Assembly (NCBI GenBank): GCA_019694755.1 | Contig: JAIBBI010000003.1 | Coordinates: forward strand, 1-64,000 | Direction: 5' to 3' | Length of the DNA: 64,000 nt | Source of the DNA: Gemmataceae bacterium | GTDB taxonomy: Bacteria; Planctomycetota; Planctomycetia; Gemmatales; Gemmataceae | Shown here: positions 1 through 64,000 of the stretch, one piece after another | Position numbering within the stretch: position 1 is the stretch's first letter | How the letters are laid out: each line of letters opens with the position of its first letter | Position numbers and translations under genes: made by a program | The notes under the pieces: model-generated | What the model was told of the DNA's origin: nothing | The model's input: the letters and a program-made list of their open reading frames with translations, nothing else | The model's database searches: none

Positions 1-770
1 AGAAAGCCCGAAACGTGGGCAAATGCATAGACACCCACGATCGCGCCGATCGTGTGCGGCGAGAAGCCGGGCGGGTCGGCCAGGACGCCGGCGAGCAGTT
101 GCGCGAGCGCGAGGCCGAGGAAGAACGCGCCGGCCGCCGCCCAGAGCAAACCCTCGAGCAACTGTCGGAACGTGAGCCGGGGCGGCGGCGCGTGCCCGGC
201 CGGGAGGAACCGCTGCATCGCCCGCAGTGCGAGCCGATCGAAGAACCCGGGGATGATCGGCACGGCCGCGATCGCGAACAGGATCAGTGCACGCCCCAGG
301 GCGGCCCCGTCGAGCAGCGATGCCAGGCCCGCGGCCACGAGCGCTCCGCCCGCCATGCTGACGAGCGTCTCGTACACGGTCATGGCCACCGAGATGACCA
401 CCGGCACGTTCCACTGATAAGCCACGGCCGAGCGCACGACCATGACGAGCGCCCGGCCCGGCACATACTTGCCCACGTGGCTGATGAGATACGCACGGAG
501 GATGGGTGCCAGCGGCCCGGGCTCATACCGCCGAACCAGACGGGCGAAGTACATGCCCCAGCAGACGATCGCGACGACGTAAAGCCCGGCCGACGCGGCG
601 ATGCGGTCGCCACGCCAATGGTCGGCAAGCGAACTGAGGTCCGTGGTTTGGATGAGCCGGGTCAGATGCCAGGCCACGCCGACGACGATGGCGAGCGCGA
701 GCACCGGCCGAACAACGCGCCACCAATGCATAGGGAATCCATGCCGCCCGTGAAACGGTGAATGACTCAT
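1..770 (-). CDS. Lysylphosphatidylglycerol synthase-like/UPF0104 membrane protein, C-terminus off the window
   Basis: This reading frame starts at ATG 770 and runs off the left edge, so only about 256 residues are seen. The translation begins MSHSPFHGRHGFPMHWW and then shows many hydrophobic segments. A short polar motif, SHVGKYVPGRALVMVVRS, lies near residue 90 and is typical of the transmembrane flippase-like half of lysylphosphatidylglycerol synthases (UPF0104 group). Such proteins sit in the inner membrane and are thought to move lipids or lipid-linked molecules; the substrate cannot be told here. No catalytic aminoacyl-transfer domain is visible, but the end is missing. Overlapping open frames on the plus strand are arginine-rich shadows. 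Confidence 0.75.
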   Translation of the reverse strand, partial: MSHSPFHGRHGFPMHWWRVVRPVLALAIVVGVAWHLTRLIQTTDLSSLADHWRGDRIAASAGLYVVAIVCWGMYFARLVRRYEPGPLAPILRAYLISHVGKYVPGRALVMVVRSAVAYQWNVPVVISVAMTVYETLVSMAGGALVAAGLASLLDGAALGRALILFAIAAVPIIPGFFDRLALRAMQRFLPAGHAPPPRLTFRQLLEGLLWAAAGAFFLGLALAQLLAGVLADPPGFSPHTIGAIVGVYAFAHVSGF

Positions 771-823
771 CACCCCCGGAAGGGCATGCGATGCGGATCA
801 TTCTCGCGAGTGGCGCTCATTTT

Positions 824-928
824 GGCGAGCGTCGAGCCGTCATTCCGACGTAGTGCCGGGCGATAGCTGCGACGCCGCTGCTCGAAACATTCCTCCACGT
901 CTTGCTGACGCATCGACGCTCGTCGGCG
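824..928. repeat. Dispersed intergenic repeat, copy A
   Basis: Two sub-motifs recur elsewhere in the window. The first (824-842) is GGCGAGCGTCGAGCCGTCA, also found nearly intact at 1909-1927 and 3413-3431. The second (894-928) matches 3310-3344 at 31 of 35 positions. Copy A and the copy at 10592-10684 have the same order and spacing. The copies lie upstream of minus-strand genes. No protein is supported here; the 69-codon open frame over this copy looks random. Confidence 0.5.
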
Positions 929-969
929 AGCATGCAACCTTCGCAGCAAAACCGAGCGCGACGGGCGGC

Positions 970-1326
970 TTACTGCCAAACTAGATTGTCCCCCAAAACG
1001 CTTTCAACCTTCGCTACAGCGGCCGCGAGGGATTGAAACACCCCGCCGTCTGCCGGAAAATTACTGCCCCGGCATTGGTATTCCACGTAGTAGCATTCAC
1101 AAGGACAGTCGTCTTGTATGTCAGGAGGATCCTCGTAGTCTCCGGATCCGTAGATGATGTCGCCGCGGTAAATGCAAATCGTGGAAGGCACTACTCCGTC
1201 GTAAAGCCAAGTGCCCTGTTTTACAATCGGCCATGCCGGATTGATCATTTGAGTGTTACACGCCGAAAGATATCGTGATCCACTAAGCACAGCAAGAAGC
1301 GGGGCACTCGAGAGTGAGAAGTCCAA
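970..1326 (-). CDS. Small putative lipoprotein or secreted protein
   Basis: A 118-residue frame that starts with TTG at 1326; an in-frame stop lies just upstream. The first 23 residues are largely hydrophobic and end in L-S-A-C, which fits a lipobox, although the usual basic N-terminus is missing. The mature part is acidic and has a cysteine cluster (CPCECYY, then another Cys). I do not recognise a family. It could be a small surface lipoprotein or the remnant of a longer gene. Codon use is plausible but not strongly biased. Confidence 0.4.
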   Translation of the reverse strand: MDFSLSSAPLLAVLSGSRYLSACNTQMINPAWPIVKQGTWLYDGVVPSTICIYRGDIIYGSGDYEDPPDIQDDCPCECYYVEYQCRGSNFPADGGVFQSLAAAVAKVESVLGDNLVWQ

Positions 1327-1483
1327 GCAGAAATGCTATCGTGCCGACTGCTGTATGTCCCGGCGCGGCGTCCCGAGACCGCTTGCACTCCTAAAGATGG
1401 GCACCAAACATCAATGGCTGGAAGTCCCGGAGGGTGGCTCCTTTTGGCGGTAGCGGCCGAGATGTAACTACTGCCTTCGACGC

Positions 1484-1732
1484 TCAACGCTTTGGCTCAA
1501 CCGGAAAAATCGCCTCCGGGACGATTGAATACCCCGCCAACTTTGTGGAAGCCCCGGGAGCGGGCGGCGCCCGGCGCGGTTCTGTCCGGCGCGGGCCATA
1601 CGACACGAACTTCAGGCCGCTCTTTTTCTCTTGTTTCTTGATGTCGCGACAAATCGCGTCCGGGTCGTAGTTGAACCTGACTGCATGTACGTCGTGGATT
1701 CGCCTAACTTCGTCCACAATGGGATCGTTCAT
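1484..1732 (-). CDS. Small conserved hypothetical protein (82 aa)
   Basis: The start resembles a small protein family common in planctomycetes and cyanobacteria: MNDPIVDEVRRI, then a FNYDPDAICRDIKKQE segment. Members are often downstream partners of another short gene. Here the ATG overlaps the TGA of a short upstream frame that ends at 1729 (ATGA overlap) and has no start before an in-frame stop about 40 codons upstream, so the partner may be truncated. The function is unknown; a toxin-antitoxin-like role is only a guess from the gene layout. Confidence 0.6.
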   Translation of the reverse strand: MNDPIVDEVRRIHDVHAVRFNYDPDAICRDIKKQEKKSGLKFVSYGPRRTEPRRAPPAPGASTKLAGYSIVPEAIFPVEPKR

Positions 1733-2010
1733 GACTTGGCCTCCATCAGTCCTTCGGGCGTGCAGATAATCGGGGGCATGGCACCCATAGCCGCACAGAC
1801 TTTTTTGACGTGGGCCGCACTCGACAGTTCACTGCAATTGTGCCCTCATTTCGCGGCCCCGCTGCCGATCGCAATAATCCGGGCGAAGGCAGGTACGAGG
1901 ATCGGCTCGGCGAGCGTTGAGCCGTCAGAAGAACGTGGTTTCGTGTTACGGCTGCGGCGTCGCCCGCCATCCTCGTGGAGCAGGACCACATTGGAGTCCT
2001 ATCCGCTCAT

Positions 2011-3189
2011 TCAGCCGTCTTTGCTTGACAATCTGATGGCCGGGTTGTTGAAAATCAAATCGACCGAAGGGTCGAAACTCCGTGGCACTGGAAAGCCAAT
2101 GTCGACCCGGTGCCCGAACTCGGCACGGAGGGACGCCACCTCATCGAGCGTCAGCGGGGTACCCCCGATTCCCAACAGCCGGAGCTTCGGAAATACGCCT
2201 GACGACAGAAGTGCGCGGAGAGCGTGCAAATGGACCTCGCTGAAGGACAGATTGAGTACCTCAAGTGCAGGGAATGCTCCCGGTCGCATCAATCCCCGCA
2301 GCGTCAAATCGTCCAGACCGCAATTGCCGAGTCCAAGCCATCGGAGTCGCGGCCATCGCCCCGGTGACGCAAACGGGCGAAGCCCGCATGCCCCTTCGAT
2401 GATTCCATCCAGATGCAGATATGTCATACCTCGAAAACTGTCCGAGCGAAGCAACGCCTGCACCACTGCGCCCGTGCATGGCGTGTTGTCGATTGCCAAC
2501 TCGCACAGTCCGGTGAGAGTAGGTGACTCGAGGATTGGCAGTATCCCCTCGTCACTAATTCGGTCCTCGCTGAGCAATAGGCCCCCGAGCTTTGCCAGCA
2601 GTCCCGGCTCGTTCGCTAAGAGGCGCAGTCCATCGTCGGTTGTGCTCTCGAAGCCACCGTGGATGCGAATGTCGCGGAGCCGGCATAGGACAGGTGACGA
2701 GGCCAACCGCCCGACGTAAGACTCGATCGCACCAAACGGGTCACCTTCCCGGTGTCCGACTTTCAGACACACGCGGGGGAGCGGCCCTTCCGGCCGGAGG
2801 TTGGTCGGGTCGGTTGAGAAGAACGTCTCCGGCCGACAGTGGATTGAATCCACGAATCCGCGGTAAAACCAGAGGTTGGAAAGAGCGATACCACGCTCGG
2901 TGCAATAATGTGCCCTTGTGACAGTTCTGCTCACGCTGTGTTCAGTTAATGGTTCGTACCCGGTCGCCCACTGGTTGCCGTTCGCGCTCAAAAGTCCAAC
3001 CGCGCGGTCAGTCAGGTGCTCGTGCTCCGGTGACCCGGTCTCGTGGGACTCGGCCTCGATTTGGATTCGGATGAACTCGGCGCGCGCCGGGTCGTCATGT
3101 TCGTCCAGCCAGTCGGCGTACACCAGTCGCAACGTGTCGTCGTCCGGCTCCAACTGTATCGCTCGACGCAGGGCATCGCCGTGAGACAT
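2011..3189 (-). CDS. TIGR02996-domain leucine-rich-repeat protein
   Basis: Start chosen at ATG 3189 (392 aa) because AGGA lies just upstream and the protein then begins MSHGDALRRAIQLEP. Residues 1-50 match the TIGR02996 repeat-companion domain (LRLVYADWLDEHDDPARAEF), a domain strongly enriched in Gemmata-type planctomycetes. The C-terminal half carries several leucine-rich repeats (L.WLGLGNCGL, LEVLNLSFSEV, LRLLGIGGT). No signal peptide is seen, so it is probably cytoplasmic. The family is much expanded in these genomes and its role is unknown; protein binding through the repeats is inferred. Confidence 0.85.
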   Translation of the reverse strand: MSHGDALRRAIQLEPDDDTLRLVYADWLDEHDDPARAEFIRIQIEAESHETGSPEHEHLTDRAVGLLSANGNQWATGYEPLTEHSVSRTVTRAHYCTERGIALSNLWFYRGFVDSIHCRPETFFSTDPTNLRPEGPLPRVCLKVGHREGDPFGAIESYVGRLASSPVLCRLRDIRIHGGFESTTDDGLRLLANEPGLLAKLGGLLLSEDRISDEGILPILESPTLTGLCELAIDNTPCTGAVVQALLRSDSFRGMTYLHLDGIIEGACGLRPFASPGRWPRLRWLGLGNCGLDDLTLRGLMRPGAFPALEVLNLSFSEVHLHALRALLSSGVFPKLRLLGIGGTPLTLDEVASLRAEFGHRVDIGFPVPRSFDPSVDLIFNNPAIRLSSKDG

Positions 3190-3309
3190 CGTCCTGTTCC
3201 CACCGGAGTTCCGAGTTCGCTCAGTCGCTACATCGACGTGTATTCTCTGTGGTGTAGGACGGTCGGGCACAGTTGCTCAGCCCCAGGGACAACCGTCTAC
3301 AGTTCCAGT

Positions 3310-3431
3310 TCCACGTCGTGTTGACGCAACAACGCTCGTCGGCGTTACGGCGATCCGCGCGGCGGAGCCGCGAAGAGCCAGTGACCCGGCGGGAACCGGC
3401 CACGAGAAACCAGGCGAACATCGAGCCGTCA
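3310..3431. repeat. Dispersed intergenic repeat, copy B (motif order reversed)
   Basis: The motif at 3310-3344 matches 894-928 at 31 of 35 positions, and the motif at 3413-3431 matches 824-842. Compared with copy A, the two motifs are in the opposite order. The copy lies about 120 bp upstream of the TIGR02996-domain gene and downstream of the membrane-protein gene at 3429-3935; its last few bases overlap that gene's stop. Confidence 0.45.
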
Positions 3432-3935
3432 GGCCGACGTGGAGGTAGGTCGATCCCAAGGCCGTAGGAGCTGCCCAATGAATCCCGCCAGCAAACCAAT
3501 CACCGCACCGACAGCCACCGCCTCGACGATCATCGGAACGTTGTAGTCCCACCAGATGCCACCCAATCTCCAGCCCGGCCGATAGACCTCCGGCAGACGC
3601 ATCAGCAACAAAACCAGTCCCGAGATCACGCCCCCGCTCGCTGCTCCGACCAATGGCCGACCGATCGCTGCTGAGGCCGCACCAAGCGCACCTCCGAACA
3701 GACCGGGAAGAATGGAAACAAGGACGCAGAATTCGAAATCCTTGTTATTCGACGTGAAGACGGCGCCATCGACATAGCTCGCAAAGCCAGCCGTGCCGGG
3801 CGACGAGTGAAGTCCGTGCTGATACCACCAGAACCACCCGGGATTGTGCACCTCGCTGAATGTGAGCGCGAATCGAAGGGCCGCCCCTGCCAAGGCGCCC
3901 ACGGTCACGGCGAGCATCGAGAACTCAAGTCGCAT
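3429..3935 (-). CDS. Small multi-pass membrane protein
   Basis: Start chosen at ATG 3935, giving 168 residues that begin MRLEFSMLAVTVGALAGAAL. The longer open frame upstream has a non-protein-like composition. About four hydrophobic segments are visible, at roughly residues 7-28, 75-100, 103-120 and 140-160. A Trp-rich stretch (GWFWWYQHG) follows the first of them. No family is recognised. It is probably an inner-membrane protein of unknown role. Confidence 0.65.
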   Translation of the reverse strand: MRLEFSMLAVTVGALAGAALRFALTFSEVHNPGWFWWYQHGLHSSPGTAGFASYVDGAVFTSNNKDFEFCVLVSILPGLFGGALGAASAAIGRPLVGAASGGVISGLVLLLMRLPEVYRPGWRLGGIWWDYNVPMIVEAVAVGAVIGLLAGFIGQLLRPWDRPTSTSA

Positions 3936-4164
3936 GGCATTCTTCAATTGGCATGGTATTCGGTCGGGTGTCGACAGATTACACGGACACGGCGCCAGAG
4001 GCAAAGCATCGCCCGTTATCACTTTACGATTGTCGAGCGGCATGGAGTGGCGATGATCCATCGACAGGGATTCAACCACTCCGCATTTCGCAGAGAGGAT
4101 AAGGGGCACTTGAAGTCTGCGGCCGGGCCGCAATACTCTGCCGTAGGTATCTCGCAGGTGACCT

Positions 4165-5241
4165 ATGCCGAAGCTGACGCCGATCCGGAATGACGGGCTG
4201 GAGTTGGTCTTTGAACCGCACGAGCGGGCCTTTTCGCTCCTGATGCCGGCAGGCTGGACCAACCAGGCCCACCTGCAACGCGAACACTCGCTCAATCGCA
4301 TTCTTGCGTCCGCGATCTCCCCCGACAAACGCACGCTGATATACCTGGGCGATCCCCGACTGCCGAATTTCCAGGAGCCGAATCCATATCTGGGGTCGAT
4401 GTCGTTTTCCCCTATGTCCCGGGTGCAGCCATTTACTCCCGCCGACCGTTTCTTTTCCGACTACGTGCGCCAGTGCTTCGGCCAAGCTCCGGGATTTGCA
4501 ATAGCGGAAGCTTCCGCCTGTCCGGAAATGATTCCGGCCGTCGCCCCGCAAAGACCGGGGGTGGTCATCACGACGACGGCGATTTCATTCCGCCACGTCC
4601 ACAACGGCACTCCGATGGAATGCCGGCTGTTCGGTGCGACGATCGGGTGGAACGGCTTTTGGGTGGTCGAAGTCGCTACCGCGAGCACGGCCGACGCGCT
4701 CGATCCGCTGACTCCGCTGGTGCTGCGAATGTTGACCTCGCGAACATTCGACCCACGATTTGTGGCTGCCACCCAGCAGAGACACGAACACATCATGGCC
4801 ATGGGCAGGCAGCAGATCGAATTCATCAATCAGATGACCAACCTGCAAGCGCAGGCGCATCAGCAGCGCATGCACGATATCGCTGCCGCGGGAGCAGCGA
4901 ACACCCGGATGCACAACGAACGCATGGCCCAGCACGACGTTAGTTACCAGTCCTGGTCGGATCGGCAGGCGCAGAGTGACGCGACCCAGAGCCACTGGAT
5001 GGCCCAGCAAACCGTCGATGACAACATGCAGCAAGCCAGGATCAACGCAATCCGGGAGGAGAACACTGTCGCCGGGGCCGACGGTTCGACCTACCAGGTC
5101 GACTCCCACCACGAACGGTACTACGTCAACAAACGTGACAACACCTACATCGGGACCCGCGCGACGACAGAACACGGCGACCTCCGGCGAACTTACGGCG
5201 TCAACCCGGACGACTTCGAAGAAGTGAGAATCGTGCGCTAG
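4165..5241 (+). CDS. Conserved hypothetical protein with helical C-terminal region
   Basis: A 358-residue protein whose ATG follows a good ribosome site (AGGTGA, 5 bases upstream). The N-terminal 190 residues look like a mixed alpha/beta domain with no motif I recognise. Residues 195-305 are rich in Gln, His, Met and Ala and are likely a long helix or coiled coil. The last 60 residues hold a short beta-like segment (GADGSTYQVDSHHERYYV). No signal peptide is seen. The 3' end overlaps the opposite-strand gene 5201-5704 by 41 bp. Confidence 0.75.
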   Translation: MPKLTPIRNDGLELVFEPHERAFSLLMPAGWTNQAHLQREHSLNRILASAISPDKRTLIYLGDPRLPNFQEPNPYLGSMSFSPMSRVQPFTPADRFFSDYVRQCFGQAPGFAIAEASACPEMIPAVAPQRPGVVITTTAISFRHVHNGTPMECRLFGATIGWNGFWVVEVATASTADALDPLTPLVLRMLTSRTFDPRFVAATQQRHEHIMAMGRQQIEFINQMTNLQAQAHQQRMHDIAAAGAANTRMHNERMAQHDVSYQSWSDRQAQSDATQSHWMAQQTVDDNMQQARINAIREENTVAGADGSTYQVDSHHERYYVNKRDNTYIGTRATTEHGDLRRTYGVNPDDFEEVRIVR

Positions 5242-5704
5242 TTTGTTTGGGCAGGTACCAAACGCACGCCAGCGCGATCGCGGTCAGGATCGCCGATGCA
5301 ATCGGAACTGCAACACAGAATAACTTGGCGGTTGCCACGGCCAGCGCGCCCCAATCGCCGCCCCGAGCCTGGGCACCCAAAACCACCAAGACACCGAGCG
5401 CGACCGTCGCCACGTCCGCAATCACTCCCGCGATGAGAAAGCCCACTGCGACAATCCAGACGGCCGACTTCTGCGTCCAGACAAACGTCACGGCCAGCAA
5501 ACCGCCGAGGACCATCCCGGCAGCGCCCGCCATCGCCACGCTACCCCACAGATGGTCGTATGCTTCTTTGGAATCCGTGATTGCCAGCCAACCCAGAAAG
5601 CCGAGCCCCGCGCCCACCGGGACGAGCACAAACAAGAGTGCGGCTGCCAGGCATCCGGTGAGGTGCCTGCGCCTGCCCGAAGGCGAAGTACCATTTGTAC
5701 TCAT
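5201..5704 (-). CDS. Four-helix membrane protein
   Basis: A 167-residue protein starting at ATG 5704. A basic N-terminus (GRRRHL) is followed by about four transmembrane segments, near residues 15-42, 52-75, 83-108 and 125-150. No family is recognised. It is convergent with the preceding gene and their ends overlap by 41 bp, so each coding end is antisense to the other. Confidence 0.65.
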   Translation of the reverse strand: MSTNGTSPSGRRRHLTGCLAAALLFVLVPVGAGLGFLGWLAITDSKEAYDHLWGSVAMAGAAGMVLGGLLAVTFVWTQKSAVWIVAVGFLIAGVIADVATVALGVLVVLGAQARGGDWGALAVATAKLFCVAVPIASAILTAIALACVWYLPKQTSARFSLLRSRPG

Positions 5705-6404
5705 GTAAACTCTTGGCCAGCCGTGGGGTGTTTAAAGTTCATGCGGTCGATCAGTCGCCGTGCACAGTCGACGACTGTCATTGCTACTTGGCCGGTCAGA
5801 CGGCCGAGGTCGTCTAATCCCAAGATTCCGGTAGTGGATCGTGCCGGCCGCCGGCTTCCGGGTCGTTTGATGGTAAGCCAACCTTTGAGTGTACACAGAC
5901 ACGACGAGGTGCACATTTCCGAAGTCGTCTCTCCGCCGTAGCTCCGTCAGCATATTCCAGTGCCGTAACGCTATCGCCTGCTCAGTCGTTGCAATCGTGC
6001 AGCCCCGTCGCGAAGAGTAAGAACACAAGGTATCGCAGGGCTCCCTCCCGAGTAGTTGTTCCGAGTCGTGTGTGCCTCACGCGGAAGGGCTGCCGCAGGA
6101 GGTCGACTGATTCGCGGCACGTGCGACACGTCGAATGCAGCGACTGAGGCGAAGTTAAACCCGCCGTCAGTTGAATCTGGATTCCGCGCGGCGATGCGGC
6201 GCGTCGGTGCCAATGGTGAGATTCCTCCGGACGATCGCAAAGACCTGAATTGGGCTTGACTTGACACCGAGAGGCAACATGGCTATTGCGATGCGCGAAT
6301 AGCGATCTTTCCGTGGAGTATTGCCGGACGATCCGGGTCGGGGGGGGGCACCGCCCCCACGGACGGTCGTCGCAGTGTACAGCCTTCCGGTACTGGACTG
6401 AGTC
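5705..6404. other. Roughly 700 bp without a supported gene
   Basis: Several open frames of 70-145 codons exist on both strands, but none has protein-like composition, a ribosome site or a recognisable motif. Some minus-strand pieces between 5720 and 6030 look faintly protein-like in shifting frames and may be remains of a decayed gene. A G-rich run at 6342-6350 followed by CACCGCCCCC could form a small hairpin. Confidence 0.5.
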
Positions 6405-7748
6405 ATGCGCGTCTGCCAAGTCCTGATCGCCCTGGGAGTGCTGTCGGTCACCCTAGGAAGCTTGCGAGGGCAGACCCCACCTGAGGGAAGTTCGGGGGCC
6501 CCTCCCGTGGTTGCGCCGGCCGCAAGTAGCCCGGCGGCGCCCGGTGACTCAAACGCGTCAAAAGAGTCCGCCGACACACTGGCTCAATTGTCGAAGGGGC
6601 TCGACGCAGTTTCGAAGCGATTAACAGTGACCACGGCAGACGACCAGTTCAAGTTCGTGATCTTCGGGGCCGTGGTCGGGGAGACCATTGCATCGACGCA
6701 ACGGATCACCGCGGCGGGTTCCTACCTTTTCGTGAACCCGTTCCTCGGACGGGATTCACCCTCGATCGAGGTACAAGGTCGCGGCACGAGCCTTGGAGCC
6801 ATGCTCGTAGGCCCCGAGATTGCAGGCTTTCAGAGCGGCGGGCAGGTGCTCATCTACCTTTACGGCGATTCACCATTCGCCAATCTGTACGGTGCGTTTT
6901 TCGCTTTCGCCTACGCCGAGTTAAAGAACGAGGACTGGCGATTCGCGTTCGGATTGAATCAGGACGTGTTCAATCCCTTGAACCCGGCCACGCTGAACTT
7001 CGGCTACGGACTGGATGCGGGTAACACCGGCTTTATCCGCGGGCAGTTTCGGGTGGAGCGATTTCTGAAGCCGACCGAGGATTTTCAGGTTACTCTTCAG
7101 GGCGCCCTCAGCCAGCCGGTTGTCTCGGAGTTCGCCACTCCGTTTCCGGGCTCAGATATCACTCTTGGTGAAACGAACGGCTGGCCCAACTTCGAGGGGC
7201 GAGTCGCCCTGGGATTCGGCGCATTGGAGCCGCGGTATGGCGCGCCACTGCCCACCCGTCGGATGGAGTTGGGCTTCTCGGGCCTGATCGGTCAGGTACG
7301 CACGAGTTCTCCTGACACTCGGGTGCTTGCCACGACGGCGGGCGTTGGCGTGGACTTCACCGCAAATGTCACCGACCGGTTCGGCTTCAAGGCCGAGTTT
7401 TACAAAGGCCAGGGAATGGGCAGCTACTTCGGCGGCTCGGGCCAGAGCGTGAACCTCGAGTCGTTTCGCTCGATCCGGTCTCTCGGCGGCTGGGCCGAAA
7501 CCTGGTTCTATCTCACGCCGTGCCTGCACACGCACTGGGGCGCAGGCATCGACGACCCGCGCGACGGGGACGTCGGCAACAATCAGCGAACACAAAACCA
7601 GTTTGCATTCGGCAACGTGATCTGGGATGCAACCAAGAATCTGCAACTCGGTTTCGAGGTGAGCCGGTACGACACGCGATGGAACCTGCCCAACATTCCC
7701 AGTACGGACGCCTGGATCTTCCACACGCGCGTCGCGCTGAAGTTCTAA
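6405..7748 (+). CDS. Outer-membrane porin-like beta-barrel protein
   Basis: A 447-residue protein with an N-terminal signal peptide (MRVCQVLIALGVLSVTLGS, cleavage probably near residue 23). A Pro/Ala/Ser-rich segment follows, then a short helix (residues 55-75), then a long alternating region typical of a beta-barrel. It ends in Phe (TRVALKF), as outer-membrane barrels usually do for recognition by the BAM machinery. It resembles planctomycete porins of the DcaP/OprP kind in layout, but the substrate is unknown. Confidence 0.8.
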   Translation: MRVCQVLIALGVLSVTLGSLRGQTPPEGSSGAPPVVAPAASSPAAPGDSNASKESADTLAQLSKGLDAVSKRLTVTTADDQFKFVIFGAVVGETIASTQRITAAGSYLFVNPFLGRDSPSIEVQGRGTSLGAMLVGPEIAGFQSGGQVLIYLYGDSPFANLYGAFFAFAYAELKNEDWRFAFGLNQDVFNPLNPATLNFGYGLDAGNTGFIRGQFRVERFLKPTEDFQVTLQGALSQPVVSEFATPFPGSDITLGETNGWPNFEGRVALGFGALEPRYGAPLPTRRMELGFSGLIGQVRTSSPDTRVLATTAGVGVDFTANVTDRFGFKAEFYKGQGMGSYFGGSGQSVNLESFRSIRSLGGWAETWFYLTPCLHTHWGAGIDDPRDGDVGNNQRTQNQFAFGNVIWDATKNLQLGFEVSRYDTRWNLPNIPSTDAWIFHTRVALKF

Positions 7749-7796
7749 CACGCCCCCCGTCAAAGCAAATTCGCTACGATCCTACGCTTGCTGGGT

Positions 7797-8690
7797 TCAG
7801 TACGCCGTCCAGCCTCCGTCGGTGGCCATGGCCAGACCGGTCAGATTGCTGGCGTCGTCCGAGAGTAGAAACAAAATGATCGCCGCCTGTTCCCACGGCG
7901 TCGAACCGCGTTTGTCCGGGTCGGCCATCTGGAGCAGGCTTTGCGCCTTGGCACCGGCCATCGATGACCCCGCCCCTTGTGCCATCGCCCACTTCACGAA
8001 CTCGTAGGCCCGGAAGACCATCGGCGTGTCCGTCTGCGCCATGTTCACCGAGTTCACGCGGATCCCGTGAGGAGCATAATCGATCGCAGCGTTGCGGGTC
8101 AGTCCGATGACGGCGTGTTTGCTGGCGGAATATGCCGGGTTCCCGGGCAGGCCCGTGAGGCCGGCGATCGAGCCGATGTTCACGATTGACCCGCCGGCCT
8201 TCTGAGCGACCATCTGTCGCAACTCGGCCCGCATACTGAGAAACATGCTGGTCAGGTTGTTGGACAACACGGAGTTCCAGTATTCGTCGGTCGCCTCATG
8301 GACGGCGGCTGGGAGTAGCGACTTCTGGTTGGCGAAGTCCGGTGGAGCGGCCGGGTCGGTGCCGTCCATCACTCCGGCCGCGTTCAGTGCGAGATCCAAC
8401 TTTCCGAACCGACGGACGCACTCAGCCACCATGTTCTCGGCGTCGGCCGTTTTGGCGACATCGGCGACCCGGGCGACGGCCGTTCCGCCGAAAGAAGTAA
8501 TCTCCCTGACCGTCTCGTGCAACTCCGTCACCTTGCGATCGACGCACATCACGCTCGCTCCCTCGCGGGCGCCACGAATCGCGGCGCACCCGCCGATGCT
8601 GCCGACCGCAGCACCAGTAACGAGCAGAACCTTGCCGGCGAGCCGGTTGGGAGTGAATGCCGTGGGCGGAACGGGGGTAATGGCTTGCAT
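7797..8690 (-). CDS. SDR-family NAD(P)-dependent oxidoreductase
   Basis: Start chosen at ATG 8690 (297 aa), which has GGAG seven bases upstream; a longer frame to 8732 lacks this. The Rossmann motif TGAAVGSIGG lies near residue 25. The NAAG motif follows near residue 100, and the catalytic Ser (NIGSIAG) and Tyr-x3-Lys (YSASK) follow in the usual order. The C-terminus has the classical LSDDASNLTG...DGG segment. It is a classical short-chain dehydrogenase; the substrate is unknown. It lies 85 bp downstream of the sulfatase on the same strand and may be co-transcribed. Confidence 0.9.
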   Translation of the reverse strand: MQAITPVPPTAFTPNRLAGKVLLVTGAAVGSIGGCAAIRGAREGASVMCVDRKVTELHETVREITSFGGTAVARVADVAKTADAENMVAECVRRFGKLDLALNAAGVMDGTDPAAPPDFANQKSLLPAAVHEATDEYWNSVLSNNLTSMFLSMRAELRQMVAQKAGGSIVNIGSIAGLTGLPGNPAYSASKHAVIGLTRNAAIDYAPHGIRVNSVNMAQTDTPMVFRAYEFVKWAMAQGAGSSMAGAKAQSLLQMADPDKRGSTPWEQAAIILFLLSDDASNLTGLAMATDGGWTAY

Positions 8691-8775
8691 GAAATGCTCC
8701 AAATGCAACCGGCCAAACCGGGCGACTGACACGGGCCGATATCACGGTACTGCCTTCCGCGACATCAGCTCGGCA

Positions 8776-10380
8776 TCATTTCTCCGGTCGCGGTGTCAGA
8801 GTGCCGCCCTTCTGCCGCGGCGGGAACTCTTTCAGCGTGGCCATGTGCGCAGCCAGCGCGTCCTGGACCTGCCCGCCCCAAGCGACTCCCAGCTTCATGG
8901 CGATGTCGTTGTTTTTCTGACCGTCGTGCTTTTCGAACGGGTCCATTCGCAGATTGAAGATCAGGGCAGCCGGCTTGTTGTAATCGAAGAACCCGTCGCG
9001 GGTCTGGAAGTGCGACTTCCAGTTGCCGATGCGAATCGCGGTCAGGTCAGCCTCGTTGTAGTAGTAAACGACGTTTCGCGCCGATGGGGCGTCACCCGTC
9101 CAGTGGGGCAGGTTGTTCACGCCGTCAATATGCACCTTGTTTGATTCCCGAAGATCTTTCGCCACGTCCGGCACTCCGGCGGCGGCAGCCAGTGTGGCAA
9201 AGACATCGAGGTGTTCCTGCATTCCGTTCGAGACCTTCCCTTTGGCAATCCTGGCCGGCCACCTCACCATGAATGGCACTCGGACTCCGCCCTCCCAGGT
9301 CGTTGCCTTTTCGCTGCGGAAGGGGGTTGTGCCACCGTCCGGCCACCACGCTGCCATTGCGCCATTGTCGGTTGTGTACACGACGATCGTGTTTTCCGCG
9401 ATCTTCAGATTGTCAAGAGTTTTGAGCAACTCACCCACCTGCATGTCGTGTTCCATCATGCCGCTGCCATAGACGTCCAACTCCGAAGAGTGCGAGGCGG
9501 CGAGTTTCTCGCGCCCGGGCCGCAAGTGCGTGTAGATGTGCATTCTCGTCGGGTTGTACCACGCGAAAAACGGTTCGTTCGCCTTGACGGCGTTCGTCAT
9601 GAACTGTTTTGTTCGGTCGAGGAACTCGTCGTCCACGGTTTTCATCCGCTCGCGGGTCAGCGGCCCTGTATCCCGTATGGTCTGTTTTCCAACCCTGCCG
9701 AATCGCCTGTCCTCGGTCGGATCGTCCGTATCGGAGGCCCTGCAGTCAAGCACCCCGCGCGGACGATAGCGGTCGTCAAATCCCTTGTCTTTCGGCCAAT
9801 CACCAAGCTCGGGTTCTTCCTCCGTGTTCAGGTGGTACAGGTTGCCGAAAAACTCGTCAAACCCGTGAACCGTTGGCAGGTGGCTATTGCGGTCGCCGAG
9901 ATGGTTCTTGCCGAATTGGCCCGTGCGGTATCCCTGTTTCTTCAGCACCTCCGCGAGCGTGGGATCCCTTTTGTCGAGGCCGATGGGTGAGCCGGCCATG
10001 CCGACGGTGGTGAGTCCGGTACGCACGGGGAGTTGCCCGGTGATAAGCGCGGCCCGCCCGGGCGTACAAGAAGGTTGCGCGTAATGATCGGTGAACAGCA
10101 TGCCTTCCTTGGCGATGCGGTCGATGTTCGGCGTGGGGACCATCATCCCGTGGCTGTAGGCCCCGACATTCCAGTACCCTACATCGTCCGGCAGAATGAT
10201 CAGGATGTTCGGTCGGGCGACCTGCGGAGCATTGCGATTCGATTCGACCGGCCCGGCGGCAGGCACCCGCGACGGTGCTCCGGGTTCGATCGACCGCGCC
10301 ACCGGCCGATCCGCCAGGATGATGCCCCCACCCAAAGTAAGCAGGGTGCCCGCCAGGACGGCGCAAAAACGTGATCGCAT
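8776..10380 (-). CDS. Secreted sulfatase (arylsulfatase family)
   Basis: Start chosen at ATG 10380 (534 aa), with GGAG six bases upstream and a signal peptide (MRSRFCAVLAGTLLTLGGG). The type I sulfatase signature C-x-P-x-R is present as SCTPGRAAL with Cys at about residue 105; this Cys is normally converted to formylglycine. The metal-binding Asp pair (ILPDDVGYW) lies near residue 65, and TTDNGA matches the second metal site. It probably removes sulfate esters in the periplasm. Planctomycetes carry many such enzymes for sulfated polysaccharides; the actual substrate is not visible. Confidence 0.92.
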   Translation of the reverse strand: MRSRFCAVLAGTLLTLGGGIILADRPVARSIEPGAPSRVPAAGPVESNRNAPQVARPNILIILPDDVGYWNVGAYSHGMMVPTPNIDRIAKEGMLFTDHYAQPSCTPGRAALITGQLPVRTGLTTVGMAGSPIGLDKRDPTLAEVLKKQGYRTGQFGKNHLGDRNSHLPTVHGFDEFFGNLYHLNTEEEPELGDWPKDKGFDDRYRPRGVLDCRASDTDDPTEDRRFGRVGKQTIRDTGPLTRERMKTVDDEFLDRTKQFMTNAVKANEPFFAWYNPTRMHIYTHLRPGREKLAASHSSELDVYGSGMMEHDMQVGELLKTLDNLKIAENTIVVYTTDNGAMAAWWPDGGTTPFRSEKATTWEGGVRVPFMVRWPARIAKGKVSNGMQEHLDVFATLAAAAGVPDVAKDLRESNKVHIDGVNNLPHWTGDAPSARNVVYYYNEADLTAIRIGNWKSHFQTRDGFFDYNKPAALIFNLRMDPFEKHDGQKNNDIAMKLGVAWGGQVQDALAAHMATLKEFPPRQKGGTLTPRPEK

Positions 10381-10591
10381 TAGATTCTCCGGCTTCGCGA
10401 ATGGAATGCAGGGCAATCCCGCGCAGAAGTGTTCCCAATTCGTTGTTCAGATGTTAGGTCGCGCCGAACGGCACGTCCAACGTCATCCCGGCTTGAGCGA
10501 GAAGGCAAGAGACGCGTCAAAAGACCGGTCGTATCCCGGATCGTCAAACCGGACCCGTTCTTGTCGGCGTTGCAGAATACGAGAATTGATG

Positions 10592-10684
10592 GGGCGAGCA
10601 TCGGTCCGTCGGGCCAACAAAGCATGGCACAATACGGCGACGCCGCTGATCGAATCACGCTCCACGACGTACTGACGCACGGCA
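10592..10684. repeat. Dispersed intergenic repeat, copy C
   Basis: This copy has the same motif order and spacing as copy A at 824-928. A GGCGAGCATCGGTCCGTC segment is followed about 50 bp later by GACGCCGCTG and TCCACGACGTACTGACGCA. It lies in the otherwise gene-free stretch 10381-10810 between the sulfatase gene and the S1 protein gene, which point away from each other, so this stretch should also hold both promoters. Confidence 0.4.
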
Positions 10685-10810
10685 CACCCCGTGAATCTGG
10701 TCGATGACACGGGTCCGGCGTCCTCCGCACTGCCTTCGCGCTGGCCGGACCCCGGATCGGCCCGTAAGTTCATAGAACCAGAGAGTTTCCACCGAATGAG
10801 ACGCTTGGAC

Positions 10811-12277
10811 ATGAGCGATCCCGTCAATCCCGAAGCCGTCGCCGAACCCACCCCGAGCCCGGAAGCCGTGGCCGCACCGCCGGCCGGCGAGGGCGCGCCA
10901 CCCGCCGAGCCGTTTACGCCACCCAAGCTGCGCATCAACGAGATGCGGGCTAACCGCGACTCGCGGGGGCCGCGCAAGCCGTTCAAGCCGCGCGACGAGA
11001 AGCCCCGCGAACCGGACGTCGGCCCGCGCGTCCACGAGTTGCCCAAGCTCCGCGAACTCGACGCCCAGATCGAAGACGAGCTTAACTCGGCGATGGCCGA
11101 GATTTCCGACAAGAAGCTGCTCGACGATCCGCCGGCCCCAAAGAAGATTCCGGGCGTGAAGATCGCGCCGAACCCGCTCAAGACGGGCAAGATCGTCGGC
11201 ATCCACATCGACGACGTGTTTGTCGAAATGCCCGGCAGCCGCGGGCAAGGCGTGCTCTCGATGGCCCAGTTCCCCGACGGCCCGCCCGAGATCGGCAGCA
11301 CGGTCGAAGTCCAAATCGTCCGCTACGACCGGGCCGACGGACTGCTCGTCCTCACCCGCGAGGGCGCGGTCGAGGCCGCACAGTGGTCCACCGTCCATAT
11401 CGGCATGATCGTCGAGGCCCGTTGCATCGAGGTGAACAAGGGCGGCATGGCGGTCGAGGTCAACGGCCTTCGCGGCTTCCTGCCCATCAGCCAGATCGAC
11501 CAGTACCGCGTCGAGAATGCCGACGCCTACGTCGGCCAGCGGCTGCGGTGCATGGTGGTCGAGGTCGACGTGCCGAACAAGAACCTCGTCGTCTCGCGCC
11601 GGGCCCTGCTCGAGCAGGAGCGTGCCGACCTGGCCGCCAAGCTCTGGGAAGAACTGGCCGAGGGGCAGGTCAAGAAGGCCATGATCCGGCAGATCAAGCC
11701 CTTCGGCGCGTTTGCCGACATCGGCGGCATCGACGGGCTGATCCCCATCTCCGAAATGTCGTGGACGCGGATCAAGGATCCGTCGGAAGTCGTGACGCTG
11801 GGCGAGACCGTCGAGGTCGTCGTCACCCGGATCGACCGCGACGCGAAGAAAGTGTCGCTCAGCCTTCGGCAGACCAAGGCCAGCCCGTGGGACACGGCCC
11901 ACTTCACCTATCCCTCTGACAGCGTGGTTACGGGCACCGTCACCCGGCTGGAGCCGTTCGGTGCGTTCGTGCAACTCGAGCCGGGAATTGAGGGGCTCGT
12001 CCACATCAGCGAGCTGTCCGGCTCGCGGGTGCGCCGCAGCCAGGACGCCGTGTCGCCGGGCCAGCAGGTGCAGGTGAAGATCCTGAATGTCGATCGCGAT
12101 CAGCGGCGGATCTCGCTGAGCATCAAACAGGTGCGCGAGAAGGAAATCGAAGAGGCGATTGCCGCGGAGGCGGACGAAGCACCCGCCGCCCCGGTGAAAC
12201 CTCGGGTCAAGAACCCGAATCTCCGCGGCGGCACCGGGACTCCCGGGCCACTCTTCCCGCAACTCGGTCAGAAATAA
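10811..12277 (+). CDS. S1-domain RNA-binding protein (ribosomal protein S1-like)
   Basis: Four S1 domains follow a 110-residue Pro/Ala- and charge-rich N-terminal region. They begin near residues 122, 196, 288 and 370 and carry typical features (PFGAFADIGGIDGLIPISEM; PFGAFVQLEPGIEGLVHISEL). It should bind single-stranded RNA and may act as or beside ribosomal protein S1, although S1 in many bacteria has six domains. Start at 10811 (MSDPVNP) is preferred; 10796 is an in-frame alternative and neither has a clear ribosome site. It converges with the gene at 12281, leaving only 3 bp. Confidence 0.85.
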   Translation: MSDPVNPEAVAEPTPSPEAVAAPPAGEGAPPAEPFTPPKLRINEMRANRDSRGPRKPFKPRDEKPREPDVGPRVHELPKLRELDAQIEDELNSAMAEISDKKLLDDPPAPKKIPGVKIAPNPLKTGKIVGIHIDDVFVEMPGSRGQGVLSMAQFPDGPPEIGSTVEVQIVRYDRADGLLVLTREGAVEAAQWSTVHIGMIVEARCIEVNKGGMAVEVNGLRGFLPISQIDQYRVENADAYVGQRLRCMVVEVDVPNKNLVVSRRALLEQERADLAAKLWEELAEGQVKKAMIRQIKPFGAFADIGGIDGLIPISEMSWTRIKDPSEVVTLGETVEVVVTRIDRDAKKVSLSLRQTKASPWDTAHFTYPSDSVVTGTVTRLEPFGAFVQLEPGIEGLVHISELSGSRVRRSQDAVSPGQQVQVKILNVDRDQRRISLSIKQVREKEIEEAIAAEADEAPAAPVKPRVKNPNLRGGTGTPGPLFPQLGQK

Positions 12278-12280
12278 CGA

Positions 12281-12664
12281 TCAATGGTGGTGGTCATGGC
12301 CGTGATCGTGGCCATGACCGTGGTCGTGGGTTTCGGGTGGATCGAGGCTGACGACGGCCGGCGAATACCCCATCACGCCCTGCAGATATCCGCAAAACAA
12401 CGCCACGCCCGTCAGGATCGTCGCCGCAAGAAGCTGCCACCAGAAATTGTGCAGCGTCATCCCGGCCACCGACAGCGGCCGACGGTCGAACAGCGACCAG
12501 ACCTTCGCGGCCATCGCGACCAGCAGAACGAGCGGCACCCAACCGCCCGCGGCCAGCACGGGCCAGGCCTTCGACCAGTTCACCGCCCACAGACACCACG
12601 CACACAGCAATCCGCCGGGCAGGAGCGCCAGCAGCACGTCGTCAATCTTCTGCAAACACTCCAT
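12281..12664 (-). CDS. Small membrane protein with His-rich C-terminal tail
   Basis: A 127-residue protein starting MECLQKIDDV at 12664. Three hydrophobic segments are visible, near residues 10-30, 37-55 and 70-95. The last 14 residues are nearly all His, Asp and Gly (DHGHGHDHGHDHHH), a pattern that binds Zn, Ni or Co in many metal carriers. No transporter family is recognised. A metal-related role is inferred only from the tail. Confidence 0.7.
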   Translation of the reverse strand: MECLQKIDDVLLALLPGGLLCAWCLWAVNWSKAWPVLAAGGWVPLVLLVAMAAKVWSLFDRRPLSVAGMTLHNFWWQLLAATILTGVALFCGYLQGVMGYSPAVVSLDPPETHDHGHGHDHGHDHHH

Positions 12665-13579
12665 GTCGGGTCTCCGCGGGGGATGCAGGAACGATAGGTG
12701 CGAAGCCCTTCCCGTCAACCCGCCGAGGCTCTTCATGCCACTGTTCGGCTCGCATTTGTCGGTCGCCGGGAGCTTCACCCGGGCCATCGATTCGGCCGTC
12801 GCCCTGGGCTGCGACACAGTGCAAATCTTTACGAAAGCGCCGAGCCAGTGGGCCGGCCGGTCCATCGGCGACGACGAGGCGGCCGACTTCCGCAAAGCCC
12901 TGAAAGCATCGAAGTTGAAGTTCCCCCTCGCACACGACTCGTACCTCATCAACCTCGCCGCGGGCGACGACGCGCTGTTCCGGAAGTCGGTGGATGCGTT
13001 TGTCGACGAGATCCGGCGGGCGGACCTGCTCGGGCTCGACTACCTGGTGACCCACCCCGGTAGTCACGTGGGCGCGGGCGACGACGCCGGCCTGGCCCGC
13101 GTGATCGAGGGGATCGACGAATCGTTGGCCCGCACGCCGGACGCCCGGGTCCGCGTGCTGATCGAGACGACCGCGGGGCAGGGCTCGTCGCTCGGCTGGC
13201 GATTCGAGCAACTCGGCCGGATTCTCGCCGGCGTGAAGGACGCGGCCCGGCTCGGCGTCTGCGTCGATTCCTGCCACATCTTCGCGGCCGGCTACGCCCT
13301 CTGGCCCGAAGCCGAGTACAAGGCCACGATGAAGGAGTTCGACCGCGTCGTCGGGTTGAAGCAGATCAAAGCCTGGCACCTGAACGACAGCAAGAAGGGC
13401 CTCGGTAGCCGGGTCGACCGCCACGAGCACCTCGGTCGGGGGGCGATCGGCGAAGGCGCGTTCGGCCTGATCGTCAACGACAAGCGATTTGCCAGGCTCC
13501 CGATGATCCTCGAGACGGCAAAGGAAGACGACATGGACAAGGTCAACCTCGCCCTGCTGCGAAGGTTGATTAAGAGTCA

Positions 13580-15132
<1,553 letters not shown>

Positions 15133-15153
15133 AGGTTGGTTGAGGTAAGACGA

Positions 15154-15249
15154 ACTACGAAGTCGCGAAGACACGAAGGTCGCACGAGGAAGAAGCAAAC
15201 AGGCATGGCTTCTTCTTCCGTTCTTCGTGTCTTCGAGTCTTAGTTGTGA
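15154..15249. repeat. Inverted dispersed repeat, GAAGACACGAAGG family
   Basis: The left arm (about 15154-15195) and right arm (about 15209-15249) are inverted copies around GAAGACACGAAG / CTTCGTGTCTTC. They sit exactly between the converging 3' ends of eno and the outer-membrane protein gene and could act as a two-way terminator-like hairpin. The same family occurs at 46269-46368. Confidence 0.75.
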
Positions 15250-15276
15250 CCCTTGCGTCCCGCAAACCTGCGAACG

Positions 15277-16293
15277 TCAGAATCCGACACGCAGTTGGCC
15301 GAACAGACCCTGCATCAGCATGTCCTGGCTCACGCCCTCGGAGCGGGCCACGTCCCACCAGTATTCGAATTGGTACCCGAGCTGAAACGACATGTGCGGC
15401 AGCATGGTCGGCGCGTAGTTGAGGCCCGTCGCAGTTCGCAGTACCTTCGCAGTCGAGTTCTGCCGTTCAGACACAGACGGCGCCACGTCCACGGCCGGGG
15501 CATTCGTCTGAAAAGTCATCTTGGTTGTCGTCTTTCCGAACAGCGCGGCGAAATCGCCCGTTCCGAACAGCGACCAGCCCGGCAGGAGCGCGAAGTCGGC
15601 CCCCAGCCCGGCGACGGGGCCCGCGCCGAGGAAGTACTGGCTGCCGCGTGCGTCGACAGTGAAGTTGGTGGCCGGCTGGTCCTCGAACCCCGGGAAGTTG
15701 AATTGCGAGTGGATGTTGATGTCGTAGTACACGCTGCCGAGCCGGGCCCCGCCGTTGACCGCAAGCCTGAGCCGGTCGTTGGGCAATAGGATCTGCCGCT
15801 GGAGGATCCAGTTGAACTCGTTGACGTCGAGCCGGGACTTCAGCTCGATGCTCGGCGCGAAGCCGCCGGTGTCGCCGAGGTCGATCGACGGCGTGCCGGA
15901 CGCGCCGAAGTAGCGGTAGTTCGTCACAAAAGTCCAGCGCGGATCGGTGAATGTGTATCCGAGGCCCACGAGCATGCCGACGTTGGCGTCGAGCGACAGG
16001 TCGTCGCCCGACTCGACGAAGCCGATGCCGCCGCTGCGGCCGCGCAGGTCCGCGAAGACAAGAGCGATGTCCGCATCGATGTACCAGCCGGGCGACGACG
16101 AAATCGATCGCCGGTCGCGCAACACCGTGCCCGGCGTCACGTACTCCGAGGGCGGGAGGGTACCCGGGGTCGGCTCGACCATGACCGTCGGCGGCACCGG
16201 TTCCGGCAGCAGGATCATCGGCGCTTCCTGGGCCCGGGCGGCCCACGGGAGCACGACGACCAAAACAAAGGCGCAACTCAAAAAACGGCGCAT
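15277..16293 (-). CDS. Outer-membrane beta-barrel protein (Lpg1974/BBP7-like)
   Basis: Start chosen at ATG 16293 (338 aa), giving a signal peptide that starts MRRFLSCAFVLVVVLPWAARA. A Pro-rich segment follows, then GWYIDADIALVFADL and repeated amphipathic strands, ending in Phe (LFGQLRVGF). The layout matches planctomycete outer-membrane proteins related to the Legionella major outer-membrane protein family. It probably forms a structural or pore barrel. The open frame continues upstream to 16383 but has no signal-like start there. Confidence 0.8.
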   Translation of the reverse strand: MRRFLSCAFVLVVVLPWAARAQEAPMILLPEPVPPTVMVEPTPGTLPPSEYVTPGTVLRDRRSISSSPGWYIDADIALVFADLRGRSGGIGFVESGDDLSLDANVGMLVGLGYTFTDPRWTFVTNYRYFGASGTPSIDLGDTGGFAPSIELKSRLDVNEFNWILQRQILLPNDRLRLAVNGGARLGSVYYDINIHSQFNFPGFEDQPATNFTVDARGSQYFLGAGPVAGLGADFALLPGWSLFGTGDFAALFGKTTTKMTFQTNAPAVDVAPSVSERQNSTAKVLRTATGLNYAPTMLPHMSFQLGYQFEYWWDVARSEGVSQDMLMQGLFGQLRVGF

Positions 16294-16382
16294 GGGGAGA
16301 CCCCTGGTACTCGCCGGGAGGCATAACCGGGGCTCGCCGCTCACGCAATGCGACTTCAGTGTAAGATTAGGTAAGCCAAGCA

Positions 16383-16500
16383 AGCCACAGAGAACTCCGA
16401 GAAATGCAATTTGAAATGAAGATCCGAGTCGGGCTCATGTCAGCCTGATGGAGAATACAACCATTTGCTTCACCTCAGAGCCCTCTGTGTCCTCTGTGGC
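16383..16500. repeat. Inverted dispersed repeat, CCACAGAG family
   Basis: The left arm near 16383-16404 (GCCACAGAGAACTCCGAG) is opposed by a right arm at about 16474-16500 (CCTCTGTGTCCTCTGTGGC). Pairing is imperfect. The element lies between the start of the outer-membrane protein gene and the end of the methyltransferase gene. It is a third sequence family with the same inverted layout as the elements at 13580 and 15154. Confidence 0.65.
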
Positions 16501-16512
16501 GATGTTCCGCTC

Positions 16513-17715
16513 TCAGGCCCCCAGCACGCGGCAGAAGACCGCTTTCAGATACCGGCTCTCGGGGACGTGCATCAGCACGGGGTGATCCGCGCCCGCGCCG
16601 CGGATGTCGAGGATTTGCAGCGACTTGCCCGCCTGCCAGGCCGCCCGCCGGACGCTTTCCAGAAACTCCTGCTCGCTCACGAGGCCAGTACACGAACACG
16701 TCACGAACAAACCGCCCACCGCGACCGCCCCGAGTGCGAGCTTGTTCATGTCGTAGTACCGCTTGAGCGCGTACGGCACCTCTTCGCGGTCGCGGGTCTG
16801 CTTGGCGGGGTCGAGGATTACCACGTCCCACTTCGTGCCGCCGCCGGCCGTGTCGCGGAGCCAGGTGAAGATGTCGGCCTGCACCCAGCGGATGTTCGCC
16901 TTGTTCAGCCCCGCATTCTGGCGGGCCAGGTCCAGTGCGACTTCGTCGAGGTCCACGCCGGTCACGTCCGTCGCCCCGCCGATCGCCTTGGCATACACGG
17001 CGAAGCCGCCGGTGTTGCAGCACAAATCGAGCACGCTCTTGCCGTCGCACATGCTGGCGAGCAGCCGGCGGTTTTCGCGCTGGTCGGTGAAGAAGCCGGT
17101 CTTGTGCTTACCGCCCGGGGCGACGCGAAACCGCACGCCGTGCTCGCGGATCACCACCGCCGGCGTCGCATCCGCGGGCCGGCAGTCGAAGCTCTCCTGC
17201 TTCTGCACGTTCTGGTCGGCAAACCAGATCACCTTGGAATCCGGGTAATGGCGGAGCAGGGCGTCGCGCAGCACGTCGCGCTGCTTGAACATCCCGGCCG
17301 AGAAGAACTCCATCACCAGCGTGTCGCCGAACCGGTCGACTACCAGGCCGCTCAGGCTGTCGCCCTCGGAATGCACCAGTCGGTAAGCATCGGTCACGGC
17401 ATCGAGCTTGAGCCAGTCGCGCCGCAGCGAGACCGCCCGATCGATCAGCGAGCCGAAGAACCCGGCATCGACCGGCTCGTCGGACCGGGAGGTGAGAATT
17501 CGAAGGGAAATGCGCGAGTGGCCGTTGTAGAACCCCCGGCCCACCCAGTTGCCGTCGCGGTCGAGCACCTCGACCACCGAGCCCGGCGGGATGCGCGTGG
17601 CCGGCTTCTCCACCATCTTTTGGAAGATCCACGGGTGGCTCGACCGGCGCTCGATCTTGAGCCGGACCGGTGGTAACTGGGGCGCGGGCGGGGTTCCGTC
17701 GGCAGCGTGTGACAT
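16513..17715 (-). CDS. rlmI: RlmI-type 23S rRNA (cytosine-C5) methyltransferase
   Basis: A 400-residue class I SAM-dependent methyltransferase. The N-terminal PUA-like part includes HPWIFQKMVE and the middle GDSLSGLVVDRFGD. The KTGFFTDQRENR motif is characteristic of the RlmI/YccW group. The SAM site is VLDLCCNTGGFAVYAKA, and a Cys-containing motif (VTCSCTGLVSEQEF) supplies the likely catalytic residue. By family it methylates C1962 of 23S rRNA (E. coli numbering); the exact target here is inferred. It is divergent from the FHA-GAF kinase gene, with a 44 bp gap. Confidence 0.88.
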   Translation of the reverse strand: MSHAADGTPPAPQLPPVRLKIERRSSHPWIFQKMVEKPATRIPPGSVVEVLDRDGNWVGRGFYNGHSRISLRILTSRSDEPVDAGFFGSLIDRAVSLRRDWLKLDAVTDAYRLVHSEGDSLSGLVVDRFGDTLVMEFFSAGMFKQRDVLRDALLRHYPDSKVIWFADQNVQKQESFDCRPADATPAVVIREHGVRFRVAPGGKHKTGFFTDQRENRRLLASMCDGKSVLDLCCNTGGFAVYAKAIGGATDVTGVDLDEVALDLARQNAGLNKANIRWVQADIFTWLRDTAGGGTKWDVVILDPAKQTRDREEVPYALKRYYDMNKLALGAVAVGGLFVTCSCTGLVSEQEFLESVRRAAWQAGKSLQILDIRGAGADHPVLMHVPESRYLKAVFCRVLGA

Positions 17716-17759
17716 ATAGATGATCTACAGCGGACACGGGGCGGCGTCGGGGGGGCGAA

Positions 17760-19280
17760 GTGACGGAATTGCGAGTGATTGCCGGTCCGGACGCGGGACA
17801 AACCTACCCGCTGACAGATTCCTGCGTGGTCGGGCGTGAATCGTCGTGCCCCGTCCGACTCAGCGACCCGGAGGTTTCCCGCCGGCATTTCGAGTTGACC
17901 CGCCTGCCCGACGGCGCGTTTCGGGCGGTCGATCTGGGCAGCGTGAACGGGCTTCTGGTCAACGGCCGGCGGGTATCGTCCGTCGACCTCCAGCCCGGCG
18001 ACCGGCTCGTTGCGGGCGCGACCCTCCTCGAGTACCAGGGGCCGCCGGGCGTCCGCGTGCTCACGCGGCCGGGCGAGGACCTCGGCACTGCTATTGTCCG
18101 CCGGGTGGACGCGGGGCGGGCGGCCGGCAGCCTCGGCGTGCTTTACGACGCCATTCGTGCCACAGGTTCCATTCTCGATCTCGACCAGTTGCTGGCGGAA
18201 ATGCTCCGGCTCCTATCCCGGGCCGTGCCCGCCGACCGCGCGCTCGTTTTGCTACGGGAAGGCGAAGGCTGGCAGGCCCGCGCCACGACCGGCCCGGCCG
18301 AGGAGACATCGATCAGCCGGGGGATCATCGAACACGTCGCACGGTCCCGCGAGGGGATTGTCATTGCCGACACGGGGGCCGACGAGCGATTCGCCGGCGC
18401 GGAGAGCGTGTTGCGGGCCGGCATCCGTGCGGTGTTGTGCGTGCCGCTGTTGGGCCGGCACGGGGATATCGGCGTCCTGTACTGTGATGCCGTCGTTCCG
18501 GACCCCGCACGGTTTACGCAGGAGCATCTCGCCCTCGCGGTCGCCGTCGGCCATCAGATCGCGTTGGCCGTCGAGGAGACGCGGTATCACGAGCGGGTGG
18601 TCGAGTCCGAACGGCTTGCTGCCATCGGTCAGGCCGTCGCCGCCCTGTCGCACCACATCAAGAACATCCTGCAAGGGCTCCAGAGCGGCGGCGAACTGTT
18701 GATGCTCGGGATCAACGAACACGACGACACAGCCGTACAAGCCGGCTGGCGACTCTTCGACAAGAATCAGAAGCGCGTCCGCGACCTGGTCTTCGACATG
18801 CTCTCGTACTCGGCCGACCGCGAACCGGTGCGCACGCTCACGGATCTTCCCACGCTCCTGGCCGAAGTCGTTGAACTGGTCGCGCCACGGGCAAAAGATC
18901 TCGGCGTGCGGATCGATGTCGAGGGCGATGCCGTCCCGCCGGCCTTGATCGACCGCGAGGGTATTCACCGGGCCGTGCTCAACCTCGTTACCAACGCCAT
19001 CGATGCCGTGCAGGAGGCGGCCGACCCGCTCGTCCGCATCACTCTGCGCAAAGAAGGCGGCGAGTACCGTATTGCCGTCAGCGACAACGGCTCGGGGATC
19101 GAAGAGTACCGCATGGCCGGGCTGTTTCAGCCATTTGTGAGTACGAAGGGCGGTCGCGGAACGGGGCTGGGCCTCGCCGTGAGCAGGAAGATCGCCGTCG
19201 AGCACGGCGGCGATATCGACGTTGTCAGCAGCCCGGGGCAGGGCAGCACTTTCACGCTCCGCATCCCGGAAACGACGTAG
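17760..19280 (+). CDS. FHA-GAF sensor histidine kinase
   Basis: Starts with GTG at 17760 after a G-rich ribosome site. Domains in order are FHA (about 1-95; GRESSCPV, SRRHFEL, VNGLLVNG), GAF (about 125-275), phospho-acceptor helix (SHHIKNILQGL, His298/299) and HATPase (NLVTNAIDAV, SDNGSGI, GTGLGLAVSRKI). No membrane segment is seen, so it should be cytoplasmic. The FHA domain binds phosphothreonine, suggesting input from a Ser/Thr kinase. No response regulator is adjacent, so the output partner is unknown. Confidence 0.93.
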   Translation: MTELRVIAGPDAGQTYPLTDSCVVGRESSCPVRLSDPEVSRRHFELTRLPDGAFRAVDLGSVNGLLVNGRRVSSVDLQPGDRLVAGATLLEYQGPPGVRVLTRPGEDLGTAIVRRVDAGRAAGSLGVLYDAIRATGSILDLDQLLAEMLRLLSRAVPADRALVLLREGEGWQARATTGPAEETSISRGIIEHVARSREGIVIADTGADERFAGAESVLRAGIRAVLCVPLLGRHGDIGVLYCDAVVPDPARFTQEHLALAVAVGHQIALAVEETRYHERVVESERLAAIGQAVAALSHHIKNILQGLQSGGELLMLGINEHDDTAVQAGWRLFDKNQKRVRDLVFDMLSYSADREPVRTLTDLPTLLAEVVELVAPRAKDLGVRIDVEGDAVPPALIDREGIHRAVLNLVTNAIDAVQEAADPLVRITLRKEGGEYRIAVSDNGSGIEEYRMAGLFQPFVSTKGGRGTGLGLAVSRKIAVEHGGDIDVVSSPGQGSTFTLRIPETT

Positions 19281-19398
19281 CAGCGCACCGCAGAGTTTAC
19301 CTGTGCAGAACAACCGTTCGCATCCGGCGGGTCGATTTTGCGCCCGATGGCGGAGCGGGCTTTCCCTGCCGCCCGCGTCGCGGGACGATGGGAGTGAT

Positions 19399-19962
19399 AT
19401 GCGCGGTCGCTCACTGATACTGATGGGAGCATTGGCCGGCGGCCTCGCCGCCGCCGACCCCGCGCCGCCGTCGGATTGGGTGTCGACGTTGCACGCCCGC
19501 CGGGCCCTGTGGAACGACCCGGCCCTCGCCGAGTTGAACATTGGCGTGCGTGTCCGCGAGGGCGTCGCGCTCGTGTTCGGGCCGGTGATGAACGAACAGC
19601 AGGCGGCCGAGGCTATTGCCCGCGTCCGCCTCGCGCCCGGCATCCATGACGTCGTGAATGAACTTTACGTCCTGCCCGCCAACGACCTGCTCCGCAAGCG
19701 GTTCGCCCCGCCGCCGAAGCCGCAGGCCGCGCTGACGGTCGCCCGGCCGCTGCCCATGCCCGCAGACCCGCTGGAAGAGGCGCGGCGCAGCGACCCGCGG
19801 TTTGCCCAGTTGCGGATCGTCGTCGATCGTGGTGTGGTGACGGTGTCAGGCCCCGCCGATGTGGCGGCGGAGTTTGCGGACCGGATTCGCCGGCTACCCG
19901 GCGTTGACCAGGTCCGCCGAGGTTCGGAGGCTCATTCCGCTGGCGCGGAACGCCGCCCATGA
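19399..19962 (+). CDS. Periplasmic BON-domain protein
   Basis: Start chosen at ATG 19399 (187 aa), with GGAG just upstream. A signal peptide (MRGRSLILMGALAGGLAAA) is followed by two BON-like domains: residues 35-85 (LNIGVRVREGVALVFGPV...GIHDVVNELYV) and 120-175 (LRIVVDRGVVTVSGPAD...LPGVDQV). BON domains bind membranes or polysaccharide in the envelope. Its last 69 bp overlap the end of ftsK on the other strand. Confidence 0.75.
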   Translation: MRGRSLILMGALAGGLAAADPAPPSDWVSTLHARRALWNDPALAELNIGVRVREGVALVFGPVMNEQQAAEAIARVRLAPGIHDVVNELYVLPANDLLRKRFAPPPKPQAALTVARPLPMPADPLEEARRSDPRFAQLRIVVDRGVVTVSGPADVAAEFADRIRRLPGVDQVRRGSEAHSAGAERRP

Positions 19963-22095
19963 TTCGCTGTCGTACAGGACTTCCCGGGCCTGGCTGCCCG
20001 CATAATTTCCCACGATGCCGTCCTCGGCCATGAAGTCTACGAGGCGGGCCGCCCGGCCGTAGCCGATGCCGAGCGCGCGTTGCAAAAGCGACACGCTGCC
20101 CCGGCCCTCGCGGACGACCACCTCGATCGCCTGCTCGTAGAGTTCGTCGCGGGCCCGCAACTGCTCGCGGAGCCCTGCGGCCGCGCTGCCGGCGTCCTTC
20201 GCGTCCGTTGACTTGAGTTGCACCAGCTCCGTGGCAAACTCCGGCTCGCACTCCAGGCAGTCGACCACCCGGGCGATCTCCGGGTCGCTGGCAAACGTTC
20301 CCTGGGCCCGGATGATCTGGCTCGTGCCCGGCTGCAGGAAGAGCATGTCGCCCTTGCCCAGCAGCTTGTCCGCGCCCATCTCGTCGAGGACGACCCGGCT
20401 GTCGGTCCGGCTTGCCACCTGGAAGCAGATGCGGGCCGGCAGGTTCGACTTGATGAGCCCGGTGATCACGTCCACCGTCGGCTTCTGCGTCGCCACGATC
20501 AGGTGAATGCCCGCGGCCCGCGACTTCTGGGCCAGCCGGATGATGTGGCCTTCCACTTCCTTCTTCATCGTCATCATCAGGTCGCTCATCTCGTCGATGA
20601 AGATGACAATGTAGGGCATCGGGAGGATCAGCTTCTGCCGTTCGTCCTCGTCGATCGGGTTGACCCGGCGGAAGATCTCGTCGTGCGACAACTCGTTGTA
20701 CGAAGCGATGCTGCGGACCCGCGCCCGCGAGAGCAGTTCGTACCGCTCTTCCATCTTGTCCACGGCCCAGGCCAGGATCGCCTCGGCCTTCTTCATGTCC
20801 TTCACGACCGGATGCATCAGGTGCGGGATCTTGCTGTATTCGCTCAACTCCAGCATCTTCGGGTCGATCATGACCATGCGCACCTCTTCAGGCGTGCGCG
20901 TCATCAGCATGCTGAGAATGACCGCGTTCATACACACCGACTTGCCGGTGCCCGTGCGACCGGCGATCAGCAAGTGGGGCATCTCGGCCAGGTCGTAGAT
21001 CAGCGGCCGGCCTTCGGAGTCTTTCCCGAGGAACAGCGGTAGCTTGGCTTTCGACGACAGAGCGGCCTCCGACGTGATCAGCTCCTTCAGCCGGACGACG
21101 GCCCGCTTCTCGTTCGGCACTTCAATGCCCACAGTGTTCTTGCCCGGGATCGGCGCGACAACACGGACGCTGTTGACCCGCAGGTTGAGCGCGAGGTCGT
21201 CGGCGAGATTCGTGACCTTGTTGAGCCGCAGGCCGGTCTCGAGGGCGACTTCGTACTGCGTGATGACCGGCCCCGTATGAATGCCGACGACGCGGACCGT
21301 CAGCCCGAAGTCGGCAAACGTCTTTTCGAGGAGTTGCGCCGTGTCGCGGAGCTTGGGGTCGTTTTCGGAATACGGGAAAGCCTGCGCCTCTTCGAGCAAC
21401 TCGACGGGCGGCAACTCGGCGGGGCGGGGCGGCTGAGCAGGAGCCGGGGTGACCGGCTTCGCGGCCTTGATCGGCAGTGGTTTTTCCTTCTTCTCCACGA
21501 CTTTGAACGGACGGGCGAATACGCCCTGCGCCGGCCGGGGCTTCCGCGGCAGGAACCGGCGGAGCCCGCGCACGAGGCGGACGAGCAGAAGCGTGATCCG
21601 ATGTGCCGGCCGGGTGACGATCCGGTCGGCCGCCAGCAGGATGCCGAGCAGCGTCATCGCGCCGACCACCACGGCCGCGCCCCAGTTGGTCAGGCGGTCG
21701 CCGAGCCAGACGGCGAGCCACGCGCCGACCGCGCCGCCGGGCCCGACGGCCCGGCCGGCGAGGGCGCGGGGCCCGAGCCAGGTCAGAAGGACGGTGGTGC
21801 AGGGGATGAGCAGCAGCCAGCCGGCCAGCCGGCGGGCCCAGACCATCCAACTGTGTCGGAGGAACATGAGCACGACGCAGATGAACCAACTGACGAGCAG
21901 CAGATACGTTGCCTGCCCGAGTGCCCCGAAGAGCGAGCGGGCCAGCCAGTCGCCGGTGGTGCCGAGGAGATTCCGCGACACGGCGACGTCGGGCTGGTAA
22001 CCCAGCACGGCGACCGTGACAACGCCGCCCAGCCCGAGCAGGCTGACGGCCGCGTAGTCGATGCGCTCACCCCAATTCGGACGGTGCGGGAGCAT
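19894..22095 (-). CDS. ftsK: DNA translocase FtsK
   Basis: A 733-residue FtsK/SpoIIIE protein. The N-terminus (residues 15-165) has about four transmembrane segments; a Pro/Lys-rich linker (185-235) leads to the motor. Walker A is GRTGTGKS at 379-386, Walker B is IVIFIDEMSDL near residue 495, and the C-terminal winged-helix gamma domain (GRGSVSLLQRALGIGYGRAARLVDFM) should read KOPS-type DNA sites. It pumps chromosome ends apart at division. In a phylum that generally lacks FtsZ, its membrane partner differs from that in E. coli. Confidence 0.95.
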   Translation of the reverse strand: MLPHRPNWGERIDYAAVSLLGLGGVVTVAVLGYQPDVAVSRNLLGTTGDWLARSLFGALGQATYLLLVSWFICVVLMFLRHSWMVWARRLAGWLLLIPCTTVLLTWLGPRALAGRAVGPGGAVGAWLAVWLGDRLTNWGAAVVVGAMTLLGILLAADRIVTRPAHRITLLLVRLVRGLRRFLPRKPRPAQGVFARPFKVVEKKEKPLPIKAAKPVTPAPAQPPRPAELPPVELLEEAQAFPYSENDPKLRDTAQLLEKTFADFGLTVRVVGIHTGPVITQYEVALETGLRLNKVTNLADDLALNLRVNSVRVVAPIPGKNTVGIEVPNEKRAVVRLKELITSEAALSSKAKLPLFLGKDSEGRPLIYDLAEMPHLLIAGRTGTGKSVCMNAVILSMLMTRTPEEVRMVMIDPKMLELSEYSKIPHLMHPVVKDMKKAEAILAWAVDKMEERYELLSRARVRSIASYNELSHDEIFRRVNPIDEDERQKLILPMPYIVIFIDEMSDLMMTMKKEVEGHIIRLAQKSRAAGIHLIVATQKPTVDVITGLIKSNLPARICFQVASRTDSRVVLDEMGADKLLGKGDMLFLQPGTSQIIRAQGTFASDPEIARVVDCLECEPEFATELVQLKSTDAKDAGSAAAGLREQLRARDELYEQAIEVVVREGRGSVSLLQRALGIGYGRAARLVDFMAEDGIVGNYAGSQAREVLYDSESWAAFRASGMSLRTSADLVNAG

Positions 22096-22247
22096 GGGCC
22101 CTCAAATGCGTCGACAGAAATCCGTAATCGTAGCATCGTCGAATGAGGCTCCGGTGTCGCCGGCAACTCGGGCCGGCGGAGTGCCGGCGGGGGATCGCCC
22201 GGCCATTCAACCCTTACCTCCGGCCGGGACGCTACAACGCATCCATT

Positions 22248-22703
22248 ATGTTACATGTCGCACTCTGGGAACCTGAAGTACCGCCGAACGCCGGGAATAT
22301 CGCCCGACTGTGTGCCGCGACCGGTGCGAGGTTGCACCTGATCGGCCGGCTCGGATTCCGCCTCGACGACAAGCACCTGAAGCGGGCCGGGCTGGACTAC
22401 TGGCCGGCAGTCGACCTTGCCGTGCATGCGGGTTGGGACGACTTTCTGGTCGCGGTGCCGGGCAGCCGGATCGTGTGCCTGTCGTCGAAGGTAGCCCGCC
22501 GGTACACGGAAGTGAGCTATCAGGACGACGACGTGCTGCTGTTCGGCAGCGAATCGAAAGGCCTTCCGCCGGGGATTCTCGAGAAATATGCCGAGTCGGC
22601 CGTGACGATCCCGATGCCCGCGGGGAAGGTGCGGAGCTTGAACCTGGCCACGTCCGTGGGCATCGTGCTGTACGAGGCCCTGCGCCAACGGAACGGCTGG
22701 TAA
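22248..22703 (+). CDS. trmL: tRNA (cytidine/uridine-34 2'-O)-methyltransferase TrmL
   Basis: A 151-residue SPOUT methyltransferase. Motifs match TrmL: PEVPPNAGNIARLCAATG at the N-terminus, LLFGSESKGLP near residue 100, and IPMPAGKVRSLNLATSVGI near 120, which forms the trefoil-knot SAM site. It modifies the wobble ribose of tRNA-Leu isoacceptors in known cases. The start at ATG 22248 matches the family length. It may form a short operon with the next two small genes. Confidence 0.93.
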   Translation: MLHVALWEPEVPPNAGNIARLCAATGARLHLIGRLGFRLDDKHLKRAGLDYWPAVDLAVHAGWDDFLVAVPGSRIVCLSSKVARRYTEVSYQDDDVLLFGSESKGLPPGILEKYAESAVTIPMPAGKVRSLNLATSVGIVLYEALRQRNGW

Positions 22704-22777
22704 AGCCGGACCCCGGAGTTGTCGGCCGGGCGGGAACTCGCGCAGGTCCGGCCGCGGCCCGGCCGATCTAGGCCAGT

Positions 22778-23089
22778 ATGAGCCATCCCGATCCTGTCGT
22801 GTTGCCGCTGCCCAGCGTCGAAGCGATCCGCGACCACGTCCGACAGGTCTTGTGTGACCGCGACCGTCTGGATGCGACTCAAGTGGAATTGCGCCAGGCC
22901 AAGCTCACACGCCGGGGCAAGGCGTGCGGCCTGATGTTTCAGGTGAATGGTCCGCGCCTGCTGAAGACGTATGCGGTGTGGGCCGGCGACGAGGACCGCA
23001 TCCTCTTTTACGAGTCCACCGGATCGCGGTTCGCGGAGACGAAGGTGATCGACGGCCCGGAACCCGCGGCCCTCGAACGCGCCGCCTGA
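22778..23089 (+). CDS. Small conserved hypothetical protein (103 aa)
   Basis: A compact soluble protein, MSHPDPVVLPLPSVEAIRDH at the start, with strong high-GC codon use. The middle (GLMFQVNGPRLLKTYAVWAG, then RILFYESTGSRF) suggests a small alpha/beta fold. I do not recognise the family. It lies 74 bp after trmL and 19 bp before a tiny membrane protein gene on the same strand. Confidence 0.65.
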   Translation: MSHPDPVVLPLPSVEAIRDHVRQVLCDRDRLDATQVELRQAKLTRRGKACGLMFQVNGPRLLKTYAVWAGDEDRILFYESTGSRFAETKVIDGPEPAALERAA

Positions 23090-23108
23090 CGGCGGGGGAT
23101 TCGCGACC

Positions 23109-23249
23109 ATGCAGAACACCGGTTTTGCCCTGTGCCTGATCGCCGGCATCGCGTGCTACGTCACGGGCCTCGGCGGCAGTACGCTGGCGTTCATCCTGAT
23201 GGGCGTCGGCGCATTGGGCCTGGTCGTCAGCGCATTCGGGCGGAAGTAG
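23109..23249 (+). CDS. 46-residue membrane protein
   Basis: A very short frame from ATG 23109 to TAG 23247-23249. The protein is almost wholly hydrophobic (TGFALCLIAGIACYVTGLGG, then FILMGVGALGLVVSAF) and ends in GRK, giving a two-helix hairpin or one long transmembrane span with a positive tail. It sits 19 bp after the preceding gene and ends 26 bp before the first REP element. The function is unknown. Confidence 0.6.
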   Translation: MQNTGFALCLIAGIACYVTGLGGSTLAFILMGVGALGLVVSAFGRK

Positions 23250-23275
23250 TCAGGGACATCGTGGTCGTGCATTTC

Positions 23276-23509
23276 GTAGCCGTATTCGCCAGAATACGGC
23301 CTGTCGTTGGCGATGACGTTCCTCGCGGGTCCATCGGCATTCTGGCGAATGCCGCTACGGGGGTAGCGCGAGCGCCGACGTGATCGCATTTCGTAGCCGT
23401 GGCGACGACGCCTTTCGCGGGTTCGTCGGCATTCTGGCGAATGCCGCTACGGGGGTAGCGCGAGCGCCGACGTGATCGCATTTCGTAGCCGTATTCGCCA
23501 GAATACGGC
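23276..23509. repeat. REP/BIME-like palindrome array (three units)
   Basis: REP type A is a GTAG foot, then stem CCGTATTC, loop GCCA, stem GAATACGG; type B is a GTAG foot, then CGGCATTC, GCCA, GAATGCCG. Type A occurs at 23276-23300 and 23485-23509. Type B occurs in the inverse orientation at 23335-23357 and 23427-23450. At 23393-23400 only the GTAG foot and first stem bases of a type A copy remain. A shared linker of about 33 bp follows each type B copy. Paired opposite REPs form BIME-like units, a structure known to be mobilised by REP-associated tyrosine transposases (RAYT) encoded elsewhere. Confidence 0.85.
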
Positions 23510-23558
23510 TGTGGCCATACGGCTTACTTGGGTTAGTTCGTCGTGGGGGACGTGGCGA

Positions 23559-23987
23559 ATGACTAGGATTGTCGGCACGACGGCATTGCTGCTAGGGGCT
23601 TTGACCGGTTGTTCGTCTCGCGCGCCCTCCGCGGCGGCCAGTGGTTTGGTAGCGACGGTCTCGCCCGGTCCGCGGCCGAACTTTGTTTCAGTCGAGTATC
23701 GGAACGGAACCGCCAAGGACGTGGTCGTCAGTGAACAGGTATTGGCGACGAACTGCCTCGCCCTTGAAGTGTTTGATCTGAACGGTCGGGTAGTACCTCC
23801 AGTGCCCCCATCGCCGCCGTGGACTCAGGACACGGGTGTCCGCATCCCAGCCGGCGGATCCCATCGCGTGGAGTACGACCTCCACATGTTTAGTCCTCCG
23901 CTGGAGTCTGGCCGATATCGGGTTCGAGTGAGGATTAAGGGGTGGACGCGCGAACCGATCGAGTGCGCGATTAACGCGGGTAGTTAG
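23559..23987 (+). CDS. Putative lipoprotein
   Basis: Start chosen at ATG 23559, with GGGGGA upstream; the longer open frame would begin inside a REP element. The signal MTRIVGTTALLLGALTGCSS ends in an L-T-G-C lipobox, so Cys18 is the likely lipidated residue. The 120-residue mature part looks like an immunoglobulin-like beta sandwich (FVSVEYRNGTAKDVVVSEQV, then RIPAGGSHRVEYDL). No family is recognised. It is flanked by REP elements on both sides. Confidence 0.7.
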   Translation: MTRIVGTTALLLGALTGCSSRAPSAAASGLVATVSPGPRPNFVSVEYRNGTAKDVVVSEQVLATNCLALEVFDLNGRVVPPVPPSPPWTQDTGVRIPAGGSHRVEYDLHMFSPPLESGRYRVRVRIKGWTREPIECAINAGS

Positions 23988-24039
23988 CTTTGCAGTCCAA
24001 ACTATTTTTCCGCGGCGTCGAAGCCTCTCGCGGGTCCAC

Positions 24040-24122
24040 CGGCATTCTGGCGAATGCCGCTACGGGGGTAGCGCGAGCGCCGACGTGATCGCATTTCGTA
24101 GCCGTATCCGCCAGAATACGGC
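24040..24122. repeat. REP pair, type B then type A
   Basis: A type B palindrome (24040-24063) is followed by the same 33-bp linker seen at 23358 and 23451, and by a type A palindrome (24098-24122) with one mismatch in its left stem (CCGTATCC). The order is the same as in the tandem array at 23276-23509, so it looks like part of one array unit, now separated from the array by the lipoprotein gene. Confidence 0.8.
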
Positions 24123-24134
24123 AGAGGTCGTTCG

Positions 24135-25031
24135 ATGCACTTGTTTTACGACGAGCGAGACGCCAGATACCACGAGGCTCACGGCAGCCAGATTCTCTAT
24201 TGGCTTGATGAACTGGGCGCGAAGCCATTAAAGGACGCCCTACGGGGCGATGTCGGGTTCCTGTTCACTGGCGCTCGAACTATCGATGACTATCGGCAGC
24301 TTGTCGCCGGCACGCCTGATTTGCGTGACACGGCCGAGGAACGCGAAGTCCTGTTGACGCTTGATACGGTGCTCGACGCGCTCTCGCGAGCGTCTGTCCA
24401 GATTCCAACGCCCAAAACGTGGCGATTGCCGTTGGACGAACCGTTGCCGAAGGATCTGGCTTTTCCGTTATTCGTCCGGACAGCACATTCTTCGTGGAAG
24501 TTGGGGAGCAAAATCTCTCGTGTCCGGTCGGCCAAGGAACTAGAGTCGGAAGCAGCCGAATTGCGGCGTGCCATGGGATGGAACGCATTGATCCTCGCCC
24601 GCGCCTGGCACGAGTTCGCGCCCGCCGGCGAGAGCATGTATGGACCGGTCGCGCAGGAGGTTCGAGTCTGGATCGTGGATCAGGTCCCCTTCGCCTGGTC
24701 ATTTCATTACTTGAATGTCGTTCGAGAACCGCACGGGTTCCCTCCGCATGGCGACGACTTGCGTGCTATTGCCGGGATGGCCCGTGATGTCGGGCGTGCA
24801 TTTCACTCCCGACTCGTGGCCGCCGACTTCGCACGTCAGACGAATGGCGACTGGATTTTCGTCGAGGCTGGCCCGGGTAGTTGCGCGGGGACCGCACACG
24901 AAGCGGTATTCAAGGCTGTTGCGTCCCGCCTACGCGGCGAGGAATCGACCTTTCGATCTGACGCAGTTGGCGGCATCTTCGAAGCATCGTCGGCGGATGG
25001 GCTGGTTCGACCTGAATCCAACAAAGTGTAG
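24135..25031 (+). CDS. ATP-grasp (DUF4343-like) protein
   Basis: A 298-residue protein. Residues 100-265 have the layout of a small ATP-grasp ligase: PLFVRTAHSSWKLGSK (phosphate-binding strand and Lys), then VWIVDQVPFAWSFHY, and a C-terminal metal-site segment GDWIFVEAGPGSCAG. DUF4343-type proteins of this kind are common in accessory regions and join an acid to an amine; the substrate is unknown. The TAG stop at 25029-25031 lies inside the GTAG foot of a REP element, so the C-terminus may be set by that insertion. Confidence 0.6.
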   Translation: MHLFYDERDARYHEAHGSQILYWLDELGAKPLKDALRGDVGFLFTGARTIDDYRQLVAGTPDLRDTAEEREVLLTLDTVLDALSRASVQIPTPKTWRLPLDEPLPKDLAFPLFVRTAHSSWKLGSKISRVRSAKELESEAAELRRAMGWNALILARAWHEFAPAGESMYGPVAQEVRVWIVDQVPFAWSFHYLNVVREPHGFPPHGDDLRAIAGMARDVGRAFHSRLVAADFARQTNGDWIFVEAGPGSCAGTAHEAVFKAVASRLRGEESTFRSDAVGGIFEASSADGLVRPESNKV

Positions 25032-25105
25032 CCGTATTCGCCAGAATACGGCCGTGGCGACGACGCCGCTCGCGGGTCCATCGGCATTCTGGCGAATGCC
25101 ACTGC
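25028..25105. repeat. REP pair overlapping a stop codon
   Basis: The type A palindrome 25028-25052 is perfect, and its GTAG foot supplies the stop of the ATP-grasp gene. A degenerate type B partner in the opposite orientation follows at 25082-25105, with its foot changed. Beyond it, 25106-25385 holds no supported gene. Confidence 0.8.
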
Positions 25106-25385
25106 CGAAGTTGGAAACTTGAGCACCGAGTGGCGTCGATTTGGCAGGACATAGTTTAGATGTCACTGATTCAAAACAAAGTAAATCAGTGGATTCTCGG
25201 TGGCACCCGACGAGCCATGCCCGGCATGGGGTGCCATTGATGTCCGAGTTCGCGAGTTGTACGGGAACCGGGAACCGTGACATTGGGGTAGCATTGTCAG
25301 GCACATGGTTGGCGGTGCGGGCCCACTTGACGGGATCAGCGCGTACCAGTTTCTGGACAACGGTATGCCGCACGTGCGATTACGT

Positions 25386-25834
25386 TCAAATGGAAACTCC
25401 TCGCTTTGTTGCGACAAGGACGATGTCGGAGGCGTGAGCAGTCGATTCGGCTTTGAAATCAGGTTTCGAAGAGCCGCTACATGGCCGCTTGCAGAGGGAC
25501 CGCCTTGGGTACTCAACCTGTTCAAAAACTTGTCCCGGTAGGTCTTCGAATCCCTCCGATGGTTCGAGCAGTCCCATTGGTTGCCTACCAACGGCCCCAT
25601 TCAGGCAGACGAGGACCCGACCTTTCTCCCAGGTTTGGCTTTCGTGCTGGATTTCGTCCTTTCCCCAATCGATACGCTGCACGACCGAGTTGAGTGTGTT
25701 CAGGCGATCGGGATAATGACCGTCGAACCGGAGCGACCACGGACCATGGCAATGTTTGCGAGCGAGTGATCAATGATCGGAGAAAGGACAATGCGTTGTT
25801 GATCACGGACTTGGAATGTCAACAACCTGTACAT
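25386..25834 (-). pseudogene. Possible frameshifted hypothetical gene
   Basis: On the minus strand a start at 25834 gives MYRLLTFQVRDQQRIVL, leading to DHSLANIAMV near 25745. A one-base shift there joins a second protein-like frame (WSLRFDGHYPDRLNTLN, then VQRIDWGKDEIQHESQTWEK) that runs to 25386. Each half alone is too short and lacks a start or a sensible end. This suggests one gene broken by a frameshift. No family is recognised and the call is tentative. Confidence 0.35.
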
Positions 25835-25926
25835 GATCGGGCTGTCATGTAAGCTAGTCGTGACCGAAGGCTGTTGCATGGCACATTTTGATGGTGTGTG
25901 CCAGGTTTTTTTCGGGGGAAGAACCC

Positions 25927-26448
25927 ATGCGGTATCTGCAAATCGTGCTCGGATTCGCGGTGTCGGTCTGCCTCCTACCGGCATTGGTGATTGCCGACGA
26001 CAAAGACAAAGGAAAAGTGAGGAAAACAGAGTCGGCCCCGGATTTGGTGTTTGTGCCCGAAAACGACAAGGAAATGAATGCCGCGATGGAGAAGGCGCGG
26101 AAGAGCATCGACGAGTTCGGGAAGGTGTTTCAGGAACGTAAGAAAGAGCATTCCGATTTTGGTGTCAAAGTCGCTATTCGCGACGGGAAGAAGGTGGAAC
26201 ATTTCTGGGTCCAGATATCGAAATTCGACGGGAAGCAGTTTGCTGGAAAGATCAGCAACGATCCGCAGATCGTTAAGACTGTTCAAGCGGGAAACAAGAT
26301 CTCCGTGGACAAGGACAAGATCAGTGACTGGATGTACGTCGAAAACAAGAAACTCGTTGGCGGCTTTACCGTTCGCGTGTTAAGGGACCGGCTCTCCCCG
26401 GCGGAACGAAAGGCGCTGGACAGGTCCGTCCCATACAAGATCGAGTAA
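25927..26448 (+). CDS. Secreted DUF2314 protein
   Basis: Start chosen at ATG 25927 with GGGGGAAG upstream. A signal peptide (MRYLQIVLGFAVSVCLLPALVIA) precedes a lysine-rich segment, then a DUF2314-like domain at residues 80-165: FGVKVAIRDG, EHFWVQISKFDGKQFAG, ISDWMYVEN, GGFTVRVLRD. The domain is widespread and its function is unknown (YegJ group). The mature protein should be periplasmic; total length 173 residues. Confidence 0.8.
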   Translation: MRYLQIVLGFAVSVCLLPALVIADDKDKGKVRKTESAPDLVFVPENDKEMNAAMEKARKSIDEFGKVFQERKKEHSDFGVKVAIRDGKKVEHFWVQISKFDGKQFAGKISNDPQIVKTVQAGNKISVDKDKISDWMYVENKKLVGGFTVRVLRDRLSPAERKALDRSVPYKIE

Positions 26449-26587
26449 TCGCCTGTAACGCGGGAGCGCCCGCCGTGCCCGGCCGGAAATGGGATTTGAT
26501 GGATGGGCCCGGCGACTCTATCTTGGCGACCGCCATTGTCGAAACAGTCTCAACGCACCGGCCAAGCTTCCAAGTGCCTACTGGTTC

Positions 26588-27331
26588 ATGGCGATGCCCA
26601 TTCAATTCACATGCGACTGCGGCAGGAAACTGCTCGCGAAAGATGAACTCGCGGGCAAACGTGTCAAGTGCCCCCAATGTGGGAATGCCCTGGCCATTCC
26701 CGGAGGACAAGGCACTCCCGGCCCGATATCGAAAAAGCCGCAACCGAGGCAGATCGCGTTTCTCGAGATCCGCCGAATCGAAACGAAAGCGGCGATGCTC
26801 CGTAAAGCCAACATCGTCGTGGACGGTGAGACGGTCGGGGCGGTCGACAATGGCGATACGCAAGCGTTTGAAGTGCCTGTCGGGCATCACACAGTCAAGG
26901 TGACACTTGGTTCCCACGCCAGCGACGAGTACGACGTTGACCTGAAGGCGGGCGAGTCGGCAGATTTCGAATTGGAAATCAAATCGCGAATGATCGACCT
27001 TGACCTCGAACTGCGTTGCATTAATCGGCCGTCCAGAGATGCAGTGCGGAAGAGTAAAGCCAGTTTGAAAGCTCGCAAATCAAAGGGCGGTACTTTGCCG
27101 GTTTGGTCTTATGCCTTCATCTGCGCTTGCGGCCTGATTCCCGTGCTGACCCTCGGCGGCGCAATCCCGATGGGAATCGGAGTTGGCGGTATCTGTGGAT
27201 GTATGGGCATTGCTCGAAAGCCCTCGATGTCCACAGGAAGCAAAGTGGCGGCGTGTGTCGGCATTACTATCGGGTGCTGGGTGGTATTCGTCGGCTTCCT
27301 TGTTGCTTTCGTGATGCTGACGAATCGCTAG
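26588..27331 (+). CDS. Zinc-ribbon membrane protein
   Basis: Start at ATG 26588 (MAMPIQFTC), with 26594 as an in-frame alternative. The N-terminal zinc ribbon has two Cys pairs (CDCGRKLLAKDELAGKRVKC, then PQCG), a form very common in planctomycete proteins. A beta-rich domain follows (residues 55-140; IVVDGETVGAVDNGDTQAF, VPVGHHTVKV), resembling carrier-type PEGA-like repeats. The last 75 residues hold two or three transmembrane segments. It is probably an inner-membrane protein with its ribbon in the cytoplasm. Confidence 0.75.
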   Translation: MAMPIQFTCDCGRKLLAKDELAGKRVKCPQCGNALAIPGGQGTPGPISKKPQPRQIAFLEIRRIETKAAMLRKANIVVDGETVGAVDNGDTQAFEVPVGHHTVKVTLGSHASDEYDVDLKAGESADFELEIKSRMIDLDLELRCINRPSRDAVRKSKASLKARKSKGGTLPVWSYAFICACGLIPVLTLGGAIPMGIGVGGICGCMGIARKPSMSTGSKVAACVGITIGCWVVFVGFLVAFVMLTNR

Positions 27332-27448
27332 CGTTTGGTCGTGCTGCGGTCATTAACAGTATCCCGATGATGCATTCGCGTCTCGATAGCGGTTGTGGCC
27401 CGTACACGGGCAGTCCGTGGCGACGCCCCCCGCGGGTCTAACGATGTC

Positions 27449-27641
27449 GTAGCCGTATTCGCCAGAATACGGCCGAGGCGGTGACGCTTCTCGCGGGTCC
27501 GTCGGCATTCTGGCGAATGCCGCTACGGGGAGAGATGTCGTAGCCGTATTCGCCAGAATACGGCCGTGGCGTCGATGCTTCTCGCGGTTCCATCGGCATT
27601 CTGGCGAATGCCGCTACGGGCGGAAGGGCGAATGCCGCTAC
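27449..27641. repeat. REP/BIME-like array (two full pairs and a partial copy)
   Basis: Pairs of type A then inverted type B lie at 27449-27473/27503-27526 and 27540-27564/27594-27617, with a partial type B at 27627-27641. Stems and loops are perfect. The spacers between A and B (about 30 bp) are similar in both units (CTTCTCGCGG). The array fills most of the gap 27332-27718 between the zinc-ribbon and TerB-like genes; the rest of the gap shows no gene. Confidence 0.85.
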
Positions 27642-27718
27642 GGGGACAGAGGTAACCCTCTCCGTTTTGCGATCGGCGGTTTTTCAAGCTATTATCCCGA
27701 TAGTCGAGGAACCGACCC

Positions 27719-28105
27719 ATGAGCAAGCTCCGCGAATTGCAGCATGAGATTCTGGTCGAGGGTGTCGACCTCCAGATCGACGCAGCCGATTGGGCCCGCA
27801 TCCGCGAGTTGCTGCCCAGCGAAGCCGCCCCGTCGCACGACGACCTTCAGGTCCTTCTCGAGATGCGGAACGAGGCGAAGTCGGTCTGCCGGGAGTTCGA
27901 CGCCTACTTCTTCCCGGCCTTCAAGTCCCACATTCTCGCCGACGGGCAGATCTCCAACGTTGAGCGGTTCGAGTTACTGCGATTGCTGTACGGCGGCGAC
28001 GGCGTCGACGAGCCCAAGCGGCGGTTTCTCAAGGAACTCCGGGCCGGCCTCCGCCAGCCGTCGCCCGAGTTCGACGCGATGTATCAACAAGCCATGCGCG
28101 ACTGA
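27719..28105 (+). CDS. TerB-like small helical protein
   Basis: A 128-residue protein with ATG 27719. The segment FDAYFFPAFKSHILADGQIS followed by VERFELLRLLYGGDGVDEPK resembles TerB-like/tellurite-resistance helical domains, which carry an Asp-rich turn. It is probably cytoplasmic. The similarity is at pattern level only and no tellurium genes are nearby. The codon use is typical of the genome. Confidence 0.6.
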   Translation: MSKLRELQHEILVEGVDLQIDAADWARIRELLPSEAAPSHDDLQVLLEMRNEAKSVCREFDAYFFPAFKSHILADGQISNVERFELLRLLYGGDGVDEPKRRFLKELRAGLRQPSPEFDAMYQQAMRD

Positions 28106-28188
28106 GTGGGGCAGACTGACCGGACCTGGGCCGAGGCGGTATCACTTCTTCGGGAGTCGCCGCGGCAAGTTAACCCGTGCCTTTCGCA

Positions 28189-28575
28189 ATGTCCCAGCCG
28201 ACGACCATCGACGAGTACATTGCGGCCGCCGCTGCCGAAGCGAGGCCGATCCTCCGGCAGATCCGCGCGATCGTCCGCAAAGCTGCGCCGGCCGCCGTCG
28301 AGACGATCAGCTACCGGATTCCGACGTTCAAGCTGAACGGCTCGCTGGTTCACTTCGCGGCTTTCAAGAACCACATCGGCTTCTATCCGCCCGTCCGTGG
28401 CAACGTCGCACTGGTCAAGGCGGTCGCTCGGTATGCCGGCGAGAAGGGGAATCTGCGTTTCCCGCTCGACGAGCCGATGCCGTACAAACTCATCGAACGG
28501 ATCGTGAAGCACCGCGTCAGGCAGAATGCAGACCTCGCGGCCGAGAGGTTGGCCCGCCGCCGGAAAAAGAAGTAG
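28189..28575 (+). CDS. DUF1801 protein (YdhG-like)
   Basis: A 128-residue protein. The pattern TIDEYIAAAAAEARPILRQI, AVETISYRIPTFKLNG, HFAAFKNHIGFYP and GNLRFPLDEPMPYKLI matches the YdhG/DUF1801 family, small proteins of unknown function related to the iron-chaperone-like frataxin fold group. ATG 28189 is preferred; a GTG four codons upstream is in frame. Confidence 0.85.
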   Translation: MSQPTTIDEYIAAAAAEARPILRQIRAIVRKAAPAAVETISYRIPTFKLNGSLVHFAAFKNHIGFYPPVRGNVALVKAVARYAGEKGNLRFPLDEPMPYKLIERIVKHRVRQNADLAAERLARRRKKK

Positions 28576-28602
28576 ATGCCAGCACGGCATCGGTTGTGCG
28601 AA

Positions 28603-28875
28603 TCAATGAAGTCGCTGGTCGGGCGACGGGCGTCGGCCGCCGTTTGCCGGCGGGCCGAACTGCTGGACATTCACAGTCGGCGGTTTCAACGATGCCGGAT
28701 CGATCTTGATGGCTGGCAAAGGTTTGACGACCTTGAACCGGTTGGCGTCCCGTACCGAAGCCGATTGCGCCTCGTGGATCACGCCGGTGATCCATTGCCG
28801 GTACAGGTACCGCGATCCCAGACTGCCGCCGATGAACAGTGCGACAGTTAGCAGCGAATAAAGTGGACGCGACAT
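28603..28875 (-). CDS. Single-pass membrane protein (90 aa)
   Basis: Start chosen at ATG 28875 with GGAG eight bases upstream. One N-terminal transmembrane segment (MSRPLYSLLTVALFIGGSLG) is followed by a soluble, Pro-rich tail. No family is recognised. It lies downstream of the porin gene's end on the same strand by orientation, with 69 bp between them, and may be co-transcribed with that gene. Confidence 0.55.
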   Translation of the reverse strand: MSRPLYSLLTVALFIGGSLGSRYLYRQWITGVIHEAQSASVRDANRFKVVKPLPAIKIDPASLKPPTVNVQQFGPPANGGRRPSPDQRLH

Positions 28876-28944
28876 TCTCGAGGCTCCAGCATTTCGGACC
28901 CCCAAGTGTAGGTTGCGGTCAATAGAACGCAAGTCTTCGCTTAA

Positions 28945-30528
28945 TCAATAGTTGAACTGGAACTGGAACCGCAGAACAGAGCCCTCGAAGTCGCGATAAG
29001 AGACCGCGCCGGGCGTGTTGAGGGCCGTGAAGTTCGGCGTGTTCACGAGGCTGTATTCGCAGACAAGTTCCATGTACTTCGTGAACTGCCATTCGACGCC
29101 GAGGTCGAGTTCACGCTGCCGGCCGTACGGGGCGTTGGCGATCTGCCGGTAGCCGCCGCGATACTGCTGCCAGCGGCAGTATGGCGTGAAAATGCCGTAA
29201 CAACAGGTGTCATGGCGGTACATTCCCATGACGTAGCCGCCGTTCAGTGACCGGTTGATGACCGCGGTCTGTTCGTCGTTCAGGCCCGGCCCGTTACCCA
29301 CCTGCCATTCCGCCTGGAAGCCGAACGGCTGAGGGTAGAAAACAAAGGTTGTCGCTATGCGCTCTTCATGAATGCCCGAATTGCCACCGGTATTTGCCGG
29401 GACGATACCGACATTACCCTGTCCGAGGGGACGAATGGCCGCCCCGGTGACGACGTAGTCGCCGGCATATCCCTGTAGGCTCGCCTCGACGACCTGACCG
29501 TTTTTCCAATCGAGTTGGACCGGATAGGTGATGCGGGCGACGGTATGCAGATTCAGGTTCGCTTCAGGCACGGAGCCGCCCTGGCCGTCGTACACGCCGA
29601 ACGCGAAGATGCCGAAATTGCCGGAGCCTTTCAGGCCACTGTCGACGAGGGCTTTGAGCAAGGCCCGCTTGTCCGGTGTGGCCCAGTAATAGAAGATGCC
29701 GAGGTCTCGCTCATTGGGCGATACCGCGCTGTTGATTGCGTCGGTGCGGTCCAATGCGACCCGATCCCGGCTCGACTGCATGTTTTCGAAGCCGTACGGC
29801 ACCTTGGACAGGCCGATTCGCAGGCGGTGTTCTTTCTCCTTGTCGAAAAACACGTCGGCATACGCGTCGCGCATCTGGGCGAAGTAGGTGGATACGGTAC
29901 TGCCTTGCGGCAGGACGGCGAAATCGGGCTGAAGGTAATAGGACAGGTAATCACCGAGGTCGCCGGACAGAACGAGCCGCAATCGGCGAATCATGAAGTC
30001 CTCAGCTACGCCGTTGATGGAGCGGTCGCCGATTAGATTAGGCGGTGCACTGCCGGGGGCGGTGGCCAGTGTCCGGTCGAACCGGATCTGGGTGTAACCG
30101 CGGATCGACATCGTATCGTACCACTTCGGTGTCTTTTCACCCGGCATGTGAAACGGGCGGATCGAGTCGTACAGGATCGGCAGGTTCAGGCCGTACTCGG
30201 CCCCGGACGTCTTGGCAAACGTCTCGGCATTCTTCTTGTCTTCATCTGCCTTCTTCTTGTCCTCGTCGGCTTTCTTTTTCGCTTCGTCCGCTTTCTTCTT
30301 CTCGTCCTCGCGCTTGCGGATGTACTTCTCGATCACCGATTCGAGCTCTTTCTTCAACTCCGGTTCCGTCTGGATCAGTTCGTTGATCGCGTCGTCTTTG
30401 GTTTCGGTTGGCGGCGCAGGGATCGGAACTGCCGGGATGTCGGCCAAGACGGGACTGAAGCGCGCGACTGCTAACAGGCCTCCCAGTGCCACTGCGAAAC
30501 ACCGCGATCGGCGAGCAACACGGATCAA
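28945..30528 (-). CDS. Phosphate-selective porin (OprO/OprP-like)
   Basis: A 527-residue porin. I chose a TTG start at 30528 because GGAG lies seven bases upstream and the product then begins with a signal peptide (basic IRVARRSR, then FAVALGGLLAVARF). Residues 45-105 form a charged coiled coil with repeated Lys-Lys-Ala-Asp-Glu units. The barrel follows: MSIRGYTQIRFD, FMIRRLRLVLSGDL, LRIGLSKVPYGFENMQSS and GIFYYWA are typical of the OprO/OprP family. The coiled coil probably trimerises or contacts the peptidoglycan. Confidence 0.85.
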   Translation of the reverse strand: MIRVARRSRCFAVALGGLLAVARFSPVLADIPAVPIPAPPTETKDDAINELIQTEPELKKELESVIEKYIRKREDEKKKADEAKKKADEDKKKADEDKKNAETFAKTSGAEYGLNLPILYDSIRPFHMPGEKTPKWYDTMSIRGYTQIRFDRTLATAPGSAPPNLIGDRSINGVAEDFMIRRLRLVLSGDLGDYLSYYLQPDFAVLPQGSTVSTYFAQMRDAYADVFFDKEKEHRLRIGLSKVPYGFENMQSSRDRVALDRTDAINSAVSPNERDLGIFYYWATPDKRALLKALVDSGLKGSGNFGIFAFGVYDGQGGSVPEANLNLHTVARITYPVQLDWKNGQVVEASLQGYAGDYVVTGAAIRPLGQGNVGIVPANTGGNSGIHEERIATTFVFYPQPFGFQAEWQVGNGPGLNDEQTAVINRSLNGGYVMGMYRHDTCCYGIFTPYCRWQQYRGGYRQIANAPYGRQRELDLGVEWQFTKYMELVCEYSLVNTPNFTALNTPGAVSYRDFEGSVLRFQFQFNY

Positions 30529-30815
30529 CGAGCACTCCTGCGATCGGGTTTCCCCGGCCTGCATGATGACTGATGCGGTGACTCGGGGGCTGCGAATAAT
30601 CGAGTCAGTCCAATGTCGTGGGGCCGTGAGTCCCCGCGGCACACTGTCCCATTTATCGGGCTTGGGCAAACTTTAACGATAGTCAAACTGTTGGATCGGT
30701 CAGAAATATGGGGTGTCTGGCGAAGCTGTGGCGACTGGAAGGCCTGCGGTTCATGATTTCTTGAAGAACCGTCGATGATTCCTCAAGTCTCATCGGCAGG
30801 GGTGATGGTGCGTTC

Positions 30816-31664
30816 TCAATTCGGGAGTTCGAGTTTGAACCTCGCTTCGGTCAGGAATGCGATCGACTTCCGGGCAACGGTGACCGCGTCGTGGCTGTGC
30901 CGGCTCAGCTCCACGTGGACGCCGCCGGAGTAGCGCGACTGCTCGAGCGCGTGCAGTACCGGCGGGAAGTCGATCTCGCCTTCGCCGAACATCAGGTGGT
31001 CGTGGACTCCCTGTCGCATGTCTGCGATGTGGACATTGCGAAGGCTGCCGGCATGCGTGAGGATCGTCTCCACCATCGGCTCGCCCATGCAATGCACGTG
31101 TCCGACATCCAGCGTCAGGCCGAACCGCGGGTGATCGACTTTTCCTGCCAGCGATTCGTACTTGCCCGTCGTGTCGACGAGCATGCCCGGTTCCGGCTCG
31201 AAGGCCAGATCGACGTTGTGCCGGTCGGCGATGTCGCATAGCCGCCGGCATCCGTCGATGAGCCGCTGCCAGTGCTCGTCCGGCGGGTCGCGGTCGGCCG
31301 GCGTGCCGCTCCAGAAGCTCACGCAATCCGCCCCGAGCGCCTCCGCGATCCACACGGCCCGCGTCAGAAACTCCAGGCGGTAATTGCGTTCCCATTCATT
31401 CGGGCTCAGCAGGGTCGGCTGGTGCTTCCATCGGCTGTCGAGCAGGAACCGTGCCCCGGTTTCGATCACGCACTTCAAGTTCAGCGTTTCGAGCCAGTGG
31501 CGAATCTCGCCCATCTGCCGGTGCAGGTTCTTGTCGAAAGGATTAAGTGAGTAATGGTCGAGCGTGATGGCGACCGACTGGTAGCCCAGGCCCGCGATGA
31601 TCGGCAGAGCGTCTTCGAGCTTATGGTGGGCGAAGCCGTTGGTGTTGTAGCCGAGGCGGTACAC
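30816..31664 (-). CDS. Sugar phosphate isomerase/epimerase (xylose isomerase-like TIM barrel)
   Basis: A 282-residue TIM-barrel protein starting MYRLGYNTNGFAHHKLEDAL. Metal-site candidates follow the usual order for this family: Glu in LAFEPEPGML, Asp/His in LTLDVGHVHCMGEP, His in NVHIADMRQGVHDH, and Glu in GGVHVELSRHSHDA. The substrate is unknown. The ATG starts one base after the stop of the RibF-NifU gene, so the two are very likely co-translated. Confidence 0.85.
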   Translation of the reverse strand: MYRLGYNTNGFAHHKLEDALPIIAGLGYQSVAITLDHYSLNPFDKNLHRQMGEIRHWLETLNLKCVIETGARFLLDSRWKHQPTLLSPNEWERNYRLEFLTRAVWIAEALGADCVSFWSGTPADRDPPDEHWQRLIDGCRRLCDIADRHNVDLAFEPEPGMLVDTTGKYESLAGKVDHPRFGLTLDVGHVHCMGEPMVETILTHAGSLRNVHIADMRQGVHDHLMFGEGEIDFPPVLHALEQSRYSGGVHVELSRHSHDAVTVARKSIAFLTEARFKLELPN

Positions 31665-31665
31665 G

Positions 31666-32802
31666 TCAGGGCGCGGCCTCCAGGTACTCGATTTCGGGCA
31701 GGTGCTTCTTCAACTCCTGCTCGATGCCGGTGACGAGCGTCATGATCGTCGCGGGGCAACTGGCGCAGACGGCCCCGAGGCGGACGCGGGCAACGCCGTT
31801 CTCGATACCGAGCACCTCGACCGCCCCGCCGTCGATTTCGAGGGCCGGGCCGACCTCCCGGCGGAGAACGTCTTCGAGCCGGTCCTGCAATTCGAGGTCA
31901 CGGGCACGGGCGACATCCTCGGCGAGTTGCTTCATGAGCAATTCGCGGGAGTCGAACCGCTGCGTGTCGCGGATGCGGGCGAGGAAGTCGACGGCCAGCG
32001 GTTTGCCGTACAGGTCGCCCTGAAAGTCGATGAGGTGGATTTCGACCTTGCGATCCGCCTGGCCGAACGTGGGGTTGCCGCCGACGTTCGCCGCCCCGGC
32101 ATGTTTGCCCGATCGCACGGCATACACGCCGTCGCCGGGAATCAGCGAGGCGCAGTCGGCAAGGTTGGCGGTGGGGAAGCCGAGCGATTGCCCGCGGTGA
32201 TCGCCGGCCACGACAGTGCCGCGAAGGCGGTACGGCCGGCCCAGCAGGGAACGCGCCTCCGCCACGTCTCCGGCATTGAGCGCGTTTCGTACCCGAGAAC
32301 TGGAGACCGGCTCGCCGTGCGACTCGGTGACGGGATCGACGATGCGGCCGCGGATGCCGTTTGACCGGCACCAGTCGCGGAGAAGCTGGATCGAGCCGCC
32401 CCGGCCCTTACCAAAGGCGAAGTTGAAGCCCTCGACCACGGCCCGGGCCTGGAGCCGATCGCGGAGCAGCAGTTCGAGAAACGCCTCGGCGTGCAGCCCG
32501 AGCAGGCCCGGCGTGGTCTCGAGGAGAATGACGTGGTCCGCGCCGGCATCCTGAAGATACGCGGCCCGGTCGTCGGGCGTGGTGAGTTGCGGCAGGAAAC
32601 GCTCTGGGGCGAGCAGGCGAAGCGGATGGGGATCGAAAGTGAGGGCGATGGCGGGCCCGCCGACCTGCCGGGCTTCGTCAACGAGTTCGGAAACGAGTTG
32701 GGCGTGCCCGCGGTGGACGCCGTCGAAATTGCCGATGGCGACCGCGCCCCCGGCTAACTCGGGCGGGAACGGATGATCGATTCGCAGACGGAACGTGCTC
32801 AT
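31666..32802 (-). CDS. ribF: RibF (riboflavin kinase/FAD synthetase) fused to NifU C-terminal domain
   Basis: A 378-residue protein from ATG 32802. Residues 1-300 are a complete RibF: the FMN adenylyltransferase part has AIGNFDGVHRGH (22-33) and EGFNFAFGKGRGG, and the riboflavin kinase part has VVAGDHRGQSLGFPTANL (198-215). Residues about 305-378 match the NifU C-terminal iron-sulfur scaffold domain: LEIDGGAVEVLGIENGVARV, then CASCP (Cys346 and Cys349) and ATIMTLVTGIEQEL. It should make FMN and FAD and may also bind Fe-S. The next gene follows after 1 bp. RibF normally stands alone at about 310 residues. Confidence 0.9.
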   Translation of the reverse strand: MSTFRLRIDHPFPPELAGGAVAIGNFDGVHRGHAQLVSELVDEARQVGGPAIALTFDPHPLRLLAPERFLPQLTTPDDRAAYLQDAGADHVILLETTPGLLGLHAEAFLELLLRDRLQARAVVEGFNFAFGKGRGGSIQLLRDWCRSNGIRGRIVDPVTESHGEPVSSSRVRNALNAGDVAEARSLLGRPYRLRGTVVAGDHRGQSLGFPTANLADCASLIPGDGVYAVRSGKHAGAANVGGNPTFGQADRKVEIHLIDFQGDLYGKPLAVDFLARIRDTQRFDSRELLMKQLAEDVARARDLELQDRLEDVLRREVGPALEIDGGAVEVLGIENGVARVRLGAVCASCPATIMTLVTGIEQELKKHLPEIEYLEAAP

Positions 32803-32829
32803 CAGGTGCGGTCTCGCCGGGGATTTTGT

Positions 32830-32835
32830 TATGAT
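32830..32835 (+). promoter_or_regulatory. Probable -10 box of the RNase P RNA gene
   Basis: TATGAT lies seven bases before the predicted 5' end of the RNA at 32843. A clear -35 box is not seen. The 40-bp gap to the divergent ribF start must hold both promoters. Confidence 0.45.
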
Positions 32836-32842
32836 AGGCAGT

Positions 32843-33377
32843 GACTTCGGGCCGGCCGGACGGCCGCTGCCGCGGGAACGCGCTCTTCGGGGCGAACGGC
32901 CCACGGGGGAGGAAAGTCCGGGCTCCACAGGGCACGGTGGCAGGTAACGCCTGCCGTCCGCAAGGACCGGGATAGTGCCACAGAAACGATACCGCCTCCC
33001 TTCGGGAGTTAAAAGTGAGGAGTTAAAAGTTAAAAGTTAAGAGCGGTTTGTTGGACGATATGGCATTCGGGGTAGACACCGCGGTCCGTCAGGACCGCGA
33101 TCCATCCCTTCTTAACTTTTCACTTTTAACTTTGCACTTCTAACTCCCGAAGGGAGGTAAGGGTGAAATGGTGCGGTAAGAGCGCACCGCGGCGCGGGTG
33201 ACCGTGCTGGCGAGGTAAACCCCACCGGGAGCAAGGCCAAGCAGGGGGCAGGGGCGGTCCCGCTCACATGCCTCCGGGTCGGCTGCTAAAGCCGTCCGGC
33301 GACGGACGGACGAGAGAAATGGCCGTCACCCGCTTTCGGGCGGGCACAGAACCCGGCTTACAGGCCGGCCCGAAGTC
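32843..33377 (+). ncRNA. rnpB: RNase P RNA, with expanded P12 helix
   Basis: Class A-type bacterial RNase P RNA, the catalytic part that trims tRNA 5' leaders. The ends pair as P1 (32843-32857 with 33363-33377, GACTTCGGGCCGGCC and its complement) and a T-rich tail follows. Conserved cores are GAGGAAAGTCCGGGCTCC near 32910, ACAGAAACGATACCGCC near 32980, and AGAAATGGCCGTCACCC near 33315. The RNA is about 535 nt; most bacterial versions are 350-420 nt. The excess is in P12, where 131 nt lie beyond the 16-bp base helix (32995-33010 with 33142-33157). Confidence 0.95.
33008..33150. repeat. Inverted TTAAAAGTT repeat inside RNase P RNA P12
   Basis: The left arm (33008-33043) contains repeats of GAGTTAAAAGTT; the right arm (about 33107-33150) is its inverted, imperfect copy (CTTAACTTTTCACTTTTAAC). 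Together they extend P12 to about 50 base pairs. The apical region has a further hairpin (GCGGTCC, GTCA, GGACCGC). The AT-rich composition is unlike the rest of the RNA, so this looks like an inserted dispersed repeat. Confidence 0.75.
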
Positions 33378-33435
33378 TTTTCTTTCAACTCGCAGACAAA
33401 GCGGAAAGGACCATCAGCGGTAACGGCGCCCATCT

Positions 33436-34344
33436 ATGATCACTTTTGGCACCATGCGCGGCGGCATCTCGAATCTCATGTTCAGCCGCGACGGGTCGCA
33501 GCTCTTCATGACCGGCTCGGGCCGGCGAGTGTTCGAGGCGTTTGATCTGGCGTCGGGCAAGCGCGTCAGCCTGTGGGCTGGCGAACGGGGCCGGTACGGT
33601 TCATGGTTCGAGTTGCTTGCCGTTCGGCAGGACTTCGTGCTGCTCGCACAGGACGGGCGGATCATCCAGTTCCGGTTCGCCGAGCAGGTGTCCGAAAGAT
33701 GGCCCCCTTTGGACTATGACGGTCGGCCGCAATACTGCGCGACGGCAGGAGGCGATGTCATCCTCTGTCGGGCGGGCGACCGGTTTGCGAGAATCGGCCC
33801 GGATTCCGGCACTGTCTCCTGGTCGCCTCCGGCAAGTCAGCCGGTCCAATTCGGCTGGATCGACACGTCACCGGCCGGCGATCTGGTCTGCGTCCGGACT
33901 TGGGTCGGTATCGCGCACGGAGTCGATAACCCCGAAAATCGGGTCCGCGTGTACCGATCGGATACGGCCGACCTGGTTTTCGATTCCGGTCGACTGCCCG
34001 CGATGCCATACGCCGTCGCGGTGTCGTGGGACTCCGCCCGGCTCGCGGCAGCCGTCGGGCAGTCCATCTTCATTTTTCACATCGCGGACGGTTCGCGCGT
34101 CCGGCACCGGTCCGGCGACCGCAAGTCTTTCAGCGGAATCCAGTTCGTCTCAGGCGACCGGCACTTGTTGCGATTCCGGACGAACTCGATCATTCAAACG
34201 ATCGATGTCGGGACCGGCGAAGTTGTCTCGGAATTGGAGCCCGGAATCGGCCGCATCCATCACCTCATTGTCTCCCCCGACCGCACCATGGCCGCGGCTT
34301 CCGGTTCGCGCAACAAAGTGGCAATCTGGGACCTGGAGCCCTGA
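33436..34344 (+). CDS. WD40/beta-propeller-like protein A
   Basis: A 302-residue protein starting MITFGTMRGGISNLMFSRDG. Repeats of the form (h)SPDxxxxA(A/G)SxxxxVxIWD are visible, most clearly at the end (VSPDRTMAAASGSRNKVAIW). This implies a beta-propeller for protein binding. No signal peptide is seen. The next gene encodes a paralogue of exactly the same length one base later, so they are a tandem duplication and likely co-translated. Confidence 0.75.
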   Translation: MITFGTMRGGISNLMFSRDGSQLFMTGSGRRVFEAFDLASGKRVSLWAGERGRYGSWFELLAVRQDFVLLAQDGRIIQFRFAEQVSERWPPLDYDGRPQYCATAGGDVILCRAGDRFARIGPDSGTVSWSPPASQPVQFGWIDTSPAGDLVCVRTWVGIAHGVDNPENRVRVYRSDTADLVFDSGRLPAMPYAVAVSWDSARLAAAVGQSIFIFHIADGSRVRHRSGDRKSFSGIQFVSGDRHLLRFRTNSIIQTIDVGTGEVVSELEPGIGRIHHLIVSPDRTMAAASGSRNKVAIWDLEP

Positions 34345-34345
34345 G

Positions 34346-35254
34346 ATGCTGAAGATTCAGGCGGTTCCCGCGGGGCAAGGCGTGACACATGTCCGCTTCA
34401 GTCCGTGCGGCACGCTGCTATTTGCGTCCGGTATGCGCGGCGACATCGTCCGTGTCGGAGTGGCCGACGGCAACGTTGAAGTGTACATCCCGGCGGAAGG
34501 GGTTTGGTTCAGCCGAGCAATCGTTCAGGTCACGCCGTCGTCGCTTTACATTTACGCTGCCGACTCGATCTGGTGCCGCGACCTTGTTGGCGACGCGCAG
34601 GAGCGTCCGGCGTTTCCCCGCTGGCTGTCACGCGGATCGTGGTCGGGATCGACCGGGACCTCATTCATGGCCTTGCGAACCAGTCACGGCATTTACGTCC
34701 TTGATCCGAACACGGAATCCAGTTTGGCTCGGCTGCGCTACGAGCGGCCGATCCTGATGGTCCCGTTTCTGTCACACTCCGGCCGAATGCTCGCGACCTA
34801 CCGCGGAGAATTGGCTTCGGGTCCTGCCGGTCCGCGCACGCGAGGTCCCTTCATTCAAGCCGTCGAGGACATCTCGCGCGAGAAGTTGCTGCCCGGTCCC
34901 ACTCAGGGCATCAGGAGCCCGACGTTTTCATGGGACGACCAGTTGTTCGCGGCCACGGAGTTCGGTCGGCTTCACGTCTGGAATCTGGCTGACGGACAAG
35001 TACGGTTCACCCGCGACCGCGATCCGGGGCCGCGATGGCTTGCGTTGTTCGGGCCGGGCCGAATGCTGCTGGCTACCTTCGACCGCAGTTCGTCGTCGCT
35101 CGTCGAAACGATCGACGCAGAATCCGGGCAGACGCTCAAGACAATGGACCTGGGGATTGGTGCGATCTCGACACTAGCCATCGCCCCGAATGGCCTGACC
35201 GCCGCAGCCGGCAGCCGGACCGGTCAGGTGGCCGTCTGGGATCTCGACCAATGA
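34346..35254 (+). CDS. WD40/beta-propeller-like protein B
   Basis: A 302-residue paralogue of the preceding protein. Start chosen at ATG 34346, one base after the previous stop; the open frame extends upstream only as noise. It begins MLKIQAVPAGQGVTHVRFSP and ends IAPNGLTAAAGSRTGQVAVW plus DLDQ, closely matching the C-terminus of protein A. The two diverge strongly in the middle. The role is unknown; scaffolding is inferred from the fold. Confidence 0.75.
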   Translation: MLKIQAVPAGQGVTHVRFSPCGTLLFASGMRGDIVRVGVADGNVEVYIPAEGVWFSRAIVQVTPSSLYIYAADSIWCRDLVGDAQERPAFPRWLSRGSWSGSTGTSFMALRTSHGIYVLDPNTESSLARLRYERPILMVPFLSHSGRMLATYRGELASGPAGPRTRGPFIQAVEDISREKLLPGPTQGIRSPTFSWDDQLFAATEFGRLHVWNLADGQVRFTRDRDPGPRWLALFGPGRMLLATFDRSSSSLVETIDAESGQTLKTMDLGIGAISTLAIAPNGLTAAAGSRTGQVAVWDLDQ

Positions 35255-35295
35255 AATCTGAGTCCACGGCCCGCACCCCGTGAACCAGTTACCTC

Positions 35296-36489
35296 TCACA
35301 GCCCGATGTTGTGCGGCCGGCCCTCGGCGAGTTCGAACAGGCCGGGCAGCGTGACGACCGTCCGGTCGAAGAACCCGGTCTGGAAGTTGAAACCGCCGAT
35401 TTGCGGCCCAAACTGAATGGCGGCTGGGTCGTAGCCGACGCCAAAGTAGGCGAACGACGGTCGACCGGTCGTGCCGCCGGTGCCGATGCCGTAACCAAGA
35501 TCGGCGATCCCGACGTGGACACCGGACGTCAGAGACGGCGAGCCCACGAACGCCTCGGCAGACATCTTCATTTTGCCGGTGACATCCTTGGCAAACATCT
35601 TGACGTGCGGCCCGCCGCCTTCGCCCGCACCGGTGATGATCTCGGCAGTCGCATCACCCGTGAGCTGCCCGGCCGCGACGTACACGCCGCCGCGGAACTT
35701 CGCATCGTAGGCGTAGAACTCGTCGACGACCCGGTGCGAGTACGTGTACAGCGCGAGCGGGTCGGGGTGATTGACGTCGAAGACGCGGACGTGCGGCCCG
35801 CCACCCGGACCCGCGGCCGTGATCAGTTCGGCCCGGCCGTCGCCCGTAACGTCGCCGGCCGCCACGCGGACGCCGCCGCGGAATCCGGCATCGAAGGCGA
35901 AAAACTCGTTCTCCAGCCGGGGCCAGTACAGTTCGGGCGTCGGCGTGCCCGGGGTGATGGCAAACAGAATGTGATCCATCGCGAAGATGCGGACGTGCGG
36001 TCCGCCGCCCGCTCCCGCCCCGACGATGATCTCCTGCTGCTCCGTGATCGGGTTCATCTGCCCGACGGCGACGTACACGCCGCCGCGAAAGCTGGCGTCG
36101 AAGGCGAAGAAGTCGGCGACCACGACCGCACGGCCTGTCAGCATCTGCGAGCCGCCGTACACCTTCACATGCGCTCCGCCGCCGGGGCCGGCCGCCACGA
36201 TGATGTCGTCGATGCCGTCGCCGGTCACGTCGCCCACGGCCACGCGGACGCCGCCGCGGAAGCCCTCGAATGGCGTAAACGTCAGCAGCAGTTTCCCGTC
36301 TTGCGCAAGCTGGTCCCGATGGACGGGCATTTCACCTATGACGGTCTCGTGAATCGAGTACTCGCGGTCCGGCTGATACACCGCCACTCGGCTCTGTCCG
36401 CCGTCTTCGCCGACGGCGAACAGCCGCGTTCCGCTCGGCACTTCTCGGTGTTCCAGTGATTCCAGTTTCAGTCGCGGTCGTCGGGCCAT
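35296..36489 (-). CDS. Secreted repeat protein (FG-GAP-like)
   Basis: Start chosen at ATG 36489 (397 aa): MARRPRLKLESLEHREVPSG has the planctomycete N-terminal motif that precedes many secreted proteins. The body has four clear repeats and a degenerate fifth, each with FRGGVxVAxGxxTGDG followed by GxGGGPHVxxF. These resemble FG-GAP/integrin-type propeller blades with Ca-binding Asp-rich loops (DVTGDGIDD). The protein is probably exported and bound at the cell surface; the ligand is unknown. Confidence 0.8.
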   Translation of the reverse strand: MARRPRLKLESLEHREVPSGTRLFAVGEDGGQSRVAVYQPDREYSIHETVIGEMPVHRDQLAQDGKLLLTFTPFEGFRGGVRVAVGDVTGDGIDDIIVAAGPGGGAHVKVYGGSQMLTGRAVVVADFFAFDASFRGGVYVAVGQMNPITEQQEIIVGAGAGGGPHVRIFAMDHILFAITPGTPTPELYWPRLENEFFAFDAGFRGGVRVAAGDVTGDGRAELITAAGPGGGPHVRVFDVNHPDPLALYTYSHRVVDEFYAYDAKFRGGVYVAAGQLTGDATAEIITGAGEGGGPHVKMFAKDVTGKMKMSAEAFVGSPSLTSGVHVGIADLGYGIGTGGTTGRPSFAYFGVGYDPAAIQFGPQIGGFNFQTGFFDRTVVTLPGLFELAEGRPHNIGL

Positions 36490-36574
36490 GGCGTCTTCGC
36501 TCTCGTGGAATGAACGCAATCGATGGCGGCATTGTGGCAGCCGGGCCGTTTTCGTTCAAGGCCCATCGGCCCGT

Positions 36575-37588
36575 TCACGGTGCCCGGTATTCCGCCGTGT
36601 AACTCGTCAGGGCCCGCATGTAATTGGCCCGCTCGAACGCGCCGGGGTCCGGGCAGTTCTTCCGGCTCATGCTGCCACGGAGTTGATCCACCGATTCGTA
36701 TTCGCGTTCGTCGAGCCAGGAACGCAGTTCGTGCAGAACCTTGCGCGCCAGGCCCGGCCCCGATTGCAGCAGCGCGCTCGTCATCATCGCCGCGTCGGCC
36801 CCGACCAGCAGAGCTTTAATCACGTCAGCGGCCGTGTGGATGCCGCTCGTCGCCGCCAGCGACGCCCGGGTCTGATCGCGCAGGATCGCGATCCATCGCA
36901 GCGGCAGCCGCAGTTCGTGGCGCTGGCTCAGATGCAGGCTCGGCAAGACTTCGAGCTTGTCCAGATCGATGTCCGGCTCCAGATACCGGTTGAAGAGTAC
37001 CAGCCCGTCCGCCCCCGCGTGGACCAATTGCTGCACGAAGTTCGGCAGGCTGCTGAACTGGCAGCCGATCTTCACCGCCAGCGGCAGCGTCACCGTTTCG
37101 CGGACCGCCGTCACCAGGTCGATGTACCGCTCCTCGACGGCCGCACCGGGTTCGCATTCGTCGTCGGCCACCATGTAGATGTTCAGCTCCAGCGCGTCCG
37201 CGCCCGCCTCCTGCATCATCTTTGCGTACCGGACCCAGCCGCCGGTCGTGCAGCCGTTCAGGCTCGCAATCACCGGGATGCCGAGCGACTTCTTCGCGGC
37301 CGATAGCCGGGCCAGGTACTCGTCCGGCCCGGTCGGATACGCCCCAACCTCCGGCAGATGCGACAGCGACTCGGCGAACGACTCCGTCTGGTACATGAAC
37401 AGCCGGTGGGCCTCGATGTCGTCGTGCTCGATCTGCTCTTCGAACAACGACGGCAGGACGACTGCTGCCACGCCGGCCTCTTCCAGTGCGTGCAGCGTGT
37501 CCGGCCGACCGGTTAGCGGCCCGGCCGACGCCATCAACGGGTTCCGCAGATTCAGGCTCAGGTACTTCGTCTCGAGGCGTGCGCTCAT
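36575..37588 (-). CDS. Dihydroorotate dehydrogenase-like FMN protein
   Basis: A 337-residue FMN-type TIM barrel (start ATG 37588). Motifs include NPLMASAGPLTGRPDTLHAL, IPVIASLNGCTTGGWVRYA, ADALELNIYM, LAVKIGCQFSSLPNFVQQL and TSGIHTAADVIKALLVGADA. Such DHOD-like proteins are frequent neighbours of pyruvate:ferredoxin oxidoreductase genes and are not necessarily pyrimidine enzymes. Its ATG overlaps the TGA of nifJ (ATGA), so the two are translationally coupled. Confidence 0.85.
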   Translation of the reverse strand: MSARLETKYLSLNLRNPLMASAGPLTGRPDTLHALEEAGVAAVVLPSLFEEQIEHDDIEAHRLFMYQTESFAESLSHLPEVGAYPTGPDEYLARLSAAKKSLGIPVIASLNGCTTGGWVRYAKMMQEAGADALELNIYMVADDECEPGAAVEERYIDLVTAVRETVTLPLAVKIGCQFSSLPNFVQQLVHAGADGLVLFNRYLEPDIDLDKLEVLPSLHLSQRHELRLPLRWIAILRDQTRASLAATSGIHTAADVIKALLVGADAAMMTSALLQSGPGLARKVLHELRSWLDEREYESVDQLRGSMSRKNCPDPGAFERANYMRALTSYTAEYRAP

Positions 37589-40500
37589 GCGGCTCCCCCC
37601 GGTCGGCCGTCGGCGATGTCTCGCTCGACGCCGGCCATCTGCTCGTAGTAATGCCACCGGTCGTCGATGTCCTGCTGCGCCAATGCGAACAGCATGTCCG
37701 CCCGCGCGGGGTTCGACCGCGACAGCATCGCGAACCGCCCCTCCTGCTGGGCGAACTCCTTGAACGGCTTCGTCGGCTTCCGGCTATCGAGATGGAACGC
37801 GTGGGCCGAGCCGTGCGCCTCCCGCGGGTCGTACCGGAACAGCGGCCAGAAGCCCGAATTCACCGCGTCTTTCTGGTGCGACATCGACGTCGACATATCG
37901 ATACCGTGGGCGATGCAGTGGCTGTACGCCAGGATCAGCGACGGACCCGGGTAAGACTCGGCATCGTTGAAAACCTTGACTGTCTGCGACGGATTCGCCC
38001 CGAGCGCGATCTGCGCCACGTACACGTTGCCGTACGACACCGCCAGCATGCCGAGGTCTTTCTTGCGAGCCGACTTTCCCAGCGCGGCAAACTTGGCAAT
38101 CGCGCCGCGCGGCGTCGCCTTCGACGCCTGCCCGCCGGTGTTCGAGTACACGCCGGTATCGAGCACCAGAATGTTCACGTCCCGGCCCGTGGTCAGCACG
38201 TGGTCTAGTCCGCCGAACCCGATGTCGTACGCCCAGCCGTCGCCACCGATGATCCACACACTCCTGCGCACGAGCACGTCGGCCAGCCCGGCCAGCGTCC
38301 GTGCCTCGTGCGAATCGTTGCCCGCCAGTTTCTTGCGGAGCAGGGCGACGCGCTCGCGCTGCCCGGCCACCTGATCCTCGTCATACTGCTGCGATTCGAG
38401 CAGGCCCCGTACCAGATCATCGCCCACCGAACCGGCCAAGCCGCGGAGCAATGCCTCGGCATACTCCCGGCGCTGGTCCACCGCCAGCCGCATGCCCAGC
38501 CCGAACTCGGCATTGTCCTCGAACAGCGAGTTGGCCCAGGCCGGCCCACGCCCGTCGGCATTCACCGTCCACGGCGTCGTCGGCAGGTTACCGCCGTAGA
38601 TCGACGAGCATCCCGTCGCATTCGCGATGATCGTGCGGTCGCCGAACAGTTGGCTCATCAGCTTCAGGTACGGCGTCTCGCCGCACCCCGCGCACGCCCC
38701 CGAGTACTCGAAGAGCGGTTCGAGCATCTGCGTCGTCTTCACCGTGTCGAGCTTCATCCGCGTTCGAGCCGGGTCCGAGATATTCAGGAAGAAGTCGAAA
38801 TTCGCCCGCTCCCGCTCCAGGTGCGGCTGCTTCGGCTCCATGTTGATCGCTTTGTGTTTCACCGCCTCCTTGCTGCGGGCCGGGCATACGTCGACGCACA
38901 CGCCGCACCCCGTGCAGTCGTCCGGGGCGACCTGAATGGTCATCCGATAATCCGTGAACTCCTTGCCGCGCCATTCCTTCGACTGGAACCCCTCCGGCGC
39001 GCCGGCCAACGCGCCCGGCACATACGGCTTCATCCGGATCGCGGCGTGCGGGCAGACCAGCGAGCACAGCGCGCAATCGATGCAGATCTTCGGGTCCCAG
39101 ATCGGGATCTCGTAGGCGATGCTGCGCTTCTCGACCTTCGCCGAGCCCGTGGGAAACGTGCCGTCCACCGGCATCGCGCTGACCGGTAGCAGGTCGCCCT
39201 TGCCCGCGATCAGCACGGCCGTCACCCGCTTCACGAAGTCGTTTCCGCCGTCCGACGCGATGGCCGGCAGCCGGTGAATGCTGCTCGTCACGCCCGCCGG
39301 GATCGTCACCTCATGCAGGCCGTCGAGCGACGCATCAACCGCCGCGTAGTTCTTCCGCAGTACCGATTCGCCGCGCTTGCCGTAGGTCTTCTTAATCGAT
39401 TGCTTGATCTCCTCGATCGCCTGCTCCCGCGGCAGAACGCTCGAGATTGCGAAAAAGCACGACTGCATCACCGTATTGATGCGGCTGCCCATCCCCGCCG
39501 CCCGGGCCACCTCCAGCGCATCGACCACAAACAACCGGAGTTTTTTCGCGATGATCGTCTCCTGCACTTCCCTTGGCAGTTTGTCCCACACCTCGGCCGG
39601 GCCGTACGGCGAGTTGAGCAGAAACGTCGCGCCCGGCTCCGCCAGCTCCAGCACGTCCATCCGTTCGAGGAAGTGAAACTGGTGGCACGCCACGAAGTTG
39701 GCCCGCGTGATCAGGTAGGTCGAGCGGATCGGCCGGGGACTGAAGCGCACGTGCGAGACAGTGATCGACCCCGCCTTCTTCGAGTCGTACACGAAGTAGC
39801 CCTGGGCGTGGAGCGGCGTATTCTCGCCGATGATCTTCACCGTGTTCTTGTTCGCGCCGACCGTGCCGTCGCTGCCCAGCCCGTAGAAGACTGCCCGGGT
39901 CACGTCGGCCGCCTCGGTGGTGAATTCCGGGTCCCAGCGCAGGCTGAGATGCGTCACGTCGTCGACGATGCCGAGCGTGAAGTGCTTTTTCGGCGAGTCC
40001 GCCTGCAACTCCTCGAAGACCCGCACGGCCATCGCCGGCGTGAACTCCTTCGACGACAACCCGTACCGCCCGCCGATCACCCGCGGCAGCGGCGTTGAAC
40101 CGCTTTCGAACAGCGCAGTGATCACATCCTGGTACAGCGGCTCACCGATCGCCCCGGGCTCCTTCGTGCGGTCGAGCACGGCAAGGTGCCGGGCGGTGCG
40201 GGGCAGGGCGGCCAGCAGCGCGGCCGCGTCGAACGGCCGGTACAGCCGGACCTTGACCAGCCCCACCTTCTCGCCGCGGGCCGTGAGCGCTTCGACGGCC
40301 TCTTCGACCGCGCCGGCCCCCGATCCCATCATGACGATCACCCGTTCGGCATCAGGCGCACCGACGTAATCGAACAGACGGTACTGCCGGCCAACGAGTC
40401 GGGACAGGGCGTCCATCGCCTCCTGCACGAGGCCGGGGATCGCGAGGTAGAACGGGTTGGCCGCCTCGCGGGCCTGAAAGAACACGTCGGGGTTTTGGGC

Positions 40501-41157
40501 CGAGCCGCGGAGCCGGGGCTGATCCGGGTCGAGCGCGCGGCCGCGGTGGGCGGCCACGTCCTCCGGGCGAATCATCGCCCGCAGGTCGTCGTCGCCCATC
40601 ATCTCGATCTTGTTGACTTCGTGCGACGTGCGGAACCCGTCGAAGAAGTGCAGGAACGGTACCCGCCCGCGCAGCGTCGCGGCATGGGCGACCAGCGCGA
40701 GGTCGTGCGCTTCCTGCACCGACGACGAGGCGAGCATGGCCCACCCGGTCGCCCGGCACGACATCACGTCGCTGTGGTCGCCGAAGATGGAGAGTGCGTG
40801 CGTCGCCAGCGTGCGGGCGGCGATGTGGAAGACGGTCGGCGTGAGTTCGCCGGCGATCTTGTACATGTTGGGGATCATCAACAGCAGGCCCTGCGACGCC
40901 GTAAACGTCGTCGACAGCGCGCCGGCCTGCAGCGCGCCGTGGATGGCCCCGGCCGCGCCGCCCTCGCTCTGCATTTCGATAACATCGGGGATGGTGCCGA
41001 AGACGTTGCGCTGCCCGCCGGCCGCCCAACTGTCGGCCGACTCGCCCATGGCCGATGAAGGCGTGATGGGGTAAATGGCGATCACTTCGCTGAGGCGATA
41101 GGCAATGGAAGCCGCCGCCTCGTTCCCATCCACCGTGACCAGTTGCCGTAGTGACAC
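37585..41157 (-). CDS. nifJ: Pyruvate:ferredoxin (flavodoxin) oxidoreductase
   Basis: A 1190-residue single-chain PFOR that oxidises pyruvate to acetyl-CoA and CO2 with ferredoxin reduction. The N-terminal thiamine-pyrophosphate domain has IAYRLSEVIAIYPITPSS. Two 4Fe-4S clusters are at CIDCALCSLVCP and CTGCGVCVDVCP near residues 690 and 745, a further cluster ligand set starts GACAGCGETPY, and the C-terminal TPP domain has GDGWAYDIGFGGLDHV and YSNTGGQASKATP. The usual family length is about 1170-1200. The enzyme is oxygen-sensitive in many organisms. Confidence 0.96.
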   Translation of the reverse strand: MSLRQLVTVDGNEAAASIAYRLSEVIAIYPITPSSAMGESADSWAAGGQRNVFGTIPDVIEMQSEGGAAGAIHGALQAGALSTTFTASQGLLLMIPNMYKIAGELTPTVFHIAARTLATHALSIFGDHSDVMSCRATGWAMLASSSVQEAHDLALVAHAATLRGRVPFLHFFDGFRTSHEVNKIEMMGDDDLRAMIRPEDVAAHRGRALDPDQPRLRGSAQNPDVFFQAREAANPFYLAIPGLVQEAMDALSRLVGRQYRLFDYVGAPDAERVIVMMGSGAGAVEEAVEALTARGEKVGLVKVRLYRPFDAAALLAALPRTARHLAVLDRTKEPGAIGEPLYQDVITALFESGSTPLPRVIGGRYGLSSKEFTPAMAVRVFEELQADSPKKHFTLGIVDDVTHLSLRWDPEFTTEAADVTRAVFYGLGSDGTVGANKNTVKIIGENTPLHAQGYFVYDSKKAGSITVSHVRFSPRPIRSTYLITRANFVACHQFHFLERMDVLELAEPGATFLLNSPYGPAEVWDKLPREVQETIIAKKLRLFVVDALEVARAAGMGSRINTVMQSCFFAISSVLPREQAIEEIKQSIKKTYGKRGESVLRKNYAAVDASLDGLHEVTIPAGVTSSIHRLPAIASDGGNDFVKRVTAVLIAGKGDLLPVSAMPVDGTFPTGSAKVEKRSIAYEIPIWDPKICIDCALCSLVCPHAAIRMKPYVPGALAGAPEGFQSKEWRGKEFTDYRMTIQVAPDDCTGCGVCVDVCPARSKEAVKHKAINMEPKQPHLERERANFDFFLNISDPARTRMKLDTVKTTQMLEPLFEYSGACAGCGETPYLKLMSQLFGDRTIIANATGCSSIYGGNLPTTPWTVNADGRGPAWANSLFEDNAEFGLGMRLAVDQRREYAEALLRGLAGSVGDDLVRGLLESQQYDEDQVAGQRERVALLRKKLAGNDSHEARTLAGLADVLVRRSVWIIGGDGWAYDIGFGGLDHVLTTGRDVNILVLDTGVYSNTGGQASKATPRGAIAKFAALGKSARKKDLGMLAVSYGNVYVAQIALGANPSQTVKVFNDAESYPGPSLILAYSHCIAHGIDMSTSMSHQKDAVNSGFWPLFRYDPREAHGSAHAFHLDSRKPTKPFKEFAQQEGRFAMLSRSNPARADMLFALAQQDIDDRWHYYEQMAGVERDIADGRPGGAA

Positions 41158-41523
41158 GCGAGGAACCCTCCGAAGTCAACTATCCGGACAAAGATGTCCT
41201 ATTCGGAAGGGGCGGAGGTGGGGAGTGGCTGAAAGTGCGATCGATGATCAGCGGCAGACGAGCGGAGGGGTTCATCCCCGCCGGAGTTCCGCCAGCCCAT
41301 AGCACCACGCCGACTACAAGCCCTCGCCGAAGAGACTTGTTGACTCAGCCTGGTTCTAAAGTGTCATTGACCAGGGCATCGCCCGCTGGTTGCACACCGG
41401 CGGGGGTAAACCACGCCGGTGTTCCCTCGATCGTCGTACGTAATCAACAAATACGCTGCTTGATTGTTCGTCAGTGCATCTGCCGGTGGTCACAATGCCC
41501 GTGTTCGCACTGTGCCGACTCCA
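41158..41523. other. Intergenic region, 366 bp
   Basis: No supported gene. It should hold the nifJ promoter on the minus strand. Short inverted words around 41394-41425 (CACACCGGCGGG, CACGCCGGTGTT) could form a weak hairpin. I see no recognisable operator. Confidence 0.4.
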
Positions 41524-42285
41524 TTACTTTCCCAGATTCGACACCACCACACGCAGCGGTGTGTCGGAGACGCGGACCAGTCCTTCGAAGGGTCGGTCGA
41601 GTTCCAGTACCAGGAACAGCGCCCCGGCCACAGACACCATGCAGATGATCAGTACGGTGATGGCCGTGGCGTTGCGGGCCGCCAGCAGACCCAGCCCGGC
41701 AAACAGTGTCGCCTGCCAGACGGCCAGCATGATCAGGAGCGGGGCCGGGATCGTACGCTCGCTGTTCACCACCAGTTTCTGGCGGAGTTGCCCCATCCCG
41801 ACGGTAATCTCCTGCGCCCGGCCCTTGAGCATGCGCTGCGTATCCGTCTTCGGATCGAGCACCGCGACCGCCTCGAAAAACGACTCGCCGAACTGCTTCG
41901 ATTGCCCGGCAACGAAATCGATCGGGCCGGTCGAGCCGTGCGGCCAGATCTGATCGAGCACCGACTGCCCAAGGTCGCGGAGTCGGCCGCGGGCCTCGGC
42001 CGAGTCCGTGCCGTACCGCTCCAGAATCCGGTCGAGGATCGCGATCTGAGCCGCAAGGTCTTTCACCGTCCCGCTCTGCGTGTCGTACGTCCCCTTCGTC
42101 GCGGCCACCAGCAGGCCGAGCACCAGCGCCGTCAGCGTGCCGATGATCCCCACCCCGCTCTTGATCACGTCCTTGGAGTCGCCGGTGAGGTGATGGTCCG
42201 GCAGGCATCGGGCGATCAGCATCGCCACCAGCGTGCTGGTCAATACGCCCACAAACAAAATGCACGCAATGGCCAGCGAACTCAT
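41524..42285 (-). CDS. DUF4239 (bestrophin-like) membrane protein
   Basis: A 253-residue protein, start ATG 42285. Four transmembrane segments are visible as two N-terminal and two C-terminal hydrophobic stretches (IACILFVGVLTSTLVAML; GIIGTLTALVLGLLVAA; LIMLAVWQATLFAGLGLL; ITVLIICMVSVAGALFLVLE). The central soluble part is helical. The arrangement and the ELDRPFEG motif match DUF4239, distantly bestrophin-like, whose ion-channel role is unproven. Confidence 0.85.
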   Translation of the reverse strand: MSSLAIACILFVGVLTSTLVAMLIARCLPDHHLTGDSKDVIKSGVGIIGTLTALVLGLLVAATKGTYDTQSGTVKDLAAQIAILDRILERYGTDSAEARGRLRDLGQSVLDQIWPHGSTGPIDFVAGQSKQFGESFFEAVAVLDPKTDTQRMLKGRAQEITVGMGQLRQKLVVNSERTIPAPLLIMLAVWQATLFAGLGLLAARNATAITVLIICMVSVAGALFLVLELDRPFEGLVRVSDTPLRVVVSNLGK

Positions 42286-42399
42286 GACGCGATCACCTGT
42301 CCGGGTTGAGGGGCCGGCCGCGGGGCCGGCGGGTTGACGTGTATTGTGGTAACGGAGCGGCCAAAATCCAATCGGGTACTGCGGATCGCCAGCCGCGCA

Positions 42400-42430
42400 C
42401 GAGAAAGCCGCGGCACGCCGTGCCGCGGCT
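42400..42430 (-). terminator. Terminator-like hairpin
   Basis: AGCCGCGGCAC (42406-42416), loop GCC and the complementary GTGCCGCGGCT (42420-42430) form an 11-bp GC stem. Read on the minus strand it is followed by TTTCTC. It lies 20 bp beyond the stop of the decayed PI-PLC-like gene and is placed to end its transcript. Confidence 0.6.
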
Positions 42431-42449
42431 TCGTCGTCTCCCGGGGGCC

Positions 42450-43438
42450 TCAGTACGACAGGCCGTACTTCTGTTCGGCGATCCGGGTGATTTCCGAAGT
42501 TGCGACTTCGTTGAGACCGTAGATGTGCCGGCACTTTTCGTGTTGCGCGAAGTCGATTATCACAATGTTCGGCATGAACAGCTTCAGCATTCCGCCCGAG
42601 GAGAACGAGGCCATGTCGACATTGTTGGGGAGGGCTTCGGTCATGTAATCGAACAGGCCGCTCTCCCAGATTTCACGCAGGCCGCCGCGGTGGTTGTCGT
42701 CCCACATCAGGTCGTTGCGCTCCTTGATGCTTTTGTTCACGCCGGTGGTCGTCCAGTACATCATGCCGATCGCGTTCGGGTCTGCGGCCGAGCACCCGCA
42801 TTGCACCACCACCGTGTTCCGCCTGATGCCCTGCTTCTCCGTCTTGTCCGCGATGCCGGTCGCCGCCTTCTTCAGGACGGAATTCTGGGTACTGGTGTTT
42901 TTCTGGATCTTCCCCTCGAAGCCCTTGTTGTTGATCTTGGTGCCGCCCGCGCCCCAGTATTGCAGGCCTTCAAAATCGCTCGTGTAACCTGCCTACCTCT
43001 TGTAGAGGTTCTTCCAGAACTGGATTCCAAGGTTTGCGTAACCCTCGGGTAGGTCGTTCCGGCTGTCCGGCGGAAACAGCACGACGACCTTCCCCGGCCA
43101 GGTCCGCAAGCGTCTTGGTGCGGGTTGGTCGTCGAGACTTTCTCGCGTTCGTTGCCCAGGTTGGTCACTTCCTTGGTGCCGCTGGATTTCGGAGAGAGGA
43201 CGCCCTGAGTCATTCCGTGCCCGTGAAACGCCTTCATTTCCGCTTGGCCGCCACCGAGCTCCTTGGCGTTGATGCGGATGTTGAAGAACCGCACACCGCG
43301 CTTGGCCTGCTGGAGGATGTCGTATTTCTGCGTCTTCTAGTTGGTATCACCTTCGTTTATGGCTGCGTCGTGCGCACCGGCCATTACGATCTCGTTGAGC
43401 TGCTTGTGCGTACCCAGAACGCCGTAAAGTCGTGGCAT
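42450..43438 (-). pseudogene. Decayed PI-PLC-like phosphodiesterase gene
   Basis: From ATG 43438 the frame reads MPRLYGVLGTHKQLNEIVM, then GAHDAAIN with the first catalytic-type His, and stops at TAG (43337-43339). Past it the same frame continues QQAKRGVRFFNIRINAKE and FHGHGM (second His). Two frameshifts follow near 43092-43125, then KVVVLFPPDSRNDLPEG, a second TAG at 42993-42995, and an intact last 180 codons ending in CRHIYGLNEVA and EQKYGLSY. The pieces fit a phosphatidylinositol-specific phospholipase C-like TIM barrel. Two stops and two shifts make it almost certainly inactive. Confidence 0.75.
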
Positions 43439-43709
43439 GGAGTATCCCGCAGGGGGATACGGAAAGCGCAATTTCGCTCAGGCTTTCCAACGGCCGCCGA
43501 CGCGGTCCGGAATTCAGCGTGCCATGATACCGCCGCCCAACTTGTTTCTTTGCGATATGGATCGTCGCGGCCCGCTGGCCGATATCCGGTCGCAGCACAC
43601 TTGCCCGGGCCGGGATCGTATCCGATGGTTGCATGGCCGGTTTTGTAGCAGCACTTCAGACGGGTTTACCGCCGCTTCGGAGTCCTCGTTGTCAAGTCGG
43701 TGACGCAAA

Positions 43710-44120
43710 ATGACGCAAAATGACGCACTGGCGAAAAAGAGCAGCCTCGCCTTCGACCTGGCCATGGGCATGTCCCAAAAGCAGGCGGCCCTACGGGCAG
43801 GTGTGTCCCGCAGTACGGTGGATCGCGCGATGGCCCACCCCGAATTCCGGCGGATGGTGGCCGAGTATCGCCGGCAGTATGCCGACCGCGCGCTGGGCCG
43901 GCTCGCCCGCAACATGTCCCGCGCCGCCGACGAGGCCGCCAAGCTCCTCGAATCCAAGGACGACCGTGTCCGGCTTCAGGCCGTCCGTCTCCTCTTTCAG
44001 ATGACAGTGCGGCTCCGCGAGTCGATCGAACTCGAAGACCGCCTGAGTGAACTCGAAGACACTCCTGCCCATCCTTTTGAGGAATCGCCATGTCCCAGCT
44101 CGACCGCATCCGTCGTGTGA
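43710..44120 (+). CDS. HTH DNA-binding protein
   Basis: A 136-residue protein, ATG 43710. A helix-turn-helix is visible at residues 15-50: DLAMGMSQKQAALRAGVSRS then TVDRAMAHPEFR. The remainder is helical and charged. The layout is like small-terminase or resolvase-type HTH proteins, but no phage genes surround it. The start sits in a short tandem (TGACGCAAAA twice). The stop overlaps the start of the next gene by 31 bp. Confidence 0.65.
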   Translation: MTQNDALAKKSSLAFDLAMGMSQKQAALRAGVSRSTVDRAMAHPEFRRMVAEYRRQYADRALGRLARNMSRAADEAAKLLESKDDRVRLQAVRLLFQMTVRLRESIELEDRLSELEDTPAHPFEESPCPSSTASVV

Positions 44121-44683
44121 TGAGCCGTGCGATCATCGAGTTGCCCGCTCCGATCGAGCCCGCGCCCGGGAGGCCGAAGGGCGAATGCCCGAGCGATCGC
44201 GTCATGGCGCGGTTCCTCCGGCTGTGGAAGAAAGACCGTCGCGAGGCCGCCCGGCAGTACTGCGCATACCGCGAACACGTCGCCTACCACCTCGCCGTCG
44301 GCCAGACCGTCGAGGCGTCCGCCGCGGTGGCAGGTGAGCAATACGCGTGGTATCGAGCCACCTTTCATGCGATTCGCGAGGCGGCTCGGCAGGCCTGGCC
44401 CCCGCGTTCGATCGCCGAGGGGTTGCTGCTCGATCAATACGCCCAGTACGAGACGCTGCGCATGCGGGCGATGATGGAGTACACCGTGGCCGATGAGAAG
44501 ACCGGCCGCGGCACCGGACCGCTGGCTCAGGTGGCCCGGCTGCAAAAGCTCGCCCACATGGCCCTCGAGTTGTTTCACCGGCTGCGGACGCGCGAACGCC
44601 GCCGGCCCGTGCCGTTTGCAATCGTCGAGTCCCGGCAGTCGAAGCGGCCGGCCCCGCCGGCCGATGCCCTGCCGGCATCCTGA
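44090..44683 (+). CDS. Hypothetical protein partnered with the HTH protein
   Basis: A 197-residue basic protein starting [18 protein letters not shown]. It is rich in Arg and Ala and predicted to be helical, with a motif-like stretch ([20 protein letters not shown]). No family is recognised. The 31-bp overlap with the HTH gene indicates one transcript and probable functional pairing. Confidence 0.6.
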
Positions 44684-44744
44684 CCGCCGGCCGGACGGGC
44701 ACGTATCATTTCCGCTTGCAGTCTCAAGACGAAGGAAGCGACTC

Positions 44745-46253
44745 ATGGCCGAGAAAATCACGCCACGCGGCACCGACTATTCGCAGTGGTACATCGACAT
44801 CGTCAAGCAGGCCCACCTGGCGGAAAACTCCGACGTACGCGGCTGCATGGTCATCAAGCCGAACGGCTATGCCCTCTGGGAGAAGATGCAGAAAGCCCTC
44901 GACCGCCTGTTCAAGGACACCGGTCACGTCAACGCCTACTTCCCGCTGTTCATCCCCAAGAGCTTCCTGGCTCGCGAAGAAGAGATGGCCGAGGGGTTTG
45001 CCAAGGAGTGCGCCGTCGTCACGCACTACCGGCTCAAAGCCGAAAAGGGCAAGGGTCTGATCGTCGACCCCGAAGCAAAGCTTGAGGAAGAGCTGATCAT
45101 CCGGCCCACGTCCGAAACGATTATCTGGAATACCTACAAGAGCTGGATCCAGAGCTACCGCGATCTGCCGCTGCTCATCAACCAGTGGGCCAACGTCGTG
45201 CGCTGGGAGATGCGGACCCGGCTGTTTCTGCGGACCGCCGAATTCCTCTGGCAGGAAGGGCACACGGCCCACGCCACCGAAGCCGAGGCCCGCGAAGAGA
45301 CGCGGACGATGCTCGAGGTCTACCGCCGGTTTGCCGAGGAGTGGATGGCGATGCCGGTGCTGACCGGCCCGAAGAGCGAGGGGCAGAAGTTCCCCGGTGC
45401 GGTCGAGACACTTTGCATCGAGGCCATGATGCAGGACGGCCGTGCACTCCAGGCCGGCACGAGCCACTTCCTGGGCCAGAATTTTGCCAAGGCGTTCGAC
45501 GTGACATTTACGAGCAGCGAGGGCAAGCGGGAATTCGCGTGGGCAACGAGTTGGGGCGTGAGCACCCGGCTCATCGGCGGGCTGATCATGACGCATTCGG
45601 ACGACAACGGGCTGGTCGTGCCACCGCGACTCGCGCCGACGCACGTCGTGATCTGCCCGCTGGGCCGAAACGACGACGAGCGTGGCCCGTCGATCGCGGC
45701 GGCCGAGCAACTGGCGAAGGAACTGCGGGCGATCCCCCGCGACGAGTTCTACGGCTACGAGCCGATCGAAGTGAAAATCGACAAGACGTTCGACAAGCAG
45801 CCGGGTTACCGGTTCTCGGAGTACGAGGTGCGCGGGGTACCGGTGCGGGTGGAGTTGGGTCCAAAGGACTTGGAGAAGCAGGCCTGCGTGGTCGCCCGCC
45901 GCGACGTACCGGGCAAGGAAGGCAAGCAGATGGGCGTGCCGCTGGCCGGCGCGGCAGCACACATCGACAAGCTGTTGCGGGAAATCCAGGCGGGGCTGCT
46001 CGCCAAGGCGAAGGCGTTCCGCGACGAGCGCATCCGGCCTGTGGATACGTACGACGAGTTCAAGAAGCTGATTGAAGAGCCGGGCTTCCTGCTGGCCCAT
46101 TGGGACGGCACCCGCGAGACCGAAGACGCGATCCAGCAGGAGACGAAGGCGACGATCCGTTGCATCCCGTTCGACGGCGATGCGACGCCGGGCAAGTGCG
46201 TGAAGTCGGGTGCGCCGTCGGCCCGCCGGGTGGTCTTCGCCCGAGCATATTGA
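44745..46253 (+). CDS. proS: Prolyl-tRNA synthetase
   Basis: A 502-residue class II synthetase that charges tRNA-Pro. It is the shorter archaeal/eukaryotic-like type without the bacterial editing insert. Motif 2 is in [20 protein letters not shown] and motif 3 in [40 protein letters not shown] binds ATP and proline. The C-terminal Tyr (FARAY) is typical of this type. GAAGGA lies upstream of ATG 44745. Confidence 0.95.
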
Positions 46254-46268
46254 TGGAGTGGCAGTATT

Positions 46269-46368
46269 AACCACGAAGACACGAAGGCACGAAGAGGACA
46301 CAGAATAAACTATTGCTGGGAGGTTTGCCTTCTTCGTGTGACCTTCGCGTCTTCGTGTCTTCGTGGTG
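46269..46368. repeat. Inverted dispersed repeat, GAAGACACGAAGG family, second copy
   Basis: The left arm (46269-46301, CCACGAAGACACGAAGGCAC) and right arm (46328-46368, CTTCGTGTCTTCGTGG) are inverted copies. This is the same family as 15154-15249. The element sits just after proS and probably forms a long hairpin at the 3' end of its transcript. Confidence 0.75.
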
Positions 46369-46488
46369 AGTTTCTTCGTCTTCCAAGCTGTTACAGCATC
46401 GTTGCGCCGCGATCGGGCGTTTGCGGTTAGAATCCTTGCAGCGGTGGCGGGGAGTGCCCGCGGCCGAGTCGTCCCGGGAGGATTTCCG

Positions 46489-47646
46489 ATGCGTCGCCGT
46501 GCGTTTGTCCTGTCGCTCGCCTGCTGTTGCCTGTTCGCCGGCTCCGGTCTGGCGGGGCCACCGGCCGCCCCGAAGGTGGGCAAGTCGGTCTCGCATTCCA
46601 ACCTGACGGTGTTCTTCCTCCACGGCAAGAGCGCGGCACCGGCCAAGACGGTGATTACGCTCAAGGACGCGATGGAAAAGAAGATCGTCGTCGTCCACGA
46701 GACCAGCAATGTCGGACTGCTCTCGGTCGAGAACACGTCGCCTGACGTCGAAGTGTTCATCATGGCCGGCGACGTGGTGAAGGGCGGCAAGCAGGACCGC
46801 GCGATCGCGTTCGATCTGATCCTGCCGTCGAAGTCGGGCGTGGTGCCGATGCCGTCGTTCTGTGTGGAGCGGGGCCGCTGGTCGCAGCGGGGCAGCGAAG
46901 GCGTCGCGAAATTCGAGTGCTCCGATTCTCAGGTGTGCAATCGGGCACTAAAAGTCGCCGTGAACGAGACCAGAGCGCAGGGCGAAGTTTGGCGGGAAGT
47001 CGAAAACGCCCAGAAGCGGCTCAGCGACAACCTCGGCAAGGAAGTGAACAACGCCGCATCGAAGTCGAGCTTGCAACTGGCGCTGGAAGATAAGGACCTC
47101 AAGGCGAAGATCGCAGAGTACGAAAAGGCCTTCGAAGGGTGCTGCGGAGACGCGGAAGTCGTCGGAATGGCCGTCGCGATCAACGGTACGATCGTGGGGG
47201 CGGACGTGTTCGCCTCGCACGACCTGTTCAAGCAACTCTGGCCCAAGCTGCTGAAGTCGGCCGCGACCGAGGCGATTTCGGAGTGGAAGAAGGACGCGAA
47301 GTTTGAAGCGTGTGCCGCCGCCAAGGTCGAATCGTTCCTGGCCGAGGCCGAGGCCGCCCCGGTGAAGGAAGTGGCCGTGCAGCAGGAGGGCGGCGCACAG
47401 TCGTCCCGCGGCCAATCGATCAATCGGGCACCCGGCCGTGGCACCGCCCAGCAGTCTGAGGTCGTAGAGACCACAGTCGAAAACCGGTCGCCGACCCGTA
47501 ATGAGCCGCAAGGCAAAGCCACACAAGCCACGAAGTATCGCGCCAAGATCCAGCAGCGGACCGGCGCGAAGTCGCTGGTCGTGGAAAGCTGCGACAAGGA
47601 AAAGCCGGAAATCACCTGGCACCGCAGCTACATCGCCAAGCCGTGA
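46489..47646 (+). CDS. Secreted DUF6569-like protein
   Basis: A 385-residue protein with GGGAGGA upstream of ATG 46489. The signal peptide is MRRRAFVLSLACCCLFAGSG. The domain covers SNLTVFFLHGKSAAPAKTVI, ENTSPDVEVFIMAGDVVKGG and QDRAIAFDLILPSKSG, a pattern of the ARPP/DUF6569-like family. A Gln/Ala-rich low-complexity C-terminal tail (residues 285-360) follows. It is probably periplasmic; function unknown. Confidence 0.75.
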   Translation: MRRRAFVLSLACCCLFAGSGLAGPPAAPKVGKSVSHSNLTVFFLHGKSAAPAKTVITLKDAMEKKIVVVHETSNVGLLSVENTSPDVEVFIMAGDVVKGGKQDRAIAFDLILPSKSGVVPMPSFCVERGRWSQRGSEGVAKFECSDSQVCNRALKVAVNETRAQGEVWREVENAQKRLSDNLGKEVNNAASKSSLQLALEDKDLKAKIAEYEKAFEGCCGDAEVVGMAVAINGTIVGADVFASHDLFKQLWPKLLKSAATEAISEWKKDAKFEACAAAKVESFLAEAEAAPVKEVAVQQEGGAQSSRGQSINRAPGRGTAQQSEVVETTVENRSPTRNEPQGKATQATKYRAKIQQRTGAKSLVVESCDKEKPEITWHRSYIAKP

Positions 47647-47647
47647 T

Positions 47648-48304
47648 TCACGTCACGGAATGAACGAGTTCGGCAAGTTCGCGGACGCGGCGGGGGCAAA
47701 CGACTCCGTCGCGTCCGCCTTCGCAAGCGGCTCCGCGGACGGCAATGATGTCGGGGCCGAGCGAAAGCACGACTCGGATCGAGTCGAGGTTCAGTGACCC
47801 GGCCAAGGCGAGCAGTCGTTGATTCGCCCGGCATGAATTGATGAGCGTCGTCAGGTAGGGGACGGAGCACCAATCGAGTAGCCCACCCGTTTGTTTCGAG
47901 CAGGTGTCGAGCAGCAGCGCGGCCGGGCGAAGGTCGGCCGCCGAGTCCAGAATGGCATCGCGGTGCGGCAGATCGACGTAAGCCACGAGCACCGCGGGGC
48001 AGGGCAGGCTCGCCCGCCATGCGAGCCACCGGGCCCGCCAATCAACCGGGTCGGACAGGCCAACCTTCGCAAAGCTCAGGTCTGCCGACGCAAGAGTCTC
48101 AGGCAGGTGTTCACCCAGCTCTCCCATGGCCGCGCTGACCGGGACATCGGCGCCAATCGCGGCCAGGACCCGGCGAACGACCGACGCATTCGCCGCCCCC
48201 AGCGGGCCGTTGCGTGGCTCCTTGATATCGACGATGTCGGCACCGGCATCACGGGCAATGATCGCCTCATCGACGGACCGGACGCTGACGAGAAGTCGAG
48301 TCAT
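47648..48304 (-). CDS. mfnB: (5-formylfuran-3-yl)methyl phosphate synthase, MfnB-like
   Basis: A 218-residue TIM-barrel protein, start ATG 48304. MTRLLVSVRSVDEAIIARDA and ADIVDIKEPRNGPLGAA match MfnB (UPF0264), where the Lys in DIKEP forms the Schiff base. Two glyceraldehyde-3-phosphate molecules are condensed to a furan phosphate, the first step of methanofuran. Many planctomycetes use methanofuran-like and tetrahydromethanopterin cofactors to oxidise formaldehyde. Its ATG overlaps the preceding ASCH gene by 4 bp. Confidence 0.85.
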   Translation of the reverse strand: MTRLLVSVRSVDEAIIARDAGADIVDIKEPRNGPLGAANASVVRRVLAAIGADVPVSAAMGELGEHLPETLASADLSFAKVGLSDPVDWRARWLAWRASLPCPAVLVAYVDLPHRDAILDSAADLRPAALLLDTCSKQTGGLLDWCSVPYLTTLINSCRANQRLLALAGSLNLDSIRVVLSLGPDIIAVRGAACEGGRDGVVCPRRVRELAELVHSVT

Positions 48305-48702
48305 GGCACGGCAAAAAACTTGATGTTTCCGATGGCGGGGCGGAAGTCGATGACCTCGGGCGATGAGAATGTAAAGCCGTACAGGGCGGGGGGCTGAAAC
48401 CACGAGGGATGGTTGAGGTGCAGGAAGCGGTCGGCGGCGAAAGCCCGCCGGCTGGAGTAGGTGACGCAGCCCGTCAGGATGGCCTGGCCGATGACGCCGC
48501 CCCGCAACTCCGCCAGGGGTTTCAAGTCCTCGGGAAGCCAGGCCCAGGCCTCCGGGCGGGTGTCATCGACTTTGGCGGCGTGAATCCACAGGGGGCCGAG
48601 TCGCTGCGTAGACCATTTGCGGATTTCAACGGTTTTCAGGCCGGCGACGAGGAGGGCCGCCCAGGGTTGCTTCAAAGACAGGGCAACGGTGGGGCCCGAC
48701 AC
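48301..48702 (-). CDS. ASCH-domain protein
   Basis: A 133-residue protein starting with GTG at 48702. The N-terminal ALSLKQPWAALLVAGLKTVE and RKWSTQRLGPLWIHAAK match the PUA-like ASCH domain. ASCH domains bind RNA or nucleotides. The stop overlaps the mfnB start (ATGA), so the two are co-translated, but no functional link to methanofuran is obvious. Confidence 0.85.
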   Translation of the reverse strand: MSGPTVALSLKQPWAALLVAGLKTVEIRKWSTQRLGPLWIHAAKVDDTRPEAWAWLPEDLKPLAELRGGVIGQAILTGCVTYSSRRAFAADRFLHLNHPSWFQPPALYGFTFSSPEVIDFRPAIGNIKFFAVP

Positions 48703-48843
48703 AGCACGTTTCCCTGAAAAAATGTGCAGGTTCTATTGCCAACCCTGCATCCGAAAGTAATGATTACGTAATTCCCGTAGGTGCCACAAGGCCCTGCCGT
48801 GTCCCCCCGCGGCCGGGTTGGGATCGAGCGACGGCCCTTCCGT

Positions 48844-51800
48844 ATGTCCGTCATCCTCGCCCCAGGTTTGGAACCGATCCCGGGCTACCGCCTCATCGAG
48901 CGGCTCGGCCGGGGCGGCTTCGGCGAAGTCTGGAAGGCCGAGGCACCCGGCGGTCTTCTCAAAGCCATCAAATTCGTCTTCGGCGACTTGGACGCTTCCG
49001 GCGGCGGAGAGCCGGCCGATCAGGAACTGAAATCGCTCGACCGCATCAAGACGATCCGCCACCCTTACATCCTTTCGCTCGAACGGTACGACATTGTCGA
49101 CGGTCAGTTGCTCATCGTCATGGAGCTGGCCGACCGCAATTTATGGGACCGATTCCGCGAGTGCCGGGCTCAGGGCCTGGCCGGCGTTCCGAAGCAGGAG
49201 TTGCTGCGATATCTGGAAGAAGCGTCGGAAGCGCTCGACCTGATGAACACTCAGTATCAGTTGCAGCACCTCGACATCAAGCCGCAGAACCTGTTTCTCG
49301 TCTACAACCACGTGAAGATCGCCGACTTCGGGCTTGTGAAAGGCTTCGAAGGCAAACGAGGAACGATCACCGGCGGCGTCACTCCCGTCTACGCCGCACC
49401 GGAGACGTTCGAAGGCTGGGTGAGTCGGAACTCAGACCAGTACAGCCTGGCCATCGTGTATCAGGAATTGCTGACGGGGCAGAGACCCTTTAACGGAACC
49501 ACCGCCAGGCAACTGCTCCTGCAGCACTTGCAGGCCCCGCCCGACGTGACGCCGCTCTCCGAAAATGATCGGAATGCCGTGCGGCGTGCGCTCGAGAAAA
49601 AGCCTGACGACCGGTGGCCGAGTTGCACAGAGTTTGTGCGGGCGTTGTTTGAGACGACGCAACATGGGCCACGCTATGTGACCCCGTCCGGTGCCATACC
49701 GCCGCCAGCGTTGAGCCAGTCTGGGCTGATCACGGCGACCCCGTCGGCCGGAGTATCGCCGACCGACTCGATCGAAGCCCCGCCGAGTACGGGGATTTCG
49801 AGCAGTAGCCCGGCAACGCAGGCGCGGGTTCGCGCCCCGGTAACGGCGACGCTGCCGCGGTTCGATTCGGGCGTTCAGGAGCTGTCGCTCCCGCCCAAGG
49901 TCGCTCTCCCGGACGAGGATGCGGGCATCCTGTTCCCGGCAGTGATCATCGGGCTGGGCGGGGCGGCCGGCCGGGTCCTGAGGATGATCAAGCGCGAAAT
50001 CAGCGAGAAATACGGAACCCATCCGCTGCCCAACATCCGGCTGATCGCGGTCGATACCGATCCCGTGGCCCTGCGGTCGCTGGCCGGAGACGGTCCGTCG
50101 CCACTCGCGGCCGACGAGATCTTCCACGCGGGGTTGAACCGTCCAAGCCATTATTTGCGGGGCGAGGTGGTCGGCATTGAGACCTGGCTCGGAGCGTCAA
50201 CGCTTTATCGACTGCCCAAGCACCCCGGAGCGGCTGAGCTTCGCGCTTTCGGCCGGCTCGCGCTGCTTGATCATGCGGCTCCGCTGAGTCGCCGATTGCG
50301 TGCGGAACTCGACGCGGTCCGCAGTCCCAGCGCGCTCAGCATTGCGGACAAGACTGCTCGGCTCGGCGTCCGCAGTGATCGGCCGCGGGTCTATGTGATC
50401 GCCTCGCTGGCAGGGGGCACCGGCGGCGGCATGTTCCTTGATGCGGCGTATCTGGCCCGGGCGGTGCTCCGTCAGGTCGGTGAGGTCGACCCGCAGGTGT
50501 CCGGTGTGCTGATGATTCCGCCGTGCGACCGCAAGGCCGGTGTGACTCCGATCGCAAATTCCTTTGCGGCGTTGACGGAACTCAACCACTTCTGCCATCC
50601 CAACGTCCGCTACGAAGCCAGGTTTCAGCCGAAGGGGGCGGTAGAATCGGATGCAGGACTGCCGTTCGGCCGGGTTTTGCTGCAACAATTCGACAGTTTA
50701 CCGGGGACGGAATCGGTCGACCCCGCCTTCGGGCAGACGGCGACCCTGATCTTCAACGAACTGCTGACCCCGATCGGTCGGACGGCGGACCGCGAACGGC
50801 GAGGGTTTTCGAGCCACCGCCGGGATAGTGTGGTCCCGGCCCAATCGGCGGCGACCTACTTTATCTCCTGGCCGCGCGACCGCCTGGCACGAGTCGCGGC
50901 CAGACACATCGGTCAGGAACTTGTCCGCCGCTGGACGGCCAAGGACGCGGGCCGGTTCGCCGAGGTCGTCACGCCAATCCTCGACGAGCAATGGGATCTT
51001 CGCGGCCTCTGCCCGGACAAAGTGGCCGACGCCATCCACCAGAAGGTCTCGTCACAACTTGGGATGCCGGCACAGGATCGGATCGAGGCGTTGATCGCTC
51101 CGCTGTTAGACCCGAGCCGAAGCCTGGAAAAGATCGATGCGGGGGCGGTCTATTCGATCGTCGATCAGTTGGTGCGGCTGCTCGGGCCGCCGGAAGGGTA
51201 TTTGACGGAAGCACCGGCCGGGCGAATTCCGCCACTCTTTGAGCAGGTAGGGCCGGAACAGGCGCATGCGGTGGATCAGCAGATCGCCGACCTGACTATT
51301 CAAACCGTAGAGCGACCAGGGATGCGAATCGCTGGCGCTGAGGAACTGGTCCGCCAACTGGCCGAGCGGGCGGGGCAGGCCAAGAAAAGCTACGAACACC
51401 TGCACGAGTCTTTGACCCACGAGGCCGGGCAGACTTTTCGCAAGCTGTTCCCGATGATTGCCGGGCTCGACAAGTACGCGTTCTCCGGGAAAAAGCGGGA
51501 GCAGCACGTTCAGGAGATGATCGGTCTGTTGCGGGATTACCCGAAGAAGCAGTATCAGGCACTATTGGCCAAGAGTCTCAGCGATCTTTACCGCGGCATC
51601 ATGGGGGCCGCGCCGGAGTATGCCCGGGAAGTTCACTTCTGTCGCGAGCGGCTGCAGGAAACTTTGAAAGAGCTTGGCGGCCAAGGTGCCTTGGACGGCG
51701 GGCAGAAGTCCGCAAACGGGCCGGGACGATTCCTGTTGCCCGAGGGAGCGTCGGACCTGGACGAGGCCGCCGAACGCTCCGTGTCAGCTTTGTCGAACGA

Positions 51801-52341
51801 GCAATGGATTATGTTCGATGCCCGCATCCAGGCGGCCGTCACAGATCGATTCCATTCGTTGGTGAATTTCTGCCTGACGGCCGGCCCCCGGGCCGAGCAC
51901 CTGGCCGAATTGCTCGTCAAGGAAGGCCAAGCCTTTTTCCTCGTGAGGCTACCGCAGAATCAGGCGGCGGAACTGCTGGTGCAGTCGATGGAGCCCGACG
52001 AATTGACCTCGGTCCTCGCCGAGGCCATGCAGGAATGTCACCCGGCCCTGGCAGGGCCGAAAGCCGCGGTGGAATCGATTGTGACCATCGTGGCAGCGCC
52101 GGATTCCGAAGCCGGGCGGGCGGTCCAGCGGGCCGCAGCGGTCGCCGCGGCGGACCTCGCGTACGCGACTTGCACGGCCGCCAGCGACGTTGTCATCTAT
52201 CGCGAATTGCGGCACATCGACCTTGCAGACCTCCCGCACATGGGGCCGGTGGGCCAGGAAGCTTACCAGCAGGCCCTTTCCGAAGGTACTGCCGTGCCAC
52301 ATAGTCGGCTCGACGTGAGCTGGGCCAAACTTCGAGTGTGA
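48844..52341 (+). CDS. Ser/Thr protein kinase fused to tubulin/FtsZ-like domain, copy 1
   Basis: A 1165-residue protein. Start chosen at ATG 48844 by alignment with copy 2; an in-frame GTG at 48781 is an alternative. Residues 14-270 form a kinase: GRGGFGEVW, Lys43, HLDIKPQN (Asp144), DFGLVK (161-166) and YAAPETF. A Pro/Ser-rich linker spans 271-363. Residues 364 onward open with FPAVIIGLGGAAGRVLRMIK, then IRLIAVDTDPVALR and ASLAGGTGGGMFLD (524-529), which match the nucleotide loops T1, T2 and T4 of FtsZ/tubulin; the family is Tubulin_2-like. The last 450 residues are helical and unrecognised. No membrane segment is seen. Confidence 0.85.
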   Translation: MSVILAPGLEPIPGYRLIERLGRGGFGEVWKAEAPGGLLKAIKFVFGDLDASGGGEPADQELKSLDRIKTIRHPYILSLERYDIVDGQLLIVMELADRNLWDRFRECRAQGLAGVPKQELLRYLEEASEALDLMNTQYQLQHLDIKPQNLFLVYNHVKIADFGLVKGFEGKRGTITGGVTPVYAAPETFEGWVSRNSDQYSLAIVYQELLTGQRPFNGTTARQLLLQHLQAPPDVTPLSENDRNAVRRALEKKPDDRWPSCTEFVRALFETTQHGPRYVTPSGAIPPPALSQSGLITATPSAGVSPTDSIEAPPSTGISSSSPATQARVRAPVTATLPRFDSGVQELSLPPKVALPDEDAGILFPAVIIGLGGAAGRVLRMIKREISEKYGTHPLPNIRLIAVDTDPVALRSLAGDGPSPLAADEIFHAGLNRPSHYLRGEVVGIETWLGASTLYRLPKHPGAAELRAFGRLALLDHAAPLSRRLRAELDAVRSPSALSIADKTARLGVRSDRPRVYVIASLAGGTGGGMFLDAAYLARAVLRQVGEVDPQVSGVLMIPPCDRKAGVTPIANSFAALTELNHFCHPNVRYEARFQPKGAVESDAGLPFGRVLLQQFDSLPGTESVDPAFGQTATLIFNELLTPIGRTADRERRGFSSHRRDSVVPAQSAATYFISWPRDRLARVAARHIGQELVRRWTAKDAGRFAEVVTPILDEQWDLRGLCPDKVADAIHQKVSSQLGMPAQDRIEALIAPLLDPSRSLEKIDAGAVYSIVDQLVRLLGPPEGYLTEAPAGRIPPLFEQVGPEQAHAVDQQIADLTIQTVERPGMRIAGAEELVRQLAERAGQAKKSYEHLHESLTHEAGQTFRKLFPMIAGLDKYAFSGKKREQHVQEMIGLLRDYPKKQYQALLAKSLSDLYRGIMGAAPEYAREVHFCRERLQETLKELGGQGALDGGQKSANGPGRFLLPEGASDLDEAAERSVSALSNEQWIMFDARIQAAVTDRFHSLVNFCLTAGPRAEHLAELLVKEGQAFFLVRLPQNQAAELLVQSMEPDELTSVLAEAMQECHPALAGPKAAVESIVTIVAAPDSEAGRAVQRAAAVAAADLAYATCTAASDVVIYRELRHIDLADLPHMGPVGQEAYQQALSEGTAVPHSRLDVSWAKLRV

Positions 52342-52493
52342 CATCGTAACGGTTATGTGATTTGCCCTGATTGTTTCCAATTTGATGCCGAGTCAAGCCG
52401 CGCAGGGCTTGAGTTGCGAGTCCTTCCAGGCAAAGGTAAAATAGGCGAGGCTCGCGGGCTGCGAGCCGACCTTCCCGTCCTCCCGGGCAATTC

Positions 52494-55400
52494 ATGTCTG
52501 CCTTGATCGAAGCCGATTCCGAGCCGATCCCCGGCTATCGCCTCATCGACCGCCTCGGTAGCGGTGGATTCGGCGAAGTCTGGCGGTGCAAGGCGCCGGG
52601 TGGACTCTTCAAGGCCATCAAGATCGTCCACGGCGACGTCCGACAACTCGACTCGGACGGCTCGCACCGCGCCGAACAGGAGCTGCGTGCCCTGCAACGC
52701 GTGCAGGCGATTCGCCATCCGTACCTGCTGAGCATTGAGCGGTACGACGTAATCGACGGTCGGCTCATGATCGTCAGCGAACTGGCCGACTGCAACCTTT
52801 TCGACCGCTACGAGACGTTCGCGAATTCCGGGAAGCCAGGCATTCCCCGGGAAGAACTCCTCCGATACCTGCGCGAAGCAGCCGAAGTGCTGGACTTGAT
52901 GAACCACACGCATCAGTTGCAGCACCTCGACATCAAGCCGCAAAACCTGTTTCTGATTCACGATCACGTCAAGGTCGCAGACTTCGGGCTGGTGAAAGAC
53001 CTCGAAGGCGTACGTACGGAAATGCAGGGTGGAGTTACGCCGCTGTATGCCGCGCCGGAGACGTTTGAAGGGGTCATCACCCAGTTTTGCGATCAATACA
53101 GCCTGGCCATCGTTTATCAGGAGCTCTTGACGGGGCATCGGCCGTTCCAGGGGACGACGGTGCAGCAACTGGTGCTGCAGCACGTGCAAGCACCGCCGAA
53201 TCTATCACCGCTGCCGCACGCCGATCGGCCGGCCGTCGCCAAGGCTCTGTCCAAGAAGCCGGAGAATCGCCACCCTTCGTGCATGGCTCTGATCCGGGCT
53301 TTGGAAGCAGGCTCGACCGAGCCCCCGCAGCCGCGCGTGTCGTCCGTCGCCAGGCACGGAGTTGATCCGCAGCCCGCTCCGCCGCGGCCGGGCACGACGG
53401 TCCGAGTCGACCCCGAAGTTGATGAAAAGAAAAAGGGAATCGACATCGGGGCGAGCATCCGCCGACTCGAAGGGAAGGGACAGAAGCCCTTTCGCCCCGA
53501 CACGCCGCCGACAATTGTCGGGTTTCGCCGCGAGGAACTGCCAACTGGCCCGCAGGTAGCCGAGCCGACAGTCCGCGAGGCGCCGCCGGAGTTCACGGGC
53601 AACGGAGTCCTGTTCCCGGCCCTGGTCGTCGGGCTGGGTCGCGCCGGGCTGGTCACGCTGAAGCGGCTCCGGCAAGTCCTCTGCGAGCGGTTCGGCGGGA
53701 TGTCATCCCTGCCACACATCAAGTTGCTCTACATCGACACGGATCCGGAAACGGCCGACACGGCCGTGGTGGGCGGCGGCGGTTCCGCCATGGAGCCGGA
53801 CGAGATTCTGTTGGCCCGCCTGAACCGGGCGAGCCACTATCTGAAGCCGAGGCGGAACGGCCGGAGCCTGATTGAAGGTTGGTTCGACGCACAGTGGCTT
53901 TACAGGATCCCGCGCAACCCGCAGGTGCTTGGCCAGCGGGCGCTGGGCCGGCTGGTGTTCGGGGATTGCTATTCGCAGATCTCCGGGCGAATTGAAGAGA
54001 TGCTGGAGCAGGTCGTTCTGCCCGACAATCTGCTCAGGTCCGACAAGCACACGTCTCTCGGCCTGCGGACGAACCGCCCTCGCGCTTATGTGGTCTCTCA
54101 CCTGGCCGGCGGCACTGGCGGCGGCATGTTTCTCGATCTCGCATACCTGCTCCGTCACCAATTCCGGATGTTCGGTTATAAATCGCCTCAACCAACCGGC
54201 CTGCTCGTCGCTCCCGGTTCGGACGCGGTCACGCCCGCCCAGGTCGGCGGTTTGGCAAACACGTTTGCCGCGCTGACCGAACTGGTCCACTACCATCACC
54301 CCGACGCGCGACACACCTGCACCTTCGACGACCGCGACGCGCTCCTCGTCAATTCCGGCCCGCCGTTCGAGCGGACGATCGTCCTTCCGGGTAACGACAA
54401 CCCGGCTAACTCTGGCAGTCGGGACGGGTCGTTGCTGGCCGCTGATTTTCTTGCGCGGGAATTGACGCAGCACTTCGGTCGCGCCGTCGACGGTTGCCGG
54501 GTGGCGGTATTGAAACCGGCCCGCCCGACAACGGAGGTCACCGTCGGCACTTTCGGTCTGACGACGCTCTCCTGGCCGCGCAAGGCGCTGATCCGGTGTG
54601 CCTCGCGGCGGCTTTGTGAGATGGTGGTCGATAGGTGGAGTCGACTCGACGTGACCCGGCTCAAACCACTTGTCCGCGAGCGGGTGGATGCGTTGTGGGA
54701 TTCTCAGGAACTGCGCCCGGACCTGCTGGAATCGCGATTGCAGGCCGCCGTCGCCTCCGCGCTCGGCGAGCCCCCCGGTGCGATGTTTGCGCGAATGTCC
54801 GCGCCGTTTACGCCGAAAGGGTGGTTCGGCGGCTCGCTCGACGTGAACGCGGCCTACGAATTCGTCACCCGGTGTGAGCAACTGTTCGGCCACCTGGCAG
54901 GCGACAATTACGACGCGGACATCGGAATCGTCGGGACCGCGCTCCTCGCTTCGACGGAATCGCTGGTCCGTGAATTTGGAACTCAACTGGCCCAGCTTGC
55001 CGTGTCGCTGATCGAACAGCCTGAATTCCGGATGTCCGGCGCGGAAGAGGCCGTTCACCAGTTGCGGTCACGGATCGACGAATTCCGCAACCGACACGCG
55101 AGTGAAGCCGACCGATATTCCGAACTGGCAACGCGGGCGTTTGAACGGATTCAGCAGGCGTTGTCGACGACGGGAGGTCGCAAGTCGGCGAACGAGTTCG
55201 CCGAAGCGGCCAAATCGTACCCGGGATCGCGGTTGGCCGCGCTGGTTCATCGGCGGATTGCGGAAATCGGCCTGACGCTTTCCAACGACCTCGGCGAGCA
55301 GGCCAACGAGATTGGATTCTGCCGGCAGCGACTCGACGAGTTGATCCAGGGGCTCAAGGCAGAAGGCGAAACACTCCCCTCGGCCGTCGGGTTGATGCTC

Positions 55401-56006
55401 CCGCCGGGGTGCAATACCGCGGAAGAAGCGATCGACGGGTTGTTGTCCGGCGTTAGCGAGAGCGACCTTCAGGAACTCGATCGTCGGATGCAGCGGATGG
55501 TGCAGTCGCAATTCACCGCTCTGGTTCACGTGTGTCTGAGTACTTCCAACATTCTCGCGAACCTGGCTCCGGCCATGTTGAAGTTGGCTCAGCAGTTCAT
55601 GGCCGCCCGGGTCGGCGAATCCAATGCGGCGGAGCTGTTTAAGGAACGATTCTCCGAAGGACCAGCCTACCAGTCGGCCGTCGAACACGCGTACGACGCG
55701 GCTTCACCGGTGTTGGCCGACTCGATCGGCGTCATGACGGGCGAAGTCATCGCCTTGAGCGTCCCGCCGGGTCCGGCCGGCGACCGGTTCGCGGATGTCG
55801 CTCGAAACGTCGTTACCGACGGCGACCTGGTCGTTACTGTCGGCGTCGACGATGTGGCCTTTTACCGCGAATTGCCGCGGATTCCGCTGGCCCGGCTTCC
55901 GCAGTTCGGCCCGCGTGCCCGCGACTGCTTTCAGCAGATTGCAGACCGCGATCGCAGCCCACCCCATACCCGCACGGACGTCGAACAATGGCTGAATCCG
56001 CGGTGA
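52494..56006 (+). CDS. Ser/Thr protein kinase fused to tubulin/FtsZ-like domain, copy 2
   Basis: A 1170-residue paralogue of the previous protein. The kinase (residues 14-272) has GSGGFGEVW, Lys43, HLDIKPQN, DFGLVK and YAAPETF. The linker (273-370) differs entirely in sequence from copy 1. The tubulin-like part has FPALVVGLGRAGLVTLKRLR, IKLLYIDTDPETAD, and HLAGGTGGGMFLDLAY (GGTGGG at 539-544). A segment ANTFAALTELVHYHHPD is shared with copy 1. The last 19 bp overlap the start of scpA. It lies 152 bp after copy 1 on the same strand. Confidence 0.85.
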   Translation: MSALIEADSEPIPGYRLIDRLGSGGFGEVWRCKAPGGLFKAIKIVHGDVRQLDSDGSHRAEQELRALQRVQAIRHPYLLSIERYDVIDGRLMIVSELADCNLFDRYETFANSGKPGIPREELLRYLREAAEVLDLMNHTHQLQHLDIKPQNLFLIHDHVKVADFGLVKDLEGVRTEMQGGVTPLYAAPETFEGVITQFCDQYSLAIVYQELLTGHRPFQGTTVQQLVLQHVQAPPNLSPLPHADRPAVAKALSKKPENRHPSCMALIRALEAGSTEPPQPRVSSVARHGVDPQPAPPRPGTTVRVDPEVDEKKKGIDIGASIRRLEGKGQKPFRPDTPPTIVGFRREELPTGPQVAEPTVREAPPEFTGNGVLFPALVVGLGRAGLVTLKRLRQVLCERFGGMSSLPHIKLLYIDTDPETADTAVVGGGGSAMEPDEILLARLNRASHYLKPRRNGRSLIEGWFDAQWLYRIPRNPQVLGQRALGRLVFGDCYSQISGRIEEMLEQVVLPDNLLRSDKHTSLGLRTNRPRAYVVSHLAGGTGGGMFLDLAYLLRHQFRMFGYKSPQPTGLLVAPGSDAVTPAQVGGLANTFAALTELVHYHHPDARHTCTFDDRDALLVNSGPPFERTIVLPGNDNPANSGSRDGSLLAADFLARELTQHFGRAVDGCRVAVLKPARPTTEVTVGTFGLTTLSWPRKALIRCASRRLCEMVVDRWSRLDVTRLKPLVRERVDALWDSQELRPDLLESRLQAAVASALGEPPGAMFARMSAPFTPKGWFGGSLDVNAAYEFVTRCEQLFGHLAGDNYDADIGIVGTALLASTESLVREFGTQLAQLAVSLIEQPEFRMSGAEEAVHQLRSRIDEFRNRHASEADRYSELATRAFERIQQALSTTGGRKSANEFAEAAKSYPGSRLAALVHRRIAEIGLTLSNDLGEQANEIGFCRQRLDELIQGLKAEGETLPSAVGLMLPPGCNTAEEAIDGLLSGVSESDLQELDRRMQRMVQSQFTALVHVCLSTSNILANLAPAMLKLAQQFMAARVGESNAAELFKERFSEGPAYQSAVEHAYDAASPVLADSIGVMTGEVIALSVPPGPAGDRFADVARNVVTDGDLVVTVGVDDVAFYRELPRIPLARLPQFGPRARDCFQQIADRDRSPPHTRTDVEQWLNPR

Positions 56007-56794
56007 CGGATCCGGAGTCGGGTGAGTACCGGGTCCGTCTGCCCGAGTTTCACGGCCCCCTGGACCTGTTGCTCCACCTGGTCAAGCGGAACGAGGTCGA
56101 TGTCCGCGATATTCCGGTCGCGATCATCGCGGAGCAGTTTCGCAGTTTCCTCGATGTGATTGCGGTCATTGATGTGGAGGCGGCAGGCGAATTCCTCGTG
56201 ACTGCCGCGACGCTGCTCGAGATCAAGAGCCGGCTGGCGCTTCCGCAATCCGAATCTGTCGCGACAAAGGTGGAAGCCGAAGAGGATCCGCGGCGGGAAC
56301 TCGTCCAACAGTTGCTGGAATACAAGAAGTTCAAGGATGCCGCGAGCCGACTGGGCGGGCGGGCTGCGGAGGTCGGCCGGCGATGGCCGAGGGAGCCTAT
56401 CGCGCCCCCGGCCGCCAGGACAGAACTACCGGCCGCGGTTCAGTCGCCGGAATTGTGGGATCTCGTCAGCGCATTCGGGCGACTCGTTCAAGATTCGGCG
56501 CAGCTCGAGCCGGATACCGTGATTGCCGACGACACCCCTCAAGACGTCTACCGCGAACAGGTCCTCGCGGCAGTCGGATCGGCAGCCACGGTCGCGTTTC
56601 GCGACGCGTTTCCGCCACCCCACCACAAGCTGCGATTGATCGGCCTGTTTCTTGCGATGTTGGAGTTGATCCGCAACGGGCGACTGATCTTCACCGTCGG
56701 CGACACGACTGACGACATTCGCCTGGCGTTGGTGCCAGTCTCAGATGACCGAAAGGAGGAAATTGGATCGGAAAGTCAGGAAGTCGGTGGTTGA
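55988..56794 (+). CDS. scpA: Segregation and condensation protein ScpA
   Basis: A 268-residue kleisin that joins SMC heads in the condensin complex. EFHGPLDLLLHLVKRNEVDV is the ScpA N-terminal signature, followed by IPVAIIAEQFRSFLDVI and LVTAATLLEIKSRLALP. The C-terminal winged-helix part is FRDAFPPPHHKLRLIGLFLA and MLELIRNGRLIF. The start lies 19 bp inside the upstream kinase-tubulin gene, indicating co-expression. Its own end overlaps the opposite-strand gene by 54 bp. No scpB or smc gene is in the window. Confidence 0.92.
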   Translation: MAESAVTDPESGEYRVRLPEFHGPLDLLLHLVKRNEVDVRDIPVAIIAEQFRSFLDVIAVIDVEAAGEFLVTAATLLEIKSRLALPQSESVATKVEAEEDPRRELVQQLLEYKKFKDAASRLGGRAAEVGRRWPREPIAPPAARTELPAAVQSPELWDLVSAFGRLVQDSAQLEPDTVIADDTPQDVYREQVLAAVGSAATVAFRDAFPPPHHKLRLIGLFLAMLELIRNGRLIFTVGDTTDDIRLALVPVSDDRKEEIGSESQEVGG

Positions 56795-59683
56795 GACGAC
56801 GCCGTCGCCGTCAATGTCGCAGACGGCACTGTTTGACAGGAAATTCAGCCGAAGTTGCACGAAATCGCCGGCGTCGACGATGCCGTCGCCGTTGAAATCC
56901 CCGGGAAGCACCCGAAACGTGCCGATGGGATTTCCGTTCCATTCGATGGAGTACCGGCCGCGACTGAGCGGAGAGGAGAATTGCCAGGTGTGGCTCTGTC
57001 GCCCGAGGCTCGCGGAGTATTGAGAGACCGGGACGCGACCGTTCGGCCCCCACACTGCGAGTGATCCAGCGCCGACATCCACCGGGACCGGGAACTGCAA
57101 CGTCATCCGGTTCGCAGTTGAGGTGGAGATGACGGTGTCGGCTCCGAGGGTGGCCGACTGAATGCCGGACAACACGTCGAGCCGTGTCGGGTTCGGCGCT
57201 TCGACGCCGGCCAGGGGGCCGATCGCCTTGGACTTGTTCCGCAACTGGCGACGCTGATCGTATTCAAGTCCGATGTCTTTGCCGCCGTTGTACAGTGGGC
57301 TGAATTGTGAAGGGGCAAGGCCCGCCGGGTACGGCTGAGTCAGAATGACCTTGCCCGCATCGTTGCTGTATCCGAGAAATGGATTGGTGATTGGGCGGGA
57401 AAAATAGTACGCGTTGTTCCGCAGGTGCAGAGGGTCATTGAGGGCTCCGATGGCTGACGCGCCGGCACTGGACTCGAAACTGAAAATGGAATTCGTGATT
57501 ACGAGCCCGGCAGCGGCGACGGTGGGATCAATCCACGAGTAGTGGAACGTCGCCGGCCCGGCTGCATTCAGGACGATGAAATGGCAGTTCATGTACTGCG
57601 TGATATCCGAGAACGTGCCCACGAGGGAAACGCCCGACGCGCCGAGGGCCTGCGCATCGACGGAGACCGTGCAGTTGATGATCCAGCCACCGGCGTGAAA
57701 GTTCCCGTAGGTGAAGGCTGCTGCCGCGGTCGCAGCGTCCGGCGGAGGCGATGTCAGGTCCAGAACGCTGTTGATGACAACGGTGTTTTCGAGGTGCCAC
57801 CACGACGAGATCCACGTGGCCCGGTCTTCGACCACGAACGCCCGAGCATCGGCCATCGTTGCCGCCGGCAGCGGGTCGCCGATCAGGTTGACCCGCGCCA
57901 CGGGATTGACGCAGGGATTGGCGTCGGTTTTCCAGCAGAGAATCAGGCTCTGGCCGATGTTGTTGCCGTCGGTGTGCGAGAGGAATCCCGTCCCGTGCCG
58001 CATACCCGGGACGGCCTGCCAGTCGGAGGAAGGCAACGCGCCATAGCTCACGGTGCAGTCGTACTGATAGTACTCGTTACCGCCGATCCCGGAGTAGGAA
58101 ACAAAAACCGTGATGTCGCCGCTATTGGCCGCTCCCGTGCCGCCGCGGTTGACGCAGAGGCCCGCCCGGCACCCGATGAGCGTCACGATGTTCCGGTAGC
58201 CGCCGGCCCCGATGTGGCCGATCGCGTGGTAGCCCGTGTAGAAGACGTCCAGATTCTGGCCAACGAATTCCTCGTCGCCGAACTGAGAGATCTTGAGTCC
58301 GTACGACTGCCCGTCGGCGGAGACGCCCTGTCCTTCCAGTACGAGATTTTGCAGCCGGGCGTTTCGATTACCGCTGATGAGCCAGCCGGCATCGTTGAGC
58401 GGGCATGCCTCCAGTCCGCCGGGAAGAATTGCGGGATCGCCGCCGGTGTTGACATAGAGCATGGCCGAGCCGAGGAGGACGCCACCATTCGGATCGCAGT
58501 AGAAAGAGAAGGGGCGGGCCGCGACTTCCGCCGGCGACGAAGCACGATAGTAGACGCGGGAATACCCGTCGAGCGATTCGCGGACCCAACCAACAGGGGC
58601 GGGCACGATCTGCGCGAAGGCACCGCCGAAGTTGGTCCAGTTATTGTTCAACTGGAGGAACCGGGAGAATCTCGGCCGGTCCAGCAACGGATCGCCGTAA
58701 TCGTCTACAGTCAGTTGACCGTTGCGGTGGTAGCTTGTCTGGAGTACGGTCGTCTCCCGCCAGACATCTCCGCGGCGGAACCGGAACCGGACATCGGCGG
58801 CCCCCTCCTGAAGAATGGACTGCGCCTTGGCCAGAGATTTCCACGGCGAGTCGAGCGTGCCCCGGCCCGTCAGGTCATCGCCCGATTGGGAGAAGTAGTA
58901 TGTCGAAAAGCGATCGGTCGAGACTCGGTTGATGCGCCGCTCGCGGAGATCATCGGCCCAGTCAAACCACGCGACCTTGGTCGGCAGGGGTGGTTGCCCG
59001 GCCAAATCGGCGTAGCCCGGTGCGTGGTCGCCGCCCACCGGAGTGAATTCGATTGTCAGCGTCGGCCGGTGTTCGATGATCGGGTCTTCCGAACTGGCAA
59101 AACTCCAGGACGACGCAGTGTCGCCCGACGTAATCGCCCACCCCCGATTGGGCATCCCGGCCTGCCAGTAGTATGCCGTCTGTCCGATACTCTGGCCGAA
59201 AATCTGATAGCCGCCGGAAGTCGTCGTAGTGGTGACCGCGGGGTTCCAATTCGGGAAGTTGTAGGAGGTCACTCCGTCAAGTTGGAATGGCCCGAGTTCG
59301 TCCCAGGTCGCATCGCCCTGCGTCCAGGGGGTAATGACATTCAGGAGCGACATGGGCATGGACACGCTGCTGCCACCCGTCACCCAAATAGTCAGCGTGG
59401 CCCCGGTGATCGTGGCGTTGGCCGGGACCTGTCCGGGTCCGGTCCCGATGAAATTGTCAAAGGCGATCAGCGCCTGTCGTTCGCCGCCGGCCGACAATGG
59501 GCCGGCAACTTCGAGAGTCGCATTCGAGCCTTGCGGCTGTGTCGGGTTGCTGGAGGAGATAAAGGTGTCGCGTACTTGTGCGATCCCGTCGCCGGCCCGA
59601 AAATGGGCCACCGCGGGAGCAATCCGCTCTTCCAGCCGATCAATGCGAAGGCGGGCTCGGCGGCGATGGAAAGGCGGCGGCAT
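56741..59683 (-). CDS. Secreted beta-helix protein with dockerin-type C-terminus
   Basis: Start chosen at ATG 59683 (980 aa). The N-terminus (RLRIDRLEERIAPAVAH) carries the planctomycete export-associated motif. Residues 45-220 resemble a DNRLRE-type beta domain (ATLTIWVTGGSSVSMPMSLL). The middle looks like a parallel beta-helix with repeated N- and G-rich turns. The end has two Ca-binding loops of dockerin type (GDFNGDGIVDAGDFVQLRLN; CDIDGDGVVSTTDFLTFRSN). Dockerins anchor to cohesins on the cell surface in cellulosomes; in planctomycetes the partner is usually unknown. Confidence 0.85.
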   Translation of the reverse strand: MPPPFHRRRARLRIDRLEERIAPAVAHFRAGDGIAQVRDTFISSSNPTQPQGSNATLEVAGPLSAGGERQALIAFDNFIGTGPGQVPANATITGATLTIWVTGGSSVSMPMSLLNVITPWTQGDATWDELGPFQLDGVTSYNFPNWNPAVTTTTTSGGYQIFGQSIGQTAYYWQAGMPNRGWAITSGDTASSWSFASSEDPIIEHRPTLTIEFTPVGGDHAPGYADLAGQPPLPTKVAWFDWADDLRERRINRVSTDRFSTYYFSQSGDDLTGRGTLDSPWKSLAKAQSILQEGAADVRFRFRRGDVWRETTVLQTSYHRNGQLTVDDYGDPLLDRPRFSRFLQLNNNWTNFGGAFAQIVPAPVGWVRESLDGYSRVYYRASSPAEVAARPFSFYCDPNGGVLLGSAMLYVNTGGDPAILPGGLEACPLNDAGWLISGNRNARLQNLVLEGQGVSADGQSYGLKISQFGDEEFVGQNLDVFYTGYHAIGHIGAGGYRNIVTLIGCRAGLCVNRGGTGAANSGDITVFVSYSGIGGNEYYQYDCTVSYGALPSSDWQAVPGMRHGTGFLSHTDGNNIGQSLILCWKTDANPCVNPVARVNLIGDPLPAATMADARAFVVEDRATWISSWWHLENTVVINSVLDLTSPPPDAATAAAAFTYGNFHAGGWIINCTVSVDAQALGASGVSLVGTFSDITQYMNCHFIVLNAAGPATFHYSWIDPTVAAAGLVITNSIFSFESSAGASAIGALNDPLHLRNNAYYFSRPITNPFLGYSNDAGKVILTQPYPAGLAPSQFSPLYNGGKDIGLEYDQRRQLRNKSKAIGPLAGVEAPNPTRLDVLSGIQSATLGADTVISTSTANRMTLQFPVPVDVGAGSLAVWGPNGRVPVSQYSASLGRQSHTWQFSSPLSRGRYSIEWNGNPIGTFRVLPGDFNGDGIVDAGDFVQLRLNFLSNSAVCDIDGDGVVSTTDFLTFRSNFLLSVI

Positions 59684-59755
59684 CAGATCCCCAACAGAAG
59701 GTCCGGCGCGCTGCGCCATCCACATTCAACATCGTAAATGGCGGGAAAGCCGGGG

Positions 59756-62515
59756 TCAACCGCGCAGTCGCAGCCCGATCGGCAGGGAGTCCCCGAATGC
59801 TTGTGCCCGTTCCGCCATTGTCCGCGGCGACTGCTCCCGGACCATGGTTTGCCACTCGGCAGGCCCTCCCGCACTGCGAAGCGCGGCCAGCACGCTCGAC
59901 CGCCGGGAGTCGTCGATGTCGAGGGCTCGCTGCCCCGTTCGGCGGGCCAGTTCGGCGAGGCAGAAGGCCCACGAGTACTTTTCACTGCTGTTTCCCGGCT
60001 GGAATGGCAGCAACTTGTCGAGCCAGTTCCCGACAGTTTCCGGGTGGACAACGGAATTCAACGGGCCGTAGAGCAGCGACCGGGCCCCGAGCCGACCGAT
60101 CGACCAGAACGCATAGGTCGGCGCCGGTGAGACGCCGATCTTCTTCAGCACGGCCTCGCCTAATGCGGTCTTTGTTTTGGCGTCGAGTCGTTCGAGCGAG
60201 GCGGCCGCCCTCCACATCTCGGCGAGTTCGTTGGCCCCCGGTTTCACCGGCGACTTGCCGATAAGCGTGGGTCGCAAGCGGTCGAAAAGGGTCTTCTGAA
60301 AGGAGCTGCCCAGCCCGCCTGCGACGCGTCGCCAGAGAATCCAGGCGTCCGCGCCCGTCGGTTCGGGCGGGGCCGATTGCCCCGGCTTGGGGGCATGGAG
60401 CAACTTCCAGAGGGTATCGACGCGGTGCCGGTCCATAGCGTCGCCGAAGCCCGGGCGAAGGCAGAAGCCGACGAGGTTGTACCAGCGGGCCAGGTGGGCA
60501 GGAGTCCGCCGACGTGCGTCTGCCACCGCGGCCAGCGTTTCCCACAGTCGCCGACAGACGGCCGTGGGCCACTCATCCCGAGGCGACTCGAGGGCCGATT
60601 CCATGGCTCGTGTCAATTCGTTCGGCGTCGGGCCGTCGCCAGTAAAGGCCCTCGAGATCAGTTCCGCGGCCGGGGCGATTATCGATTCGGGCACGACCTC
60701 AGTCGGCCCGGTGGTCGGCAAACCCTCGTCGTCATCCTCGTCGTCCGACACGATCTCCCGCGTCGAGAACTCCAGTCGCCAGCGCGTTCCACCATCCGCC
60801 GCGACGCAGGCCAATTCCAGAGTACCGATGGCGGTCGTACGTGAGGCGAGCGTGACAGGCACAACTTTCCGCTCCGTGCTCGATCGCTTGCCGGCACGCA
60901 GTACGGTCGTCAGGCTCGGGAGACGACGCAACTGATCGGGGGACACGGTGAGTACGTCGCCGGCTTTGTCTTCGCGGGCGGTGCTTGTGTAAAGCGGAAA
61001 GCTGACCGGCTCGCCCAGCGTGAGCTCTAGTTCGGGTTTCGGCAGGGCAATCTCGACATGTTCTTCCAGGTGACGGGGCACTACGCAGAGCACCGTGGCC
61101 AACTCGCCGGCCGAGTGGCTGCCGACCTCGACGTAATACGAGCGGGCAGTCCCGCCACCGATCGCCCGCCCCCCGGTGTGCTTGATCCATGCGAATGCCG
61201 CAGCCCCGTACGCGACTGCCAGATCGAGAGAGGGCGTCAGAAACAACAGCGGTGGCTTTCGTCGTTCGTACCAGGGCGCAAGCGCATGCAGCAATCTGTC
61301 GCGGAGGGATTGTGGGGTAAACACGCCGCCGTTGAAGAGGATGGCGTCAGGTGCGGCTCCTTGTGGCAAATGGCGAGCGAGGAATGCCGCGAGGTGCCGA
61401 GTAACGGCCGCGTCGGCGACGTACGGCAAGCCCATCTCATGCAGGCCACCACGAACGACCTTGGGTGTGGATGTGGGAGAAACATCGGGGAAGAAGCCGT
61501 CGCCGATCACGGCGTTCACGTCGGTCAAAGTCAATGGTACCGTGACCGTCCCGCCGACGACGCTGCGTCCCCGACCGACGACCGTGACAGGTTCGGAGTC
61601 AGGCGGATTCGGGCCGAGGAGTCGCTCTTTGGCCCGACGACAAGCCTGGATCAGCATAGAAAATTGCGTGGCGTCGAGCTTGCCGGCCGGCAGCCGAGTC
61701 TCCACGTGACGGGCCAGCGCAAGGTCCATGTTGTCACCACCGAGCAGCAGGTGGTCGCCCACTGCCTGGCGATTGAACACAAGCTCGCCTTTTTCTTCGA
61801 CGGCGGCGATCAAGCTGAAATCGCTCGTACCGCCCCCCACATCGACGACGAGACACGTCATGCCGGGCGTCACCTGCCCGGCAATCCTGTCGTCGGCCAC
61901 GTGTTGCCAGCAGTAAAACGCGGCCTGAGGCTCTTCGAGCAGCGTGACGTTCGTGAGCCCGGCAAGTTTGGCCGCCTCGACCGTGAGCGTCCGAGCGACA
62001 TCGTCGAAGGATGCCGGGACGGTGAGTACGACGGGCAGTTTCTCGATGCGGTCGGCCTCGCTCTTGCCCAGGACGTAATTCCATGAGTCCGCTAAATGTC
62101 GGAGGTATCGTGCCGACGCCTCGAGCGGTGAGATTCGGTGGACATCCGGCGGAGCGCCCCACGGCAGGAGGGCGGCCGTGCGATCGACTCCCGGATGGCA
62201 CAACCACGATTTGGCTGAGGAGACGAGTCGCCCCGGCACCCGGGTTCCGTGATCGCGGGCAAATTCGCCGACCGGGTCCGTTGCTTTGGGGTTCCAGGGA
62301 AGTGCCGATGCGCCGGGTGGAAGGTCGTGTTCGCCTGGTCGATACAAAAAGGAAGGCAGGAGTGTCCGCGGGGAGACCTCACCCACGGCGACAAGCTGCG
62401 GTACCGGAAACGGCTTCAGCTCCGGTCGACCCGAGCGAGTGGCCTTCAAGTCCACATACGCGAGCGCGGAATTCGTCGTCCCCAAATCAATGCCGATCAG
62501 ATACCGGACGGCCAT
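59756..62515 (-). CDS. Hsp70-like ATPase with DUF3731-type C-terminus
   Basis: A 919-residue protein with the N-terminal Hsp70/actin ATPase fold: LIGIDLGTTNSALAYV (phosphate 1), VVDVGGGTSDFSLIAAV (phosphate 2) and ILFNGGVFTPQSLRD. The substrate domain of DnaK is replaced by a longer region with no DnaK-like lid, and the last 250 residues are alpha-helical (DUF3731-type). This architecture is found in many Gram-negatives with unknown clients. It lies 40 bp after the DUF4287 gene on the same strand and may share its transcript. Confidence 0.85.
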   Translation of the reverse strand: MAVRYLIGIDLGTTNSALAYVDLKATRSGRPELKPFPVPQLVAVGEVSPRTLLPSFLYRPGEHDLPPGASALPWNPKATDPVGEFARDHGTRVPGRLVSSAKSWLCHPGVDRTAALLPWGAPPDVHRISPLEASARYLRHLADSWNYVLGKSEADRIEKLPVVLTVPASFDDVARTLTVEAAKLAGLTNVTLLEEPQAAFYCWQHVADDRIAGQVTPGMTCLVVDVGGGTSDFSLIAAVEEKGELVFNRQAVGDHLLLGGDNMDLALARHVETRLPAGKLDATQFSMLIQACRRAKERLLGPNPPDSEPVTVVGRGRSVVGGTVTVPLTLTDVNAVIGDGFFPDVSPTSTPKVVRGGLHEMGLPYVADAAVTRHLAAFLARHLPQGAAPDAILFNGGVFTPQSLRDRLLHALAPWYERRKPPLLFLTPSLDLAVAYGAAAFAWIKHTGGRAIGGGTARSYYVEVGSHSAGELATVLCVVPRHLEEHVEIALPKPELELTLGEPVSFPLYTSTAREDKAGDVLTVSPDQLRRLPSLTTVLRAGKRSSTERKVVPVTLASRTTAIGTLELACVAADGGTRWRLEFSTREIVSDDEDDDEGLPTTGPTEVVPESIIAPAAELISRAFTGDGPTPNELTRAMESALESPRDEWPTAVCRRLWETLAAVADARRRTPAHLARWYNLVGFCLRPGFGDAMDRHRVDTLWKLLHAPKPGQSAPPEPTGADAWILWRRVAGGLGSSFQKTLFDRLRPTLIGKSPVKPGANELAEMWRAAASLERLDAKTKTALGEAVLKKIGVSPAPTYAFWSIGRLGARSLLYGPLNSVVHPETVGNWLDKLLPFQPGNSSEKYSWAFCLAELARRTGQRALDIDDSRRSSVLAALRSAGGPAEWQTMVREQSPRTMAERAQAFGDSLPIGLRLRG

Positions 62516-62555
62516 CGCGATTCCCTTAACTCCCCGGTCTCCAAGATGCTTGAGG

Positions 62556-63182
62556 CTAGGCGTCGAGTGCGTATGCCCTGCGCAGCCATTTTTTCAGTTC
62601 GGCATTGATGTCTCGGGCCGATGAGACGCCAAGTTTGTGGGTAATTCTGTCCTTCTTGGCGAATCCGCCCGTGTCGATGAGGTTCCCGGTCGCCGGCAGA
62701 TCACGCAGAGCGAGCCCAAAGTCAATCCGAGTCCGCGTGGCCGGCTTGATCTGTGCAATTACATGTTGGCGGTAGATGGGCACGATCGTCTTGCACGGGC
62801 ACGCTTTGACATCGTCAGCCAGCGACAGGCAGGTATCGAGCAGAGCGTCGTAGACTGGTCGCAATCCTGCCCGCGGTCCCGAGAGCATTTCGTCGACGTA
62901 CTTCGGGGCTTCCGCGAGGTAAGCCTTGGGATCGTCGTCGGCGAGCCCGAGGCGGTTGCCGTGAGCTCGTTCGGCAAGCCACGAGGCGGTATTGGTGCCG
63001 AAGCCAAACTCCTTCTTCAGCCAATCGCGCACGGCCTTCTCTTCGCCCGGACCGCGCATCCGAATGAACTCCATCCACTCGTCAATGTTCTTACCGGTTT
63101 TGGTGGGAAGGTCGGCGATCCATTTCTGGACCATCGCAACACCCGGGTGGACGCTGTACAGTTGTTTCGGTTTCTTGGCCAT
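62556..63182 (-). CDS. DUF4287/DUF5655 protein
   Basis: A 208-residue protein. The N-terminal part (VQKWIADLPTKTGKNIDEWM; VRDWLKKEFGFGTNTASWLA) matches DUF4287. The C-terminal part (ACPCKTIVPIYRQHVIAQIK; RTRIDFGLALRDLP) matches DUF5655, whose members are probably DNA- or nucleotide-associated. Function unknown. It is upstream of the Hsp70-like gene and divergent from the thioredoxin-like gene. Confidence 0.8.
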   Translation of the reverse strand: MAKKPKQLYSVHPGVAMVQKWIADLPTKTGKNIDEWMEFIRMRGPGEEKAVRDWLKKEFGFGTNTASWLAERAHGNRLGLADDDPKAYLAEAPKYVDEMLSGPRAGLRPVYDALLDTCLSLADDVKACPCKTIVPIYRQHVIAQIKPATRTRIDFGLALRDLPATGNLIDTGGFAKKDRITHKLGVSSARDINAELKKWLRRAYALDA

Positions 63183-63244
63183 GGCCAGCGGCCGCCCGTA
63201 GTCGGACTAGTCAATTCCCCTCGGGGCAGGATACGATCCGGACC

Positions 63245-63718
63245 ATGAAAAAGCTGCTTCCCGCCCTCGTGTTGCTCTTCGTTGCGGCCGACGGCCCGAC
63301 GGCCAATGTCAAGACGATCCGGTACGAGGATCTGACATCCGTAGTCCGCAATCATCGGGGCAAAGTGGTCGTCGTTGACTTCTGGGCCGACTTCTGTCTG
63401 CCATGCAAGCGCGAATACCATCGAGTCGTGGATCTCCACCGGAAACACGCGAGGGACCCGGTGGCAGTGTTGGCCGTAGCTCTCGACGAACCGGCGAAGA
63501 AGCCGGGCGTCGAGGCTTTTGTTCGCCGTCAACAGGCGACTTTTGCGAATTACCTGCTCGAAGATCCTTACCAGGTCTGGCAGTCGAAGCTGAAGGTCGA
63601 TGGGCCACCGGTGGTATTCGTTTTCAATAAGCAGGGAGACCTCGTGCAGAGGTTCGCCGATGAGGGAGTGAATTACGATATTATCGGCAAGCTGGTTGCC
63701 CGACTGATCGCCGAGTGA
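63245..63718 (+). CDS. Thioredoxin-like (TlpA-type) exported protein
   Basis: A 157-residue protein with a short signal peptide (MKKLLPALVLLFVAADG). The core VVVVDFWADFCLPCKREYHR has the redox Cys-Leu-Pro-Cys pair, and the cis-Pro segment is GPPVVFVFNKQGDL. It should act as a periplasmic disulfide reductant, for example in cytochrome c maturation. The flavin-reductase gene follows 4 bp later. Confidence 0.88.
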   Translation: MKKLLPALVLLFVAADGPTANVKTIRYEDLTSVVRNHRGKVVVVDFWADFCLPCKREYHRVVDLHRKHARDPVAVLAVALDEPAKKPGVEAFVRRQQATFANYLLEDPYQVWQSKLKVDGPPVVFVFNKQGDLVQRFADEGVNYDIIGKLVARLIAE

Positions 63719-63722
63719 GCCA

Positions 63723-64000
63723 ATGGTCGAACTGCCGAGCTATGCACTGCCTCTGGGCCGTTTGCCCAGCGGATTGTTCATCCTGACCGCGGGTGTCGGC
63801 GACCAGGCAACTGGGATGCTGGCCAGTTGGGTTCAGCAGTGCTCGTTCGAGCCACCGCGTATCAGCGTGGCAGTCCGCCCGGGACGCTATTGCGGTTCAC
63901 TTCTTGGTGCCCGCGCGCGGTTCGTCGTCAACATTATTGCCGCGGGACACAACGCGTATTTGGTCCACTTCGGGAAAGGGTTCGCCCCCGGGGAGCCGGC
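63723..64000 (+). CDS. Flavin reductase-like domain protein, C-terminus off the window
   Basis: The first 92 codons are visible: LGRLPSGLFILTAGVGDQAT, GMLASWVQQCSFEPPRISVA and FVVNIIAAGH. This is the FMN-binding split-barrel of the flavin reductase family (PF01613-type). It probably uses FMN with an NAD(P)H or diiron partner. The ATG is four bases after the thioredoxin-like gene's stop, so the two are likely co-transcribed. Confidence 0.8.
   Translation, partial: MVELPSYALPLGRLPSGLFILTAGVGDQATGMLASWVQQCSFEPPRISVAVRPGRYCGSLLGARARFVVNIIAAGHNAYLVHFGKGFAPGEP

Follow-up and report, generated by a model that had tools for sequence, protein, structure and literature searches.

A co-retained pair of kinase-tubulin fusion genes in the Gemmataceae, with an old but loose position beside scpA

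The fusion genes and their predicted structure

The window analysed was a stretch of 64,000 nucleotides from a Gemmataceae bacterium (assembly GCA_019694755.1, contig JAIBBI010000003.1). Two genes lie in tandem on its forward strand, gene 1 at 48844..52341 (1165 aa) and gene 2 at 52494..56006 (1170 aa), and each encodes a protein kinase fused to a Tubulin_2 domain (PF13809). The mechanically called open reading frame of gene 1 begins at GTG 48781, but the N termini of relatives favour ATG 48844. Gene 1 specifies a Hanks-type Ser/Thr kinase domain (48886..49617; residues 15-258; Pkinase E = 1.1e-28) and a predicted tubulin-like GTP-binding domain (49942..50925; residues 367-694; Tubulin_2 E = 1.5e-37), while gene 2 specifies a Ser/Thr kinase domain (52521..53318; residues 10-275 of the model; Pkinase E = 1.4e-29) and a tubulin-like domain (53622..54629; residues 377-712; Tubulin_2 E = 4.2e-33). 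The Pkinase matches were far above the curated cut-offs, and the Tubulin_2 matches scored 130 and 115 bits, respectively, against a curated cut-off of 27. Pfam searches and alignments thus confirmed a first-pass annotation of this DNA, which had described two proteins each with a complete kinase, a non-conserved linker and FtsZ-type loops. The proteins were 38% identical over their full length with the exception of the linker, which in gene 2 (53319..53582) was modelled as disordered (pLDDT of ~31 over residues 276-354). The GLG, DTDP and GGTGGG motifs were present and conserved in both tubulin-like domains, the last forming the T4 nucleotide loop (50413..50430 in gene 1 and 54108..54125 in gene 2). 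A part made of long helices and the C terminus completes each protein (50926..52338, coiled-coil-like with helices of up to 70 residues, and 54630..56003; AlphaFold2 secondary structure). Kinase motifs were detected in 103 of 103 long in-family homologues, all with the same domain order, and the kinase-Tubulin_2 architecture is therefore far beyond chance.

The pair sits exactly between scpA, encoding the kleisin, and two divergent genes. The scpA gene (55988..56794, +; PF02616 E = 4.4e-23) overlaps gene 2 by 19 nt, as previously annotated, if translated from ATG 55988, or by 4 nt (GTGA) from GTG 56003, a start that suits those of relatives better. On the other side are an ASCH-domain gene (48301..48702, -; Pfam E = 3.6e-7) and an mfnB-like 4-HFC-P synthase gene (47648..48403, -; PF04476 E = 1.2e-44), whose true start is probably at ~48307. 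The latter is a methanofuran-pathway gene, and in some genomes two more conserved genes (c7 and c8) follow it. An Hsp70/DnaK-related protein with DUF3731 is encoded near scpA (59756-62515, -), and an Hsp70-like cluster (c12) was also present near scpA/mfnB in two fusion-free genomes (L107 and L108). Promoter and terminator scans gave matches at or below the chance level.

The structure of the tubulin-like part of gene 1 (806 residues, 360-1165) was predicted with AlphaFold2 using 36 sequences, resulting in a mean pLDDT of 86.7 and a pTM of 0.77. All 50 of the 50 best PDB matches detected by Foldseek were tubulin or FtsZ (E values of 2e-4 to 1.8e-3, probability of 1.00), with modest TM-scores to tubulins (TMt of 0.29-0.46). 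The full-length model of gene 2 contained a well-defined kinase, the disordered linker, a tubulin-like domain and very long helices, and its best PDB matches were the PknB, PknF and Aurora/Myt1 kinases. On the strength of these models, the second domain is a predicted tubulin fold, as the first-pass annotation had anticipated. A sequence-based search for solved homologues produced none that was convincing, the PF00091 match of gene 1 reached only E = 0.19, and Pfam detected no FtsZ_C or Tubulin_C domain in either protein.

Conservation of motifs was examined in alignments. The T1 loop (G-x-G) and the T4 loop (GGTG[GS]G) were conserved, and hhalign placed T1 and the end of the 'DTD' strand on the 'NTD' of Escherichia coli FtsZ (E = 0.0016), with coverage of T1-S2 only. 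The T7 catalytic loop and H7 were not recognised in the tubulin-like part with an alignment of this reach; a conserved GRxADxxR stretch follows S6 and is at most a candidate T7. In FtsZ and tubulin, hydrolysis takes place across the interface between subunits and depends on the T7 loop. The kinase motifs were the best conserved portion of the fusion proteins, with the Gly-loop, VAIK Lys, alpha-C Glu, HxDxKxxN, DFG and APE invariant in 34 full-length sequences. These kinases are of the non-RD type, the Arg of HRD being replaced by Leu (HLDxKPxN in gene 1). No convincing transmembrane segment was found in the fusion proteins, and the sole hydrophobic peak corresponds to the strand that opens the tubulin domain.

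Three paralogous lineages in the Gemmataceae

The fusion was detected in 50 of 61 Gemmataceae genomes and was absent from the other 11, some of which were rated 100% complete (G013 and G028). Among 213 sampled planctomycete genomes beyond this family, 11 had a Tubulin_2 match (8 above the cut-off). Several of the members examined from these genomes lacked a kinase and adjoined a vWA protein; a further two, both belonging to a single different family within the class, were kinase fusions. Gemmataceae kinase-Tubulin_2 and scpA genes were also found in a MAG titled Bacteroidales bacterium UW1SPNA076 (L073 and L088); the contig of L088 matched a Gemmataceae contig (G019:C252) in both length (50878) and content, and the Bacteroidales label is probably wrong.

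A tree of 118 rows resolved three clades, P1 in 25 genomes, P2 in 22 and P3 in 38, with at most one member of each per genome. The tree was constructed with FastTree and is approximate, as is its order of the splits between P1, P2 and a further lineage, P12. Gene 1 fell in the P1 clade (25 rows, support of 99) and gene 2 in the P2 clade (22 rows, support of 100). P1 was accompanied by P2 in 21 genomes; another 4 had P1 without P2, and 1 had P2 without P1. P12, a single-copy sister lineage, was found in 19 other genomes and never alongside P1 or P2. Both P1 and P2 were retained even where they are physically apart (G007, G031, G042, G048, G015 and G055). Judged from this phylogeny, the window pair is a P1 and P2 pair, the product of an ancient duplication and co-retained since. 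The P3 gene of the source genome lies on another contig (C158; L002 and L130) and has a shortened T4 loop (CGGSGG) and relaxed DTD and LNRP motifs. In the P3 lineage, present in 38 genomes, the T4 loop was one residue shorter and the DTD and LNRP consensus was lost, so that nucleotide binding by P3 is probably altered.

Co-divergence of the lineages was explored with distance matrices, using few genomes and simple controls. Across 15 genomes, P1 and P2 showed no significant co-divergence beyond that of rpoB (p = 0.19); in a 12-genome subset, p was 0.0065, or 0.11 when ScpA was also controlled. The strongest residual signal was that between P1 and P3 (11 genomes), with a partial r of 0.86 given rpoB and 0.78 given rpoB and ScpA. 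These two unlinked genes co-diverged above every other tested pair (11-14 Gemmataceae genomes), which could reflect an interaction or merely shared rate changes.

The position beside scpA

A survey for the same architecture near scpA, as proposed in the first-pass annotation, detected both the fusion and the scpA linkage in other Gemmataceae. Of ~45 genomes that contain both genes, 11 (hand count) had scpA as the next gene downstream of a fusion gene, in the same orientation. Most of these neighbours were separated by 10-77 nt or overlapped; the gaps in two genomes were 194 and 864 nt. The adjacent copy varied, being P2, P12, P1 (G025) or a divergent type (G045). In G025, the scpA-linked P1 (L042, 10446-13313, -) has an open reading frame that begins inside the kinase, which suggests that the kinase part is broken or mis-assembled. 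In the rpoB tree, genomes with the linkage spanned the deepest split of the Gemmataceae, and hence the scpA-adjacent position is ancestral. The place of the fusion genes upstream of scpA would go back to the family ancestor, in which the pair lay with the divergent ASCH/mfnB promoter region on one side and scpA on the other. Where fusion genes still adjoin scpA, the two are likely to be co-transcribed.

This ancestral arrangement was not rigidly maintained. On the species tree, scpA parted from the pair several times while the pair persisted. ASCH and mfnB were divergent neighbours in ~30 distinct loci (own count), even where scpA was gone, and were conserved beside the fusion genes at least as widely as scpA; other neighbours of the fusion genes were not conserved. 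Fusion-free genomes exhibited an 'empty site' in which scpA lies head-to-head with ASCH/mfnB or mfnB (L106 and L107). The repeated loss of linkage, the empty sites and the unconserved remaining neighbours all point to adjacency as inherited order, with shared transcription but without functional meaning, and this is probably the correct account of the linkage. Inertia explains less well why a tight, operon-like spacing has endured in 11 genomes over a very deep divergence. Overall, the scpA linkage looks like inherited gene order and is not proof of condensin coupling. This account concerns the linkage only and is compatible with the function proposed below.

Interpretation and relation to known systems

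For the function of the proteins, we lean towards a soluble, cytoplasmic, kinase-controlled signalling scaffold of tubulin-like type formed by P1 and P2, and not a division ring. In each protein, a flexible linker joins an intact Hanks-type kinase to a putative nucleotide-binding domain of predicted tubulin fold, and the long helices follow. The tubulin-like part would bind GTP and, with its paralogues, assemble or act as a scaffold; phosphorylation of the assembly or its clients by the attached kinase would exert control. We infer kinase-gated, GTP-dependent assembly from membership of the tubulin and Hanks-kinase families together with the long helices; GTP binding, phosphorylation and heteromerisation are likewise putative.

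It is possible, with a clearly lower probability, that these proteins are mainly signalling kinases in which the tubulin-like domain serves as a non-polymerising nucleotide sensor. This pure sensor-kinase reading stands because the T7 loop is not recognisable, and it is consistent with the superior conservation of the kinase motifs and with the shortened T4 loop of P3. Against it, P1 and P2 retain the DTD element as well as GGTG[GS]G, and the long helices suggest assembly.

The first-pass annotation had suggested that a phosphorylation-regulated tubulin-fold system may connect chromosome condensation with division, which here would mean coupling of SMC-ScpAB to a division process that lacks FtsZ. 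The kinase and the tubulin fold are upheld by the sequences and the predicted structure, but the coupling is unsupported. In its favour are the same-strand, closely spaced scpA on both sides of the deepest split of the family, the presence of SMC and ScpB genes elsewhere in the source genome, and the lack of FtsZ, which had been assumed for planctomycetes generally and was borne out here, as canonical FtsZ or tubulin was found in 0 of 61 Gemmataceae genomes (the single PF00091 match is itself a Tubulin_2 gene). Against this, complete genomes without the fusion exist, which argues against an essential division role. Moreover, the scpA-adjacency label required 6 changes on the rpoB tree (fusion absence required 2), and ASCH and mfnB were at least as faithful neighbours. 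The co-divergence of ScpA was of similar strength with P1 and with P2 and a little weaker with P3; the ScpA-P1 signal was as strong as the ScpA-P2 signal, and therefore there is no special tie between P2 and ScpA. Beyond the Gemmataceae, no planctomycete Tubulin_2 gene was near scpA among the matches listed. We do not favour a connection between condensation and division, and the coupled system is unlikely. The ordinary ScpB gene of the source genome is on contig C83; a second ScpB-like match (G000:C53:21607-22080; L090) lies within a 1023-aa open frame.

More doubtful still is an elaborate model in which P1 and P2 are obligate partners in a heteromeric tubulin-like polymer gated by the kinase, P3 is a regulator with altered nucleotide binding, and the polymer is tied to chromosome organisation through co-expression with ScpA. 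Replacement of FtsZ in division was rejected as a general role given the complete genomes G013 and G028, and is also disfavoured by the rarity of Tubulin_2 matches in the other sampled planctomycetes. A defence system was likewise rejected, the PADLOC matches being to the kinase domains only.

Fusion of a kinase to a tubulin-like domain is already published (2010, 2023 and 2024). The FtsZ-like 1 (FtsZl1) family corresponds to Pfam Tubulin_2, and an extra kinase at the N terminus was described for four of its planctomycete members; T7 and the FtsZ/tubulin C-terminal domain were likewise not identified in that family (Makarova and Koonin 2010, PMC2875224). FtsZl1 has been recorded for the genome of Gemmata massiliana as well. 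In the available portions of a 2023 paper (PMC9871819), FtsZ-like is equated with Tubulin_2 and an N-terminal kinase is noted in Planctomycetes, and in those of a 2024 paper (PMC11032199), planctomycete kinases that are purely cytoplasmic carry the tubulin-like domain more often than any other partner. The fusions in these portions have the same architecture as the window pair, but paralogue lineages, a tandem and a position near scpA are not described there. A literature search for FtsZ-like, Gemmata and ScpA jointly found no paper, in a coverage that mostly excludes subscription journals.

The window pair shares with FtsZl1 the Tubulin_2 domain, the GGTG loop, a long helical part and a helical C terminus, but differs in adjoining scpA, in being an ancient P1/P2 duplicate and in its scanned neighbours, none of which was a vWA, GTPase or OmpA partner. 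No vWA domain was found in seven window neighbours; an adjacent vWA is common in FtsZl1 but neither universal nor required. The planctomycete Tubulin_2 genes that lie beside vWA (L118, L120 and L121), as in canonical FtsZl1 operons, have the Tubulin_2 domain in common with the pair but no kinase motifs or Pfam kinase match. With FtsZ, tubulin and BtubA/B, the pair shares the predicted fold and the T1 and T4 loops, whereas it differs in the kinase fusion, in having no FtsZ_C or Tubulin_C match and in its unrecognised T7. BtubA/B provides a precedent for a paralogous tubulin-like pair. New here are the division of the fusions into three orthologous lineages, the joint retention of P1 and P2, the changed T4 loop of P3, and a position beside scpA that is ancestral yet loosely kept.

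The adjacency to scpA shows how easily gene order can be over-read, since it is old but loose. The Gemmataceae have unusual cell plans and lack FtsZ, and the three widespread fusion paralogues, of which two have been retained together through deep time, offer a clear target for testing whether tubulin-like proteins perform cytoskeletal work in this family.
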